Of a stretch of DNA of 64,000 nucleotides, positions 1 through 64,000 are shown one piece after another. Each line of letters begins with the position of its first letter. Positions within the stretch are counted from its first letter, which is position 1. Both the position numbers and the translations under genes were made by a program. The notes beneath the pieces were generated by a model. It was given only the letters and a program-made list of their open reading frames with translations, searched no databases and was not told where the DNA came from. This stretch comes from Rhynchonema sp. JSB1_4. Its lineage: Eukaryota; Nematoda; Chromadorea; Monhysterida; Xyalidae. Where the stretch lies: contig JASAMV010004620.1 in NCBI GenBank assembly GCA_030248065.1, positions 1 through 64,000 on the forward strand, written 5' to 3'.

Positions 1-1684
1 ATGAACATCATTCTTCAGCAAGCAAAATTGACCGGTATCGATCACGTCACTATAAAAGAAATAGACTGTACGACAATAGCCTTGAAGTTTGTGATTAACA
101 CCTTACGTGCGGCGTGAACGTTCGTCTAAGCGTTAGAGCTCATCAAGACATGCGGATTATTAAAAAACGAAGACGATGCATGTTCAATGCACTGCATTTA
201 GACTCAACTGGAGTGCGTTGTTTTACCGCACATGTGGAAGACATGAAAACAGTATAATACATAAAGTTGTTCGGTGCAGATTTCGTAGACAATTGACGAA
301 CTTTCTAACTTTAAAAATTTTATATTCCCACAGACTTTGCCTTACCTGACGGCTGAGGCAGCCTTTGAAACAAAATAGGCCAGTTCTGCTTCCGCCAACA
401 ATTATAAACCGATGTGCTGTAGTATTTTACAAGTTCATTGGAGTAAAAAAGCACACAAATTGTGCACACAAAACCGAAAATGACAAGGTATATGCATGTA
501 TACGCGATGGCTTGCGATGTGGCACAAAGCCAGCCTGTAGGTATTTCATATTCATTTTGAGCTCTCGTGTTTCGGGTACCCTGCATCATAGCCTTGTATG
601 TCGCTTATGCCAAGATGTATACAATGTGACCCACCATCGGTTCCTGGGTTGTCTTGTGCCGAAGCCAAACAACCGCAAATCCCTCAAATGTTACAGTATA
701 CATGGGAAGAAATGAGGAACTACTCATTCTAGTACTCTACAAATGACCAAGTTGTGTGGTTGACCTTTGGTGAATGACTATCCATCATCTACAGAACCCA
801 ATGCACAAAGAATTCAACAGTGTGCTCTTCAAGAACTTTTTGTTTGTACTTCAGCTGGGTCAACAGCCGATACTAGAAAAACAAAGTGTCCTGAAATTCT
901 TCGAAAACTTGAGAGTGTGGTTCTCTGCTTCAACAGCCGTTTAAATTTACGACATTTGGACAATATACAGTAGAACTGTGGGAAAGCTGGACAAAAACAC
1001 AAGCAGGCAAGCAGTTGTTGAACATGCGTTCATTTTGCGACGAACACGAGATGAAAAAGCAAACAGAGAGCGCTGTTGATTGATTGTTCGATTGCACCAC
1101 TGTGAGTATGAACTTGTGGTCATGCCCTTTGGTTGGGTACAACCTTTGGAACGCAATTCATGATCGTTTTGATACGCTTCTCCTTACGAAGTATACATGC
1201 TAACCTGGGCACTATTCTCTCGATACTCAGGAACTAACATACTCAATGTGAAACGACGATTACTGATGGATGACCATACAGCTGGTCGAGGTTTCCAGCA
1301 GGCTTTGTTCTGTTGCTTGGCTGTTTTGCCATGAATGGCAAGTTCACAAGTGATTGATAGGTTTAGGTTGATTGATAAATGCTGAAATTAGCGTGTCGTT
1401 ATTAGTTGTGTTATGTTCAGGCTTTGATCGAAGTACATCCCTAGTATAACTTCAGGTTTATGCAAGGTTAAAAAACATTATCAGGCTGCAAGAAAGAAAA
1501 CACGCGCATTGTACATAAGAACGAGATTTATTTTAGCTCAATCAAATTATACCACTTTAGCAGCCCAAACATGTTATTTATTGAATATGACAACGCCTCC
1601 ACTTTGAACGCAAGCACTGACGACTCCGGTTGGACTCAATTTTGAGATAGAGTTGGAGCACCAATTTCGAGCAGCTTATATGTT
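1..1684. other. no recognisable gene
   Basis: AT-rich sequence. The open frames are short and overlap on both strands without codon structure, splice-site pairing or family motifs. I see no RNA gene and no long repeat. It may be the 3' flank or intronic sequence of the Kelch gene that follows. Confidence 0.5.
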
Positions 1685-1849
1685 TTGGATTCACTACCCA
1701 TTGGATGCATACATACTGTATATGTACCTTTTCCACCAAAATATGTCTCAGATAAAATTTGGGTCTGCCTTGCCGTAGTCGTAATTATTGCCTTCAAGGT
1801 TGATACGGTTGCGCCTGATTTTCAAGTACATATACATGCAAACATCCGC

Positions 1850-2587
1850 TCAGTCATAAACTTTGTTGACAACGGCCGAGAAGTATCCCCTGTCATCCCT
1901 CATGCGGTATGTCATATACCGCCAAGCGCCACTACCGTAACCCACATCCAATTCTTCTACGGTGTCGGTGTTGCGGAATTTTCTTTCGCCATACCCGCCC
2001 AGCGCGTAGATCTTGCCACCATTTGCCACCATTTGGCGGCCGAACCCTGGCTCGTTCATATATTGACCAGTCATCAACGTCCACTGATTGGTTTGTGGAT
2101 TGTAGCGTTCGCACGTGCGAGTGGCTTCATAGCCCTCGTCCGTTATCGCCAGACCACCTGATAGGTATTGATAGTATAGTCCGTCCACCGGCTCATGGCA
2201 CTTTGGGTTGCTGCTGGCTAGTTTGTTCCCTTCCTCCACGTTTTAATGAAAGAGAAATTGAGTGAGAGCGATCGGAAAAAACTAAAAATAATAAAATGTG
2301 TCGAAAAGTATTGAATTCGATCAAATCTACAATTAAATTAAATTAAAATCGATAAAACACGTCGATTTCATAAACACCGCAATTTAGGAGCCCAAATAAT
2401 TTTTTTCAATAACTCAATTTCTCTTTCATTAGAACGTGGAGGAAGGGAACAAGTCGGCCAGCAGCATCACATAAAGTGACATCAGCTGATGGACGGACTA
2501 TACACATAATGCGTCGGTTTGCCATTGGTATACATGATGAGACCCATTTCTCTCACCCGGATTTGGCGATATCGGATTTGCATTGGT
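1850..2587 (-). pseudogene. Kelch-repeat protein exon, interrupted by a MITE
   Basis: The minus strand from about 2174 down to 1850 encodes Kelch blades: a double glycine (LSGG), then ERYNPQTNQW, then GKIYALGGYGE, then a third segment with DTVEELD. Kelch propellers usually serve as substrate adaptors (KLHL/CUL3 type) or actin-linked scaffolds; which applies cannot be told here because no BTB or BACK region is visible. Upstream on the same strand, 2503 to about 2587 continues in the same frame (EMGLIMYTNGKP then THYV). Between them lies a 324-bp element with a TA duplication. Removing it and one TA joins the two parts in frame (THYV-YYQYLSGG). As it stands, reading into the element soon meets a stop, so the copy looks broken unless the insert is spliced out. 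A possible last exon lies near 1715-1815, but its phase does not fit securely. Start and end of the gene are unresolved. Confidence 0.7.
2175..2502. mobile_element. TA-flanked MITE (TAGTCCGTCC family), copy 1
   Basis: About 90-bp inverted arms: the left arm starts TAGTCCGTCCACCGGC and the right arm is its near-perfect reverse complement, ending GATGGACGGACTA. Both ends are bordered by TA (2175-2176 and 2501-2502), as expected for Tc1/mariner-type insertion. The element has no ORF of its own. A shorter relative is at 40389-40588. It interrupts a Kelch exon. Confidence 0.85.
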
Positions 2588-2599
2588 CACGTCACGTTT

Positions 2600-4114
2600 T
2601 TCAATTTGGAAAATCAGGAAATCTAACCCCCCGATTTTGACCAGCGCAAAGGTGCGAACATGTCGTATCTACATAGTTAACTATCTTTGTGCGAACAACT
2701 TAAAACGCTGCTCGAATTCTGCGGCATCAGTAAACCCCGGAATACTGATAGAAATGTTGCATACGGGAGCAAGTCAGATCCGATCATATCAGATTCGAAT
2801 TTTGATACTGACCTGAATCAACTTACAGTAGTTGATGCATGAAACATCAGCCCCAAACGCCCACAAAGTTCGTCAGCGGTAATGCATAACGAGGTAGGGA
2901 AAACGAGACGAAGCCCTGTATATCAAGGGAAACGAGCATCACCTGTTGTGGAACAAAAAGAGACAAATAACTAGCCCTTTGTTGCTTTCCGGCAGCTGTC
3001 GGCTGCGGTTGCACGGTGTTTTCCATTGATATTTGCTTGGCAATTGACAGATATCGTGATTATGAACAATCTGAAGGCCAAAGCTTTCACAGCTGAGTTT
3101 AAACTGAACCGAAATTTATTTTTAGCTGAAACAATGCAAGAAAATGAAGAAAAATGGATTTCATTTTGTGACGGAATTGATCAAAAGTCAAAATCTTTTG
3201 ACTTCAATTTTTCAATTCCGCGGAACGGTTTTCTGTTCCTTGGCCATTGCGTCAGGTCGTTCCTTGTGACGTGCTTATACTCGTTCTTGCCATTCCTTGG
3301 GCGAAGTATAAGCGGGTCACACGGAACGATTGTTCCCGCAGTCGTTCCTTCTGTTCCTCGGAATGAGTATAAGCGCACCTGAACAGCTTCTATTCATCTT
3401 CATTCAACATCGATCAAATGAGGGCATTTGAAGGAACTGGTGCGGGGAGATGTGACATTGGGCATATGTCGTCTTCATATCGTCGTCTGCAAACTGAAAG
3501 TCGTCTGTTCGGACAGTGTTGACTGTTGCTGAGCATGGAAATTCAAATGGACTGGCTCAGCGTTGATCTCTATCGCCGTTTGATTTCTCTTCCGTAATTC
3601 GTAAATTCTCCCGTTTCATCAATATCGTAATTCAGTGTAATTTCGTGTTTCGTCGGAGACGTTTTGGAGTCGCGATATTTTATATTATTATTGATATTAT
3701 TTGCCGTTGAAATCTATCTTTCATTCCTTTATTTCCGTTTATTCGTTATATAGCGTAAACGTGCTGTTGAAGTCGACTTCGGGGTGCTTTTCGTGCAATA
3801 AGTGAAAGCGAAACAGCCAGCTCGATTGCTGGGCTTGTCTTGTCGGTTTTGTGCTTGCTTGCCTGAGACCGTTTGCTTGTGCTTCTTTATTGCAGGAAAG
3901 CGGGTGACTGGATTGTCACCAGGATCAAGCCGCGCCGTCCGAGTTGCCATCGCGAGGCGTGTGGATTTTGGTCCAGGGCTGACTTGCGCGCTGAGACGGT
4001 CACTTCGGCGTGACTCTTGTCGGTCCGGGCGCGTTGCTGACTGTCTGGCGAGTGACAGTAGGTGGCGTGCTCAAGTGCATCTGCCCCGTCGACGAGCTCC
4101 CTAGGACGGCAGCA
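2600..4114. other. no recognisable gene
   Basis: Mixed sequence with several copies of a short GTATAAGCG-like word near 3270-3375 and a GC-richer stretch at 3780-4110 with overlapping open frames on both strands (about 100 codons each). No motif, splice pairing or family match supports coding. The GC-rich part ends where the truncated TTAA element begins. Confidence 0.4.
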
Positions 4115-5269
4115 GATCACACATTCATTGGCGGAAATGTGATGTAAATAGGCCACGTATTGCATCGCATTTGAAAGGAAAATGCCAGATAAACGCACAG
4201 TCCAACAACCTAGATGATTTTGAAGACTTCAAACTCGATGGACCTACTGTTGCAGCCTTGCAAACCTGAATACGATATTCGGCTATAAGTCGTTTCTGTT
4301 AAGAACTATTTCACATCTGATAGCACCAAACGATGTAGCTCAGAAATAGCTATCGAACGATATATGACATCCCCATGCTATCTCAAACTATGGACAAGAA
4401 ACGGTCAAAATTCCGAAATCGCACATGGTGACGTGACGGTTCATTCCAGAATCTGCAAAAAAGCAATTTTTTCACCTGTGCTCCCAAGCGTTAGAATTTT
4501 TTGGGACTTGTCATATATCGTTCGAAAGCTACTCTGGAGATACATTCTTTGGCGCTATCACATTTGCAATAGCTATCAACAATTAGCACTTATAGCTGAA
4601 TATCGTACTCAGATTACTATGGCTGCCCCGAGAGATTTGTAGACCTTGGGGTCTTCGGACCTTGATAGGTTGCTAAACCAGACTTTTCTCTCGATTTTTG
4701 TTGCGAATGCGATACAATCTGTGGCCTTTTTGGGCCACAATTCTGGCGATAAATGTAACCATCTGGCTTAATGGTAATTCAATGGATTTTTAGGCCTGTC
4801 ACGGAGCTAGCCATGAGTTTCAAAATTTAAAAACCTTATTTTCTGGTACTTTCGACAATGCTCTATTTTCCCATTGCATTTCTATTTCTGCAGCGCAAAG
4901 CACGGCCTCAAAATTTAGGGACAAACTTGTGTTCTCGAAAAATATGGCCGATTTTCGGAACGTTTCGCCCCCTCACCGAGTGAAGCAATGGTTTGAGCGA
5001 CTGAAGTTGTGGTGACAAGTTATCCGGAAGCTGTTGTAATTATGTCCACGTGTTACGTGAACCGCAGCTCATTTGGGGTTTCTGCAGCGGTGGTTACAAG
5101 TTGTGAAAAAATTCACTTTTTTCTGGAACGAAAAGTCCCTCTACTGAGAGATAGCGAATCTTCAAGGAGCTTAAAACTTGTGTGTAACATAGGCTTTCAG
5201 AATGTTTTCCAACGGTATATACCAATATGCCCTGCCACCCTTCCTTCGGTTATGTCCCGAGCCCTTTAA
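4115..5269. mobile_element. palindromic TTAA element, copy 0 (5'-truncated)
   Basis: This matches the two full copies at 19.4-21.0 and 48.3-49.9 kb but lacks the outer part of its left arm. It starts near 4115 inside the central half and ends with TGTCCCGAGCCCT followed by TTAA (5266-5269). Relative to copy 1 it lies in inverted orientation. The right arm keeps the 86-codon open frame seen in every arm (5009-5269), whose stop is formed by the TTAA itself. No transposase is visible, so it is non-autonomous. Confidence 0.85.
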
Positions 5270-6785
5270 CATGACCTATTTTTGTTCTTCTTCAAAATGG
5301 CCTCGGGTTCTTTTGTTCAACAACTTTTGTTCTTCTTTGTGTTTTTCTTCTCCATGTAATCATCGACACCGCTCTATCCGTAACTTTCCACTGGCCCACT
5401 AAACACCTGTAATTATTTATGGTTTCGTCGTTACTGCCCAGCTTATGCGTGTTGTTGACGTTACCATGTTGCTTCTGGGGCAATAAAAACCTTGAACCTT
5501 GAACCTTCAACCAAAAAATGGCCTCGGGTTATTATGTTCTTCCACAAAGTGGCCTCGGGCTATTTTGTGCTTCTACAAAGTGGCCTTGGGTTATGTTCTT
5601 CTTCCATAAACTGACCTCGAGCTATTTTGTTCTTACACAAAATGGCTTAGGGCTATTTTGTTCTTCCACAAAATGGCCTCGGGCTATTTTGTTCTTCCAC
5701 AAAATGGCCTCCGGTTATTTTGTTCTTCCACAAAAAGGCCTCGGGCTATTTCGTTCATCCACAAAACGGCCTCGGTCTATTTTGTTCTTTCACAAAATGG
5801 CCTCGGGCTATTTTGTTCTTCCACAAAGTGGCCTCGTGCTATTTTGTTCTTCCACAAAATGGCCTCGGGTTATTTTGTTCTTCCACAAAAAGGCCTCGGG
5901 CTATTTTGTTCATCCACAAAACGGCCTCGGTCTATTTTGTTCTTTCACAAAATGGCCTCGGGCTATTTTGTTCTTCCACAAAGTGGCCTCGGGCTATTTT
6001 GTTCTTCCACAAAATGGCCTCGGGTTATTTTGTTCTTCCACAAAATGGTCTCGGGCTATTTTGTTCTTCCACAAAATGGCCTCGGGTTACTTTCTTCTTC
6101 CACAAAATGGCCTCGGGCTATTTTGTTCTTCCACCAAATGGCCTCGGGCTATTTTGTTCTTCCACAAAGTGGCCTCGTGCTATTTCGTTCGTCCACAAAA
6201 CGGCCTCGGGCTGTTTCGTCCCTCCACAAGATGGCTTAGGGCAATTTTGTTCTTCCACAAAATGGCTTCGGGCTATTTTGTTCTTCCCCAAAATGGCTTA
6301 GGGCAATTTTGTTCTTCCACAAAGTGGCCTCGTGCTATTTCGTTCCTCCACAAAATGGCTTCGGGCTATTTTGTTCTTCCACAAAATGTCTTCGGGCTAG
6401 GCTATTTTGTTCTTCCACAAAATGGCCTCGGGTTCTTTTGTTCAACCAAAAAAATGGCCTCGGGTTATTATGTTCTTCCACAAAGTGGCCTCGGGCTATT
6501 TTGTTCTTTTACAAACTGACCTCGAGCTATTTTGTTCTTCCACAAAATGGCTTAGGGCTATCTTGTTCTTCCACAAAATGACTTCGGGCTATTTTGTTCT
6601 AACACAAAATGGCTTCGGGCTATTTTGTTCTTCCACAAAATGGCTTCGGGCTATTTTGTTCTTCCACAAAATGGCTTCGGCCTATTTTGTTCTTCCACAA
6701 AATGGCCTTGCGCGATTTTGTTCTTCCACAAAATGGCCTTGCGCGATTTTGTTCTTCCACAAAATGGCCTCGGGCTTCCACACTA
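5270..6785. repeat. 31-bp minisatellite
   Basis: About 40 near-identical 31-bp units (core CAAAATGGCCTCGGGCTATT plus TTGTTCTTCCA) run from 5515 to about 6785. Degenerate partial units begin at 5270, directly after the TTAA end of the preceding element, and a unique stretch of about 180 bp (5340-5515, with AATAAA at 5484) separates them from the main array. Because 31 is not a multiple of 3 and the unit has no stop on the plus strand, all three plus frames stay open for hundreds of codons and read the same 31-residue cycle. The long ORFs here are therefore a by-product of the repeat. Unit variants (CTTAGGG, CTTCGGG, CTTGCGC) cluster, suggesting local duplication. Confidence 0.95.
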
Positions 6786-6819
6786 TGGCATTAGTCTGTT
6801 TTGTTCTCTTCTGTTATGC

Positions 6820-9800
6820 TTAAGCCGACGACCAGGGTTGACGATTTGCACTGAGGACTAAAGAATTACCCGATTGCTCGGATAAATACCATTGATTATA
6901 TAGTACCTTAGCGCTGGCCATCTCCAACGAGGCGGATGTTGGCTGTGTGAGCAATAGGATTTGAAGGAATCGATCTTCGACACGATTCCGGGCGTCAGAA
7001 AAGTCAGATTTGATCACCATACGAGCGCGGAATGTGCCGTCCCTGAAGAAATTGAGCATTTGGTTTTGATAAGTTCTTCATTCTATGTCGCACTTTTTTG
7101 TCAAAGGTTGGGCTATGTGAATTTTGGGATCGAGCGCAGCGGCTATAGTTGAACTACGACGGCAATGCATGAGTGATTTTTGACTCCATACACAGTGTGC
7201 AACATCATCGCTTACTTTGACCAATGTAAAGTACTGTTTGCCGACCATTAACACCGCTTGAGCTCGCGAGTACTGCAACTCTGTCAGAATCTGTATAACT
7301 AATTTGCTGCGCTTTCTGGCGTTAACAATAACAACGACATAACAATTGAAGCGGCGGTAGTGCCTACCTTCATATTTCACTTCACTACGGTCCGAATAAA
7401 CGAAACGAAAATAAGCCGTACCAAGTTTGAATATTCGCTCGCGACCAATCAGCATCAGTCACATAGACGTCAGCGAATTGGCTCTGCACCGTTGCATTTG
7501 TGACGCCATTGGTCATCATCAGATAGGCCTCGTTCGCTGAGCGGTTGGTTTTGACGAAAATGTCGGATTTGTCCGTCACAAGCTGGAAGTTTTGCGTCTT
7601 CTGGGGCAGATCAACGCGAATACTCGGGTTGAGCACTGGAAAAAGTTTTATGATGTTGAACGAATGTGTATTATTAATTGTGCGATCATAATTGAGCTAA
7701 ATTAGGATCTTTGGCTAATGTTAGTGTGGTCAACTTAGATTGTCAACCAAAATCGTCAACTCAGGCAGCCCCGGGAGACATGGCGTTCGGCATGAGTTGA
7801 AGGACTTCAGTTGACGCTCTGAGTGGACGAGTTGAATGTAAGCATTAAGTTTGCGTGTTTGACTCCACTCTTTATTGCGCGCATACATTCATGAAGCTGG
7901 CAAGCGTTACCAGCTTATAACCGTGGTTTGGAGATCTCAGTTTTCGTTTTTATCTTCGCAGGTGGATTTGCAGATCGGAACAAAATGGTTGCCCACAAAG
8001 ATACTTTTTGGCAAAGGCAATCTTATATATCCAGCCAGATTAATCGAGCTTTTGATGATTGCTGTGGAGCTAAATAAATTGGATCAGAACACGTGGGTAG
8101 ATCTTTGCGTTGCTTGATCTCGGCATATTGTGTTTAATTTGCACAATGAGGCAGAAAATTGCTTGTTCCAACAGCAATTGCTTTTACTGTAAGCTGCGCA
8201 ATAATCGAAATTTTCGCCGTTATTTTCTTCTATATTTGGCGTTGCATTCGCTTTTGAAAACGTGGACGCTTTCCTTTCAGGTCACTTTCACCCGATACTT
8301 GAAAACGCAGACATGATTCGCATTCCCGCAATTCTGGTGAGTTCTTCCGAAATCCATAATCGATATGTAATTATCTTGTTTTACATCAAAATAATCAAAA
8401 CAATTCGAAGGTGGTCGCTTCAATGGTGGCTCTGATGCCCATCGAAGCGCGGGCTGATGCTGGTTGGTCAAAGAGACCATGCTGACTTTTAGCAACACAG
8501 CAGTTTTTGACAAAATCTCCAAAAGCATTCTGCCGTATTTCATTTAGCATGTGCGGATGTATCAACAGAGTCATGCAACTACATCATCAAAACTGTGGGT
8601 GTGTCAACCTGCAGAGAAGTGATGGATAAAACCTGGCCCGATATGAGCAAGCAGGACCTGGAGAGCACAATGCGTCAACTGTGTCCGAAAACGTGTGGAT
8701 TCTGCTAACAATAAAAATTATCTAGAAGGGCTCTTGCGATCTCAAGGTCATTTCGCTTTTCATTCAACAGCCCAAGCACAAGTCACGATTAGTTGATTCT
8801 GGCAAGTGAAAATTGTGAAGAAGTCCACGCGCCTTGTGACAGCACCATTTTGTAAAAAAATTTTGTAAATGGGTGTCCAGCGATGAAGGTGTACTGTATG
8901 TGAAAGAAAAGTCGAAATTGCATAATGTTCAGATCGTGTTGTGGTGTGGCGCGTAAACGTTATTGTGTGTGTCAGTTGCATAACGTTGTCATTATTATAT
9001 AATTGAATTATTATATTCATGCAAATGTACTCCAACTCTTTATTTTATTGGTGCCGGCTAAATTGTAAAACCCTAGGTATTCATCGTTACTGTCACGCCT
9101 CGAGCGGTTGTTGATGCTTACCCTTTTCGTGTCTGAAACGAAATAAAGTGCTACTACTACTACTACTACCATTTATGCTCGTTCACATAAATGTATTGGT
9201 CTTCAATAAAGGGAGGCAGGTGTAAAAGAACGCAGCACTGACAACACTATCGTTGCTTTTCTGATTATACTTGCATATGAAAACGAAAGAAATGAGTTAC
9301 TTGTAGGTACGGTACGTTTTACTTTTTCCGATTAAAAAAAAGAATTGTAAAACCCGTCAAGCAACACACGTCCGCAACAGAGAAACCATCCAGCTGCGGA
9401 ATTCGTTTCCATTTAACACAGCAGAAAATCGGTCACCAACCGGTTATATTCGTGGTCGATATTTCCGGATTGATCGTGACATCCGATTGCGTTGAGTCGA
9501 CTCGCATTTGCACAAATGTTTCAAGCACATTCACTGTTGATACACCGCTCGTGATGTTGATCAGTTGACTGATGCTCACCTGGAAATTTTACAATGCACA
9601 CCTGACCGTTGAACGAGACTGGGATGACTTTTTTGTGTTTTTTTTTGTTTTGGTTTTGCGCTGGCATCGTTTATATACTGTAAATGTTTCAAAACACGCT
9701 TCTAAATTGGTTTAGCAATAGTTCTGCGATTAGTTCTCTACACATGCCCCTCAGCAGCAGCGGTCAAACAACCCCCCTTCCTCCTTGGAAGAGAACCTCA

Positions 9801-10152
9801 AATGTGAAGTGGCGTGTTTAGGCAGATAAATACCAACACCTGAAGCGATTAAAATCACCACAAATGGTTATTGGAAAGATGTGCCGCGGGGATGTAGTTT
9901 CTTTACGGCCGCTTTGAAAACTTCCGAATATAAATAATAAACATCCCAAACACGCACTTTACACAGCACCTAATAGCTTGATATCTGTACCTTTGACTCC
10001 ATCGCATCCACCTGCACGTTGGCGGCCTCAAACCGTTCCGTCAGCGTCGGTATTCGAACTTGACGTCGGTGTCTGCGCGATCCGAATCTCCGTTTCTGAT
10101 GCTTGCGAAGTCGTTTTCGGCGTTTGTTGAAAGTGACCGCTTCGCATGGATT
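6820..10152 (-). CDS. hypothetical multi-exon protein, probably extracellular (5' end missing)
   Basis: Four minus-strand exons join in phase: 10152-9991 (phase 0, donor AAG/GTACAG), 9579-9441 (acceptor TTTCCAG, donor ACCG/GTTGGT), 7635-7422 (acceptor TTTTTCCAG, donor TTG/GTACGG) and 7042-6820 (acceptor TTTCTTCAG, stop TAA). Together they give about 245 residues. The first exon carries a very basic stretch (RRKRLRKHQKRR, then RRHRRQVR) that could be a furin-type cleavage site. The remainder is rich in N-x-S/T sequons (NITSG, NITV, NRSAN, NATV) and in beta-strand-like alternation, suggesting a secreted or membrane-anchored ectodomain. I do not recognise the family. The start codon and any signal sequence lie upstream of 10152 and were not found; an open frame continues to 10227. 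The 1.8-kb intron 9440-7636 contains the ShKT gene on the other strand. Confidence 0.6.
8313..8708 (+). CDS. secreted ShKT-domain peptide, three exons
   Basis: Exons 8313-8336, 8411-8462 and 8548-8708 join in perfect phase to a 78-residue product. Donors are CTG/GTGAGT and GCTG/GTTGGT; acceptors are CGAAG and CATTTAG; introns are 74 and 85 bp. Residues 1-25 form a hydrophobic signal peptide rich in Val, Ala and Met, ending at an Ala-Asp-Ala-Ala site. The rest is one ShKT domain with the six expected cysteines, the last three in the pattern C-PKT-C-GF-C at the very C-terminus. ShKT domains occur in sea-anemone K-channel blockers and, far more widely, in nematode and tardigrade secreted proteins and as accessory domains of astacins and tyrosinases, so a toxin role is not implied. 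A poly(A) signal AATAAA follows at 8710. The gene lies inside an intron of an opposite-strand gene. Confidence 0.85.
9155..9172. repeat. (CTA)n microsatellite
   Basis: Six uninterrupted CTA/ACT triplets in the large intron of the 6820-10152 gene. Confidence 0.9.
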
Positions 10153-10541
10153 CTGAATGTCAGTAACTGTGTTACAACAACACCCTCGAATCCTCGACAT
10201 CACCCGAAAATGCCAAATAAAGCCCAAAGAGGCTCATTCGGAAAACTTCGACATAATTCCATTGCATTAGCATTACACATAACGTTAGGCTAGGATGGGG
10301 ATAGTAGACTTGGGATAAAAATTGAGATTTTCCCACATAAATAATATTTCCGAGTATAGCACTGATAACTTAAATTGGATGATGTGTTTGAAACAGAAAA
10401 CGAACGATTTTCCGAAAAAAGCCCCGTGGCTTCGTATAGATAAGCCAGGTAATCATCGCAAGCACTGACTGCTATTTCGGATCGGAACAAAACAGCCAAT
10501 CGACAGGAACGAAACAAGTTTTAAACAACTTATCGTCGAGT

Positions 10542-11072
10542 TTAACAAGAAAATGGCCAATTCACACAACACTTAACCTTTTGCTTCCCTTCATCGCCCT
10601 TTATCCGATTCAACAATATCGTGTTCGCGTTGTCATCTTTGAGCAGATATGAATCCCTCGATAGTTGGGCGGCAAAGTGGCAGTTGCCTGAATCAAGACG
10701 AACACCTACATGATGATGATGTTTCACGCCCTTCTTCGGCGGATGGTATTGTCGAGACAACAATTTGGGCAGGGGCGCTAGCTGCTTGTCTAAAGCCGGC
10801 TGCGATGGCAAATGAGTCCGGTTCCAGACCAGGTGGTTCTTGTATAAGTCGGGCAGGCGAACTTTAATCGTGGCACCAATCGGCTGTAGCACGGCAGTTG
10901 ACTGTGAAGTGTGGAGTAGTTTGCCATTGTATCTTTTGAATTTCGGCAGCACTTTTGAGGATTTGTGCGGCAAGCACGCACTCGTGGCGATTAGGCATGT
11001 GAAAATCAACAATTTACAAATAAAGATAGCATTTGTTTGCAGCACCGGTGTAGTCTGAGACTCTACAGTCAT
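10542..11072 (-). CDS. candidate allatostatin-C-like neuropeptide precursor
   Basis: A 176-residue frame starts at the ATG at 11072. Residues about 12-30 form a hydrophobic signal-like segment (AIFICKLLIFTCLIATSA). The middle is long, basic and His-rich, as in many prohormones. The frame ends in CVNWPFSC followed by the stop. Allatostatin-C/somatostatin-type insect peptides end in a disulphide ring with six residues between two cysteines and Pro-x-Ser before the second one (CYFNPISC). Here the spacing is also six and Pro-Phe-Ser-Cys is conserved, preceded by Gln-Lys-Val-Lys, resembling the QVR leader of AST-C. Odd points: an extra Cys precedes the ring, the residue usually following the ring (Phe) is absent, and no clear dibasic KR site lies just upstream. 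An acceptor TTTTCCAG near 11189 upstream suggests a 5'UTR intron. The match is by eye only. Confidence 0.5.
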   Translation of the reverse strand: MTVESQTTPVLQTNAIFICKLLIFTCLIATSACLPHKSSKVLPKFKRYNGKLLHTSQSTAVLQPIGATIKVRLPDLYKNHLVWNRTHLPSQPALDKQLAPLPKLLSRQYHPPKKGVKHHHHVGVRLDSGNCHFAAQLSRDSYLLKDDNANTILLNRIKGDEGKQKVKCCVNWPFSC

Positions 11073-11299
11073 TCTTCTGAGACTCTCGTTCGATTTCTGT
11101 ATCAACTCATTCTCGAAGTTGCTGGCGGATTTGTACAGAGCAGTTCGAATATTCGCCGAGCCAGGGTTCAAGTGAAAGACATAGATAACCTGGAAAATCG
11201 TACAAGGAGGTTTGTTAGTCTCTGCACCAGCACCTGGCCTTTCTCGCAAAGGCCTCGGGCTTGAGAGAGGGAAGTTTATTAAGGCTACGTACGGGGATG

Positions 11300-12420
11300 C
11301 GCTTAATTAACGACCTACTCCTCTACATGGCAACTGTCGTAGTCTACAGTAGATTGAAGTGGCGGGCATGTGTATAGTAGATTTCGCATAAGCACCCAGC
11401 GCTCCGATAAGAAGCGAAACACACAGTAGTGAGGTGCCATAAAGTGGAACAAACAGGTACAATCTCTGAAATAAAAAAAGAACAAACAGAAACAATATCG
11501 CTGAGCTTCAGTGCTTGACATCAAATATTGTTCCTGTTTGTTCCTTTTTACGAAAGCAGTGACAAAGGTTTAAGCTTTCTCTTTATCTTTCACATGTGCA
11601 TCGCATGCGCATTTCAGCCTTATAGCTGAAAAAGAGCCTACACAAGCGGCTGGGGATTAGGATAGGACCTTTGCGTACGCAAAGGATCACAAAAATTCTG
11701 ACAGCCTCAGCCATACACATGGGCTAGATCCACACCTGGCAGCAGTGTGCATGAGCACTCCATTAATTATTAGTCATCCGCATGCAATGCACGCACACGC
11801 GGCTTGCAATATCATGAAAATTGCTTGGCCGTTACACCAATATGAGCTGATTGGACCTGCACACACATGCTAAATCATACTAGCCGTATTTTGCCAATTG
11901 GGTGGGCCCGGCTGGCCCTACTCAGTGAAAAAAAAACTGAGTGATTATTGCAACGTTTTCTGGCTTTGTTATCCTTTCTGATCGATCTGAAACTGAACAG
12001 CAAGAAATTTGTACTTTTTCAGTGATCAATCGGCGCATCCGATTGGGAAATGTGTGTGGTTTTCAATTCACACTTTATGTGTACTTTTTATCAGACTGCT
12101 GCACATTATCACTTTGTGCAATATATCATTCCAAAATGTCTGATCCTGTCTACTTTATCAAAATCGATCCCAAGCATCAAGCCTGGTGTTAAAATTTTTA
12201 CACAACGGTCACACCACATGACACGTACGCAACACACACACACATACACGAACGCATAATGTCGGTTAAAAATGCGCACTGGTTGCTATTTTTGACGTAC
12301 AAACAAGGTCGCGTGCCTGCCTGGCTGACTCTAATCAGCAGGTGTAACGGGTTTGGGAAATTATCTGTGTGTGCGGCGTTGCTGAATGAGGCAAACTGGA
12401 ATACAATTGTAAATTGCAGG
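11300..12420. other. no recognisable gene
   Basis: Intergenic sequence with a short CA-rich tract near 12232-12246. No exon chain or RNA gene is visible. Confidence 0.5.
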
Positions 12421-12639
12421 TAAAATCTGGACTAAAAATTTACCGCAGCGAGTCTGGCGGTGACTAACAGTCACGTAACGAACGTCAACGTGTTAAATCA
12501 CAAAACAAGGTCTCCGCCCACCACCAATTTCAGTGATTTGAAGGCTACCAAACCAATTAATCAGCCATATGGCCTCAGCGGGAGTCGGCATTCGGTTCAT
12601 TTGGCAACTATTATGCACCCATTTCGACCTGGCAGATGC

Positions 12640-13120
12640 GCGTGCCAATAGCCTCATCTGGAGTGGAATCAAAATATTACGAATATTGAAAGCGCAATAA
12701 ACAGTAGTACAAAATAATGCACAACAGCAAAACAACAACGTTACGGCACAAGCCAGCCGGTCGTAATGAACTGCACAGTTGAAATGAGCAGCCGTATAAC
12801 CTTGAACAACGAGATGACCGCTTTGTGCCCAGGACATACCTGAATGGAAGACAGAAGCCAATATTGCCCTGGAGCGTGCCGCACCAGAAGCCATAGTGCT
12901 AAAAGTAGCCCAATAATGCGAACAGTTTCCGCATTGGGGCCGCTCTCATGGTCAAAATAGGTGCCATTTAGCATTGAACGAAACCTATTGAGCATTTATT
13001 CAACGCTAGCCAACCATGCAGCCAGCTATTATAAGGGCGTAGTGGGTGTGCTGGTTCAATGTGCCTCATGTAAGCTCTGAAACTCGTACACGTGTGGTTA
13101 CCATGGCGACTGTAGTAGCA
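12640..13120 (-). other. possible exons of a multi-pass membrane protein
   Basis: Minus-strand pieces have hydrophobic character and plausible splice sites: HYALIIAGCMV before a GTTGGC donor near 13020, a segment after acceptor CAATAG near 12990 with VRIIGLLLALWLLVRH, and a later Cys-rich hydrophobic stretch (LLFCCCALFCTTVYC) after acceptor TGTGCAG near 12770, with a donor CAG/GTATGT between them. The phases of all parts do not agree in one chain, so this is reported as a weak candidate (tetraspanin-like at best). Confidence 0.25.
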
Positions 13121-14166
13121 CCCATTTTGTGTAGGGTAAAGATTTGCAGAATAGTAAACAACTTGAGATGAGATCAAGACTTATTACGAAATGCTTGATG
13201 CGTTTATGAATTAGCATTTTAATTTTATTCCGTCGGCTAGCGCGAAATCAAATCAAACACATATAAATCCTGTCCTGATGATCTGTTTTATTCCCAAATC
13301 ATTAATCATTATAAGCACACAAAAAACCGGGCAGTATTAGAGTTTCTTTGTTCACTCAACACACGCACGCACTCACGCTAACACGCTCAGCACGGAGTAG
13401 TAATCACACAAGATTATGTAAAACAAATCACACACAGTGTGCTAAAACAGAAGATAATGGTATGGCACGGAAGAATACATAGATTGTCTGATCGTGAAAT
13501 GCAACACTCAAATTAAATGACACAGTAAACTTATTGCAAGATCAGCATGCACACATTCGGAGATGAAACACAAAATATACGTACCTACATAACAATTGGC
13601 GCCTAAAGCCAAAAAGATCAAGTAAAGGCAAACTACACCAACGTGAGCTCGATTTCGCAGCTGGCAGAATAGTGAAACATTCACACGTGGCTGCTGTTTT
13701 GGGAAATGTTACACGTTGAAGAATACAAAATGGAGCATGATGATTTTCTCTTTCTATTCGTTTTGAATACACGTTAGCTTCGAAATCGGGCTCGTGTTGG
13801 TGTAGTTTGCCTTTAATTAAATTCATGTATAAGTAGAATGAATTAGAACGAGACAAAATTTTCGTGGTGTCCAATCCATACTGCAACTCAGCAGAAATGT
13901 CCGTCAGTAAATTTGCGTGGAGAAAGTTCCGGATCAGATACCGCCAGCTACGTCAAAAACTAACGTCATTATCACCAAAACTGTACAACAGAAATGTTGA
14001 AAGGGTTTCGGCGATGGCTAGTGAGTGACTAGAGCGATGAGATTTTGTTCGACATGCTTTTAGCCAGAGATAATTATTGGTTCATGGAAACGAAAGTGGC
14101 AATTTGGCAGATCCTGTCAATCGATGTCAATCATGCATCCACATCCGAATTAAATGATTCGATTGA

Positions 14167-17100
14167 TCAAATAGCGCCACTCTTCTTAGCACCTTGTAGC
14201 AGCCAGGTCCTGATTTGGTTTTCGGTGGCTTTGTTCTGCGATTGCTCGTACGCGGTGTCCATCGGCGACTTTTTCATCGGCGGTTTGAAGTTGTTCCAAA
14301 GTGCCACCACGAGTTCGGTGGCCAGAATGTCGCCGGCGTGCGCCGATATCATTCGAATGCAGAACACGCCGTCCTGGCCGAGGAATTTGTTGACGAAATT
14401 CTTCACCGAGTTCTGATCCGTCGCCAGATCGGTCGCGCGAAGATATTTTCTGATGAATCGCACTCGCTGCAAAGTGGGGAGCAAAATCACACATTTGTGC
14501 TGGAATTTTGAATTCACATCTGATTGTGTGATTAGAAAATCACAAACATTTCCAAGAGCCTGATTCGTCGAAAGATGCTTGAGAACTAGACACATGAGTA
14601 TGAATTATGTAAATCTCACTCAACTGTGCACTTGGAAAGTCACACACTATTGTTGACAGACTGTTTATCCAGAAAAATGTTGTTTACACTGAAAATCGTC
14701 AGTACAAACCTGTCCAGGCGAGAACTGAATGAAGATCCAGTGAAGGAGTGAGAGAATGGTGATAAACGCGACGATTATGAACCAGAACCATAGGAATAGG
14801 AAGAGCTTCTCGTTGAACAAGTTGATCATCAACACACACTGCACGGTGTGATGGTGCACGTTGCCCATCACACGGATCTGAAATTAGGTGGATGTGTTGA
14901 TGAGTTGATTTGAATATTCACAACGTCATCATTTTTGTTGTCAATATCGCATTCGGAATAACATCTGCGGCAACGCTCATTGTGTTATTTTTTTCGAGAG
15001 GATCAAAATTTCACACAAGTTTATGTGATTCTGAACGTGTTGTGCTTCCGGAGACAAAGAAATCAGTTTCACTGGTGTTTTCTTTGATAGAACTTTGTGT
15101 AACGTGTGAGCGTCCCTGTATGTCAAATACTGATGCTATTACAACGGACGCAGAAAATTATCGTCAAACCCTCCAGCTGTTTAGTCCCTGCGCCCAGTAG
15201 CGCCATTTAGCGCATTGCTGGTTCATCCTAATCTATATTGCCGGCTGGCCTTTTATCTCGAGTCCAAGTACTTGTCGCACAAAACTCGTAAACTTTTTCA
15301 TTGACACGATGAGTGGCCATTTGTCATCTTGGAACTAATTTCGTTCGAGTTCTGGATAGTTCCAGTTCCAAGAGTGGTCTCGAGGGACCGGAACCAATCG
15401 AGTTCTTACTAACAGCGGAAGAAAGTCTCGATAACCTTCTGTGTTGTTGTGTAATAGCGACAACGTTACGGAAATATGTTTTTCGGCACTGGGTGGATAA
15501 AATTTTCGTTTTCCCCAAAAATATGGGAACCACACAGATCGAGTTTTCTCGGTTATTAGCCACACGCGATGAAAACTAATGGTTCTCTGCCAGTCTGTGC
15601 CAGACAAAAATGTGATTTCCGTTGATCGTAAGAATGGGACTCATCAAAAAATTAAAATATACATATACAGTTTGGAAGTGAATGGTTTGAGCCTTCATTT
15701 GGCAAAGTTGTGTTGCTGAGAAGTGTGGCAGGATGTTTGTTTAAAATTGCTGTAGCGCATATAGGTGGTAAGTTTCGAATGAACATATACATATCTTTGG
15801 AGCTAGATCTTGTTTACGAACCCGGGTGATAACGCACAGGCTTACACGATTAAGACAACCGTCTCCGACTGCCTGTGTAATCATGAAAGAACCAGAACTA
15901 CATTAGTTTGCAGAGAAAGTCAGGGAGTTCTTCATTATTGTGTGACGGTTCAGTCCCGGGGCAGACGTTCAGACCCGGCCATTCAGGCCCGGCTGGAGCC
16001 TAAGCCTACAAATGGGTCAAATATGCTGGGCCTGAATCGGCCCGTCCTGAAAAACAGTGCCTGAAAAGGTCGGGCCTGAACTTCCGTGCCTGAAAAGTCG
16101 CGGAATAAGTTCTTCGCATTGTTGAGCCAACCTCTAAATTCTAAATCATTGCGAAGAAAACCTCACCGACCTCAAAATCACACAGCGTCGATCTGGGGAA
16201 CTTGCCACTCGTCTGCCACTCCACGCCGTTCATCAGATCCTTGACGATGTGCAGTCCGTAGAACAGATCCTTGGTGCCGAGAAAGGCGTCGAGAATGAAT
16301 ATTTGTGCGATGATGTTTAGCGTGTAGAAGATCTTGACGATCACGTATAGGTAGGCGATAAAGGACGAACCCAGACGCGGGTCGGTCACCTGCAGTTGGA
16401 AGCGTGCATTGCCTTTTATTTCGAGAAACTGCACAATGGCCATATTTATTTGGTGATATGCCGGTTCGTGAAAACCTGGCTGGAACCGGCTTCTCCATGC
16501 GTATAGAAACACACGCTGCACAGTTCATATGGGGCTAATAGTACTGGTCGTCAAAACTTGTCGTGAAATCAGGCAATAATACATGAACCCCAAATGAGCG
16601 CGAAAAATAATACATGTGATTGAACGCCTTGATTTGACCACAGTGCTAAACAAGCCGTATTGTCCCCGGCGCAAGGTGGCCCCTATTCTTATTTGCCTCT
16701 GACCCAGCCCACAAAAGCCAATCTGATCGTAACGCCAATGAAATATGCCATCATTTTGCATAGCTTTGACCGGACACTTTTACGGAAGTACTGGCACTCC
16801 GATTCACATTTGATATCGCCAGTTCGAAAACAACAGAGCATTGGAGTCAAGACACGCTGCGCCACAAGCTAGAATTCACACTATAATTTGCCAGACCCGA
16901 GAGCATGTCATTCGTCCTGAACAACATATCAACTCATCTAGGTGTTCATCGAATTTTTCCAAAAATGAAACATCATCCAGCGTGTCTCACCTCTTTCTGT
17001 ATCTCCACGGCATCCTGTATGTGTCCAGCTATTGTCTGTACGGTCGCCGCTCGTGCCTCTGAGTCCATCATACGGGCATCGACAGCCATTTGAGCAATGT

Positions 17101-20100
17101 TCTGCACACTTGTGCCTGAATGGGCAAGGGAAGGCGTCGGAAAAATATAGAATTCTATAATTCTATGATTTAAATAATAATTCTATGATTTTCAAAGTAG
17201 CTCTGACCCTCGTATTTTACCATATAACACTGGAAGACCGTGTATTGGATGGCCCACAGGTTTCGACCCCTCTGTGAGGTTGACGTCTTACCACGGTGTA
17301 TAGCCGAAAAAAACGTCTTTATTGTGCAAAAAATGTTGTCTCTGGCGAAGACAGTATTTTTTGTGCAGAGATGTTTTCAATAATACATGAGCGCCACATC
17401 GTTATTGCAACATCAACTCTCTTCGGCTCATATCACATGAAAAAAGTTGACCGTATGCTTGTTGTGGTGGCGCTTCCAAAATCCCTTCAAAGCAATCCCT
17501 CGTTTTGTCGTTCAAAGTTTTTCACCGAAAACAGTCCCCCCAAGAGCAAATCATTATCGCGATGTGAGCGGCTGTTGGTAGCGCTGGTCGCCCGGAAATT
17601 GATTGACGCGCACAGCAACGTTGCGATAATTTATCTGTTTTAGTGTCTCGCCTTCGCCAGGCGCCCGGCGGTGACAAAAAACAAACGAATCGGTTTGAAA
17701 AACTTTGTCATCTATCCATAGGGACGCCAACAGCTGGTCTTTTTGAGGTGGCAAAATAGTTTTGCGCGAAAAGAGACATTGAAAAAAACAGCAGGCGCTG
17801 TTGTTATAAGATTGGCATTTTTCGTCATCGTTTTCTCCGCTATTTTGTCTGGTTCCACAGTCATTCTCAGGCCGCGGTAAAGAAATCATCGGTCTTTGTC
17901 AGTCAACATTGATAATGGTTCCGGTACTTTGAGATCTGACCGGAGTCTATTTTGTCACATTCACTTTACGACTGAGAACCGACCATGAACCAGTTCACAC
18001 CATTTTATAGAACGAAAAACATCCTTGCTTTACGCAGCGTGTCCACTCTGGCCACACAAACAATGCATCACTCAGGTGCGGATGATACTGAAGTTTTGAA
18101 AGTTTCTTTCACATCGTTTACAAACTGGTGTCAATATCCTTGCTAGATTTCAGGCTTTGAAGCAGTGCTCCAGGTTTCCCCAAGCGGCCTGACATGAAAT
18201 AAAGGCAAAAACAATATTTGAGCCACCCCCTTTCAGAATGCCAATGTGGCACGATCCCTTGAACCGCACGAACCGGTGTGCCAGGTGAGCATGCCTCTCC
18301 AGAATATGCATGGTCCGTAAAACATCAGCGCCTCGAGCGCAAGAACGAACGGCACCCATTGGTAATAGGACAGTTGTCGTGCTCTGCAACAAAACACACA
18401 CTTTTTTGGCGGCAAAGTGCCCGTTCTTGGGTCTCTAAGTGATCATCTGGTTTTGTGATTAATTCGAAGGGACCCCAAGAAAAATGATAAATACAATGCT
18501 CGCCCGAACAGCAATTTTTTGTTGTCGGGACAAGATCGTAATGACGCATTTTCTTGGTTGGAACCGACGAGGGTCGTGTCAACTTTTTTTATCTATAAAG
18601 GTGTGTCGGGGCTGCTGTTTAGATTTGTGACATTTGGTCGCTCCCAGCACGAAAAACGTTTTTCGAAAAAAATTGCTGGGCACAAACTAATGAAAGTCAA
18701 ATTGCTAGTTTCAGGCTGGGACCCAAAAGTACGCAGTTCCCACCACAGGAACCCCATTCGATGTTTGTCCCCCAGCGTTCGGTCAAAACTGATGATTTTT
18801 GCCGCGTTCCTTTTTTGGTACAACGAGCTTATCTTGCGTCCTAATATATCGGTGGTCATAAAATCGGCCAGTAAACTTTCAGTTGCCGGAGGTCGGTCGA
18901 AAAAAAGCTGCACGCAAGCGTCAGCCGCAGCGGTATGCGGTGATAGATTATGTGAAAAAATCATAAAAATGGCAGCGCCGGCTGGACATTTTTGGACGGC
19001 ACAATGGGAAATATTACTTTGTTTTTTGTTTTGGTTGGTCAGAAAATGGAATAGTTTGGTTAAATGGAAAATTCTAAAATTATGCCCGGCTGAATCAATT
19101 AAAGACGCTTTGGAAAATAATGGGAAATGTGCTTTTTAAGAGCGACCGGGATGAATAGTCTCGCATTTTGAACAGTTTGTCAATAGTAAGGAAATCTGCT
19201 TTCGGAATGTTTGGTACCAAGATGACTATTTGAGTACGCAGTACCACTGATGGCTAGCATTGATACACGACATGTGGGGGTAATATACTGTAAGTGATAA
19301 ATTACGAAAATCAAAGCTGAAAGTTTGTTTATGGTCGTCAGCTTCAGGTTCGTATATTTTGTTAAAGGGCTCGGGACATAACCGAAGGAAGGGTAGCAGG
19401 ACATATTGTTACATACCGTTGGAAAGCCTTCCGATAGCCTATGTTACGCACAAATTTTAAGCTCCTTGGAGATTCGCTATCTCTTGGTAGAGCGACTTTT
19501 CGTTCCAGAAAAAAGTGAATTTTTGCACAAATTGGAACGACTGGTGCAGAAACCCCAAATGAGTTGAAGGTCAAGTAACACGTGGATAGGATTACAACAG
19601 CTTCTGAATAGCTTACCATCACAACTTCAGTCGCTCAAAGCATTGCTTCACACGGTGAGGGTGCGAAACGTTCCAAAAATCGGCCTTATTTTTCGATAAC
19701 ACAAGTTTGTCCCTAAATTTTGAGCCCACGCTTAGCGCTGCTGAAATAAGAATACAATGGGGAAATAGAGCATCGTCGAAAGTATCAGAAAATAAGGTTT
19801 TTAAATTTTTTAACTCATGGCTAGCTCCGTGACAGGCCTAAAAATACATTAAATTGCCGCTAAATTAGGTGGTTGCATTCATCGCCAGAATTGTGACACA
19901 TAAAGGCCACAGATTGTATCGGATTCGAAACAAAAAAATGAGAGAAACGTCTGGTTTAACAACCTATCAAGGTCCGAAGAGCCAAAGGTCTACAGATCTC
20001 TCGGGGTAGCCATACTAACCTGAATATCATATTCAGCTATAAATGCTTATTGTTAACAGCTATTGTAAATGTGACAGCACCAAACAATGTATCTCGGGAA

Positions 20101-21752
20101 TAGCTTTCGAATGATATATAACAAGCCCCAATAAATTCTTAGGCTTAAGGGCAGAGGTTAAAAAATTGCTTTTTTGACCATTCTGGAATGAACCGTCACG
20201 TCACCGTGTGCGATTTCGGAATTTTGACCGTTTCTTGTCCGTAGTATGAGATAGTATGGGCATGTTATACATCGTTCGATAGCTACGTTGAAGCTACATC
20301 GTTTGATGCTGCCAAATGTGCAATAATCTTTAACAGTAACGACTTATAGCCAAATATCTTACTCAGGCTGGCATGGCTGCAGCAGCCGGACCATGGGGGT
20401 TGAAGTCTTGAAACTTGTCTAGGTTGTTGGACTGTGCGTTTATCTGACTTTCTCGTTTCCAATGCAATGCAATACGTGGCTTCTTTACATCATATTTCCG
20501 TCAATTAATGCAACTATGCAGTTTAGTGGCAATTTTTAGGTCTTTTTCAGCCTGTCACGCCGTTATCTAAGTGTTTCCAAATTTAAAAACCTTATTTTCT
20601 GGCACTTTCGACAATGCTCTATTTTTCTATTGCATTTTCATTTCTGCAACACAAAGCGCGGCCTCAAAATTTAGAGACAAACTTGTGTTTTCGAAAAATG
20701 TGGCCGATTTTTGGAACATTTCGCACCCTCACCGAGTGAGGCAATGCTTTGAGCGACTGAAGTTCTCATGATAAGTTATCCAGAAGCAGTTGTAATCCTA
20801 TCCACGTGTTACTTGACTTTCAACTCATTTGGGGTTTCTGCACCGGTCGTTTCAAGTTGTGAAAAAACTCACTTTTTTCTGGAACGAAAAGTCGCTCTAC
20901 CAAGAGATAGCGAATCTCAAAGGAGCTTAACATTTGTGCGTGACATATGCTGTCACAGTGCTTTCCAACGATGTATAACACTGCGCTCTGCTGTCCTTCC
21001 TTCGGTTGTGTCCCGAGCCCTTTAAGGGCACTGATGGTGACCTGATGCACCTTGCTGTCTCTGCCAGCTCAGAACCAGTTCTGATATCCTCTGGGATGAT
21101 TGGTGACGGAACTAATTTTAATATATGTAGATTTTGAATAGATCAAAAAATTAGCAGATCAAACGACTTTCCAACCGCACCTCCTATCCGAGTACTTGAC
21201 AGGTATAGGCACTTCATGGAATATTGGCAGATAGTAAGTGTTCTCAATCCAGCAGTAGTTCTCCGTGTACTGCTCCCAGGCGTCCGTGAACTGCGCCGGC
21301 ACCCAACACTGGATTGGTTGGCCGACGTACTGTTTGGCTGACACCTGAAACATTTTATTGGATAGTTCGTAAATGCACAATGGATGGTGTGATATAATGA
21401 CATCGTATCTGTCCCAAAGTTGTTTCCGGACAGCTGCTGAAACAAGTTCTATCGCGCTGCCCATTTATGGTCCAATACGAGTAGGACAAGAAATACTATA
21501 CATAGGTAAAAAGTCTAATGACCGATTTGCTGCGATTTTTGCAACGTTTTTATTCCAAGTTTGTATAAGCGTGACCTATAACCAAAGCTTGTAGCCTAAC
21601 CCCAGCACCCCTCCAACGGCACCGACCATAATGGCAAAGGCGAACACAATTGCTGATGTGTAGTCATAATTAAGTTTGTCGACAAAGTCATCATCAACCC
21701 GCGCCTGCAGATGGAATCCCTTGAAGATCGCTGCCAGATAGTGCATCAACAT
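14167..21752 (-). CDS. innexin gap-junction protein, complete, seven exons
   Basis: Exons (minus): 21752-21627, 21344-21181, 18383-18274, 17115-16991, 16515-16171, 14877-14710 and 14466-14167. All junctions agree in phase and the total is 445 residues, normal for innexins. The start gives [13 protein letters not shown], then [12 protein letters not shown] before TM1. Loop 1 has [13 protein letters not shown] and [11 protein letters not shown] (paired cysteines). The YYQWVP signature opens TM2 (about residue 103). A cytoplasmic loop follows, TM3 holds [15 protein letters not shown], loop 2 has [10 protein letters not shown] and HTVQC, TM4 is [16 protein letters not shown], and the tail contains [14 protein letters not shown] and ELVVALW. 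Innexins form invertebrate gap junctions and hemichannels for electrical and metabolic coupling. Two donors are the unusual GTCGGT (exons 1 and 5). Intron 2 (2.8 kb) contains a complete palindromic TTAA element. The exon 5 start could instead be at 16479. Confidence 0.95.
15941..16107. repeat. dispersed GGCCTGAA-rich repeat, copy A
   Basis: It shares blocks with 35657-35766 in the same order: CGACGGTTCAGTCCCGGGGC, GGCTGGAGCCTAAGCCTA, GGTCAAATATGCTGGGC-like and GTGCCTGAAAAGTCGCGGAA. Copy A has extra internal GGCCTGAA motifs. It lies in intron 5 of the innexin gene. Confidence 0.8.
18519..19139 (+). other. 206-codon open frame in innexin intron 2, unrecognised
   Basis: Plus-strand ATG-type frame of 206 residues with no motif, signal or neighbouring exon. 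The opposite strand also has a 123-codon frame across the same DNA. Composition does not differ from the surrounding intron. Probably chance; kept because of its length. Confidence 0.2.
19362..21025. mobile_element. palindromic TTAA element, copy 1 (full length)
   Basis: TTAA at 19362-19365 and 21022-21025 brackets a 1.66-kb element starting AGGGCTCGGGACA and ending with its complement TGTCCCGAGCCCT. The inverted identity is not limited to the ends. Arms of about 800 bp run inward to a centre near 20195, including AGGTTGTT-type and GAACCGTCACGTCACCGTGTG-like blocks, so the whole element is one imperfect palindrome. TTAA target duplications are the hallmark of piggyBac-type insertion, but no transposase is present. 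It lies in intron 2 of the innexin gene. Confidence 0.9.
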
Positions 21753-22288
21753 GCTGATGTTTCACTCTCTTGGCAGTCGATTTGTCAGTCGATTCCGGAG
21801 GCAGTGACTGTGCGTTGCTAATTGCTTGGACACGAATGTCGGCCCGCTGCGATCTTATGTCCTGATTCTGAATAGTCGCGATTTCGACATTTTTGTTGTT
21901 GAGATCTCTAAATTTGATACTGCAACCACCAACGCTCGCTTTATGGCAGTATTGCACACCGATTTTAGGGTCTGGTCTGAAAATAAGAGATGTTGTGAGG
22001 CACAATGCTAAAAATATGCGGCGCCAATGGGCTGATTTTGACACTTGCTAGTTGATACAGTTGTTAACCCAGATCATCAAATCAACTCAAGCAGCCCCGA
22101 GTGGGCGCGGGAAAAATACTTGGCATTCGGCGTGTGTGTTGATGTGTGGTCTGGCGAATAGACACACCCATACGCGTCGAGGCGTATAACGAACGGATCG
22201 GTGTTATGTGTGTGTGTGCTGCGGTGCACTGTGTGTTGAGTGTGCGTGCGTTGTGTTTATGAGTGATTCTGAGCCGCAGCCAGACCGC

Positions 22289-22372
22289 GTTCCCGTAGCT
22301 CAGTTGGTAGAGCAACTGGCTATCCAGGCCTGGTGGCTGGGGAGGTCGGAGGTTCGAGTCCTTCCGGGAGCA
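22289..22372 (+). tRNA. tRNA-like gene with an enlarged anticodon/variable region
   Basis: Perfect 7-bp acceptor stem (GTTCCCG with CGGGAGC), U8-A9, a D-arm GCTC-AGTTGGTA-GAGC and a T-arm GGAGG-TTCGAGT-CCTTC, so both internal pol III boxes are intact. Between the D and T stems lie 34 nt instead of the usual 23 or so. The best anticodon stem is CTGGC/GCCTG (four pairs), which leaves loop TATCCAG (TCC in the anticodon position, but A rather than U at position 33) and a 15-nt variable region. It may be a class II tRNA with a long variable arm, an intron-containing tRNA or a pseudogene. A covariance-model scan would decide. Confidence 0.55.
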
Positions 22373-22543
22373 TACGTTTGGTGTGGCGGTTCAGAGTTCA
22401 CAGATGACTTTATTTCACAATCTGAGTTGACGAGTTGAATATAAGCCCAGAAATGTTTACATAATGGACCATGAGGGCTTCTTTTAAGTTCGAGCATATT
22501 GCCATAAGATTGAAAGCCCATACGTCGAACATGATACTGTTAT

Positions 22544-22735
22544 CTAAGATGGTCCATCCAAGCTCCGAAAAAGACAGGGGACTGGGCCGCGCCGGAAACA
22601 CTGTGCGTTGTGAACCAAACGAGTAAAGAGGGATGTGTAAATTCCATTTAGGCGCCGCGCGATCGAGTGACAACTTACAAATGAAGCGTGAAAGACGCCC
22701 ATAGCCAAAAAAATAAGTACTGCGTGCCTTGCCAC
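22544..22735 (-). other. possible signal-peptide exon of a small secreted protein
   Basis: Minus-strand ATG at 22735 opens a signal-like stretch (MARHAVLIFLAMGVFHASF) that ends exactly at a consensus donor, TTT/GTAAGT. A downstream acceptor CGCACAG near 22608 followed by TGT in phase 0 would give only a further 18 codons with two cysteines before a stop; other frames are open longer. The mature product is therefore unresolved. Confidence 0.3.
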
Positions 22736-23019
22736 AGGAAAGCTGCCGTGAAAAAAACAGAAACGAAGTTAGCGCGACAGATTTGATGAACCGACATCTG
22801 GGTGCTGGGCCCCGGGCGATTGTTTCGTGATATGAACAAGGCACACGGAATGGCACGATGCTGGGAAAAAGGTTTTTGATTTTAGCTGCGTTTGAAGGAA
22901 ATATTCGTCGTTACGGTCATTCTTTCTTAGAGCCGAGGGCTCATTGTTGTTTATCTCTGCTGCACTTTGTATAGCTTGTGTTTATGTTGTTCATGCGCGT
23001 ATGCACCATAGCCAACATA

Positions 23020-23247
23020 GGGTGGAATTTTCGAAACGGTGTTAAGGTCAGTTGGGCGTAAAGGTCGGCGTAAAGTTCGGTCGAAAGCTCGATCGGCGTA
23101 TAGCTCGGTGTAAACGTGAAACATTACCTGTTATTAACGTGGATTGTTTCAAGTTTACACCGAGGTCTATCACACTGAGCTGTCGACCGAGCTTTCCATC
23201 GACCTTTACACCCAACTGACCTTTACACCGTTTCGAAAATATCACCC
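23020..23247. mobile_element. 228-bp foldback element (MITE-like)
   Basis: Inverted ends GGGTG-ATTTTCGAAACGGTGT and their complement, followed by imperfect inverted runs of a GGTCRRYRTAAAG motif (GGCGTAAAGGTCGG ... CCGACCTTTACGCC-like). No ORF. Flanks are AT-rich with TA on both sides; the target duplication is not certain. Confidence 0.7.
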
Positions 23248-26200
23248 ATAATACATAGGTGAGTAATATCATGTAGTGGCGGGGCGGAATGATGTGATCC
23301 CCAGGATGTGAACACATGTACATACAGTACATATACTGCAAGGTATACATATTTATGTTCTTGATACCAGCGCTGAGTTCGCTCGTGCACAAAGGCAAAA
23401 ATGGGCAGGAGCTTAACGAGCTCACGGGTGGTTACCATACTGCTGAAAATTTCGCCAAAAATCACACTTTTTGCATTGCTCACGTCTCTGGAACAACACG
23501 GATAACAATTTTATCCACCACAGTTTTGATTGCCCCGTCTTAGATAGTAGACATCCTACACCACCAACACGCGGCAAAAGAAATCTCTAAAAAGCTGCTG
23601 AATTTTTTCCAAGAAAAAAGGTAAAACCCATTACCCAACTGGCTGCTGGGTTTTAGTGTCTGCGAATGTGTGAGTGAAACCCTAATAACGCGCGTAAACA
23701 GTGGCTCATTTATGACAACATTGCGGTTTCTTGGGTATTTGAAGTCAGCTACGGTGCCCATTTGAGAAAAAGTAGCATCATGGGCCCAACAATTTACCAA
23801 AAAAATCAACTTCAAGAAAATGCTCTTCGGCGTTTGTCAACAAACGTTTTTAGTCTCTCGTCTTTTCGGATTCAAAGGCGTAAAAAGACACGCCAATCAG
23901 CATCAACCAGCATGAGTGAGCAACTATGCATCCAGTCATATCGCTAGAAAAATAGACCATAAATAGCCCATTCAGGATCCATTTATGGGTTGGGGCTAGA
24001 TTTAGAAATGGGACAGAAAGTTCATTTAATGTGACGCTATTGGGACTCCTTGAGACCTTAAGAAAGCTTCGGATGTAAGAAATTTGGTCAGACAGGATAT
24101 TGTCTCATGTGATCGAAAAAGACTACACCACACTTTGGTGTGACCTTTTTGGCCCCTGGAAGCAGTTAGCCAGCCCACGGATACTGCGGTGTGAGTATAA
24201 TGACGTGCTTATGCAACACACCCGGACTTGAAGACACGCGTAAATTGTTTGTGTTGTCTAACCGGGCGCATTAGAAATGCAAAAGTTTTCCGTCTTGTTT
24301 GTTTCCTGGAGCTCTGGCTTACACTTTTTTCGGCCAACACACTAAAATGACACCTAAAACATTACGTATGCACAATGTATAAAGCTGGACCAAACAAAAG
24401 TCTCAAAACTAACGGGTAAATAACAAAAGTTGGGTCATGGAGTCAGCAGGCGCAATGAAGGTGTTTAGTATACAGTTTCTTACACACGAGATGTTTGAAA
24501 CAGCAGCAGCTTATTGGCCACGGCCCCAGTGCAAGTCATGTACGTTCACTTTCATAACACGATGTACCTGTGTTGTTCAGCACCCGTCAACGGGTTAGGC
24601 ACATCCGCCGGGGAATCCCAATTAAGTTGTCTGGGACCCTCAATTGTGTACCTTGGTCTTGGGCTTAAAAAAGTTTAGTTTACAAACAACCGCCAGGCTG
24701 GCGACGTATAGGTATTATGTACATATTTGCCACCAGTGGGGCTCAAACGGAAAGAATCCATTTCGAGCAGCGAAACCAGGGCAGGGCGCTGGATCGGAAT
24801 TTTCCGGCCGGATCCGTATCATGCTATTTTATACTGACCTCATGCATTCATAATGAAATGAAAATAAGCTGTACACCTTAGTAACGTTGTTGACGCGCGG
24901 CTACAGCTAAATGGTCAAAGCCATAGGAGAAAGCGCTCTGCCATTACTCGGCCAAAGCTTGCTTCTTTATGCGCTTGTTGCAAATTTTGTGCACAAAAAT
25001 GCAAATTTCTACAAAGTTGTCGATGTCGGGTCTCCGTGGTTGACAAAGAAGAGTCCGAAACAAAGAAAAATAACAGTGAGGAGGCGAACTTCGGAAATGG
25101 TTCGTGCATACATGTCATGTAGCCAAAAAAGTGTTCCAAAGCCAACAAAAGGCAATATCTGCAGACGTATGTTTAAATTATTGAGCGCTTCGAGTGTGAA
25201 GGCGCCATATCGGTTTCACAAAAACGATATCTGACCCCAGAATCTGACACCTATGGTTGCATCATGTTAGCCCACCCACCAAGAAGAGCAGCCTTACGCG
25301 GTAAAAGAAGCAATCTCTACTGAACGCGCAAGGTTATTTTTTGGATTTTTGATTTGTTTCATATCAGAGTGGCGCCGAAAGGGGAGCTTTCGGCGTAGAA
25401 GCCTTTTTCGAATATGTTTGTTGTTGCCGAGCGTTAGGCCAGTACCAAAACACTGCGATCGGCCCGGTTTCGTTTTGCCTAAGCGACTTTTTTTCCTTTT
25501 GCATAAGCACATTCAGGTAGGCACTAAGATTGGGGTCTAAATTAGGCATCCGAAACCTTTGAACCTGTCTGGGAAGAAGTTTTACATTGGACGAAAGTTG
25601 TGCACGACTAAATTTCGATTGCTGAGGACGAAAGTCACGTGACCAAAGTCAAGACCGATCCAATGGGTGTTTTGATATACCGTGTCTTCATGTTTGGTTC
25701 ACAAATATTACCGCCAGCAACCGAGAAACAGAAGTGTGGTATAGAACGAGCGCCCTGGGAGCAAAAGCACATGGCTGTAGACATTACACCCCAACAAGTT
25801 GAAGCTCTTGCCTGCGCATGCTTGCGGGCTGACATCAAATCAGCGGCTTGAAACAAAAATATGATGCCATACATACATACACGCAAATATAGAGGAGTGA
25901 TGGGCCACTTTGGTGTTATTGAACCCGCTTTGGATGGGTTAAAACGCGATGGGTTGGGCTAATTTTGAACATGTTTATCTGGCGATGTGTTTCCGTTGAA
26001 AATCAGGGCATAAAGCCAGCAAATTCTGATTTTTTTAAAACACTATAAGGTATATGTCGAAGCATGAACTTTGGGCGGAGCGGGGATTTAATTGAAATTG
26101 CTTTTTGTTGCTCCCAAACAAACACATCTTTGGGTCTGTACTATCTTGACTTGGAAATACAACATTTGGCAAGCTTACTACAATACTTCGAGGGAGTACT

Positions 26201-29200
26201 CAAGAAAATTGTACCAAATGGCTTTCAACAAACCAGAAGACCGAAAAACGAAATGCAGCAAAGTGCCACAACACAGTTTGTACAACAACATTTTGATAAG
26301 CAGCCATATCTTAATGGTTACTATAGTATACGAACACACTGAACCAAAAGATGAGAACACTTTAGTTCCGCAATTTTGCGCAATGTTATGTTTGTGGGCT
26401 GGACATTGGACAGTAGACTAGACTACCTCGGACATTGAAAAATGGGCCGAATTTTTAGAAGATTGCCGAAGTAACAGTTGACCACAGAGAGAGATGCTGC
26501 AATTTTAGCAATTTTCCTCAATCCGGCTCAATTATCTAAAGTACGCCAGACTGGACACTATACATCATTTCCTGCCCGAGGCGTCTAAAACCAAATGTTG
26601 CGCGAAAACTTAGCGCCTCGCTCTAAAGCGCGCTCAAACAAGGCTGGAAGGCCTGTTCTTATTGTAGTTTCATTGATACTGTGGCACCAACAAGCAACAA
26701 CAACAAGCGGCCACCGTTGGCACAAATCTCGAAAATTTGTCACTAATCGGTACTATCGTATGGTCCTTAGGTGGTACATAGGACCACTACGGAGCAAAGT
26801 GTGCCCAAAAACTAAGAAATGAGGTCTCCAGACAGATATACCTGGAAACTTTGCTGTTGATACCTTTGCACAATTGTCGTCAATAATTTACGTCTGTGAC
26901 GGGTTTGACGACCTAATTTTTATGGATTGTCTACTCTCTTATTGCATAATTTTCGGGCTTGGGCGCGAAATGCAATGACAGCTTCGCGTGGTATATATGA
27001 CGAGCCTCTTTCTTTCAAAAATGATTTCACAAATAACAGCCTCTGAGAAACAGAAACTAGTCAGAGCAGAACTAAACCAGTTAAAATATAAAGTTGAGAA
27101 AATTGTGAACTCCACAGTAAACCTGAGCGCATCAAATTATTAGCCATTAAGAGCACATTAAGCGGCCACAAAAACAAAATTACAACCAACCGAGCCCAAA
27201 ACCACCTACTACAACGTTGCGGTGTGGCATCCAACACATAGTAGTCCACCACAAATGAGCGAAATAAAGAGCGATGATCAGTCAAAAAAGAGCTGCGGTG
27301 TGAAAAAAACGGCCAAACTTATTGCGCTGAAATACCCAGTCGCATGGTGTAAACTGACAGAGTTGAGCGCAAAAAGAGTGTTGTGAAATTTGGGCGTCAG
27401 CTGCCGCGACGGCCACTCACAACAACGAAATGCGGCCGGATCGAAAAGAAATTTGCGACAATGTTGAGCCTGGTTGGATCATAAATTTCCGTTCAACTTT
27501 ATTCGGTACCTTCGTTCACCATCACTCTTATTTTAGTTGTACCGAACAATTTTGGTCTGAGAAACGCACGCGTCTGTTGCGTATCAAATCGCGGCGTGCA
27601 AGAAAAAACTATTAGTCTCGTCCCGTGTCTCACCAAAGCCATTGGCTGCCCATATGGCGCTAACAAAATATGTCGCCAAAACCAAAAGGCGCCTGAAACA
27701 CACCAATATCGAGTGTGCCACAGCTCAGCCATAGCGTCAGACCCAACTTGGTTACAGTTATGCCACACCCAAGAAGACACTCTGCTATCTTTTCGATATA
27801 TTCGCAAAGTTTTTGGTCCCGGCATCCCTTGCCTCGTGCTGTGTGTACAAAATGTGTCTCGGTGTAAAAAGTGAGAGACCAACTTTTGTCACTATACAGT
27901 ATATGGCGAGGTTTGAGGCCGCCAAAAACACTTTCTTCCCTGTTGCCTGATATTATGCCATGCGGCGGCTAACACATTTCAGAGATATTGGCGAGGTAAC
28001 CTATGCATTGGAAGATGCAGTGCCCATGTGGGATGCGCTTTGGGGACCATAACTTTGTACAGTTTGTTTCAATATTGAGTGTTCGTCAAAAAGTGTCCAT
28101 TTGACACGTGGATATGGCGTAATTTTCAACACATCCTACACAGTTTCAGCAAACATGTAATGTGGCGTTTCGTAAACATAAACTTGAAGAAGATTGAAGA
28201 AAGAAGAGAAGAACTTTAACTTTTTGGAACTAAGTATGATTCAAATCAATCAGTGATGAATCAGTAAGATTACTATCGGAATACCAATTTGATGGATGTT
28301 TTGGTCTGTACCGTTTGGCGAGCTGACGAAAAACGTTTGAAGATGTTAGAGGTCACCTGAACCGTTCCGTTGAGTCTGGAGAATGTGCATATACATACAT
28401 ACATACCTACCGTACGTATCCCAAAGGCACAAAGCACACAGTTAAAGAATGAGCTAGGCCTACTTAACAAATTTAATTTTCAGTCCGATACCCAAAAACG
28501 TCACTGAAGACCTTGACCCTGATTCTGCCGGGCGGCTCCATTTCCTGCTTCCGAATATCCCTTTGCAGTCAAAGGCGATGGTCATGCATAGTGGCTGCTT
28601 TCGCTGTCATACGTTTACATACGCCCGCACAAAAAAACCTTACGGTCATTTTTCATCTCTTTCACGGTAAAAAGAACACGAAATTATGAATGATTACGCG
28701 ACCGTTCAGCACTGACGGCCCTCAATTTTTGGGGAAAAAATTCACCAATGTTCCAAATAATGCCCCAGTCAAGAAACTCATCAGGTATGGCAAAAACGAA
28801 TTTCTGTCACAAAACTGAGCCGAAGAAACACAATTTGAATCAAGAAAGGGGGCGAGAATACTTGCACAGCTGCGTGGATTATCAAATCAGCCAAATGCCT
28901 GTGAGAAATCTCGGCAGCACCAACGTCAAAAAACTACTCAGTCACTGGCTCGGCTTTTTGTTAATACGTAGCCATGTACTACTATATACACGTACGTAAT
29001 GTACCTTAGCGCATTTGTTACTGGCAAGAGAGCTTCAATACTGTTGCAAAAGTCGAGAATGGTATATATTGTACGGAAAGTAATCAGTCATAAGATATAT
29101 CCAAAGCGTGTCCAGCAGGCTATGAGCCATGAATTATGATGGAAGTTCTCTGACTTTTGTAGTATCCTACACCCATATGTATGTATGTATGTTGTACAAC

Positions 29201-30970
29201 AGGAAAAGGCGCAAGGACTGCCAAAGTGTAGAAATTGTTTTCGACCAGCAAATTTTAATCTGAATGCGGTGGTTTCCGATCAGAAAACAAGTTCGAATTT
29301 TGCATCACAAGTTCCGACAGACGAAAAGACTCGTCAAACATCCGGTCTCCGAGCCACTGAAAAACGAAAAGTGTGTCCTTTCAGCTTGGTTAAGCACAGA
29401 GTGAACTAGTGAATGAAGGCAATTGATCTCTTTTCGGCAAAACTTACGCCCAAACGCAAGTCTCTAGTTTCACCGCACATTTACGTGGCGTCTGGGGGGT
29501 GGCTTGTGTCACGTTTCGAATTTTGGTTAATTTGTTTATGTTGCAGTGTGGCCCAGACACGTCTTTGGCTTGGTGGCAAGGATCGAAAACGAAGGACAAT
29601 GGTTGTGAGACCATTAAGCACATGATGGTAAACGGATACCACAAAAGCTAGCACACGAGGGTTAAAAGGCGGATCTAAAGGGAGTCACATTAATCGTTTT
29701 TGTTTCACGACCGGGTGGTATGGGTGGCAATTCCTTCGTAAACCAACTCAAGTGCCAGGTATGCTTGGAAATTTATTCCGTTCCGAAAAAACATACCGGT
29801 AAATTTGAAAATGTGCATTAGCGTTTTAGGAAAATGCACCCCTTCCGTTTACACGATCTGGTTAGCACCAACGTGGGTTCAAAAGGGGTGCTACATTAGT
29901 CGGCCTCATTTGATTAACGCGAACGGAGAATAAAAGGCGAGTAACGCGTAATGTACATACTACGCATATTGCGGTCTGATAAGATTTGATCAGATAGCAA
30001 GAGTAGTTGATATGCGCACAGAGTGAGTGGTTGGGATATCAATACAGAACCAGTGGTGTTGCGAGTGGTCCGGGGTCAGGCCAGGCGCAATGTAATAAAA
30101 CTAATTGAAACACAGCAGCTTGTCAGTTAGGGTTCCCAATCTTCTTTAGCATCGGCAGTGGTCACGCACAAGAGGGAGCAATTGGGGTTAAGCCGTCATC
30201 AAATGAAACAGTCTGCCGTGTTTGGTTTACTGATGCGCGCTCGTGTGAATAGAATACTAAATGGCACACGTCGTGTGGTTAAAATCTTGTATTTGGTGGA
30301 ATGGGAAATTCAAACGTGACCAAAATGCAAAGTGTTAAGCTGTCAGAGTGGTTTTAAAATATAGCTTCACGACACGTCCGTGTCTCAATAAATTTGACCA
30401 GGACTTTAAATCTTTGAGCGTACGGAGTGCCTTCGATGGTGGAATATAGTGCTCCTTTTCGGCAATCGGTTGTTTCGGGACCCACGGGCAGAAAGGCGCC
30501 GCAACCCACCCACGTTGGAGAAGGGTGTGAGGTCCATGTTTTTGCAGCCCAAAGGGTTGACGAACTTGATTCGACTGGATCTTAGGCACTTGATTCTGTG
30601 GCTGGCTCAGGACAGCAATAGACAGCCGATTTCCTATTTAGTTCCCTGAGCTACATGCGTAAACCACCATAAGGCGATGGACGGGCGAAAATCAAATCAA
30701 AATCTTATTAGTTCCCGCGCAAGTCCAGTCGTTCGTTACACTTTTCCATATTTTGACCGGAACACGGTCCTTCTTATCTAACAGCTGATTGGACGACTTA
30801 CTTTTTGGACACTTAGTGACCAGAAGATTACGATTTCAATATTTTGCTAGCGTGAAACGTTTAACAGCGCGTCAGTACACGCTTGTGGATGGGCCACTAC
30901 TGGATGTGGCATGATGGGCGCAGCTACATAGTACAGTTTACTACAGGATAGCCAACTATTAAACTATTTG

Positions 30971-31033
30971 AACTTTAGCAACTTAACCAACTATTTGGTA
31001 AATTTAAACTTTAGCAACTTAACCAACTATTTG
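30971..31033. repeat. tandem pair, 36-bp period
   Basis: A 27-bp segment beginning AACTTTAGCAACTTAACC occurs identically at 30971-30997 and 31007-31033. Confidence 0.9.
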
Positions 31034-33220
31034 ATAAATTCAACGTTCAGGCAATTAGCCCCCAGACCACGATACAAGATACCCACTATTAGCACAAAAA
31101 TGATATCGGCAATCCAAACTTGACCAGGCGGCAAAAATTTCCGAATCTTTGGATCCACTCTGTGTGTGGCTTCGGTGGTGCAACTTATACTATGCTTATG
31201 CTTATATAAGAACGCGCAGTAGCTTGTAAACATGACTCCCGCCCGGCATATCTGATAATGCGTTGCAACTTGTAGGAACAAGGGAGAGAGCGCAAAAAAT
31301 GATATCCGTTCCTTTCACGCGAGCAGAATGAAAAGGGACGCATTTGTCTTCGAGAGAGCAGCCAACTTGATACCCGCGGGTTGCAAACAGGCAGAAACTT
31401 TGCTTTTCGGCGTGCATGTCTGCCTACTGGGTGTACATATATACTGTATGTAGCTGTCAAGAATTATTTTGGCGACATGCGCGCAGTTGCACTGCTTGAG
31501 TTTGTCTCGAGCCTTACTGTCAAGGCGGCCAGCCGAAAAAAAACTTGTTTCATGCCTGCAGGATAAATCAACCGCGTGTTTATCGGGGTCCGTTGTTGGT
31601 GTGCGGTACGATTGTTCGTGCAGAAGAGCAACATACTGTATTATATAAGTGTACCCAATGAATTTCCGGCGCAGCAAACATTTTGCAAACACCAGTAGCA
31701 CTGCTTGAGAAGTATGGAGACCACCACAAAGTGCAAGTGGACGAGTGGGTGCTTTGCTGAGCTGAGTTCAATAAAGATTAAAGCAAGCGCGTTTTTGGCG
31801 TGTCGCGCCTTGCGGTTTGACGGAAATCCTCTTTTCTGTTATTTTTTTCAGGTCACAAGCGATAAGGATCCACGCTATAAGTTCGCGAGCGGCCGGTGGC
31901 CGGAGGAAACATTTATTTCTATTTATTTCTGGACGTGCAAACACTTTTCGAACTTCGGCGCGCTCATAAATACAAATCAGAGTGCGCCTAGTTTGATGCT
32001 GGGCGGATGGTACGGTTTTACATGGCTCATTATGAGACTCAAACCAAAGCGGTGCTATGTATATGTGTGTGTACTGTACGTGCAACTGAGAAAAGTTGTC
32101 GCGAAGATAAGCGCAGTCAAATCAAGTTTAATTCAAATGCGAAATGTTGTAAATCTGCCACAGCTGACTGGTTGACGCACGCTTTCAGTTCGCAAATGGG
32201 ACTTTTTATCCAAATATGGTGGGCTGCATACTTTTTTACCGCCAATCTGGCACAATCAGAAGCACTGCACACTGGCCATGTATGGTGTAGGTACATGCTG
32301 TAAAACTAGCCAACATCTCTTCTTTCCTCCGAGATGGAGCGCCATTCATTTCGCTAAGATCGTAAATTCCATCGCACATGGCATAACATCAGACATCAGT
32401 GGGTGCAGGCGCGCTTTTTGCTCACTTAAAAGAGACCATGGGACCCACGTTAAATTTGGTCACTCCCCTGCTTGCGTCAGTATCTATGTATAAGCTGCAA
32501 GACGTGATACTTTTACCAAAAAGCAGCCAGATAAGATGCGAACCAAGCGTGCGTGGGATTGCGCGCGAATTTTGGAAGCTCGGGACTTGTCTGAACATGG
32601 TAGGCAAATATTTAACTTTCCCTGCACTATCAGGGTAAAAGAGCCAATTTCAAACCTAACGACATATTTTACAGCGTTTTAAGAATTACTCGGTCGTAAA
32701 ATAGCACAGCGACAAGCATGAATGAAAAATGATTCTGGCACGTGTACCGCACACTTGAACCTGCCTGCCTGTGCGTGCATGCGCACCATTTGAAGGCACG
32801 TGTTGCGCTATACGTAACGGTTCTGAATCGGTATTGGGATTCGTTTCCGGAACCGGAACCAGAAATTTCTCGAGAGTTTAATACAGAAAATCAAGTACCA
32901 GAATATGTATGTACGCACGAGTGCTCACTTGTTCTACGGGGAGGAGCCACTCGAAAGTATTATGTAAGGTGCAGTGGCGTGCATGACATCTTTTCACGGT
33001 GGTGTAGCAGAATTTGCGCGCGCGGAAATTTGCTAAATCCAGCACACATGCGTGTTGTCTTCCTCCCCAGTTTGCTTGCTCTGGTAGCCGTGCTTTGACA
33101 AGAAAGCCTTACATATTTATACACCAGGAAACGGTATCATGCGTCACAAAATCACATCACAAAATTCATAAACATCCCACGCTATTTAGAGGAACAGACT
33201 ATACACATGAAGGTAACCCA

Positions 33221-33255
33221 TGGCTTTCTTCGGCTGGGGCTCGAACCCAGGTCCT
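33221..33255 (-). repeat. inverted 3'-half copy of the neighbouring tRNA-like gene
   Basis: On the minus strand this stretch matches the T-arm, the 3' acceptor strand and seven 3'-flanking bases of the tRNA-like gene at 33330-33402 (34 of 35 positions; one A/G difference in the acceptor). The similarity stops before the anticodon region. The arms lie about 115 bp apart. Confidence 0.85.
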
Positions 33256-33329
33256 TGCACATCACAGCAGAAACGGCAATCACAAATGCGTATGTATATG
33301 ACCAAAAACTTTGCGTCCAAGGGAATGGC

Positions 33330-33402
33330 ACTTCGATAGCTCAGTTGGTAGAGCAATGCCCCGGTTAGGCGGAGGACCTGGGTTCGAGCCCCAGTCGAAG
33401 AA
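33330..33402 (+). tRNA. tRNA-like gene, tRNA-Tyr-like acceptor and D-arm
   Basis: The acceptor CTTCGA/TCGAAG forms six pairs, followed by TA and the D-arm GCTC-AGTTGGTA-GAGC, as in animal tRNA-Tyr. The T-arm CTGGG-TTCGAGC-CCCAG is perfect and the variable loop AGGAC is normal. The anticodon arm is odd: only about three firm pairs (GCC/GGC), loop CCGGTTA with C instead of U at position 33, and GGT where a Tyr anticodon GTA would be expected. Overall spacing is that of a normal 73-nt tRNA. A mutated or remoulded tRNA, or the head of a tRNA-derived SINE, are both possible. Confidence 0.55.
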
Positions 33403-34519
33403 AGCCATTTTTTTTGTTCACAAAGGATTTTTGAATGTACATGCGCGCCCCGTTATTATTTTCCGAAAATACATCCATTTCCAACAACGTGTATGTTCAC
33501 TCATGCAGCAAAATGCGTCAGATTCGGCAGCCACGAGCAGATCGCAAAAACAGCAAAGGCGGAAGGAAGGACGAAATCAAATTATTAGCTGAAATTTGAT
33601 CAAATTTTTTATGTTGCAACATGTAAAACAGCAACAAACTGCTGAGACTGCTTCTTGGCCCATGTCCATTTTCGGAGCTGAAGGGCTCTTTAGAAAATGG
33701 CCTTATCACAGAACTGTCTAAATTGAATTTTAGGAGTTATTGAAACTACGCAGCCATACATACAATGCGTACAAGCTGTACAGCGAAAAGTCATCAGTAA
33801 AAAGTCATTTACTGAAAAATGAATAGATCTGAGCCCGTAATTTCAGTGATTGATATAGTGAGATATTATGTATGTACAGTATGTGGTCCTCTTTCACAAG
33901 TTTGGAATTTTGGTATATTCTCTGAAAATCGGCTGTTATTGAATGAAATGTATTTTTTCGTTTGATAGTCCCATATGGTTGTGGTTTTCGAGCTGCTAGT
34001 GAAAAGAAGAAGAAATGCGACATTGACAAGGACCTTTAAGGTTCTGGAAGTCTCACCACAACATAAAGGTTGTCCAGCTTTTCCGATTTTTTTTGTTCCT
34101 GCCAGCCCAGCGAATACGCATGCTCTCTATGTACGAGAACTTCGAAGGGCCGAGAATACCAGACTTACAACAGGGTGACCCAACCTGACATACAGTAGGT
34201 ACACACACACCTACGAAGAAAATGTTGCGAAAGATATGTATGTAACAAATTTGATAATGCTATCTTTCTTCAATCTCAGGGAAATCGTTGTCAAAACTTA
34301 TTTTTGGTCAACCCTATCCAGTAAAGTACAATACATACATGCTGTTCATGTACCAATATCCTTCATTCATCATTCGCGTCTATTTCAAGGACTGCGTTTC
34401 AGTGATGCATCGAGCTACCAGGTACATATGTAGCTCGCACTTCAAGTTATGAGCACGTGGGTGGGCCCTATAAAATAAGCGCCGTAAAACTGCTGTAACC
34501 GAAGTTTCACGGAGTGCTA

Positions 34520-34800
34520 ACCTCAATGCACGGTACAGTCGTTCATGGGCGTATAAATATAAAGTTTTCGCACAAATCTTTTAGCACAGAGACCGCCATT
34601 GGGCCTGCATTCATCACAGGTCGCCTTGAGAAAACAGGCATGAACAGGGTCCGAATAACCCAACTGTGATGATAAAACGAAAACATTGCCGCATTTCACA
34701 CAATGTCCCAATGGAAAAATGAAAGTTGCTCAATTGAGAGCCGATGGCAATAAGCGTTCCGGCCAGATACATATATGTAAGCCAAATGACCTCGTACATT
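34520..34800 (-). other. possible small secreted Cys-rich protein
   Basis: Minus-strand ATG at 34799 opens a hydrophobic leader (LTYMYLAGTLIAIGS). In another frame of the same strand a Cys-rich stretch follows (CVKC ... CFLKATCDEC ... GGLC) with an acceptor-like TCATCACAG in between. A 38-bp intron would be needed and the phases do not agree, so no gene model is offered. Confidence 0.25.
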
Positions 34801-35656
34801 GCCTTCCAGCTCCGGTCATAAAACTGCAGGATATCATTGAAAGTAATTTGAAATTAGATTTTCTGGCTACTTGCTTCCAGAAGCTACACTGGCAGGCATG
34901 CATAATTAGATGGTGGAGGGTGGAGGCACAATAAAATGTGGCACAGACAGCTCATGAAACAAAATGCGTGCGGCACTCTTTGAGTAGGGCATGAGCATGA
35001 GGGGTCACACTTATACATACATACACTACGCCTTCGGATTAAAGCAAGCGTATGAATACAGCAATGGAGGTAAAATGAATATTGGAGAGAACGAAAGTTT
35101 TCGGCTCTTTTGTGCACATTTTCACCGTTTATCTTTCGCATGATAAATAATGTTTCGATGAAAAACTGTTCATGCGTGCTGCATGTCTGCTTTTATGGTG
35201 TAGCACAGGTCTGGGTGGGTATATGGGTGTACGGGAGCGGGGTACTGTATGCGGTTTGATGGCGTCCGCTTTGATGCCGGAGTTTTTCAAGAGAACAACA
35301 GTATTCTATCGGAGTTTAATTATTTTGTTATTATATTTCATTCGTGATTATTTCAGCCTGCACTAGCAGCCCAGTACAAATTATTTGCACACTATATCGA
35401 TGTCCGGTGGAGGAGGTGTCTTATGTTTTTTGAAGCACTCTGTCTCGAAACTCACGTCATGAATAGAACCGAACCTCAACTTTGCGCTTGGTTTTCGTGT
35501 GCCTGTGGCAAAAACACAGCGGCCGCCTCCGATTGGTGTGTGCCCAGACGACGGTACCGGAAATTGTTATGCGCCTTCCGGCCTTTTGTGCTGTAGCGGA
35601 GTGTTCATTTTGAATTGCTGAGACATTCGCTCGAATGTCTGGTTTGAAACAGTATC

Positions 35657-35766
35657 GTGCGACGGTTCAGTCCCGGGGCACAGGCTCGGCTGGAGCCTAA
35701 GCCTAAGCCTATAAATGAGTCAAATATGCTGGGCTTGAATCGGCCGTGCCTGAAAAGTCGCGGAAT
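35657..35766. repeat. dispersed GGCCTGAA-rich repeat, copy B
   Basis: Shorter partner of the repeat at 15941-16107: the same CGACGGTTCAGTCCCGGGGC start, a CCTAAG run in triplicate, and the same GTGCCTGAAAAGTCGCGGAA end. Confidence 0.8.
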
Positions 35767-36212
35767 ATTGAAACAGTGTTGTTTATTATATATTTTTCCG
35801 CATCCTTCCAGACTTGCTTCAACACATGTATGTATGTAGCGCAAATGGTGGCAAAGTTGGGGATTGGTCGAGCTCTTTTCACAAAACAGCATATCCTCAT
35901 GCGGTTGTTATTCCCAATAATCATTTGAAAAACTTGGGCGAAGCTCGACCGACCCCACCTTGATAACCCGACCTTGGCTGATTTCAGCCACGGGCAGGCA
36001 ATTACACGAACAAGGCACCGTTGTTACGAGCAAATGAATACACGTCACAAGAAATGTACAGGACTGTGGAACCGCGTATCTCGCGGCGAATAAACAGATC
36101 TGGATCATATACTGTATGTATGCGCGGGCAGTAGAAATCAAAGCAGTTTTCAGATCAATAAATTTCGGGAATACGCTGAAGTCCTAATAAAGACGATGCG
36201 ATAAACAGCCAA

Positions 36213-39200
36213 TCACCACCTTTCACTATCAGGGTCTGCAGGCGGTAATTCAAAATTATCACCATTGCCATCATGATCAGCCCCATATGAGAAAATCGGC
36301 TGTTTCGGGTGCGCTGGTTGATCGTTTGTCAAATCTGGATTCGAGCTTGTTTTCGCGGCACTCATTTTCTTTTGACGAATAATCGAACGACGTGTCTGTA
36401 AAAAATCATAAACCCATTCTGCTTCTTGTATTCATTGTTTACTGTAGCGCCCGACCAAACCATGCAAAGTTTTTTGTTATTGCGGACCGAATTGGCGGCC
36501 TGCCACAAATGATGTGCATCAATATTCACACATGAGCGAGAAAGAAAGACCTCAGACTGTGTGGGAGTACCATTTTAAACTTCTCAAAGTTAAAATGCTC
36601 ACGACTAAAATAACTGCCCACCTTGCACGCCATGCACCACAATGTCTTGATCATGAAAACACCGATTTCAGCCAACGTTACAATACTCATCCCCATGAAC
36701 AGGCCCATACTACCGCCGATTTGTGCTGGAATTATTTTTTCAGACATAAAAAAACAGTTTGTTCCCCAATTTTGAGCCTTATTTATTTTCGAAAACACTT
36801 CCAACCCAACAGTGATATCGCGTCCACATCCTTTGTCTGATAGTGCACCTCGGTGTCGTCTCGCATCATATACAGGCTGATCAGAGCGTAATTTTCGCTA
36901 AAGTAAAAATTATGCGTGTTTTCGAAAAAAAAAATGGTTTCCGTGAGAGAACGTTCCGGAAATACCGACCGTATATATTGCGTCGTCGCTTCGGGGTATT
37001 TGGCCTGCAGATACATGGCATAGTTTGGGTTGACGATTTTCGAGTAGGATACTTCAGTCAAGTATTCGCTGATGGCACACTGAAGACCACAGTTGCAGTA
37101 CGAGAACCAGAATTGCATGAAATAGGCTGAAAATCTGAGCTCGAAGTTTGTTTAGAATATGTTTTTCACGAAAATATTGGGAATCCTTCCAGAAACTGAA
37201 TAGTACAACGTACCCATTCCATTTTTTGCCCGACTCATGCGCAACAAACAGTCGATATATGGGTCAGGATCACAGATTTGGGTATGGTTGAGCGCAACTG
37301 CAATTGTCACATGACTGTATAATGATGTCGTCACCGGAGGTATCCACCTTCCTCCCTCGGGGGCTTTGGTGAGAATTATGCACTAAAAAACCCCGCAGCT
37401 CCAATTGGATTCATTTTCTTCTCAACTTGTCCAAAAAGCCAATTTTTGATCCACAGAAGGCTAATTTGCAAATTTCGGTGATTTCACGTAAGGTGTTTCA
37501 ACCTAGGGCGCCCTTGGTCATAGTGGAAAATGGAAATGGAAATGAAAAAATAATCAAAGTCCAAGTTTTTCATTTCCATTTTCCAATAAGGGCATGCTGG
37601 AAAATGGAAATGAAACAAAACATTTTGTGTGTGAATCTGACCAAACAGCGGCCGAGAATTGGATGAGTGGAACAGAAAATGTTTTTGTCACATGTCAAAA
37701 CATGACTGCTGCAGGAAATGTTTTATTTCATTTCCATTTTCCAGTATGCCCTTAGTCATATTGGAAAATGGAAATGGAAAACTTGGACGAAGAATATTTT
37801 TCATTTCCATTTTCCAATTATCACTACGGCTAAGTGCGCCCTTAACGTATTGCAAGTGAATGCTCTGGAAAACCGGTTCTGCGTGTATTGCCAAGCATTT
37901 CACTCAGGTGGTTCGGCTTTAATACCTCATGGAACAAAATATCTCCTTTATCATCTTATGTGTTCACCTGCATCAATTGAATGAGCGAATCGCAGCGGCA
38001 CGCATGCACATGTTTCGCGGAACAAATTCACCAGACAATTGATCTGACAGTTTATGGTCGTGTACTGCGTGTGATGCATGTAATTGTGCCAGTAAACGTC
38101 GCTGCCGTTCGGGTAGAGCGCTTGTCTGCAATTTCTCTTCGTCGAGGTAATCAACGCTGTTGAGCATGTAATTTCTTTTACAAAGCTAACAATTCAATAG
38201 GTTTGCTGTTTTCGGTGATTTTCTCCTGCGCATCCCATCCTGGCGTGCAATTGCCCCAGTTTCCCGTTGCCAGTAGTTGATTCTCAAGTAAACATGTGAA
38301 AGTTTTATAGGATTGTTTCTGAAGTTCAGAGGAAAGGAAAAAGTAAACATATTCCTTGCGCGTTGTTTCTGATAGTTAGAGAAAGTAGACATATATTTTA
38401 CCTCGCGCTGTCTGATGCCGACATAGGCTTTTTGACCGGCCGAAACCGTGCCGCCTTCCAGACCGAACGCCCGCTCTCTTTCAACGGCTGATTTGCGGAG
38501 GATGAATTTGACACCGTCGTCGGCGGAACTGTGCATCGTGTAATCTGTGCGAGAAAACAGACGGTTTTGTTTCATTCGTTGTATTTTTCTGTCCGCCAGT
38601 GTGCCCATTATCGGCGCATGCAGGAACGAGAACAGAGACCAAAACAAAGTACCAAACCGCCATGTCTGCCCACTGGTTCAATTTTTTTTTGCGAACCACT
38701 GGCGACTTATTTTCACGTCTGTATTCAAATCAAACGTAGCTTAATTGATTTCGATTCGTTCCAATACCTTGGTATTGGAACGAACAATGACTTTATAAAA
38801 TTGGTCAACTTTTTTCCCGAATCGGGAAGCGGGAAAGTGACGGTGTGCGATCGCACACAAAGCATGCAAACCATGGAATGTTTCAGGCTGGCAGCAACAT
38901 GGGTGCTCTGCTAGCTTACTTTCGGATGATAATGTTTTGTGAGAATATCATAAATAGCACGGTGGTTAACAGTGACTGAAATCAGGATTGATTTGATGAA
39001 TTCTTATGCGACATTGTGCGTCCAATACCAATCTATGATCAGGGTTGGATTAAAAAAAGTGAAAAAAATTTTCGAAAAAAATTTTTTTAAAAAAAAATTG
39101 GCCACTTTTTTATTTTAAAATTTTAAAAAGTAAGTCCACTTTTTGATTTAATTGTTCACTTTTTTCGTTATTTTCTGAATTTTTTAAGGTAAAAAGACAT

Positions 39201-41858
39201 GTTTTTACGTTTTTTATTGCCCATGATTCTCAAAAATTGTCTGCGGCGCTTATATTTCAGTTTGAAATGGTGTTGTGATGGACTCATACAGTTCCCAGAC
39301 ATCTCAACAACCGCTGCATGTATAATATAGGACACCCTATGCAGTATACTGTACAGTTATTGAGCGTGTCGTAAGCTATCCACAGGCTCCTCGTTGCTCG
39401 CCTGTTTGCAGCTGTGTGGATTAGCTGTGACACAAAGTGAGTATGGTGTGAGTCTTTATCTCGCTTCAAATCTATCCCCAAATTCACAAACAGAAGGTTG
39501 GTCTTCCCTTTGTCATATACAGTATGTATACCCACAGTTATTTTACCTTCGAATTTCTCAAAGTCATGACCAAAGGGATTAGATTGCATGTGATTACATA
39601 AACATGCAAGTCAGTGGAAGAGTTTCTAGTGTCCCTCAAAACATAAACTTACTAGATTACTACTTACATGATTTCAGAAATTTCATTCTAAAAGAAACCA
39701 ATTTTTTGGGTGTCCGGAACAAAAAAAGCGATGTTTAAAAAAAATTTTAAAAAGTTTTTTCTAAAAAATGTTCGATAATAAAAAAAACTTTTCAATCCAA
39801 CCGTGTCCATGATATAAACAAAACCAATCAACACGCACTGGATGTTTCATTCGAATGCAGGTCGAGCGTGAGTTCCAATCCGAACAACTGTCCGCCCATC
39901 ATTTGCTGCAGCGGCAGGTGCTGTTCCCCGCCAACGAACGCCTGAAGATCGAACGTCGTGCATAGACCGTAATCCGTCAGCTCCGTTGTCGTGCCTGTTG
40001 TGTCAGAAGAAGAAGTTGAGATAAACTTCGACGATGCGATGTAATTTTGGGTTGAAATTTTTTTTCACAAGATGACGTTTTTTTCTATCTGACTGGACTA
40101 ATTGCTGCGGATCAATGGACCGAAAAACACCATCATAAAATTATTATGGGGTTCAAAAATTTTAGTAGACTTATTTTCCCAAACGGCAGGCACTTAGGCC
40201 CAAAGAAATTACGAGATTAAACCGTAGCATGTTTGGAAAGTTCAATGTTACTTTAGGAACGACCGAGGCCAATTTTTGGAATAATGATCGCCGTAACCTT
40301 CGCAACAGGTGTGGATCGAAACACGATGACCGCCGAAGCTGCACTCACGCACCAGATCTTGACAGGTGTACCTGTGCAGATCAATTTATAGTCCGTCCAT
40401 AAGCTCATGGCACTTTTGTTTGGGATGTGAAAAATGGTTCCTCCGCAAGGCAATGTCAGAGAAAACGGCGCACAAAAATAACATAAAAACCGATTTCTCT
40501 TTCGTAAGCCAACCGGAACCGGAACAGCACTGGATCCTGTCAAGCTTTTCAAGCTGACAAAAAGTGTCATGAGCTGATGGATTGACTATACGTTTTGACA
40601 GCCCAACAACATGATAATGTAGCTATAGGCGTTACGTCGTGTCTGAGTCATGTCATGTGTGCATTATGTAGCGTGTTTGCATTGTGCAGCATTGACTTGC
40701 GAACAAGAACTCAGCAATGATGCGGCCAAAGGAGTGTATAGGATTCCTAAAACGAAGCTAAAAAAGAAAGACTGACCCGGTTTGCATCAGGAACTCGTCC
40801 AATCGAAAACTCCGATTGTGGTTGTGGTAATAGGCATCTTGAAACGCGGCGAACTTGGCCAACATGGTCTCGCGCTTAGCCAAAGGGCTCGCGAAGTATT
40901 TGGTGCCAAGCGCGGACAGCAGTGCTTCAGGGAGCATGTTGGACAGAGTAATGTAGGTCAACATTTGATCAGTGTCGTTCGGAATTTCGGGGTCTGATAA
41001 TATTTTCGACATGAGTATTCTTGCAGACACATTCTTTTTTAGGGCGAACTTAGGTTAAATCCGGAACCCGGAAATAATTTGCACGCAAAAACACAAAACA
41101 TTTCTGGGCTCCGGAATTATTTCCGGAAAACGCAAGAATTTGCATGTAAAAATTATGCGTTTTCCGGAAATATTTCCGGATTCCGATTTCCGGATTCAAC
41201 CTAAGCCCGCCCTAAGCGTTTCGAAATCTCAGCGCACAGCCGCTGACTTTTTATGCAAGGCATATTTTCAAATCGACACACCATAGCCTAGTTCGCTACT
41301 GGCTTCTTTCACAAATAGACAGCAAAACCGTTTGAACCTTGAAAGAAAAGCTTATTGCGCAGTAACTTAAAAGTTCTGAAGCAACTCGCAAAATATAAAC
41401 CCCCTTCGGAAGCAGCAGATTAAAAAGCATTATATTTGCAAACTCACAAAATCTGTGAACCTTCGAGTACATGACCGGGTTCAACGGGCACAGGGTCACC
41501 TGCGGGAACTTCACACTGCCGTTGTTGACCGATGGCGCGTGTTTGATCACAGTGTTGGTGGGATGGTGGTAGAGGTTGAGCATCAGACCATAGGCCTCAA
41601 ACGATATAGGTTTGGTCCGGATGATGGCGAAATCGAATCGACTGTGTCACATCGAATGCTCATTTATGTTCTAATTTGTCTCACCTGAACAACAAACAAA
41701 GCAAATGATGTCGTGACCACACAGAACCAGAACCATCGAGCGATCCAGTATTTCGAATTGTAGATTCGCACCAGACCGTGGTAGGTGGTCATGGACGTGA
41801 AAAAGTCCAGCTCATAATCGTGCGTGCTCAGGTAGTTCCTTGGCTTGTTCACGCCCAT
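36213..41858 (-). CDS. DEG/ENaC-family sodium channel, complete, twelve exons
   Basis: Exons (minus): 41858-41685, 41595-41448, 40993-40777, 40371-40298, 39994-39839, 38544-38402, 38282-38182, 38125-37968, 37297-37214, 37126-36806, 36725-36622 and 36395-36213. Every junction agrees in phase; the total is 620 residues. Family marks in order: TTYHGLVRIYNS before TM1 (WFWFCVVTTSFALFVV); FPQVTLCPLNP; CQDLVRECSFGG; YGLCTTFD; GVKFILRKS; NWGNCTPGW; the Cys-rich finger region with NCQINC and CAC; ICDPDPYIDC; YCNCGLQC; and TM2 with QIGGSMGLFMGMS, where G-M-S fits the (G/S)xS selectivity filter. Such channels are trimeric, amiloride-sensitive Na channels gated by peptides, protons or touch; the ligand cannot be told. 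Introns hold at least three foldback elements. Exon 8 could begin slightly earlier (acceptor GAAGAG), and the 56-bp intron 7 is the shortest. Confidence 0.93.
37505..37843. mobile_element. foldback element, CATTTCCATTTTCC family, copy 1
   Basis: The ends are AGGGCGCCCTTGGTCATAGT and the complement ACTACGGCTAAGTGCGCCCT. Inside are four alternating inverted blocks of GGAAAATGGAAATGG and its complement. It lies in intron 8 of the DEG/ENaC gene. The related copy is at 51418-51767, sharing an internal block around GAATCTGACCAAACAGCGG. Confidence 0.85.
39040..39805. mobile_element. hAT-like non-autonomous element (8-bp target duplication)
   Basis: It begins CAGGGTTGGATT and ends AATCCAACCGTG. Flanks TCTATGAT (39032-39039) and TCCATGAT (39806-39813) match at seven of eight positions, the duplication length of hAT elements. 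Subterminal runs of AAAAAGT/ACTTTTT are repeated. No transposase frame. It lies in intron 5 of the DEG/ENaC gene, ending 26 bp beyond the donor side of exon 5. Confidence 0.8.
40389..40588. mobile_element. TA-flanked MITE (TAGTCCGTCC family), copy 2
   Basis: 200 bp with TA at both borders (40387-40388 and 40589-40590) and ends TAGTCCGTCCATAAGCTCAT / ATGAGCTGATGGATTGACTA. Related to the element in the Kelch exon at 2177-2500. It lies in intron 3 of the DEG/ENaC gene, only 17 bp from the acceptor of exon 4. Confidence 0.8.
41041..41213. mobile_element. foldback element, CCGGAA family
   Basis: Ends AGGGCGAACTTAGGTTAAAT and ATTCAACCTAAGCCCGCCCT are inverted copies. The interior is made of CCGGAAATATTTCCGG-type palindromes. 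It lies in intron 2 of the DEG/ENaC gene. Related CGGAA-rich hairpins occur at 50720-50895 and 63241-63440. Confidence 0.8.
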
Positions 41859-42280
41859 TTTTGATCGTTTTTTTTTCGCTTCGCTTTTGAAGCAAATATT
41901 ATTTGGTTGAATTAAAGACAACAGACAGTAAAAATGAGCACACGGTCAGTATGTCCAATTGAGTCCTGTAAGTTCACCTTGGACTTGTGCGGTGCGTACA
42001 CCTCTGGGTTTTATATGTTCTTGACCTACGTCATGTTTTTGTTGAAAAGCACAACCTGCTTTCTCAACAGCTTGTCTGTACTTGTATTACGTATGCCCGT
42101 GCTACGCAATCAGCTCGTGTGTTTCTACCTTCGGACGGCAACCCTTGTGAACACGTCACACAACGTTGTTTTATCAAACTGATCACCCATAAGTTTATTT
42201 GCGGAATGTTTCGTTGAAAGAGAAACAAATCGCATAAAACCATATGCACGTGTGAACTGCACACCTGTATACAGTGTTAC

Positions 42281-42739
42281 CAGGGTTGGGCAAAAAAACG
42301 CCTGGGTCGTTTTTCGTTTTTTTAAATACCGAATTTCCTTGATTTTCCCTGATTTTTCAGGGAAAGTACCTTGATTTTCCGGGAAAATCAATTTTTTGTG
42401 CCGTTTTTTTGTAAAAAATTTTCCGACCAAATTTTACTTTGTCGAGAGACGTCGATATACGGAGTTTGACTTTCTATGATGACCCCGGCCAAAGTTGGTC
42501 CCATGATGCGGGTCAGATATGGGATGCTAACAACTCGCTGGGGGTTGAAACCCATTTATTTTGCCTCAGAGCACATAGAATTACTTCATTTAACAACGTT
42601 TTCTTCCCAACATGAGCATTTTCCAACTTTTTGGGGGCATATTTGGGTCATCTGAGCGCTTTTTAATTAAAAACGTTTTTTTAAAAAACGTATCTAAAAA
42701 GATGAATTTTTGGAAAAAAACGTTTTTTGCCCAACCCTG
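42281..42739. mobile_element. hAT-like foldback element
   Basis: It starts CAGGGTTGGGCAAAAAAACG and ends with the near-complement CGTTTTTTGCCCAACCCTG. The flanking octamers AGTGTTAC and CGCGTTAC match at six positions, consistent with an aged 8-bp duplication. No ORF. It lies just upstream (on the minus strand) of the DEG/ENaC gene. Confidence 0.75.
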
Positions 42740-43296
42740 CGCGTTACTCGTGTGACGTTTTGACACGGACGTGTTCCTTCAACACCGCGGTACTTATACT
42801 TCGACAAAGTGATAACGGTTATAAAACCGTAGACGGAACGAGGTAAGCCTATTTTCATCAAAGCAGGAAAAACCGATTGAAGGGCATTGCAAGCAACTTC
42901 TTCAAGTTTTGTTTCGAGGGAAGCACTTTACTGGCATGAATCAAATGTGATATCGCACACAAATGAGGTGCTGTTAAAATCAGTAATGGAACGTTAACCA
43001 GCGATCAGCATTCTAGATCGATATCATGTCTTAACCATCCGAAGGAGGCGTCAAAAATTTCAGACACATGTCATAATCGATGAATTCATAATACAGGTAG
43101 TCTCAGGCTCCACATAATTGTCAATATTTGGTAGGCCTTGTAGGATCGCCATTGATATACAGTATCACTTATTGAGTTGATGCCCTTAGAATTGATGTCA
43201 TTGATGCTGATTGTCAGAGATTAAGGAAACACTTTTTGAATAATTATTCGGAAGAAAAGAAAACTTTACGCTGTCGAAACTTTCGTTTACATCTGT

Positions 43297-46200
43297 TCAT
43301 TCACTTTTCGAATCAGATGGTGATGATTTTGTGTCACTTGTAGACCTTGGCTGGGATTTGGTCGGTTTGGTGGACTCGGAATTGGGGGATTTTGGCGAAC
43401 CTAAAAAGTTCAGTGATCAACGCTGACAAATTGCCAGTGGCACTTGAAAAAAGACCAACCAGATTTATTGTCCGATTTTTTCGTTTTAATCGTATTTGCG
43501 GCATTTTCGGCCTCGGATGCCCTGGAAGCGATGCTGTTTCACTGCAGAGATTAACGCCAAGTTAAAAAAATGACCAACTCTGCGAGCGCCGGCTTTTCAG
43601 CAGCAGCTACTGCAACGGACAACTTTTTGTCTTCCTTTGGTTTTTGGATCTCCTTGTATTTCTTGATTTTGGCCTTCAATTTTTGGTCTTTCTTCTTGTT
43701 GTATCCGCGCTCAGTGAGGAATTGGCTCTCGCTACGACCGGAGATCTCGTGGACGCTCACGGTCTGCATAGTTACAGTAATTTTTGCTGGAATTTCAAAT
43801 GTCAGAATTCGTCGAATCAAAGGCACAAACGTTTGCGAATGAAACTTTGCCGGTTTCTTCCTCGGGCTTCTCTGGGGCATTGGGGGCGAGGGCGTGTTTG
43901 GTTGGAATCTAGATCGTGTAAAAACGTATATGCTTATAGATGAACAAAATATATCGTTCCAAACCTTGAGGGCGGCCATCAGTCTTTGATTGAAGGACGT
44001 TTTTTCGTGACGCCTGTACCCTTCCTGCGGCAGCACGGCATCAGCAGCACGCTCACCTCTGACGTCACGCATGGCTTCTTTCTGCATGTTGACATCGATT
44101 CAATGAATGGCTAGTGATCGATTGATTGCTTACCGATAGTTGAGCCCTCATTTGAATGCGTCGCTCTTGATCTTCTGCCAACGCCTGCTGCTGTTGTTGT
44201 TGTTGACGGTGGGTCACGTTGATCTTGTGTCGTCGATAGAGCAGATAGCCGATGGCGAGCAACACAAGCGACACAGCGACGATCGCAAGAATGACCAGCA
44301 GCACGATCGCGTACGTCGGGAACGCAGCCGATGGGGGTGGCGCTGAATAAACAAGCGTGGGTACCAAACTTGGTGATCGGATGTGACTTGTCTTGGTAGT
44401 GCGTGATTCTTGCATTAAAGCGGCCCCGCCGCTATCGTTTTTTGGTTTTCGACCTCGGTTTGTTTCACTTATATCGTTTGTTGGCATCGAGATCAAGAAC
44501 ATTCGTTTGGACGAACTTCACCAAAATGGTGATTACCCACCGAAATCGATCCGCCAAGATGGTCTATCGGGAACAAAACTGCCCGATATTGACGCACATT
44601 TGCACATGATGATCAGGATAAATTCAAAATCACAGGGGCGTGATATCGGCGGCGGGTTACGGTAGTCCGATAAAACATTAGCTCTTTTTGTAAATAATAA
44701 ATGTTTTGAAAACCACCGTAACGCGCCGCCTATACCACACCTTTGTGACTTGAAGTTTTCTTTGGAAATCCTGATTTCCATGCACACATAGTGCGTCAAT
44801 ATTGGGGTGATTTGTTCCCGGACGGCCATGTTCGTGGATCGATTTCGGTGGGTAAACGTCAGTTTGGTGAAGTTCTTGAAGGTTAATGTTCTTCATCCCA
44901 GTGCCAAATAACGATTAATATAAGAAACCGAGGTCCAAAACCCAAAAAATAATAGCGGCGGGCCCGGGTTAAGGGTATTACGAAATTTACTGGAGCCATT
45001 AATTTCGTTCAGATTACTAGTTATTTTTTTAGGTCCGGGAGCATTTTTTTGCTCTGGACGAAATTAGTGGTGCTAAATTTCTTAACATACTTAATTTAAA
45101 AAGTCACGTGACCAAGTCACATCACATCCGATCCGATCCAATTACCAAGTTTAATATCGCTCAAGATCTGTTTGGTAAGGTTATACATAAATGAACATTG
45201 TGAAGTTATAAGCTACAGCACCACAGAGCTGAAAACGAATGATAACAAGTATTAATTCCAGTTGATGTTTCATTGATGGCAGTCGTCGAAGCGGTCGTAG
45301 TTGTACTGGTAGTGGTCGCTGAAATTATAGGAAAGGTTTTGCACATGTGTGACTTAGAGACGTTCACTAAGTCCCACTTTTGCAGCCGCGGTTCAAATCG
45401 CCTGTCCATTGTCCATCGTGACACGTCAATGTGGCATTGCTCATGCCTTCTAGTGGCGAATAACCTGACTTGCACTTGACGGTGACGCTGTGATCGTGAG
45501 GGAATGGGGCACTTTGAATTGAAGGTCCGGAAACTTCGACGTTTTCGGGCAACTTCGTGCATGACTATGTAAACCAGAGACGCTCTTTTCTGAACCGTAA
45601 CCGAAAAACCCACTACGTTAGCATTTCTGCCGCTCACGCACTTGTACAGCCAACGCTCCAATTGCCATCCCAAGTGCCTTGATTGCACGTCAATTCAGAG
45701 CTGTTGTTGTTCGAACCATCTGGCGGCAGATGACCTAACGTGCAATTGATTTGGACGGTGTCGCCATGAGGGAACGGCGGTGCCGTGACATTCGATGAGG
45801 ATGATATCAACTGGACGGCGTCGGGGAGACCAGTGCAATGAGCTGCAAGATGTTGTTGTCCTCAGCATGGTCACAACTCAATCCACAACAGAAACTGAGC
45901 ATTCACCATGAACTTCTTGTTGGCAGATGAAGACAGCTGGGAGATCGCAGGGCCAGTCTTGCAGTTTCTTGTTGACTTTGCTAATCCTTATGCAACATTC
46001 GCTTTTATTACTCCCTTCGTTCGTTTCCCAGAGATCATCAATCACCGACCCATTGTTGGCCACCCAAACAACCGATTCCTTGGTGCAGTTACCTTTTGTA
46101 TTGTAAGAGCGGGCCCCGATCCAAACTGTATCTTTGGTGTCCAAATCTGAGGCAACAGAGGCCTGCAGCGGAAGAAGGTCGAGATTCTCAGTGATCGTTG

Positions 46201-47660
46201 AACTGCTGTCAACAAAAATCCTCAACTAACAACGACACAGATGGCCAACGATCTCGTATCCAGGGTGGCCAACGAGCCTGACTTCAGATTAATTACAGGC
46301 ATCTTTCCGCAATCGTCATTTGCAGCTGTCCAATTACGATATACATTGCTGTTTTTCTTAAAAGTGCTGTAGCATTTTTTGTCGTGGTAGAAGAACTGTT
46401 TCGTTTCGTATTCGTTTGGCTGCTTTTCGCACAACTCTTTGTTGAACCCTAAAATCTAGGGGATTTGATTTGCAGCGCATGTAACGCGGGATTGCTATCT
46501 ACAGGGTGTTTTGAAAGCGCCTGACACTTTTGTTTTCAACTCACAGTGGCTGGTTTTGCCCACTTATGGCTCAATAGAATCTTTGTGTGATTCTACGCAT
46601 GATATATGCTCAAAATGCTATTACCTGAGATTTAAAGTCCACTTTTTAATGCAGTGTTACCCCCCTTTCAATCCATTTCTTCCAACGGTTGCAGACAGAG
46701 GTCCAAGCAAGCGTCAGAGAGTGGCCGTCAAACACATCACGCAAATGGCGGTTGTGATACGTAAATGCATGAAATGCTCACATTTATGAGCATTTCAGCA
46801 ATTAATCACAGGCAGAATCGCACAAAAATTCGGCTGTGCCACAAACGAACAAAATTAAGCCACTGTAGCATTTTTAGCTGAAAAGCTGAAAGAGCTGAAA
46901 GACATAAAAACAAATGTACGAAGTCCTCGAGAAGCCCTGTATTTTCCGTATTTCTTCTAATAGAAGCCCGGGTTTCAATTTTCTCAGCCACGAAAAAAAT
47001 AACCTCGTTGTTCACAGTAACAAGCGGTCAAACATGCAAAAATACTGTACGAAGGGGTGTTCCTCCACCAACAAAAAATGGTCTAAAACAGACCCAACTT
47101 GTTTATCAGTGAACGTTAATGTACCAAAAAATGAGAATTTGTGATGAAATGTTAGCGTTTGTCGAAAAGGACACGGAATAAATATTGGGGGTGGGGCTTC
47201 TGCCAGGAGCGGGCTTATCCATTTTCTCGGCCATGGTCTGAGAGGGGGCTTCTATTAGAGGGGGATTTCATAGGAGGGGGTTCAATCAGAGGAAATACGT
47301 TATTACTAGTCTAATAGATCAGTTGAATTGGTCTCATCGGTCATATGGTCGCCATGGACAAGCACTGCCGGGATGCTTGTCCGCTCGCACTGCTTGTCAA
47401 GCCAGGCGATGTGGCCTGCCATCCAGCCTTGAGTGAGAATTTTTGGCAACTGTCTATGAAGCAAAATCTGTGATTCGTGAATAGCGCTGATATGCATCCC
47501 AAAGTCGGCTGTCGGTTCGGCCAAACATCCTAAACCAAAAGTATAAAATCCAACCTGACATGTCGTCGGAATCGGCGGTGGTGCATTCTTCCGTCGGTTC
47601 GACAACAACGTGGCGGGGCAACAACAGCAGCAGCGCCGGCAGGAGGAACGAAGTGGGCAT
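43297..47660 (-). CDS. C-type lectin / sushi / transmembrane protein (selectin-like)
   Basis: Minus-strand exons in order: 47660-47555 (signal peptide MPTSFLLPALLLLL), 46448-46250 and 46202-45907 (C-type lectin domain: FFYHDKKCYS, NWTAANDDC, GSLATLD, DTVWIGA, ECC, W-PCD, FICQQ), 45842-45642 (sushi domain 1), 45564-45378 (sushi domain 2), 44342-44134 (TM helix YAIVLLVILAIVAVSLVLLA, then RRH and a poly-Gln stretch), 44081-43965, 43908-43846, 43763-43579 (Lys-rich) and a last exon from 43400. Phases agree everywhere except between the two sushi exons, where no canonical donor fits phase 0. A GC-type donor or a missed microexon is possible. The last exon is open in more than one frame; the Ser/Pro-rich one ends at 43297. 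The layout suits a cell-surface carbohydrate-binding adhesion or immune receptor with a cytosolic tail. Intron 6 holds a TTAA foldback element. Confidence 0.8.
44415..44972. mobile_element. TTAA-flanked foldback element, second family
   Basis: TTAA at 44415-44418 and 44969-44972. The 550 bp between is an imperfect palindrome: both ends carry CCCGCCGCTAT exactly 17 nt in from the TTAA, then inverted GACCTCGGTTT, AGAACATT, GAACTTCACCAAA and ACCCACCGAAATCGATCC blocks. No ORF. It is inside the intron before the TM exon of the lectin/sushi gene. Confidence 0.85.
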
Positions 47661-47996
47661 GCTTGATGATGATGATGATGAACGTTTGGTTGAGGGTCGA
47701 AATTTGACTTTTGGTCGATCAAGGTCGCTGGAATTCAATAATGAAATGATAAAGCCGCGTCGGCCCGTAGCAGCTTCGTTGAAATAGCCGTCCATCGCAG
47801 GCTTTGTGTTGTAAACTCATTCCGGGGCCGGACAACGGTGTCAGTAAAGTTGACTGACGTGGATTGAAATTGTGTATAATGCGTTCGACTGTTCATGATT
47901 CGATTTTTTTTGAAGTTTCCGGGCTCTGGGCCGAAAAATTTCGTACTGATTTGTGCGCTACATACCTTTGTTTGCTAACATAAGTGAGGATTATCT

Positions 47997-48281
47997 CCAC
48001 CCAAAGAGGCCGTTCTCATTGAAATTTCTAACGTCATCTGACCGCACCGTGTCGCTTGTGAAAGTTCAAGCACGCTTAACGAATTGAAATTCGATATCAC
48101 TTCATACATACATCTACCTCACAGCGCCCTCTTTTGAAAAAAAAACAATGTTTTTCGCGCAAATGAGTTGAATCCGATTTATCGCTTGAGCTTGCTGTTC
48201 GTATTGTACAACTGAGAACACGTTTGAAACGCCGATGTTGCCCTTCGCAATCCTCCACCAAGTTTTCGGCAGCTTCAGTTA
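47997..48281. repeat. local duplication, copy A (filled site)
   Basis: It aligns with 51000-51303 through ordered blocks: AACGTCATCTGA, CCGTGTCGCTTG, TTAACGAA-TGAAATTC, ATATCACTTC and CAAGTTTTCGGCAGCTTCAG. Copy A runs directly into the TTAA element at 48282, while copy B continues without it. Confidence 0.8.
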
Positions 48282-49947
48282 TTAAAGGGCTCGGGACATA
48301 ACAGAACGAAGAGTAGCAGGACATATTGCTACATACCGTTGGAAAGCATTCCGACAGCCTATGCCACGCACAAATTTTAAGCTCCTTGGAGATTCGCTAT
48401 CTCTTGGTAGAGGGACTTTTCGTTCCAAAAAAAAGTGAATTTTTGCACAAATTGGAACGACCGTTGCAGAAACCCCAAATGAGTTGAAGGTCAAGTAACA
48501 CGTGGATAGGATTACAACAGCTTCTGAATAGCTTACCATCACAACTTCAGCCGCTCAAAGCATTGCTTCATACGGTGAGGGTGCGAAACGTTCCAAAAAT
48601 CGGCCATATTTTTCGAGAACACAAGCTTGTCCCTAAATGTTGAGGCCACGCTTAGCGCTGCAGAAATAAGAATGCAATGGGGAAATAGAGCTTCGTCGAA
48701 AGTACCAGAAAATAAGGTTTTTAAATTTTTTTAACTCATGGCTAGCTCCGTGACAGACCTACAAATCCATTAAATTAAATTGCCGCTAAATTAGGTGGTT
48801 ATATTCATCGCCAGAATTGTGACACACAAAGGCCACAGATTGTATCGGATTCGAAACGAAAAAATGAGAGAAACGTCTGGTTTAACAACCTATCACGGTC
48901 CGAAGACCTCAAGGTCTACAGATCTCTCGCGGCAGCCATACTAACCTGAATATGATATTCAGCTATAAATGCTTACTGTTAACAGCTATTGTAAATGTGA
49001 CAGCACAGCACCAAACAATGTGTCTTAGGAGTAGTTTCGAATGATATATAACAAGCCCCAATAAATTCTTACGCTTAAGAGCAGAGGTTAAAAAATTGCT
49101 TTTTTGACGATTCTGGAACGAACCGTCATGTCACCGTGTACGTTGACCGTTTCTTGTCCATAGTAAGAGATAGTATGGGCATGTTATATATCGTTCGATA
49201 GCTACTTTAAAGCTACATCAGATGGTGCTATCAAATGTGCAATAGTCGTAAATAGTGACGAATTATAGCCAAATATCTTATTCAGGTTGGCATAGCTGCA
49301 GCAGCCGGTCCATGGAATTTGAAGTCTTGAAACTCGTCTAGATTGTTGGACACTGTGCGTTTATCTGTCTTTCTCGTTTCCAATGCAATGCAATACGTGG
49401 CTTATTTACATCACATTTCCGTCAATGAATGCAACCATGCAGTTTAGGGTCAATTTTTAGGTCTTTTTCGGCCTGTCACGCCGCTATCTAAGTGTTTCCA
49501 AATTTAAAAACCTTATTTTCTGGTACTTTCGAAAACGCTGTATTTTTCTGTTGCACTTTCTTTTCTGCAGCACAAAGCGCGGCCTCAAAATTTAGAGACA
49601 AACTTGCGTTTTCGAAAAATGTGGCCGATTTTTGGAACATCTCGCACCCTCACCGAGTGAAGAAATGCTTTGAGCGACTGAAGTTCTCATGATAAGTTAA
49701 CCAGAAGCTGTTGTAATCCTATCCACGTGTTACTTGACTTTCAACTTATTTGTGGCTTCTGCACCGGTCGTTTCAAGTTGTGAAACAATCTACCTTTTTT
49801 CTGGAACGAAAAGCCGCTCTGCCAAGAGATAGCGAATCTCCAAGGAGCTTAAAATTTGTGCGTGACATAGGCTGTCGGAATGCTTTTCAACGGTATGTAA
49901 CAACATGTCCTGCTACCCTTCCTTCGGTTATGTCCCGAGCCCTTTAA
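48282..49947. mobile_element. palindromic TTAA element, copy 2 (full length)
   Basis: TTAA at 48282-48285 and 49944-49947. It has the same AGGGCTCGGGACA ends, arms and centre as copy 1 and nearly the same length (1.66 kb). Small differences include an extra AAATT near 48775 and a CAGCA duplication near 49005. The 86-codon arm frame is intact on the left and shortened on the right. Non-autonomous. Confidence 0.9.
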
Positions 49948-49951
49948 GGCT

Positions 49952-50044
49952 GTGAGCAGATAAACGCGGAATGCGGAAATTGGTTAGCAGATAAACGCAG
50001 AATGGCAGATTTCTGCATTCCGCATTCCGCGTTTATCTGCTCAC
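49952..50044. repeat. 27-bp perfect inverted repeat
   Basis: GTGAGCAGATAAACGCGGAA plus TGCGGAA at 49952-49978 returns as its exact complement at 50018-50044, with a 39-bp loop holding a third degenerate copy (AGCAGATAAACGCAGAATGG). It starts four bases after the right TTAA of the preceding element. Confidence 0.9.
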
Positions 50045-50999
50045 CTTTGCGGAATGGTGCGTGCTTGGGTGCTCACAGGCGGAAGCTGTGTTCTCATGTA
50101 TCTACAGAAATCACTGTTGCATAATTTCGGCTGGCGTCGCGGACTGCGAAGTGTTTCGTTTCTGAATATCGATCAACTTGGCGTGACGCTGCTTGCGCCG
50201 ACCGTGGCCCCCGAGCAGTCATCAAAACGATAGACACCGCCATGACTGCGACCAGCGCAGGATTGCTGCCCGGTGAAGAATCATTACTATTTCATGTGGC
50301 CGTTAACTTTGAATTCGGCTATAAAAAAACGCATGTGCAAAGCATCTGATCGGGGCATTCGCCTTCAAACTTCAAAACGTCCTGTGCTTGTACACTGTGT
50401 AGGCAGATGGTGCACATCGGTCCTGTCGTTCATAGCTTTGCTGAGAGAACCCGTTGTGTTCTGTAGCGCGCAGAATATCTACTGTAGCTGGTACTATTGT
50501 CACAGTTAGTGCTTTTGTGGTCTTTTCTTGTGCACTGTGTTTCCCGGATTGACAGACGCACTGCAGCCTGTTCACTATCCAGGGGATGACCTTTTATATA
50601 TTATGATACTGAACAATATCTTCTGGCAGTGCCACACTTTAAAAAGTTAACGTTGCAAACGCCGACGTTGATAAACTCGTCAGCGTGCTGAAGTCAAAAG
50701 TTTGCGTGTTGATGCGAACCGCAATAATTTTCTCGGAAATATTTCCGTGTTCCATGAAAATAAAAAAATCACGGAACACGGAAACCGGAAATCGTGCACG
50801 GAAATATTTCCGTAACACGGTAATAAGTGAAATAGTTTTGTATGGAAATTATTTCCGTGTTCCGGTTTCCGCGTTTAACCTAAGTCCGCCTTTAGATATA
50901 ATAATTCATAATATTGGAGCTCTTGGCCGAAGAATCACATATTTGGCCGCATTTGTTTGCTACCTGGTATGCTCAGAAGAGCCAGAATGATCTTCAACC

Positions 51000-51303
51000 C
51001 AAAGAGTCAGTTCGCATTGGAATTGCAAACGTCATCTGATCCTACCGTGTCGCTTGGGATAGTTCAAATAAATAAACCGTGCCGTTAGGATGCTGCCAAT
51101 GAGAATTAAGTCCGAACCCTGTAATCTTGCACACTTAACGAACTGAAATTCAATATCACTTCGTACACACCTCGCTGCGTTCTCTTCTGAAATAAAGTTA
51201 TTTCCAGCCAGATCCTAAATGCCGATTCAGTTTGCTGTTCGTGTGTGAAAGGCCGAAGTTGCCATTCGCATCTCCATCAAGTTTTCGGCAGCTTCAGTCA
51301 TTA
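51000..51303. repeat. local duplication, copy B (empty site)
   Basis: Partner of 47997-48281. It ends GGCAGCTTCAGTCATTAGATG, where copy A has GGCAGCTTCAGTTATTAA and then the TTAA element. Confidence 0.8.
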
Positions 51304-51417
51304 GATGTCTAAGTCAAGCAACGGAATTACTCATTCATGGATTGCGAGATTACTGACTCGTTAGTTAAACGATCGAATGGTTCTTGTTTGAAACAAGCTT
51401 AATGTACTTTCCGTCAT

Positions 51418-51767
51418 AGGGCTTCCTTAGTCATGAAAACGAAAATGGAAATGAAAATATTTTCTATGTCCATGTTTTCCATTTCCATTTTCAAATATGA
51501 CTAAGCGCGCACTGGAAAGTGGAAAATGGAAATAAAGCAAAACCGTTTCCGTGTAAAATCTGACCAATCAGCGGTCGGAAACTGAGCGCAAACAGAAAAT
51601 GTCCTTCTCGTATGTATGTCAAAACACGACTAAGCTGAACGTGTTTTCTTTCACTTCCATTTTCCATTTTCTAGTACGTGCTTAGTCATATTGGAAAATG
51701 AAATTACAAAACTTGGACCAATATTTTCATTTCCATGTTCCATTTTCGATTATGACTAAGTGAGCCC
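51418..51767. mobile_element. foldback element, CATTTCCATTTTCC family, copy 2
   Basis: It starts AGGGCTTCCTTAGTCAT and ends ATGACTAAGTGAGCCC. The interior alternates GGAAAATGGAAA and TTTCCATTTTCC blocks and keeps a TCTGACCAATCAGCGG block as in 37505-37843. Confidence 0.85.
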
Positions 51768-52126
51768 ATATTAACGGTTATGGCACGGTTCAAGCGAATT
51801 GCGATTAAAAACTGTATCTGTATGTGTCTAATTCAGTTTTCATAAACCCACTTTTTATGGCTACCGTATGACAGCATTGCCATGTAGATGGTAAACACAG
51901 CTCAGGTATATGTAGGTGTTGACACAAAGGTTTATACACACATACGCTTCAAACAAACTTTCAGGTACATTGGATTGTTGACAAAAATACATGTGGGTTT
52001 GTACACACACATGGATTCGTATGTACCCTAAACGGATGGCCTGCCCTCAACCCAATCGTTTCCAATCTTTATTTTCAAAATTTAAAGTTCGTCCATGATC
52101 AGCAAGATTCGAACGACACACAAACC

Positions 52127-53817
52127 ATGGCATCCACCAATACAAGCGGCGACGACCACGAACTTCGTCTGCTCTACTTTCCCAACTCGCCCGACACCTA
52201 TCCGTGTGGGTTCGACACGCGGCTGCGACGATCATATAATCGATGCATGAACCCGGGTCTGGCCAGCGAGATCTTCGATGTTCTGATGCGTTTGACCAGA
52301 TTGTCATTCTCGTTGACTCGATCGCCCGTCAATCAGTCATATTCACAGGCTCAGAATGACTTAGTAGACTGTCGTGTGGATGCAATGGTGTTGCCGTTCA
52401 CACCCACACCGACGCGATTGAATGACATGCGACTGCAGCCGACTGTGACTATTGAGGCGTACACGGACGTGCCAATGGCAATCGGTCGGACTCGGACTCG
52501 TGTTTTTGCACTATTTTAAGGGAAGCTATTAGAGAGCGATTCTACGGGACACCGTTGCCAGGCTGCCTTCTCAAGAGAATAGGCAGCATCAGCCACATAG
52601 TGCGCTTAAGTGCAGCACTTTCTATCCCAGATACGTGCATGTTAACAACTGGGGACCCATTGTCAGGATGGGAAGGAAATGTCAGATTAGCTTTGATTTT
52701 GTCACGTATACCTGATGTATCGCAGGTACCACTGCGTACAGCGACAACGTTCTCGGCAAGGCGATGGCATTTCTGAACGTGTACGAGCCGTACATTTGGC
52801 TGTTTGCCCTTATCATCTACTTCTCAGTGCGAATCTACCGTTTTGCGGCTGATAGACTGTCGGCGATGTATCCACGTATGCCGACGTACCACAACGCACA
52901 GTTGTTTGTGTTGGTCGCGTTCTTTTCCATCTACTTCTACGGTCTGTACAGATCGGGTCTGCTCGCACAATTGCTAATGCGACACGATGTGAATCAGTTC
53001 GAGAATTTTGACCAGTTGGTCAGTTTGTTGGACAGCGGTCAAGTGCAAATGATTGGTGTCGGTGGCGGCGGGGAATTTCAATCATCCAGTGCTGAAATGC
53101 AAAAACTCAAGGTTCCTATAATCTAAGGAGTTATTAACTGGCATATTTTGCTCACATCATAAAGAGTTTTCGTCAACTTTGCGTAGGCAACGTTCGACCA
53201 CAACCCGCCGATATGGGTGACCGGCCCGCATGACATTGTGAAGTATCGAGCGGAAATAGAATCTGGCCAAATGGTGGCAATCGCCGCCGAAACACACCCG
53301 TACAATGTGGCCGGTCAAATGTGCGAGGTCCGTTTGGTGCCGTTACCTGAATTGGGCTCGGACCGCGACTGCATAATGTTCGCACCCTGTACGCCGCGTT
53401 CGGTCGTTGACAGGGTGTCTGCTATGATACATCAGAACCAGGTGGGGCTTAGCTTTGCAAATGATGCCCTTTCGTAAATATCTTAAGGACAACGATTTAC
53501 ATATAAAAAGGAGTCATGTGCCATGGCACAATTGATAGCGCTTTTGGAGAAAAGTCATGCATGCCTTGCACACAATCTGATCACAGCTGGTTTTCTCTGC
53601 GATGCACTCCCGCTACGTCCACATGCTCGAGTACCGGCGAATGGAACTAAATTGCGGTGCACGCGCGCGGACGGCCAAAGGCGACAGGATGCAGATACGT
53701 GATGTGATCGGCATGTTTGTCGTGCTCGCCACTGGACTCGTACTTGCGGTTGTGGTCATCCTGACTGAACGCGTATTCTCGGTCGTGCGCTATGATTGTC
53801 CATGTATGGCAGCTTGA
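52127..53817 (+). CDS. ionotropic receptor (IR / iGluR-type) channel, four exons
   Basis: Exons 52127-52484, 52726-53111, 53187-53441 and 53587-53817 join in phase (donors GTCGGA, GTTCCT, GTGGGG) to 409 residues. Exon 1 gives the S1 half of the ligand-binding fold (CGFDTRLRRSYNRC, LVDCRVDAMVLPFTPT, TDVPMAIG). Exon 2 carries M1 (YEPYIWLFALIIYFSVRIYR) and M3 (AQLFVLVAFFSIYFYGLYRS). Then come S2 and M4 (IGMFVVLATGLVLAVVVILT) before a short tail. The canonical SYTANLAAFL gate is replaced by a diverged sequence and the M2 pore loop is short, as in divergent IRs. There is no amino-terminal domain and no signal peptide from this start, so an upstream exon may be missing. IRs are chemosensory or synaptic cation channels. 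A poly(A) signal lies at 53978. Confidence 0.85.
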
Positions 53818-53984
53818 TTGATTACACATTTGTTACGTTTGATTACGGGCCCGGTAGACGTTACAAGCACCTGTTCACGTTGCGATTCTATAATTCGTGC
53901 ATGGACGATCATTTCAAAACATCAAGGAATAGGAAAGGGGGTCGAACAAACACGGCCATTCCCGTGTGTGACATTGTAATAAAC

Positions 53985-55425
53985 ATTTGCAAACTTTACC
54001 AGCAGATTTATTTTGACCTTTTCGCAAACTGCTGCAATCTATTGATGGGATGATCTCGCATTAATTGCGCCTGTTGTCATGCCTGGAACTGGGAACTAAG
54101 TTTGTTCTATGTCCAACATTCCAGTCCTTGTTCCTCAATATGACAACACGCTCCCTGGAACTGGGAAACGGAGAACTCCTCAAAACATTTTCTTTTGCAC
54201 TCAGCTTATAGTATGATGATGATGATGATAGTATATGTGCCACTCAGGTCTCGGTGCTAATTGGTCTGACTTTACACAGAAAAGGTTTTAAAAATTTCCC
54301 TGTCTCTAGTGTGCGGTTACTCATATCGAGACCCGGGGGCCGGCATCCTTAACATAGGACAAATTTTGCTCCTAGTTCGCAACAGTGATATTGTCAAGAA
54401 AGTCTGACGGTGTAGTGAAAATCCATGCACGTGAACTTCGTGGATTGCTGAGCTACAGCGCATAAGCTACATTGTCAGGGATTTATATTCAAGTCAGATT
54501 GTGTTTTATTCAAACGTATGTGTTCGCTATATCCCATCCGATATTGTGTATATTCAATACCGACCAATTGATGTACCTGGACAGTATAAACCTCAACACC
54601 ATGCCAAGTGAACTCCAACTATCGTCGCAAAAGTGGGTACAGTCGGTTTGCTCCCTTCTCCGCCAGTCTGACACGTGGTTCAGGCACAGTGTCGCGTTCG
54701 CTTTTTCGCCACAATCGTCATTCGGGAAAGTCGAATGTCGGTCAAAGGCAGACAGCAGCAGCAAAGGCAAGCGTACCCGGACAGTGCGCCAAGGGAACTC
54801 TACTGTATTTATATTAGCAATAGCCGGTGTTGTGGATGAAAGTTTAATAGCATTATTGTTCCGTCTCTTGATCGGACGACTTTTTGGCAGAAAAACTGAA
54901 GTGCCATTCGGTGACTTTGACACATTTCTAGATGCGCCCCGCCCATTTCCATAATAGTTATTTGAGTTGCGCAGGGCGTAGGCCTAAATGATGGATGTCC
55001 TTACTACCGTTTCTGGGTTACGCGCAATCGCGTGAACATGAGCAGTATGATGATCGAGTGAGGCACAACATACAACGCTCAATTTATTTTCGTTGCTCTT
55101 TGGTGGCTTCCAGACACTTCAAGTAATACATTCAGCTGGACTGCCAATGAGCTTACCAATCATGGTCTGTATCTGAGCTGATGTATCTGCCTCGTTTGAA
55201 TGCTAACTCAAAAAAACACGCTTGAGCAGCTGCCACAGCGACCAATAAAAACTATTTTAATCCTTCGAAGCGTTAGCAATCATGGAATAAACAGCCACTG
55301 CAGATCAGCTTGTGCAAAAACAACCAGCGTGCACTAAGCACGCCTAATTTGAAGCATTTCTGCGTGGTACAGGATTCTTCTGCTGCAGAATTGCGACTTA
55401 GTCCTTGTTTCGCATTTTTCATGTG
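53985..55425. other. no recognisable gene
   Basis: Intergenic. Frames of 137 to 160 codons overlap on opposite strands at 54472-54954 without motifs or splice partners. A (GAT)n run of five lies near 54215. Confidence 0.45.
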
Positions 55426-55700
55426 ATATAGTAAGTTTCTAATTTCGTTGCCTCATGCATTCTTACAGCCGCAGGAAAACTCCAGTTCGAAGTCGAGGCA
55501 GGCAACAAGCTCAACACACAGTCAACAAGCCACGCAGCTGGATCGTGTGCGTTTCAAATGTTTCAGTCACACAAGCTGTGTGTGTCAGCTGCGTGGCTTG
55601 TTCACTGTGTGTTGAGCTTGTTGCCTGCTTCGACTTCGAATGGGAGTTTCCCTGCGTCTGTAAGGATGCATGAGGCAACGAAATTAGAAACTTACTATAT
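55426..55700. mobile_element. 275-bp near-perfect palindrome (MITE-like)
   Basis: Arms of about 113 bp: ATATAGTAAGTTTCTAATTT at the left and AAATTAGAAACTTACTATAT at the right, with matching CATGCATcctTACAG, TTCGAAGTCGA and CAACAAGCTCAACACACAGT blocks inward. It ends 37 bp before the ATG of the next gene, and TATATAAA sits at its right border. Confidence 0.85.
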
Positions 55701-55737
55701 AAATTCGAAATATACATAGTTCGCACAAAACCTGACC

Positions 55738-58700
55738 ATGGCCGCCGACCCACAACAGCTCTGCATCGACAAATGGGCCGAAGTGAGCTCGCTTCACGGC
55801 ATCATTGACTTGTATCAAGCCAAGCACACAGCCGGCAAAGTGTTTTGGGTGTTCGTTATCACGGCCGGTTTTGTCGGAGTGTGCTTGCAAGGAAAAATGG
55901 TCGGAGCCTTTTAATCGTTTATTAAATGTAGCTCTTGAAATTGTGGGTCATTAGGACACCATATCGTTCAGATTTACGGTCTTCTTTCCATAGATCATCA
56001 TGGAGTTCACAAGCGAGCCACACTTTGTCAGTAAGGTGCGTCAAAATGCGCTGATGTCGATGGAGCTACCAAACGTGACTGTTTGCAACACAAATCGAAT
56101 CAACAAGACTGCGGTAGGCACATTAGAAGTTACTATCGATGAAACATACATATGTGAGACAATAGCTTAAAATCATTGCCACATACAGATAAGGAAATTG
56201 CGATCGCTGTCGAAATTTGGCTCTTCAATTAAAAAACGTCTGAAATATAAAATTGTAGTCGCCAGGGGATTATGTTTGTTAGGTGTCTGTGAATCGTTCC
56301 CAGCACCTACCGGAGTTTTCCACCTAAAGCCCCGGGGGCTCTATGCGGAAATTGGTGGAAAATGGACCCTCCGACCAGAAAGAAAAAATCCAATTAGAGC
56401 CCCCGGGGCTTTAAGTGGAAACGTTTCCACTTACAGCCCTCGGGGGCTTTAAGCGGAAAACTGGGTGTTTTCATCGTTTAATGGGTGTAGGGACACTTTA
56501 GGCCAGCATTTTGACATCCTGATACCATATTTCAACCTGATTGTGAGGATCTTCATCTAAACGTGGCAAAATGTTGGTAAAACAACAGAAAAGTGCGGTA
56601 TTTTGGTCATTCATACACCAGTTTGAACTATTTTGGCAAGTTTACTGTTCGACGTAAAATCAATGGTCCGTAAAAAAATAAATCCAATTAGAGCCCCCGG
56701 GGGCTTTAAGTGGAAAATTTTCCACTTAGAGCCCCGAGGGCTCTATTCGGGGGGCTTTAAGTGGAAAACTCCGGTATGTAGGAAGAATCAACCACATTTA
56801 CTCGGTTGACCTTTCAGCTGCGCGCGTTGAACGTGACCAATGATTTCGCAATTGCCCTCAATGGTCTGGTGATGTCGTACGACCCACAAATTAGCCAGCT
56901 GATGTTTATGAACGATGAACGGGAGGGTCTTCGACAGTTGGCTGATTTTTTGAACAACAACATTACGCCAAGCTCGGTTGCCGGAGGCTGGTGCTTTTTG
57001 CGTTTTTACGAAGCGTTTCTTCGTGTATTCGCCGTTGATCGTACCCTTCTTACTGAGTTGGAACTTCTTCACTATATACAAGTGTCGTGCGCTGAATTTA
57101 AAAGTTACAATTGTAACCCAGCTACAATTAACTTCTTACAATTGTACCACTCACAATTGTAGCCGCGTGAAGTGACTTTTGTACCTGGGTACAAATTGTA
57201 GCGTTTTTTTTGTAAGAACTTGCAATTTGTATGAAATAGAAAGCGCTCCCTGTAATTCATTCAGAGTTCACTGAACATAACTTACGGGCATTGAGAGAAT
57301 GGCAGCGCTATTATTCACGTGACATACCCGTTGAGTGGAAAGACCCCGAGTATCTGTTCAAACGCTTGGGTCACACGTGTGAAGAAACAATGAATCGGTC
57401 AGTTTCACAATTTTTTTCATTTATTTCTGCTCGAAGGTGCGTCATATTTTTATCATACGTACAAATTTGCGGGTCATGTATTTTTTGTTCGACAGTTGTC
57501 CAATTCCTTCGCAGGTGTCTCGCCGGTGGAACGAAGTTCGACTGCTGCGAACATTCCAAGCAGTATATCAATCACGAGTACGGTCTCTGTCACACAATAA
57601 TCCCGCCAAAAGTGGCCATTGCGAAGGGATTTGCCTTAACGCAAAACTTTCCTGGTGTGCAGTTGGCTGATTGTTTCAATTCCTTAACGCCAGAAAGAAA
57701 GTTCTGGAAAGATTCCATGAATTCTTTCAAACTTAGGGGCGCCATTCGGCATGCAACTGGTAATTGATCCGTCTCTCGAATCTTATATGGACATGGCAGC
57801 CAACGTAGTGCTTGTTGAAGGAATTGGTCAGTCTCTGCCTTAAAATATCGGCGATCATAAATCAATAGTTGATAGTTTCTCCAAACCATGTTGCAGTTGT
57901 TGCTCTGAACGACCCGAAGCAGACGTTCTTCACGGAACCACTAATATTTGGACCGGGATCATTGAATCAATTGAAACTCAGTCGGTCGGTCAGTTTTGTC
58001 GAAAAACCGACTGCCTACACGTCGCCCTATCAACCAGACTGTGTCGATGACAAGAAGTTGCTCGTCTCTGCAGGTAAAAAAATAATTGAGTTTGGTTTGG
58101 CGCAATGTCCAATTGCTCAGTTATATCCCTCTGCTCAATTCCTGAACAACGATTCATCGTAAATAGAAATATGAGCATAAACATGAACAAGTGCACAGAC
58201 AGATGCTTAAGCATAAATAGTGCATACCGCGCGAACGCAACCGTAAAGATAAACAGAACATGAACACAAGCATGATAATTGACAGAAACAGGTACATGAA
58301 CTCGAACATAAACTTAAACCTGAACACAAACGTTATCATAAACAAGCATGACCACTCGGGCGGATTCAGAAACGAACACGGATGTGAACACAAAATGTAC
58401 ATAAACGTGAACATGTGCATATTCGTAAACCTACACAAGCATAAACATGCCCGGAAGACAAACTTTAACAAGAATGTGAACTAAACCACTTAAGTACATA
58501 AACAAGAACATACACATAAACATATAATCCTAAGTCTAAACACGAGCATAAACATGAACATGAAAACAAACTTGAACACAAACGTGAGCGCTTTACATGA
58601 AAACGGGAACACGTATAAATGTTCTCGATCACAACATGCAGCTGAGTACGACGTGTCGAGTTGCATCTTCGACTGTATGCAACTGGAGCTGATCAAAACC

Positions 58701-61700
58701 TGCAATTGCACGCTGATGGCCGAGACTCTGGACAACCAACTTGGCAACACGCCAGCTTGCAATGTGACGCAGACAATGCTCTGCACGCCTGTGGGCGTGC
58801 ACAAAATTACCATGGCTATGGAGTTAGTTCTTGAGTTGTGATTCTAATGGCATCGCTATGCACAAAATGCAGAGACCGCAAAAATGCGGGCAATAAATTT
58901 CAATCTGTGCGTTCAGAAGAACTGTGAACCATTGTGAGAATAACCGGGGGACTTCCCGGAACGATGAAGTTCATTTTGAAAGTAATCGACAGTCGGGTTA
59001 CTTAAGAATAATTACCGGAGACAAAATCAATCCAGGGCGCAAACCTATCTCGACGCATCTAATAAGGACTCGATATCGGCGTGTCTCGCGGCTTGCAAGC
59101 CTCCTTGTGACCGGCGCACAATTTTGAAGGCAAACGTTGTCAGCGCGCCAATGCCTGCCAAACGGTACATTCCCGAATATCAGGCAGACAAAAACGAGTG
59201 ACAAAAATTTCTTTGTTTTCTTGCGTTTTCAAAAGAATATTCAAATTCTGATCAAAACCTTGGTTGGAGTTTAGTGAGAACTTAATCATTTCACCAATTT
59301 TGCAGAACTACGCGAAATCGCAGGGCTGGAATACCAACGTGACCGAACTAATTCAAGTGCGCAAAGTCTATCGAAAATAATTTTGTTTGATTTCCAGCAC
59401 TGCAGTGCTATCACAGTTTGTTGCATTCAAAGGGTAAAGCAAATTCCCCTGCTATGCAGATCAGTCTCTTCTTCGCCGACATGCAAGAGACGATTGTTGA
59501 AACACGCGAGAAAGTCTCGGTGGCAACTGTTATTGGCAACATCGGCGGTCAAACAGGTAAACGCCCGGCTCAATGCACAGGTCAGAATACTGCTTCGCGA
59601 CCCCCGTGCAATCAAATGCGTGGTCAGTAGTTGTTCATGGATCGCATTTCGTGACCCACTACCCGCATGCCATGTGAAAGCACCCTATACAGTAAAGTCA
59701 CGTTGCGCTCTCAGCTAAGGTAATCACAATCGATGTCTGAGCGCAACGTCCACGCTGGTCCACTTGCATGAGTGGTGCGGGTTCCGTGCTGTTCGGTGTT
59801 CAAAGAACCACCACGCGTAACAGCTGTTACTATCCTTCCGTCGGGTCTAGACGACAGAACGAGTTCCACCGGAATAGACATTATCGACGGGCGTTTCACA
59901 TCCCCTTCGAAATGACCCAATCGGAGATTGTAGTCAGCCACCCTCAACTCTCCCTCCGGTTCGAAGTATACACACTTCACGATCGGTTCGTACAGTACGT
60001 CGTACTCACGTTTCTGTTTAGTTTGGTTGGGACCTCCAGTAGCACTTTCAGGCGTGCCACAGCCTGTTTCATCCTGTTGGCTGCTCATACACTCTTCAAC
60101 TGAGGCACCATGCCACAGGGATCGCGTCTTTCCGACTGGCACTATACGCATCGACACACTGACGGTGTGCGAATGCACTGGGTAGTCCAGTTCGGGTAAG
60201 TCGGAGTACCGTGTGCGTTCTCTGAGCGCATTCTCAAGCACATTCGGCATGGACAACATCGGGTCCTCATTCCGACACATATCGTTGTATAATCCACAAG
60301 TCACGGGTTCGGAACCCTCTTGCAGTGGCATGCCCGGACTGTGGCGGTCTCCATATGGTAGCACTCGTATCGGCACTCGGTTATCGAGTATCTCGCCCCA
60401 CAGGTCAAACAATTGACGCGTCTTGGCGGATCTCGGATCCCGTGCGCTCTCGATCTCACACAATCCGCGAACCTCGGCGAGACACCGGCCATCAAACTCG
60501 CACAAAGGCTCATACGTCAGCGATATCACGTTCAAATACTCCGAAATCCTGGATGCAAGCAATCTATCATGCGGTAGTTCCTCCGCATACAACCATTTCA
60601 ACAGATGGTCACTGTATCGGTGCGTGGTGAACACGATATCAACCACTTCTTCATGCAACTGCCAAGGTTCAGCGAACCTGGGTGCATTCAACCAATCCTC
60701 TTGCCACGATACTTCGCGTATCTGGTCCTCATCGAGCTCTTCCTGCGAGTACAGATCGAGCACGTTCTCTCTGGTCGGCTCTGACTCAGACTGATACCTC
60801 TCACGAATCCGTGTGCGTCCGGAATCCGTATTCGAATTCTCGTAACGGACCTGTCGCGCTGGTTGCGCTCGTCCGGTTTCCTGCCCTTGCGACACTCGTT
60901 TAGTGTCCTGCCCTTTCGCTCCCGGCTCGGTGGCCGCACAACTCTCATGCGCCTTCTGCGCCCTTTCCTCTGCCTGACCCTCCGGTCCCTCCTTCGCGTG
61001 GGCTTCATGCCCTTCCTTCACACGGGCTTCCTGCCCCTTCGTTGTACGATCCTGTCTCTCCTCCACTCGGACTCCTTGTCCCTTATCCGCACGGATCTCC
61101 TGCGCTTTGCGCGCCCGTGCTTCCTTCAGCCATTCATCGTACAACTCCTGCGCCCGCAGCGCCTGTTGAGCACTCAAAAGCTCCGTCCGCCTGGACCCAG
61201 CATGGAACTCCTGCGCTGCCTGCGCTTGTCCAGCTCTAATGTCCGGTCGGCTCACCCTTCTATCTGACGGTCGAACATCAGCTAGCTCTGACCGCACGGA
61301 CCTAGCGTGGAACTCCTGCGCTGCTTGCGCCTGTCCAGCTTTCGTGTCCGGTCGGTACACCTGCCTAGCTGAGTGGTTCGACTGACCACAGTTGTGGTTT
61401 CCTGACTTATCGACATCCGCGCTACGGCGGCCGTTGAACTGAGTGACGTCCGCATCCGACCCCTGGTCCTTTGACTTACGGTCGATGCATTCCGAAAACC
61501 CAAAAGCATGGTTCTCGATAAACGAAACATCACTGTCACTCTCATCATCATCCCAGAATTTCCACTCGGTCCCTCCGCGACCGATGGACACCACTGACTC
61601 GCCCGACTGACCTATCCATCCGCCTGTCTGTTCTCCCTGCCTCGGCGGACTGCTGCGGTCATCGGCGGTTCTCGTCCGGAAACTGGCATCCGGCATTGCC

Positions 61701-62760
61701 TTGTTCGACCGGGAATTGACGTCCGGCAACTGATTGTTCTTCCGGGAATTGACGTCCGGCATTGGTTCGCGACGAATGGACTCGCCGCTTGAAGAATGCA
61801 TCGGTGCTGCGAATTTCATCAACCCACACCGATGAGTCGACGCGCGAATATATTCAAGCTTGTCGACGGATTAGTAACCGAGGTTGCGAGTATGCTCGAG
61901 CGTCCCCGGACCGAAGTTGCGAATATGTTCAAGCGTCTCCGGTACCTGATCTAGAAAATCTGCAAAAGCTGGAAGTCCCAGTCAGGTTAGGTTAGGTACA
62001 TAAATATATAATACATGCAATAGGACGAATCACAAACCAAAACCAACGTCGCGAATATATTCGAGCTCCGAGGGCTTTTATTGGCTTGGAAACGAACGAC
62101 CTTTTCCAATAGTAGGTCACTGTGGGTATGGCGGAAGATTTGAGTCTAACCACTAAAAGTGAAGACTGCTTATATGTGTTTTGGGACGTAGTGTCTAAGG
62201 ATACATCACACACATAAGGTATGGATTATAAAAACAAGAAAAGTTACTGTACGCAAAGTATGCAAATTTACCATACGACACACGCAAACAAGGAGAGACT
62301 TAATCCCTCACTCGAACGATCGCTAACCACTTCATAACGAACGTTCACACAACACAGTCACGCAAGGGAACATCTACCGAACTGCTCATTTACGCAGGTT
62401 GACTCGCCTGCACGCATAGTGCTTTCCGGACTGACTTCGGAACCGACCAATCACAGTACCGGTCTACTTATGTCCCTTGACTTCACGTGTCCCTCACGTG
62501 TCGTATTCCAAACGACAACTTGGATACTTACGCGTCCGCGTAAACTCTAACCATGAAGTATCATGGATATCTTCTTGCTCATGCGGTGTCTGCCAGCCCT
62601 CAATATGTATGTACATACTTACAACGAACTCTGCTGTTGTTTCAATCTTTCAGGCTTGTTCCTGGGCGCATCTCTTGTGAGCATTGCACAGATCTTCTAC
62701 TATTTGTGCGCCTCCGTTTGTCATCGAGTTGCTAAGAAGAGCTCGGTACGGCAAACTTGA
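55738..62760 (+). CDS. DEG/ENaC-family sodium channel, about thirteen exons
   Basis: Exons 55738-55899, 55994-56113, 56189-56254, 56818-57103, 57265-57397, 57515-57654, 57737-57826, 57897-58073, 58642-58822, 59036-59138, 59306-59356, 59406-59556 and 62654-62760, about 588 residues. Marks: SSLHGIIDLYQ and TM1 (GKVFWVFVITAGFVGVCL), ELPNVTVCNTN, CLAGGTKFDCC, YGLCHTI, GAPFGMQLVID, PYQPDC, the SSCIFDCMQ and KTCNC finger cysteines, CLAACKPPC, ISLFFADM and IGGQ-TGLFLGAS, where G-A-S fits the selectivity filter. Phases agree up to 59036. The end of that exon (59138 or 59197) and the two small exons after it are less sure. The product may continue past 62760 if the donor TCG/GTACGG is used. The last intron (3.1 kb) contains a 703-codon ORF on the other strand; intron 3 holds a TA-flanked MITE. 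Related in layout to the 36-42 kb channel but in opposite orientation and clearly diverged. Confidence 0.88.
56310..56774. mobile_element. TA-flanked MITE with CCGGAGTTTTCCAC ends
   Basis: CCGGAGTTTTCCACCTAAAG at the left and CTTTAAGTGGAAAACTCCGG at the right, bordered by TA (56308-56309 and 56775-56776). Subterminal AGCCCCCGGGGGCT palindromes recur four times. No ORF. In intron 3 of the DEG/ENaC gene. Confidence 0.85.
58155..58610. repeat. degenerate (ACATAAACATGAAC)n tract
   Basis: A-rich tandem array of AACATGAACA/ATAAACA variants about 450 bp long, in intron 8 of the DEG/ENaC gene. The long minus-strand Phe/Cys/Leu-rich frames across it are products of the repeat. Confidence 0.8.
59711..61822 (-). 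CDS. 703-codon uninterrupted orphan ORF inside a channel intron
   Basis: A single minus-strand frame (ATG 61822, stop 59711) in the 3.1-kb last intron of the DEG/ENaC gene. It is markedly GC-richer than its surroundings. Layout: residues 20-48 with three PD(V/A)(N/S) SR/FR-type repeats; an acidic Trp-containing stretch (EWKFWDDDESDSD); two 28-residue repeats near 154-215 sharing RAGQAQAAQEFHA; a charged Arg/Glu/Gln/Ala stretch with KEGHEAHAKEG; then about 350 residues that look globular (VVDIVFTTHRYSDHLLKWLY, CLAEVRGLCEIES, VKCVYFEPEGELRVADYNLR). No signal peptide, TM segment, zinc knuckle, protease or polymerase motif is visible. It could be a retrogene, a gag-like domesticated gene, horizontally acquired DNA or a lineage-specific gene. 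Imperfect 32-bp repeats precede it and a TATATA-like word lies near 62005. Confidence 0.7.
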   Translation of the reverse strand: MMKFAAPMHSSSGESIRREPMPDVNSRKNNQLPDVNSRSNKAMPDASFRTRTADDRSSPPRQGEQTGGWIGQSGESVVSIGRGGTEWKFWDDDESDSDVSFIENHAFGFSECIDRKSKDQGSDADVTQFNGRRSADVDKSGNHNCGQSNHSARQVYRPDTKAGQAQAAQEFHARSVRSELADVRPSDRRVSRPDIRAGQAQAAQEFHAGSRRTELLSAQQALRAQELYDEWLKEARARKAQEIRADKGQGVRVEERQDRTTKGQEARVKEGHEAHAKEGPEGQAEERAQKAHESCAATEPGAKGQDTKRVSQGQETGRAQPARQVRYENSNTDSGRTRIRERYQSESEPTRENVLDLYSQEELDEDQIREVSWQEDWLNAPRFAEPWQLHEEVVDIVFTTHRYSDHLLKWLYAEELPHDRLLASRISEYLNVISLTYEPLCEFDGRCLAEVRGLCEIESARDPRSAKTRQLFDLWGEILDNRVPIRVLPYGDRHSPGMPLQEGSEPVTCGLYNDMCRNEDPMLSMPNVLENALRERTRYSDLPELDYPVHSHTVSVSMRIVPVGKTRSLWHGASVEECMSSQQDETGCGTPESATGGPNQTKQKREYDVLYEPIVKCVYFEPEGELRVADYNLRLGHFEGDVKRPSIMSIPVELVLSSRPDGRIVTAVTRGGSLNTEQHGTRTTHASGPAWTLRSDIDCDYLS
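61838..62072. repeat. imperfect ~32-bp repeats upstream of the orphan ORF
   Basis: Units resembling CGAAGTTGCGAATATGTTCA and AGCGTCTCCGG occur three times at 61838-61950 and once more at 62049-62072. They lie on the 5' side of the minus-strand ORF, where a promoter would be. Confidence 0.65.
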
Positions 62761-64000
62761 AAAAATATACAATCTCTGGAATCTGTCTACATTTCTCGTT
62801 GTACGTGAATTATTCCGAGTGATAAACCTGTCCTGTTCTGTCAACAGCCCACTGTTTGCCAGAGGGTATTGTTGAAAAAGTCAGAGAATCTGAAAAGATG
62901 TAGCATAGAATGGAATACCCATAGAATGACTTTTACTAGCCAACAGATGAACGACTCAAGCGTGTTTCTTGTAGTCTATCCATCACTGGTATATTATATA
63001 CATCCCCAACATAAAAGGACGACGTTTGAGCTGGTCACAATACATATTCGATCACTGAGTAAAATCTGCAGGAATCGGTACAAACACTCGATACAAAATC
63101 AGCGGTGATGGAAAATCCATAAAAGACAAAAAATCAATACAAAAAAAAGACAAGAGAGAAAAAAATAATAAAAAAAAACCAAAAAAAAAAAAAAAAAAAA
63201 CCCCCCAAAAAAAAAAAAAAAAAACCCCCCAAAAAATAAGGCCGCTTTCACAATCATCCGGTTTCCGGAATCCGGTTTCCTGTTTCCGGAATTGGCTTCA
63301 AATCCGGTTTTCCTAAATGCTTTTTCCGGTTTCCGGAATCCGGAAGTTGCTTTCACAATCATCCGGTTTCCGGTTTCCGGTTTTCGCCCTAATTCAAATC
63401 CGTTTTCCGGCGGCCGGAAACCGGAAAAAGCCATTTAGAGCCGGTTCTAATTTTTTATCCGGTTTTGCGTGCATGATGGGTTCTGAACGCCATGGGTGGG
63501 ATGGACAAGTTTACTTGTGTGATGACTTGTTGCTCGTGTCGGCACACAAATAAATTATATGCTTACAATATTCACGAATATCACTCATGTACTGATGCAT
63601 TCTAGCGATATTTTCATAAGGTTCGCAACGTGGCGTAAATTTATTGCATAAATAAAGCTGAGAAAAGCCAACAGCCACGCTTTCAGGCCCAAAAGAGCTT
63701 TGAAGATCAGGAACACATCGCGCATGTTCATGTGTTGATGTGTTGTTCACGCGCTGAGTTGGTGTTCTTATACCATACCATGCAATACCACTATACCATT
63801 ACCATACGACCACAACCAAAGAATCTTCACTTCTGGATCTGGCACACTCGTTTGTTTCTATAAGGTGACCTAAAAGTAGTCTTTCCGGACACAAATGTTG
63901 TCTAAAACCAGAGCCATTGAGCATTTTACTGCACCGCACTACGCTTTCTATTTGTGAATACAGGATTTCGTATCAACAGTCGTTCGATGTCGATCGTCAT
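62761..64000. other. no firm gene; A/C tract and CCGGAA hairpins
   Basis: An A-rich tract with two C6 interruptions at 63125-63236 is followed by CCGGTTTCCGGAA repeats (63241-63440) that fold back on themselves. On the minus strand near 63725 a hydrophobic run (MRDVFLIFKALLGLKAWLLAFLS in one frame) might be a signal or TM exon of a gene whose start lies near or beyond the window end, but no chain could be built. Confidence 0.4.

Follow-up and report, generated by a model that had tools for sequence, protein, structure and literature searches.

The 703-codon open reading frame that the first-pass annotation described as an orphan gene nested in an intron is, judging from sequence comparison, very probably part of a solo long terminal repeat (LTR), left by a giant LTR retroelement with the Ty3-type domain order reverse transcriptase (RT), RNase H, integrase. 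The window (the whole stretch of DNA analysed, 64,000 nucleotides of contig JASAMV010004620.1 of Rhynchonema sp. JSB1_4) holds the following features. Elements of this kind are already known; a coding stretch of 2 kb within the LTR and an internal region of 35.5 kb are unusual.

59771..62579, minus strand: putative solo LTR, 2809 bp, ends AG...CT; delimited by the homology limits among the fetched copies; the 41-kb element of contig C2207 is bounded on either side by the same LTR
59767..59770, no strand: target-site duplication (TSD) CATG on the 3' side of the element
62580..62583, no strand: TSD CATG on the 5' side of the element
62077..62082, minus strand: AATAAA at LTR position 498, the sole AATAAA/ATTAAA in the window LTR
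59771..61819, minus strand: LTR-resident coding sequence, 683 codons, start of the first ORF of the giant element; in C2207 and C1456 the frame runs on beyond the LTR
59771..60829, minus strand: codons 331-683, clear purifying selection (pN/pS 0.24; omega 0.37, P 7.9e-10)
59711..59770, minus strand: final 19 codons of the open frame with its stop, made up of TSD and host intron and lying outside the element
59557..62653, plus strand: DEG/ENaC intron holding the LTR, from GT-AG boundaries and reading frame, transcripts not used

The location of the frame (59711..61822, minus strand) was borne out, with the stop ending at 59711 and the start either at TTG 61822 or, more likely, at ATG 61819, which gives 702 codons. 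Its first 683 codons belong to the element and the last 19 codons with the stop to the host intron. As the first-pass annotation had it, the open stretch is GC-rich (GC 55.7% compared to 44.0% for the window) and lies antisense in an intron of a DEG/ENaC gene. The intron is the last coding one of that gene; the joined flanking exons match the Pfam family ASC (PF00858, E 4.4e-12) and reach the last profile position. The intron length minus the LTR and one TSD copy is 284 bp.

A search of the nematode's own genome, in which 63 of 261 candidates were scored, gave matches to 91 stretches. The copies fetched for comparison were taken from the top of the resulting score list, omitting C4200 (ranked 16th, with one stop) and including L015 (one stop). 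All 20 fetched copies align with the window across the element and not in the adjoining flanks, and the homology limits are sharp in 20/20 at the 3' end and in 17/20 at the 5' end; L018, L019, and L027 have additional short stretches of other repeats elsewhere in common with the window. Among the 21 copies (window copy included), 11 combine a perfect 4-bp TSD with the absence of both the primer-binding site (PBS) and the polypurine tract (PPT), two have a PBS, two have a PPT, three lack the 5' end, and three (L009, L019, and L028) have both ends and an imperfect TSD. Genome-wide, 104 LTR 5' ends and 103 LTR 3' ends were counted, with zero hits for each of the reversed-pattern controls for ends and junctions. 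Since only three LTR-PBS and two PPT-LTR junctions were found, most copies appear to be solo; the ratio of solo to full-length copies is nevertheless uncertain because the assembly, which consists of 5747 contigs, may have collapsed or dropped 41-kb copies. About 100 copies of this LTR are thus scattered through the genome. The sequence is therefore neither single-copy nor an orphan gene, and the proposals of a retrocopy or a transferred gene are unsupported. A single AATAAA/ATTAAA-type signal is present in each of the 18/18 complete LTRs, and the one at LTR position 498 may serve in polyadenylation and/or in a TATA-like role.

The element on C2207 is 41,053 bp long and comprises two LTRs, a TSD (TATG on both outer sides), a PBS, a PPT, RT-RNase H-integrase, and an internal region of 35.5 kb. 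Its LTRs (6314-9083 and 44629-47366) are on the same strand and 97.5% identical (K2P 0.0148). The PBS (TGGAGGTCCCACCG) has a 14-nt match (11 plus the CCA tail) to the 3' end of this genome's tRNA-Gln(CTG) gene, and the PPT (AAAGGGCAGGAAGG), which contains one C, directly precedes the 3' LTR. A 12-base tRNA-end pattern was uninformative (15 hits, with 37 for the reversed control). Among the 63 candidates (of 11,954) scored with the Rfam tRNA model, the tRNA-Gln gene did not appear, and ARAGORN detected no tRNA on 28 loci; on the window it reported a tRNA-Gly and a tRNA-Thr. ORF1 has 5,009 codons, begins within the 5' LTR, and continues in frame through the PBS; in C1456 the LTR frame likewise extends beyond the LTR end. 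A protease motif lies near the end of ORF1, and Pol follows in the -1 frame with the Pfam order RVT_1, RNase H, Integrase_H2C2, rve.

With a direct LTR pair (in one copy), a 4-bp TSD, a tRNA-complementary PBS, and a PPT, the element has the features of LTR retrotransposons, and its order RT - RNase H - integrase is that of Ty3/gypsy elements, an order also found in Bel/Pao. LTRs usually end in TG...CA, although this is not strictly required, and the ends AG...CT, still an inverted dinucleotide, were therefore not taken as excluding LTR membership. Relatives of pol were general ones of this domain type; of its 229 matches 120 were listed, and one of these bears the name ‘Gypsy retrotransposon integrase-like protein 1’. 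In IMG/VR pol had no relatives. Pfam recognised no capsid or other gag family in ORF1, the CCHC text pattern was absent from both ORF1 pieces, and no Pfam family was found in ORF3 (1,799 aa, read as two pieces) or ORF4 (471 aa), the frames downstream of pol that were considered for an env gene as in endogenous retroviruses or errantiviruses. By eye only, a capsid-like stretch was seen around codon 3,940-4,150 of ORF1; compared against the PDB it had no match. A second internal copy on C1456 is collinear over much of ORF1, without most of the RT and the stretch 27.1-42.2 kb. As this copy is incomplete and a single full-length copy is assembled, the figure for the full length comes from one case and may include a nested insertion.

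About 100 dispersed ends, and many copies with a TSD and one ORF, set against one assembled giant copy, could also be read as a small one-ORF transposon of 2.8 kb with a 4-bp TSD that was captured at both ends by the giant element. We consider this highly improbable, given that the frame leaves the unit in frame through a tRNA-Gln PBS at the unit's end and that the PPT precedes the other copy, the textbook position for an LTR. Moreover, the window frame has no stop within the unit and terminates in host DNA, and purifying selection is clearest near the 3' end of the unit, a place where a random tail would be expected if the protein stood alone.

The frame is a genuine coding sequence shaped by selection, in agreement with one side of the earlier view, which took its survival as a sign of selection or recent arrival. 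GC-rich sequence contains fewer stops and omega is close to the neutral value (0.94) over the first 100 codons, as expected of a frame open by chance in a GC-rich repeat. Nevertheless, that explanation is barely credible. Of 2000 order-1 Markov sequences modelled on the 683 codons (2049 nt) inside the element, none had an open frame of more than 403 codons on either strand, and the median of their longest frames was 175 codons, which puts the observed frame well beyond chance; gap runs are multiples of three in 63/75 cases within the frame and in 0/114 upstream; codons 331-683 are under purifying selection; and the frame is the start of the 5,009-codon ORF. A match showing a chance frame of a known GC-rich repeat had been named as one outcome that would refute the earlier reading; a repeat was indeed matched, but the frame within it is coding. 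The selection tests and the LTR alignment used 18 of the 21 copies, excluding L017, L020, and L024, which lack the 5' end. Choosing copies by protein score may favour those with few amino-acid changes, which does not by itself explain why, within the same copies, the N-terminal part differs from the C-terminal one.

Domestication of the window copy, i.e., a solo-LTR gene with its own promoter maintained by host selection, is very unlikely. Its 683-codon frame is open, and between the window copy and L009 there are 21 nonsynonymous and 17 synonymous differences (dN/dS about 0.36), with a synonymous excess over neutral change (P 0.003-0.009). However, the ratio is similar between the LTRs of one and the same element, that on C2207 (16 nonsynonymous, 14 synonymous), differences between two solo LTRs may stem from their parents, 30 of the 36 scored matches that span 590 residues or more are stop-free so that openness requires no local selection, and the tail of the protein is intron. 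Selection most likely acted on the replicating parent elements, from which selection on the window copy alone is not separable. Of the earlier proposal of a domesticated gag-like gene, the gag-like part was fair, the frame being the start of the gag-side polyprotein of a retroelement, while its domestication is, as stated, very unlikely. The C2207 pair also has a synonymous excess over neutral post-insertion change (P 0.004-0.011), which counts against the solo-LTR reading and remains unexplained.

That the frame belongs to no recognised family held up in profile and structure searches: Pfam gave no family for the whole ORF or its two halves, and the PDB gave no match. None of the 7992 candidates scored in a search of 5.8 billion proteins reached E<=1, as was the case for the later 2,900 residues of ORF1 among 3416 candidates, and PHROGs gave one sub-threshold match (E 0.076). 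The IMG/VR and GTDB prokaryote contigs gave no match, which says little since these collections hold few or no animal sequences and may omit the window's own genome, and these searches detect only close relatives of a single protein. No relative of the element turned up either in the searched collections, of which few cover animals.

Under the solo-LTR reading the parent transcript would start in the 5' LTR upstream of the frame, and translation of the 5,009-residue polyprotein would begin inside the LTR and cross the tRNA-Gln PBS in frame, with Pol presumably expressed via -1 frameshifting. The LTR would supply promoter and signals as well as the polyprotein's N-terminal 666-683 codons, a part that probably has a structural or packaging role. 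With a frame of about 700 codons inside the LTR and across the PBS, reverse transcription must copy coding sequence into both LTRs. An element would have inserted antisense in the DEG/ENaC intron with duplication of CATG, and LTR-LTR recombination would then have excised one LTR together with the internal region, about 38 kb for an element as long as the C2207 copy, leaving a single LTR whose frame reads 19 codons into host DNA.

Dozens of frames in a genome can hence look like long, clean ‘orphan genes’ without introns and yet be only LTR remnants, a trap for gene prediction. With the first 683 codons of the main polyprotein in the LTR, each solo LTR could be a promoter-plus-ORF unit; that scores of them are still transcribed, making N-terminal proteins with variable tails that feed back on the parent element or can be adopted by the host, is a tentative and rather unlikely idea. 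If true, such proteins could act as dominant-negative Gag-side fragments, by analogy with the truncated Gag that restricts Ty1. The fate of solo-LTR ORFs is testable by RNA-seq.

A literature search, with most subscription journals outside it, found no account of an LTR with coding sequence on this scale, which does not prove absence. The sag gene of MMTV is likewise a coding frame in the LTR, so that a single LTR can hold a promoter and an ORF; sag is a separate accessory gene in U3 of the 3' LTR, whereas the frame described here opens the main polyprotein and lies 3' of the site where transcription presumably starts. Ty1 has only a few GAG codons within its LTR, and its integrase precedes RT, in contrast to 666-683 codons in the LTR and the order RT-RH-IN here. 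The PBS lies within the main reading frame in both elements; in yeast Ty1 it is inside the GAG frame just past the 334-bp LTR, and silent PBS changes preserve the GAG amino acids (PMC5454406). Ogre elements of legumes, giant Ty3/gypsy elements, resemble the present one in their long LTRs and extra ORFs (one or two within an 11-13 kb internal region), but they total 16-25 kb, mostly owing to LTRs of 1.9-6.5 kb (PMC6431247), compared to 41.1 kb with a 35.5-kb internal region here. The Burro elements of planarians, described in PMC6431247 as giant LTR retroelements akin to Ty3/gypsy, share PR-RT-RH-IN, accessory coding capacity, and a first ORF of about 5,000 codons (4,873 aa in Burro1, 5,009 here). 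In the figures given there the Burro internal region reaches up to 25 kb and the total exceeds 30 kb, so that the 35.5 kb and 41.1 kb of the one assembled copy are larger. The MATH, BIR, ankyrin, and BCL2 domains, a further point of difference from Burro, had no Pfam match in the C2207 element. The N-terminus of Burro ORF1 is a Gag with CCHC knuckles (PMC6431247), a pattern absent here, where the LTR contains the first 666 codons and the capsid-like stretch seen by eye is located some 3,940-4,150 codons into the frame.

The frame was found where the first-pass annotation had placed it, running on the minus strand for 702 codons from the ATG at window position 61819 to a stop codon ending at 59711, and the longest frame in order-1 Markov controls reached at most 403 codons (2000 trials). 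It lies antisense inside the last coding intron of a DEG/ENaC gene (59557-62653, limits read from GT-AG and the reading frame), whose joined flanking exons match ASC PF00858 (E 4.4e-12) up to the last profile position. The earlier statement that the protein belongs to no recognised family was borne out by the protein libraries searched, which gave no recognised match.

Downstream of the last coding exon of the channel gene, short direct and inverted repeats of the TCCGGTTTCCGG type are clustered at window 63244-63431. Near the same gene there is a palindrome (55426-55700; two 115-nt arms, 94% complementary, 45-nt spacing), a probable foldback or MITE-like element, to which a copy at 8196-8473 of locus L027 from the same genome matches in both orientations (92% in one). 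At window 5511-6776 a 31-bp minisatellite (40.6 copies) is open in several frames and produces a 333-codon frame that is not to be taken as a gene.

The genome of the same animal (204 Mb, 5747 contigs) was searched with the window protein and yielded at least 91 matched stretches (63 of 261 candidates scored); among the scored candidates, the single-row matches covering at least 590 residues had no internal stop in 30 of 36 cases and one stop in six. Twenty copies with their flanks were fetched from the top of the match list, leaving out the one on contig C4200, which has a stop. Their alignments with the window span 59764-62594 at most and do not extend into the DNA immediately adjoining the unit there; L018, L019 and L027 additionally have short pieces of other repeats in common with other parts of the window. 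The window unit has sharp ends (59771-62579, 2809 bp), with AG...CT termini and CATG on each side. A perfect 4-bp duplication was found in 11 of the 21 copies (window copy included), nine times as YATR; three copies (L009, L019, L028) have both ends and no perfect duplication, three (L017, L020, L024) have no 5' end, and four adjoin a primer-binding site (PBS; L014, L022) or a polypurine tract (PPT; L016, L023).

TGGAGGTCCCACCGCTG, the sequence after the unit in L014 and L022, is the primer-binding site: 14 nt (TGGAGGTCCCACCG) are complementary to the 3' end, including CCA, of a tRNA-Gln(CTG) gene of this genome (C529:3658-3729; control 0). In L016 and L023 the sequence directly before the unit, AAAGGGCAGGAAGGT, is the polypurine tract. 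Because these loci show a PBS or PPT at its ends, the unit was read as an LTR, and the window copy is very probably a solo LTR of a giant LTR retroelement, with the frame as its coding part.

One such element, 41,053 bp long with an internal region of 35,545 bp, lies on contig C2207, with one end in L022 and the other in L023, and has the following features:
C2207 6314-9083 and 44629-47366: LTRs, with TATG outside both
C2207 7086-22115: ORF1, 5,009 residues, its start methionine corresponding to residue 7 of the window protein
C2207 21815-26587: pol frame, overlapping ORF1 in the -1 frame, with RVT_1, RNase H, H2C2 and rve in order (Pfam)
C2207 29760-35159 (L030, L031): ORF3, 1,799 residues, after pol, domains unrecognised

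ORF1 runs for 666 codons within the LTR and then through the PBS in frame, and the window frame is the start of this main ORF; the same LTR-PBS junction and in-frame continuation occur on contig C1456. Near the ORF1 end a DSGSS motif (about codon 4,590) was read as a putative protease, and codons 3,940-4,150 appear capsid-like by eye, without confirmation from Pfam and PDB searches. A VYPGKGxYPK / VWPGKGKYPK-like motif recurs some three to four times in ORF1 (L022, L029), which looks like the duplication of a domain within the polyprotein. The open frames downstream of pol have 1,799, 471 and 223 residues, and the first two, searched in pieces, gave no Pfam match. Within this genome the only matches to residues 1-1,047 of ORF3 are at C2207 itself and, as broken pieces, on contig C2622; ORF3 could be an accessory gene or env, or else a nested insertion. 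C1456 follows C2207 collinearly through much of ORF1 but is missing most of RT and the 27.1-42.2 kb stretch of C2207, so either C1456 has lost that stretch or C2207 has gained it by insertion.

Pattern searches of the genome (up to 2 mismatches) found 104 LTR 5' ends and 103 LTR 3' ends, 100 of each end type among those listed (reversed-pattern controls 0 each), against only three LTR-PBS junctions (up to 2 mismatches) and two PPT-LTR junctions (up to 3 mismatches), again with reversed-pattern controls of 0. The pol query exceeded 70% identity at C2207 and C1456 fragments, the next match having 55% (39 of 312 candidates scored). Given so many ends with so few junctions and close pol matches, most copies look like solo LTRs, in a count that would miss strongly diverged junctions and in a fragmented assembly that may lose or collapse 41-kb copies. 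At L014 (contig C2268), which has an LTR-PBS junction, homology of the internal sequence to C2207 stops roughly 0.9 kb beyond the LTR; another 3.2 kb on there is a second, oppositely oriented LTR. At other loci, C1196 among them, there are families whose RT is 38-55% identical to that of the C2207 element and whose open frames reach 2,935 codons; large polyproteins may therefore be frequent in this genome.

Among the 18 complete LTRs, codon position 3 is the most variable within the frame, and pairwise pN/pS falls from 0.77 (codons 1-100) through 0.68 (101-330) to 0.24 (331-683). With the mutation spectrum of the LTR part upstream of the frame as reference, omega is 0.94, 0.75 and 0.37, respectively (P 7.9e-10 for the last; this and the other selection P values assume independent variable sites, in copies chosen by protein score). 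Gap runs, counted per sequence and not per event, are multiples of three in 63 of 75 cases in the coding part (12 are of length 1) and in 0 of 114 upstream. It follows that the frame is coding and has been maintained by selection, most simply while parent elements were replicating.

Two LTRs of one element are identical at insertion. In the C2207 pair (L022 3215-5984 and L023 3330-6067), 40 of the 2738 aligned positions are different, for a K2P distance of 0.0148, and there are a further 32 gap columns; this suggests that the element inserted fairly recently. Within the frame the pair shows 14 synonymous and 16 nonsynonymous differences, the neutral expectation being about 7-8 synonymous in 30 (P 0.004-0.011), and the window copy and L009 have a similar excess (17 synonymous, 21 nonsynonymous; P 0.003-0.009). 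The excess in the LTR pair fits poorly with neutral change after insertion. Older, selected differences could have entered the pair through template switching or through exchange between elements, and the distance of the pair would then be an upper bound for its age. For the window copy itself, the sequence comparisons neither demonstrate nor exclude selection. Domestication of this copy at its single locus gained slightly from the synonymous excess in the frame, at a slight cost to the solo-LTR reading, and is nevertheless very improbable.

Under the solo-LTR reading, the promoter would lie within the unit. All 18 complete LTRs carry one AATAAA/ATTAAA signal apiece, located at LTR position 496-508 (498 in the window copy) and lying some 260 bp upstream of the ATG of the frame at LTR position 761; the window copy has an ATG at LTR 579, and the next one is that of the frame. 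Transcription would start between the signal and the ATG of the frame, where R would also lie. Reverse transcription copies the LTR frame into both LTRs, and LTR-LTR recombination would then leave a promoter-plus-ORF remnant, as at the window locus.

Solo LTRs forming much of the remnants are ordinary, and they likewise make up a large share in bdelloid LTR elements (PMC5408684). Closest in kind to the C2207 element are the planarian Burro elements, giant and with an ORF1 of about 5,000 aa (PMC6431247), and closest for a PBS within the gag frame is Ty1 (PMC5454406). A giant LTR retroelement is thus known in kind; what lies outside the Burro and Ty1 figures consulted (PMC6431247, PMC5454406) is the long coding stretch in the LTR, with the first 666-683 codons, and the 35.5-kb internal region.
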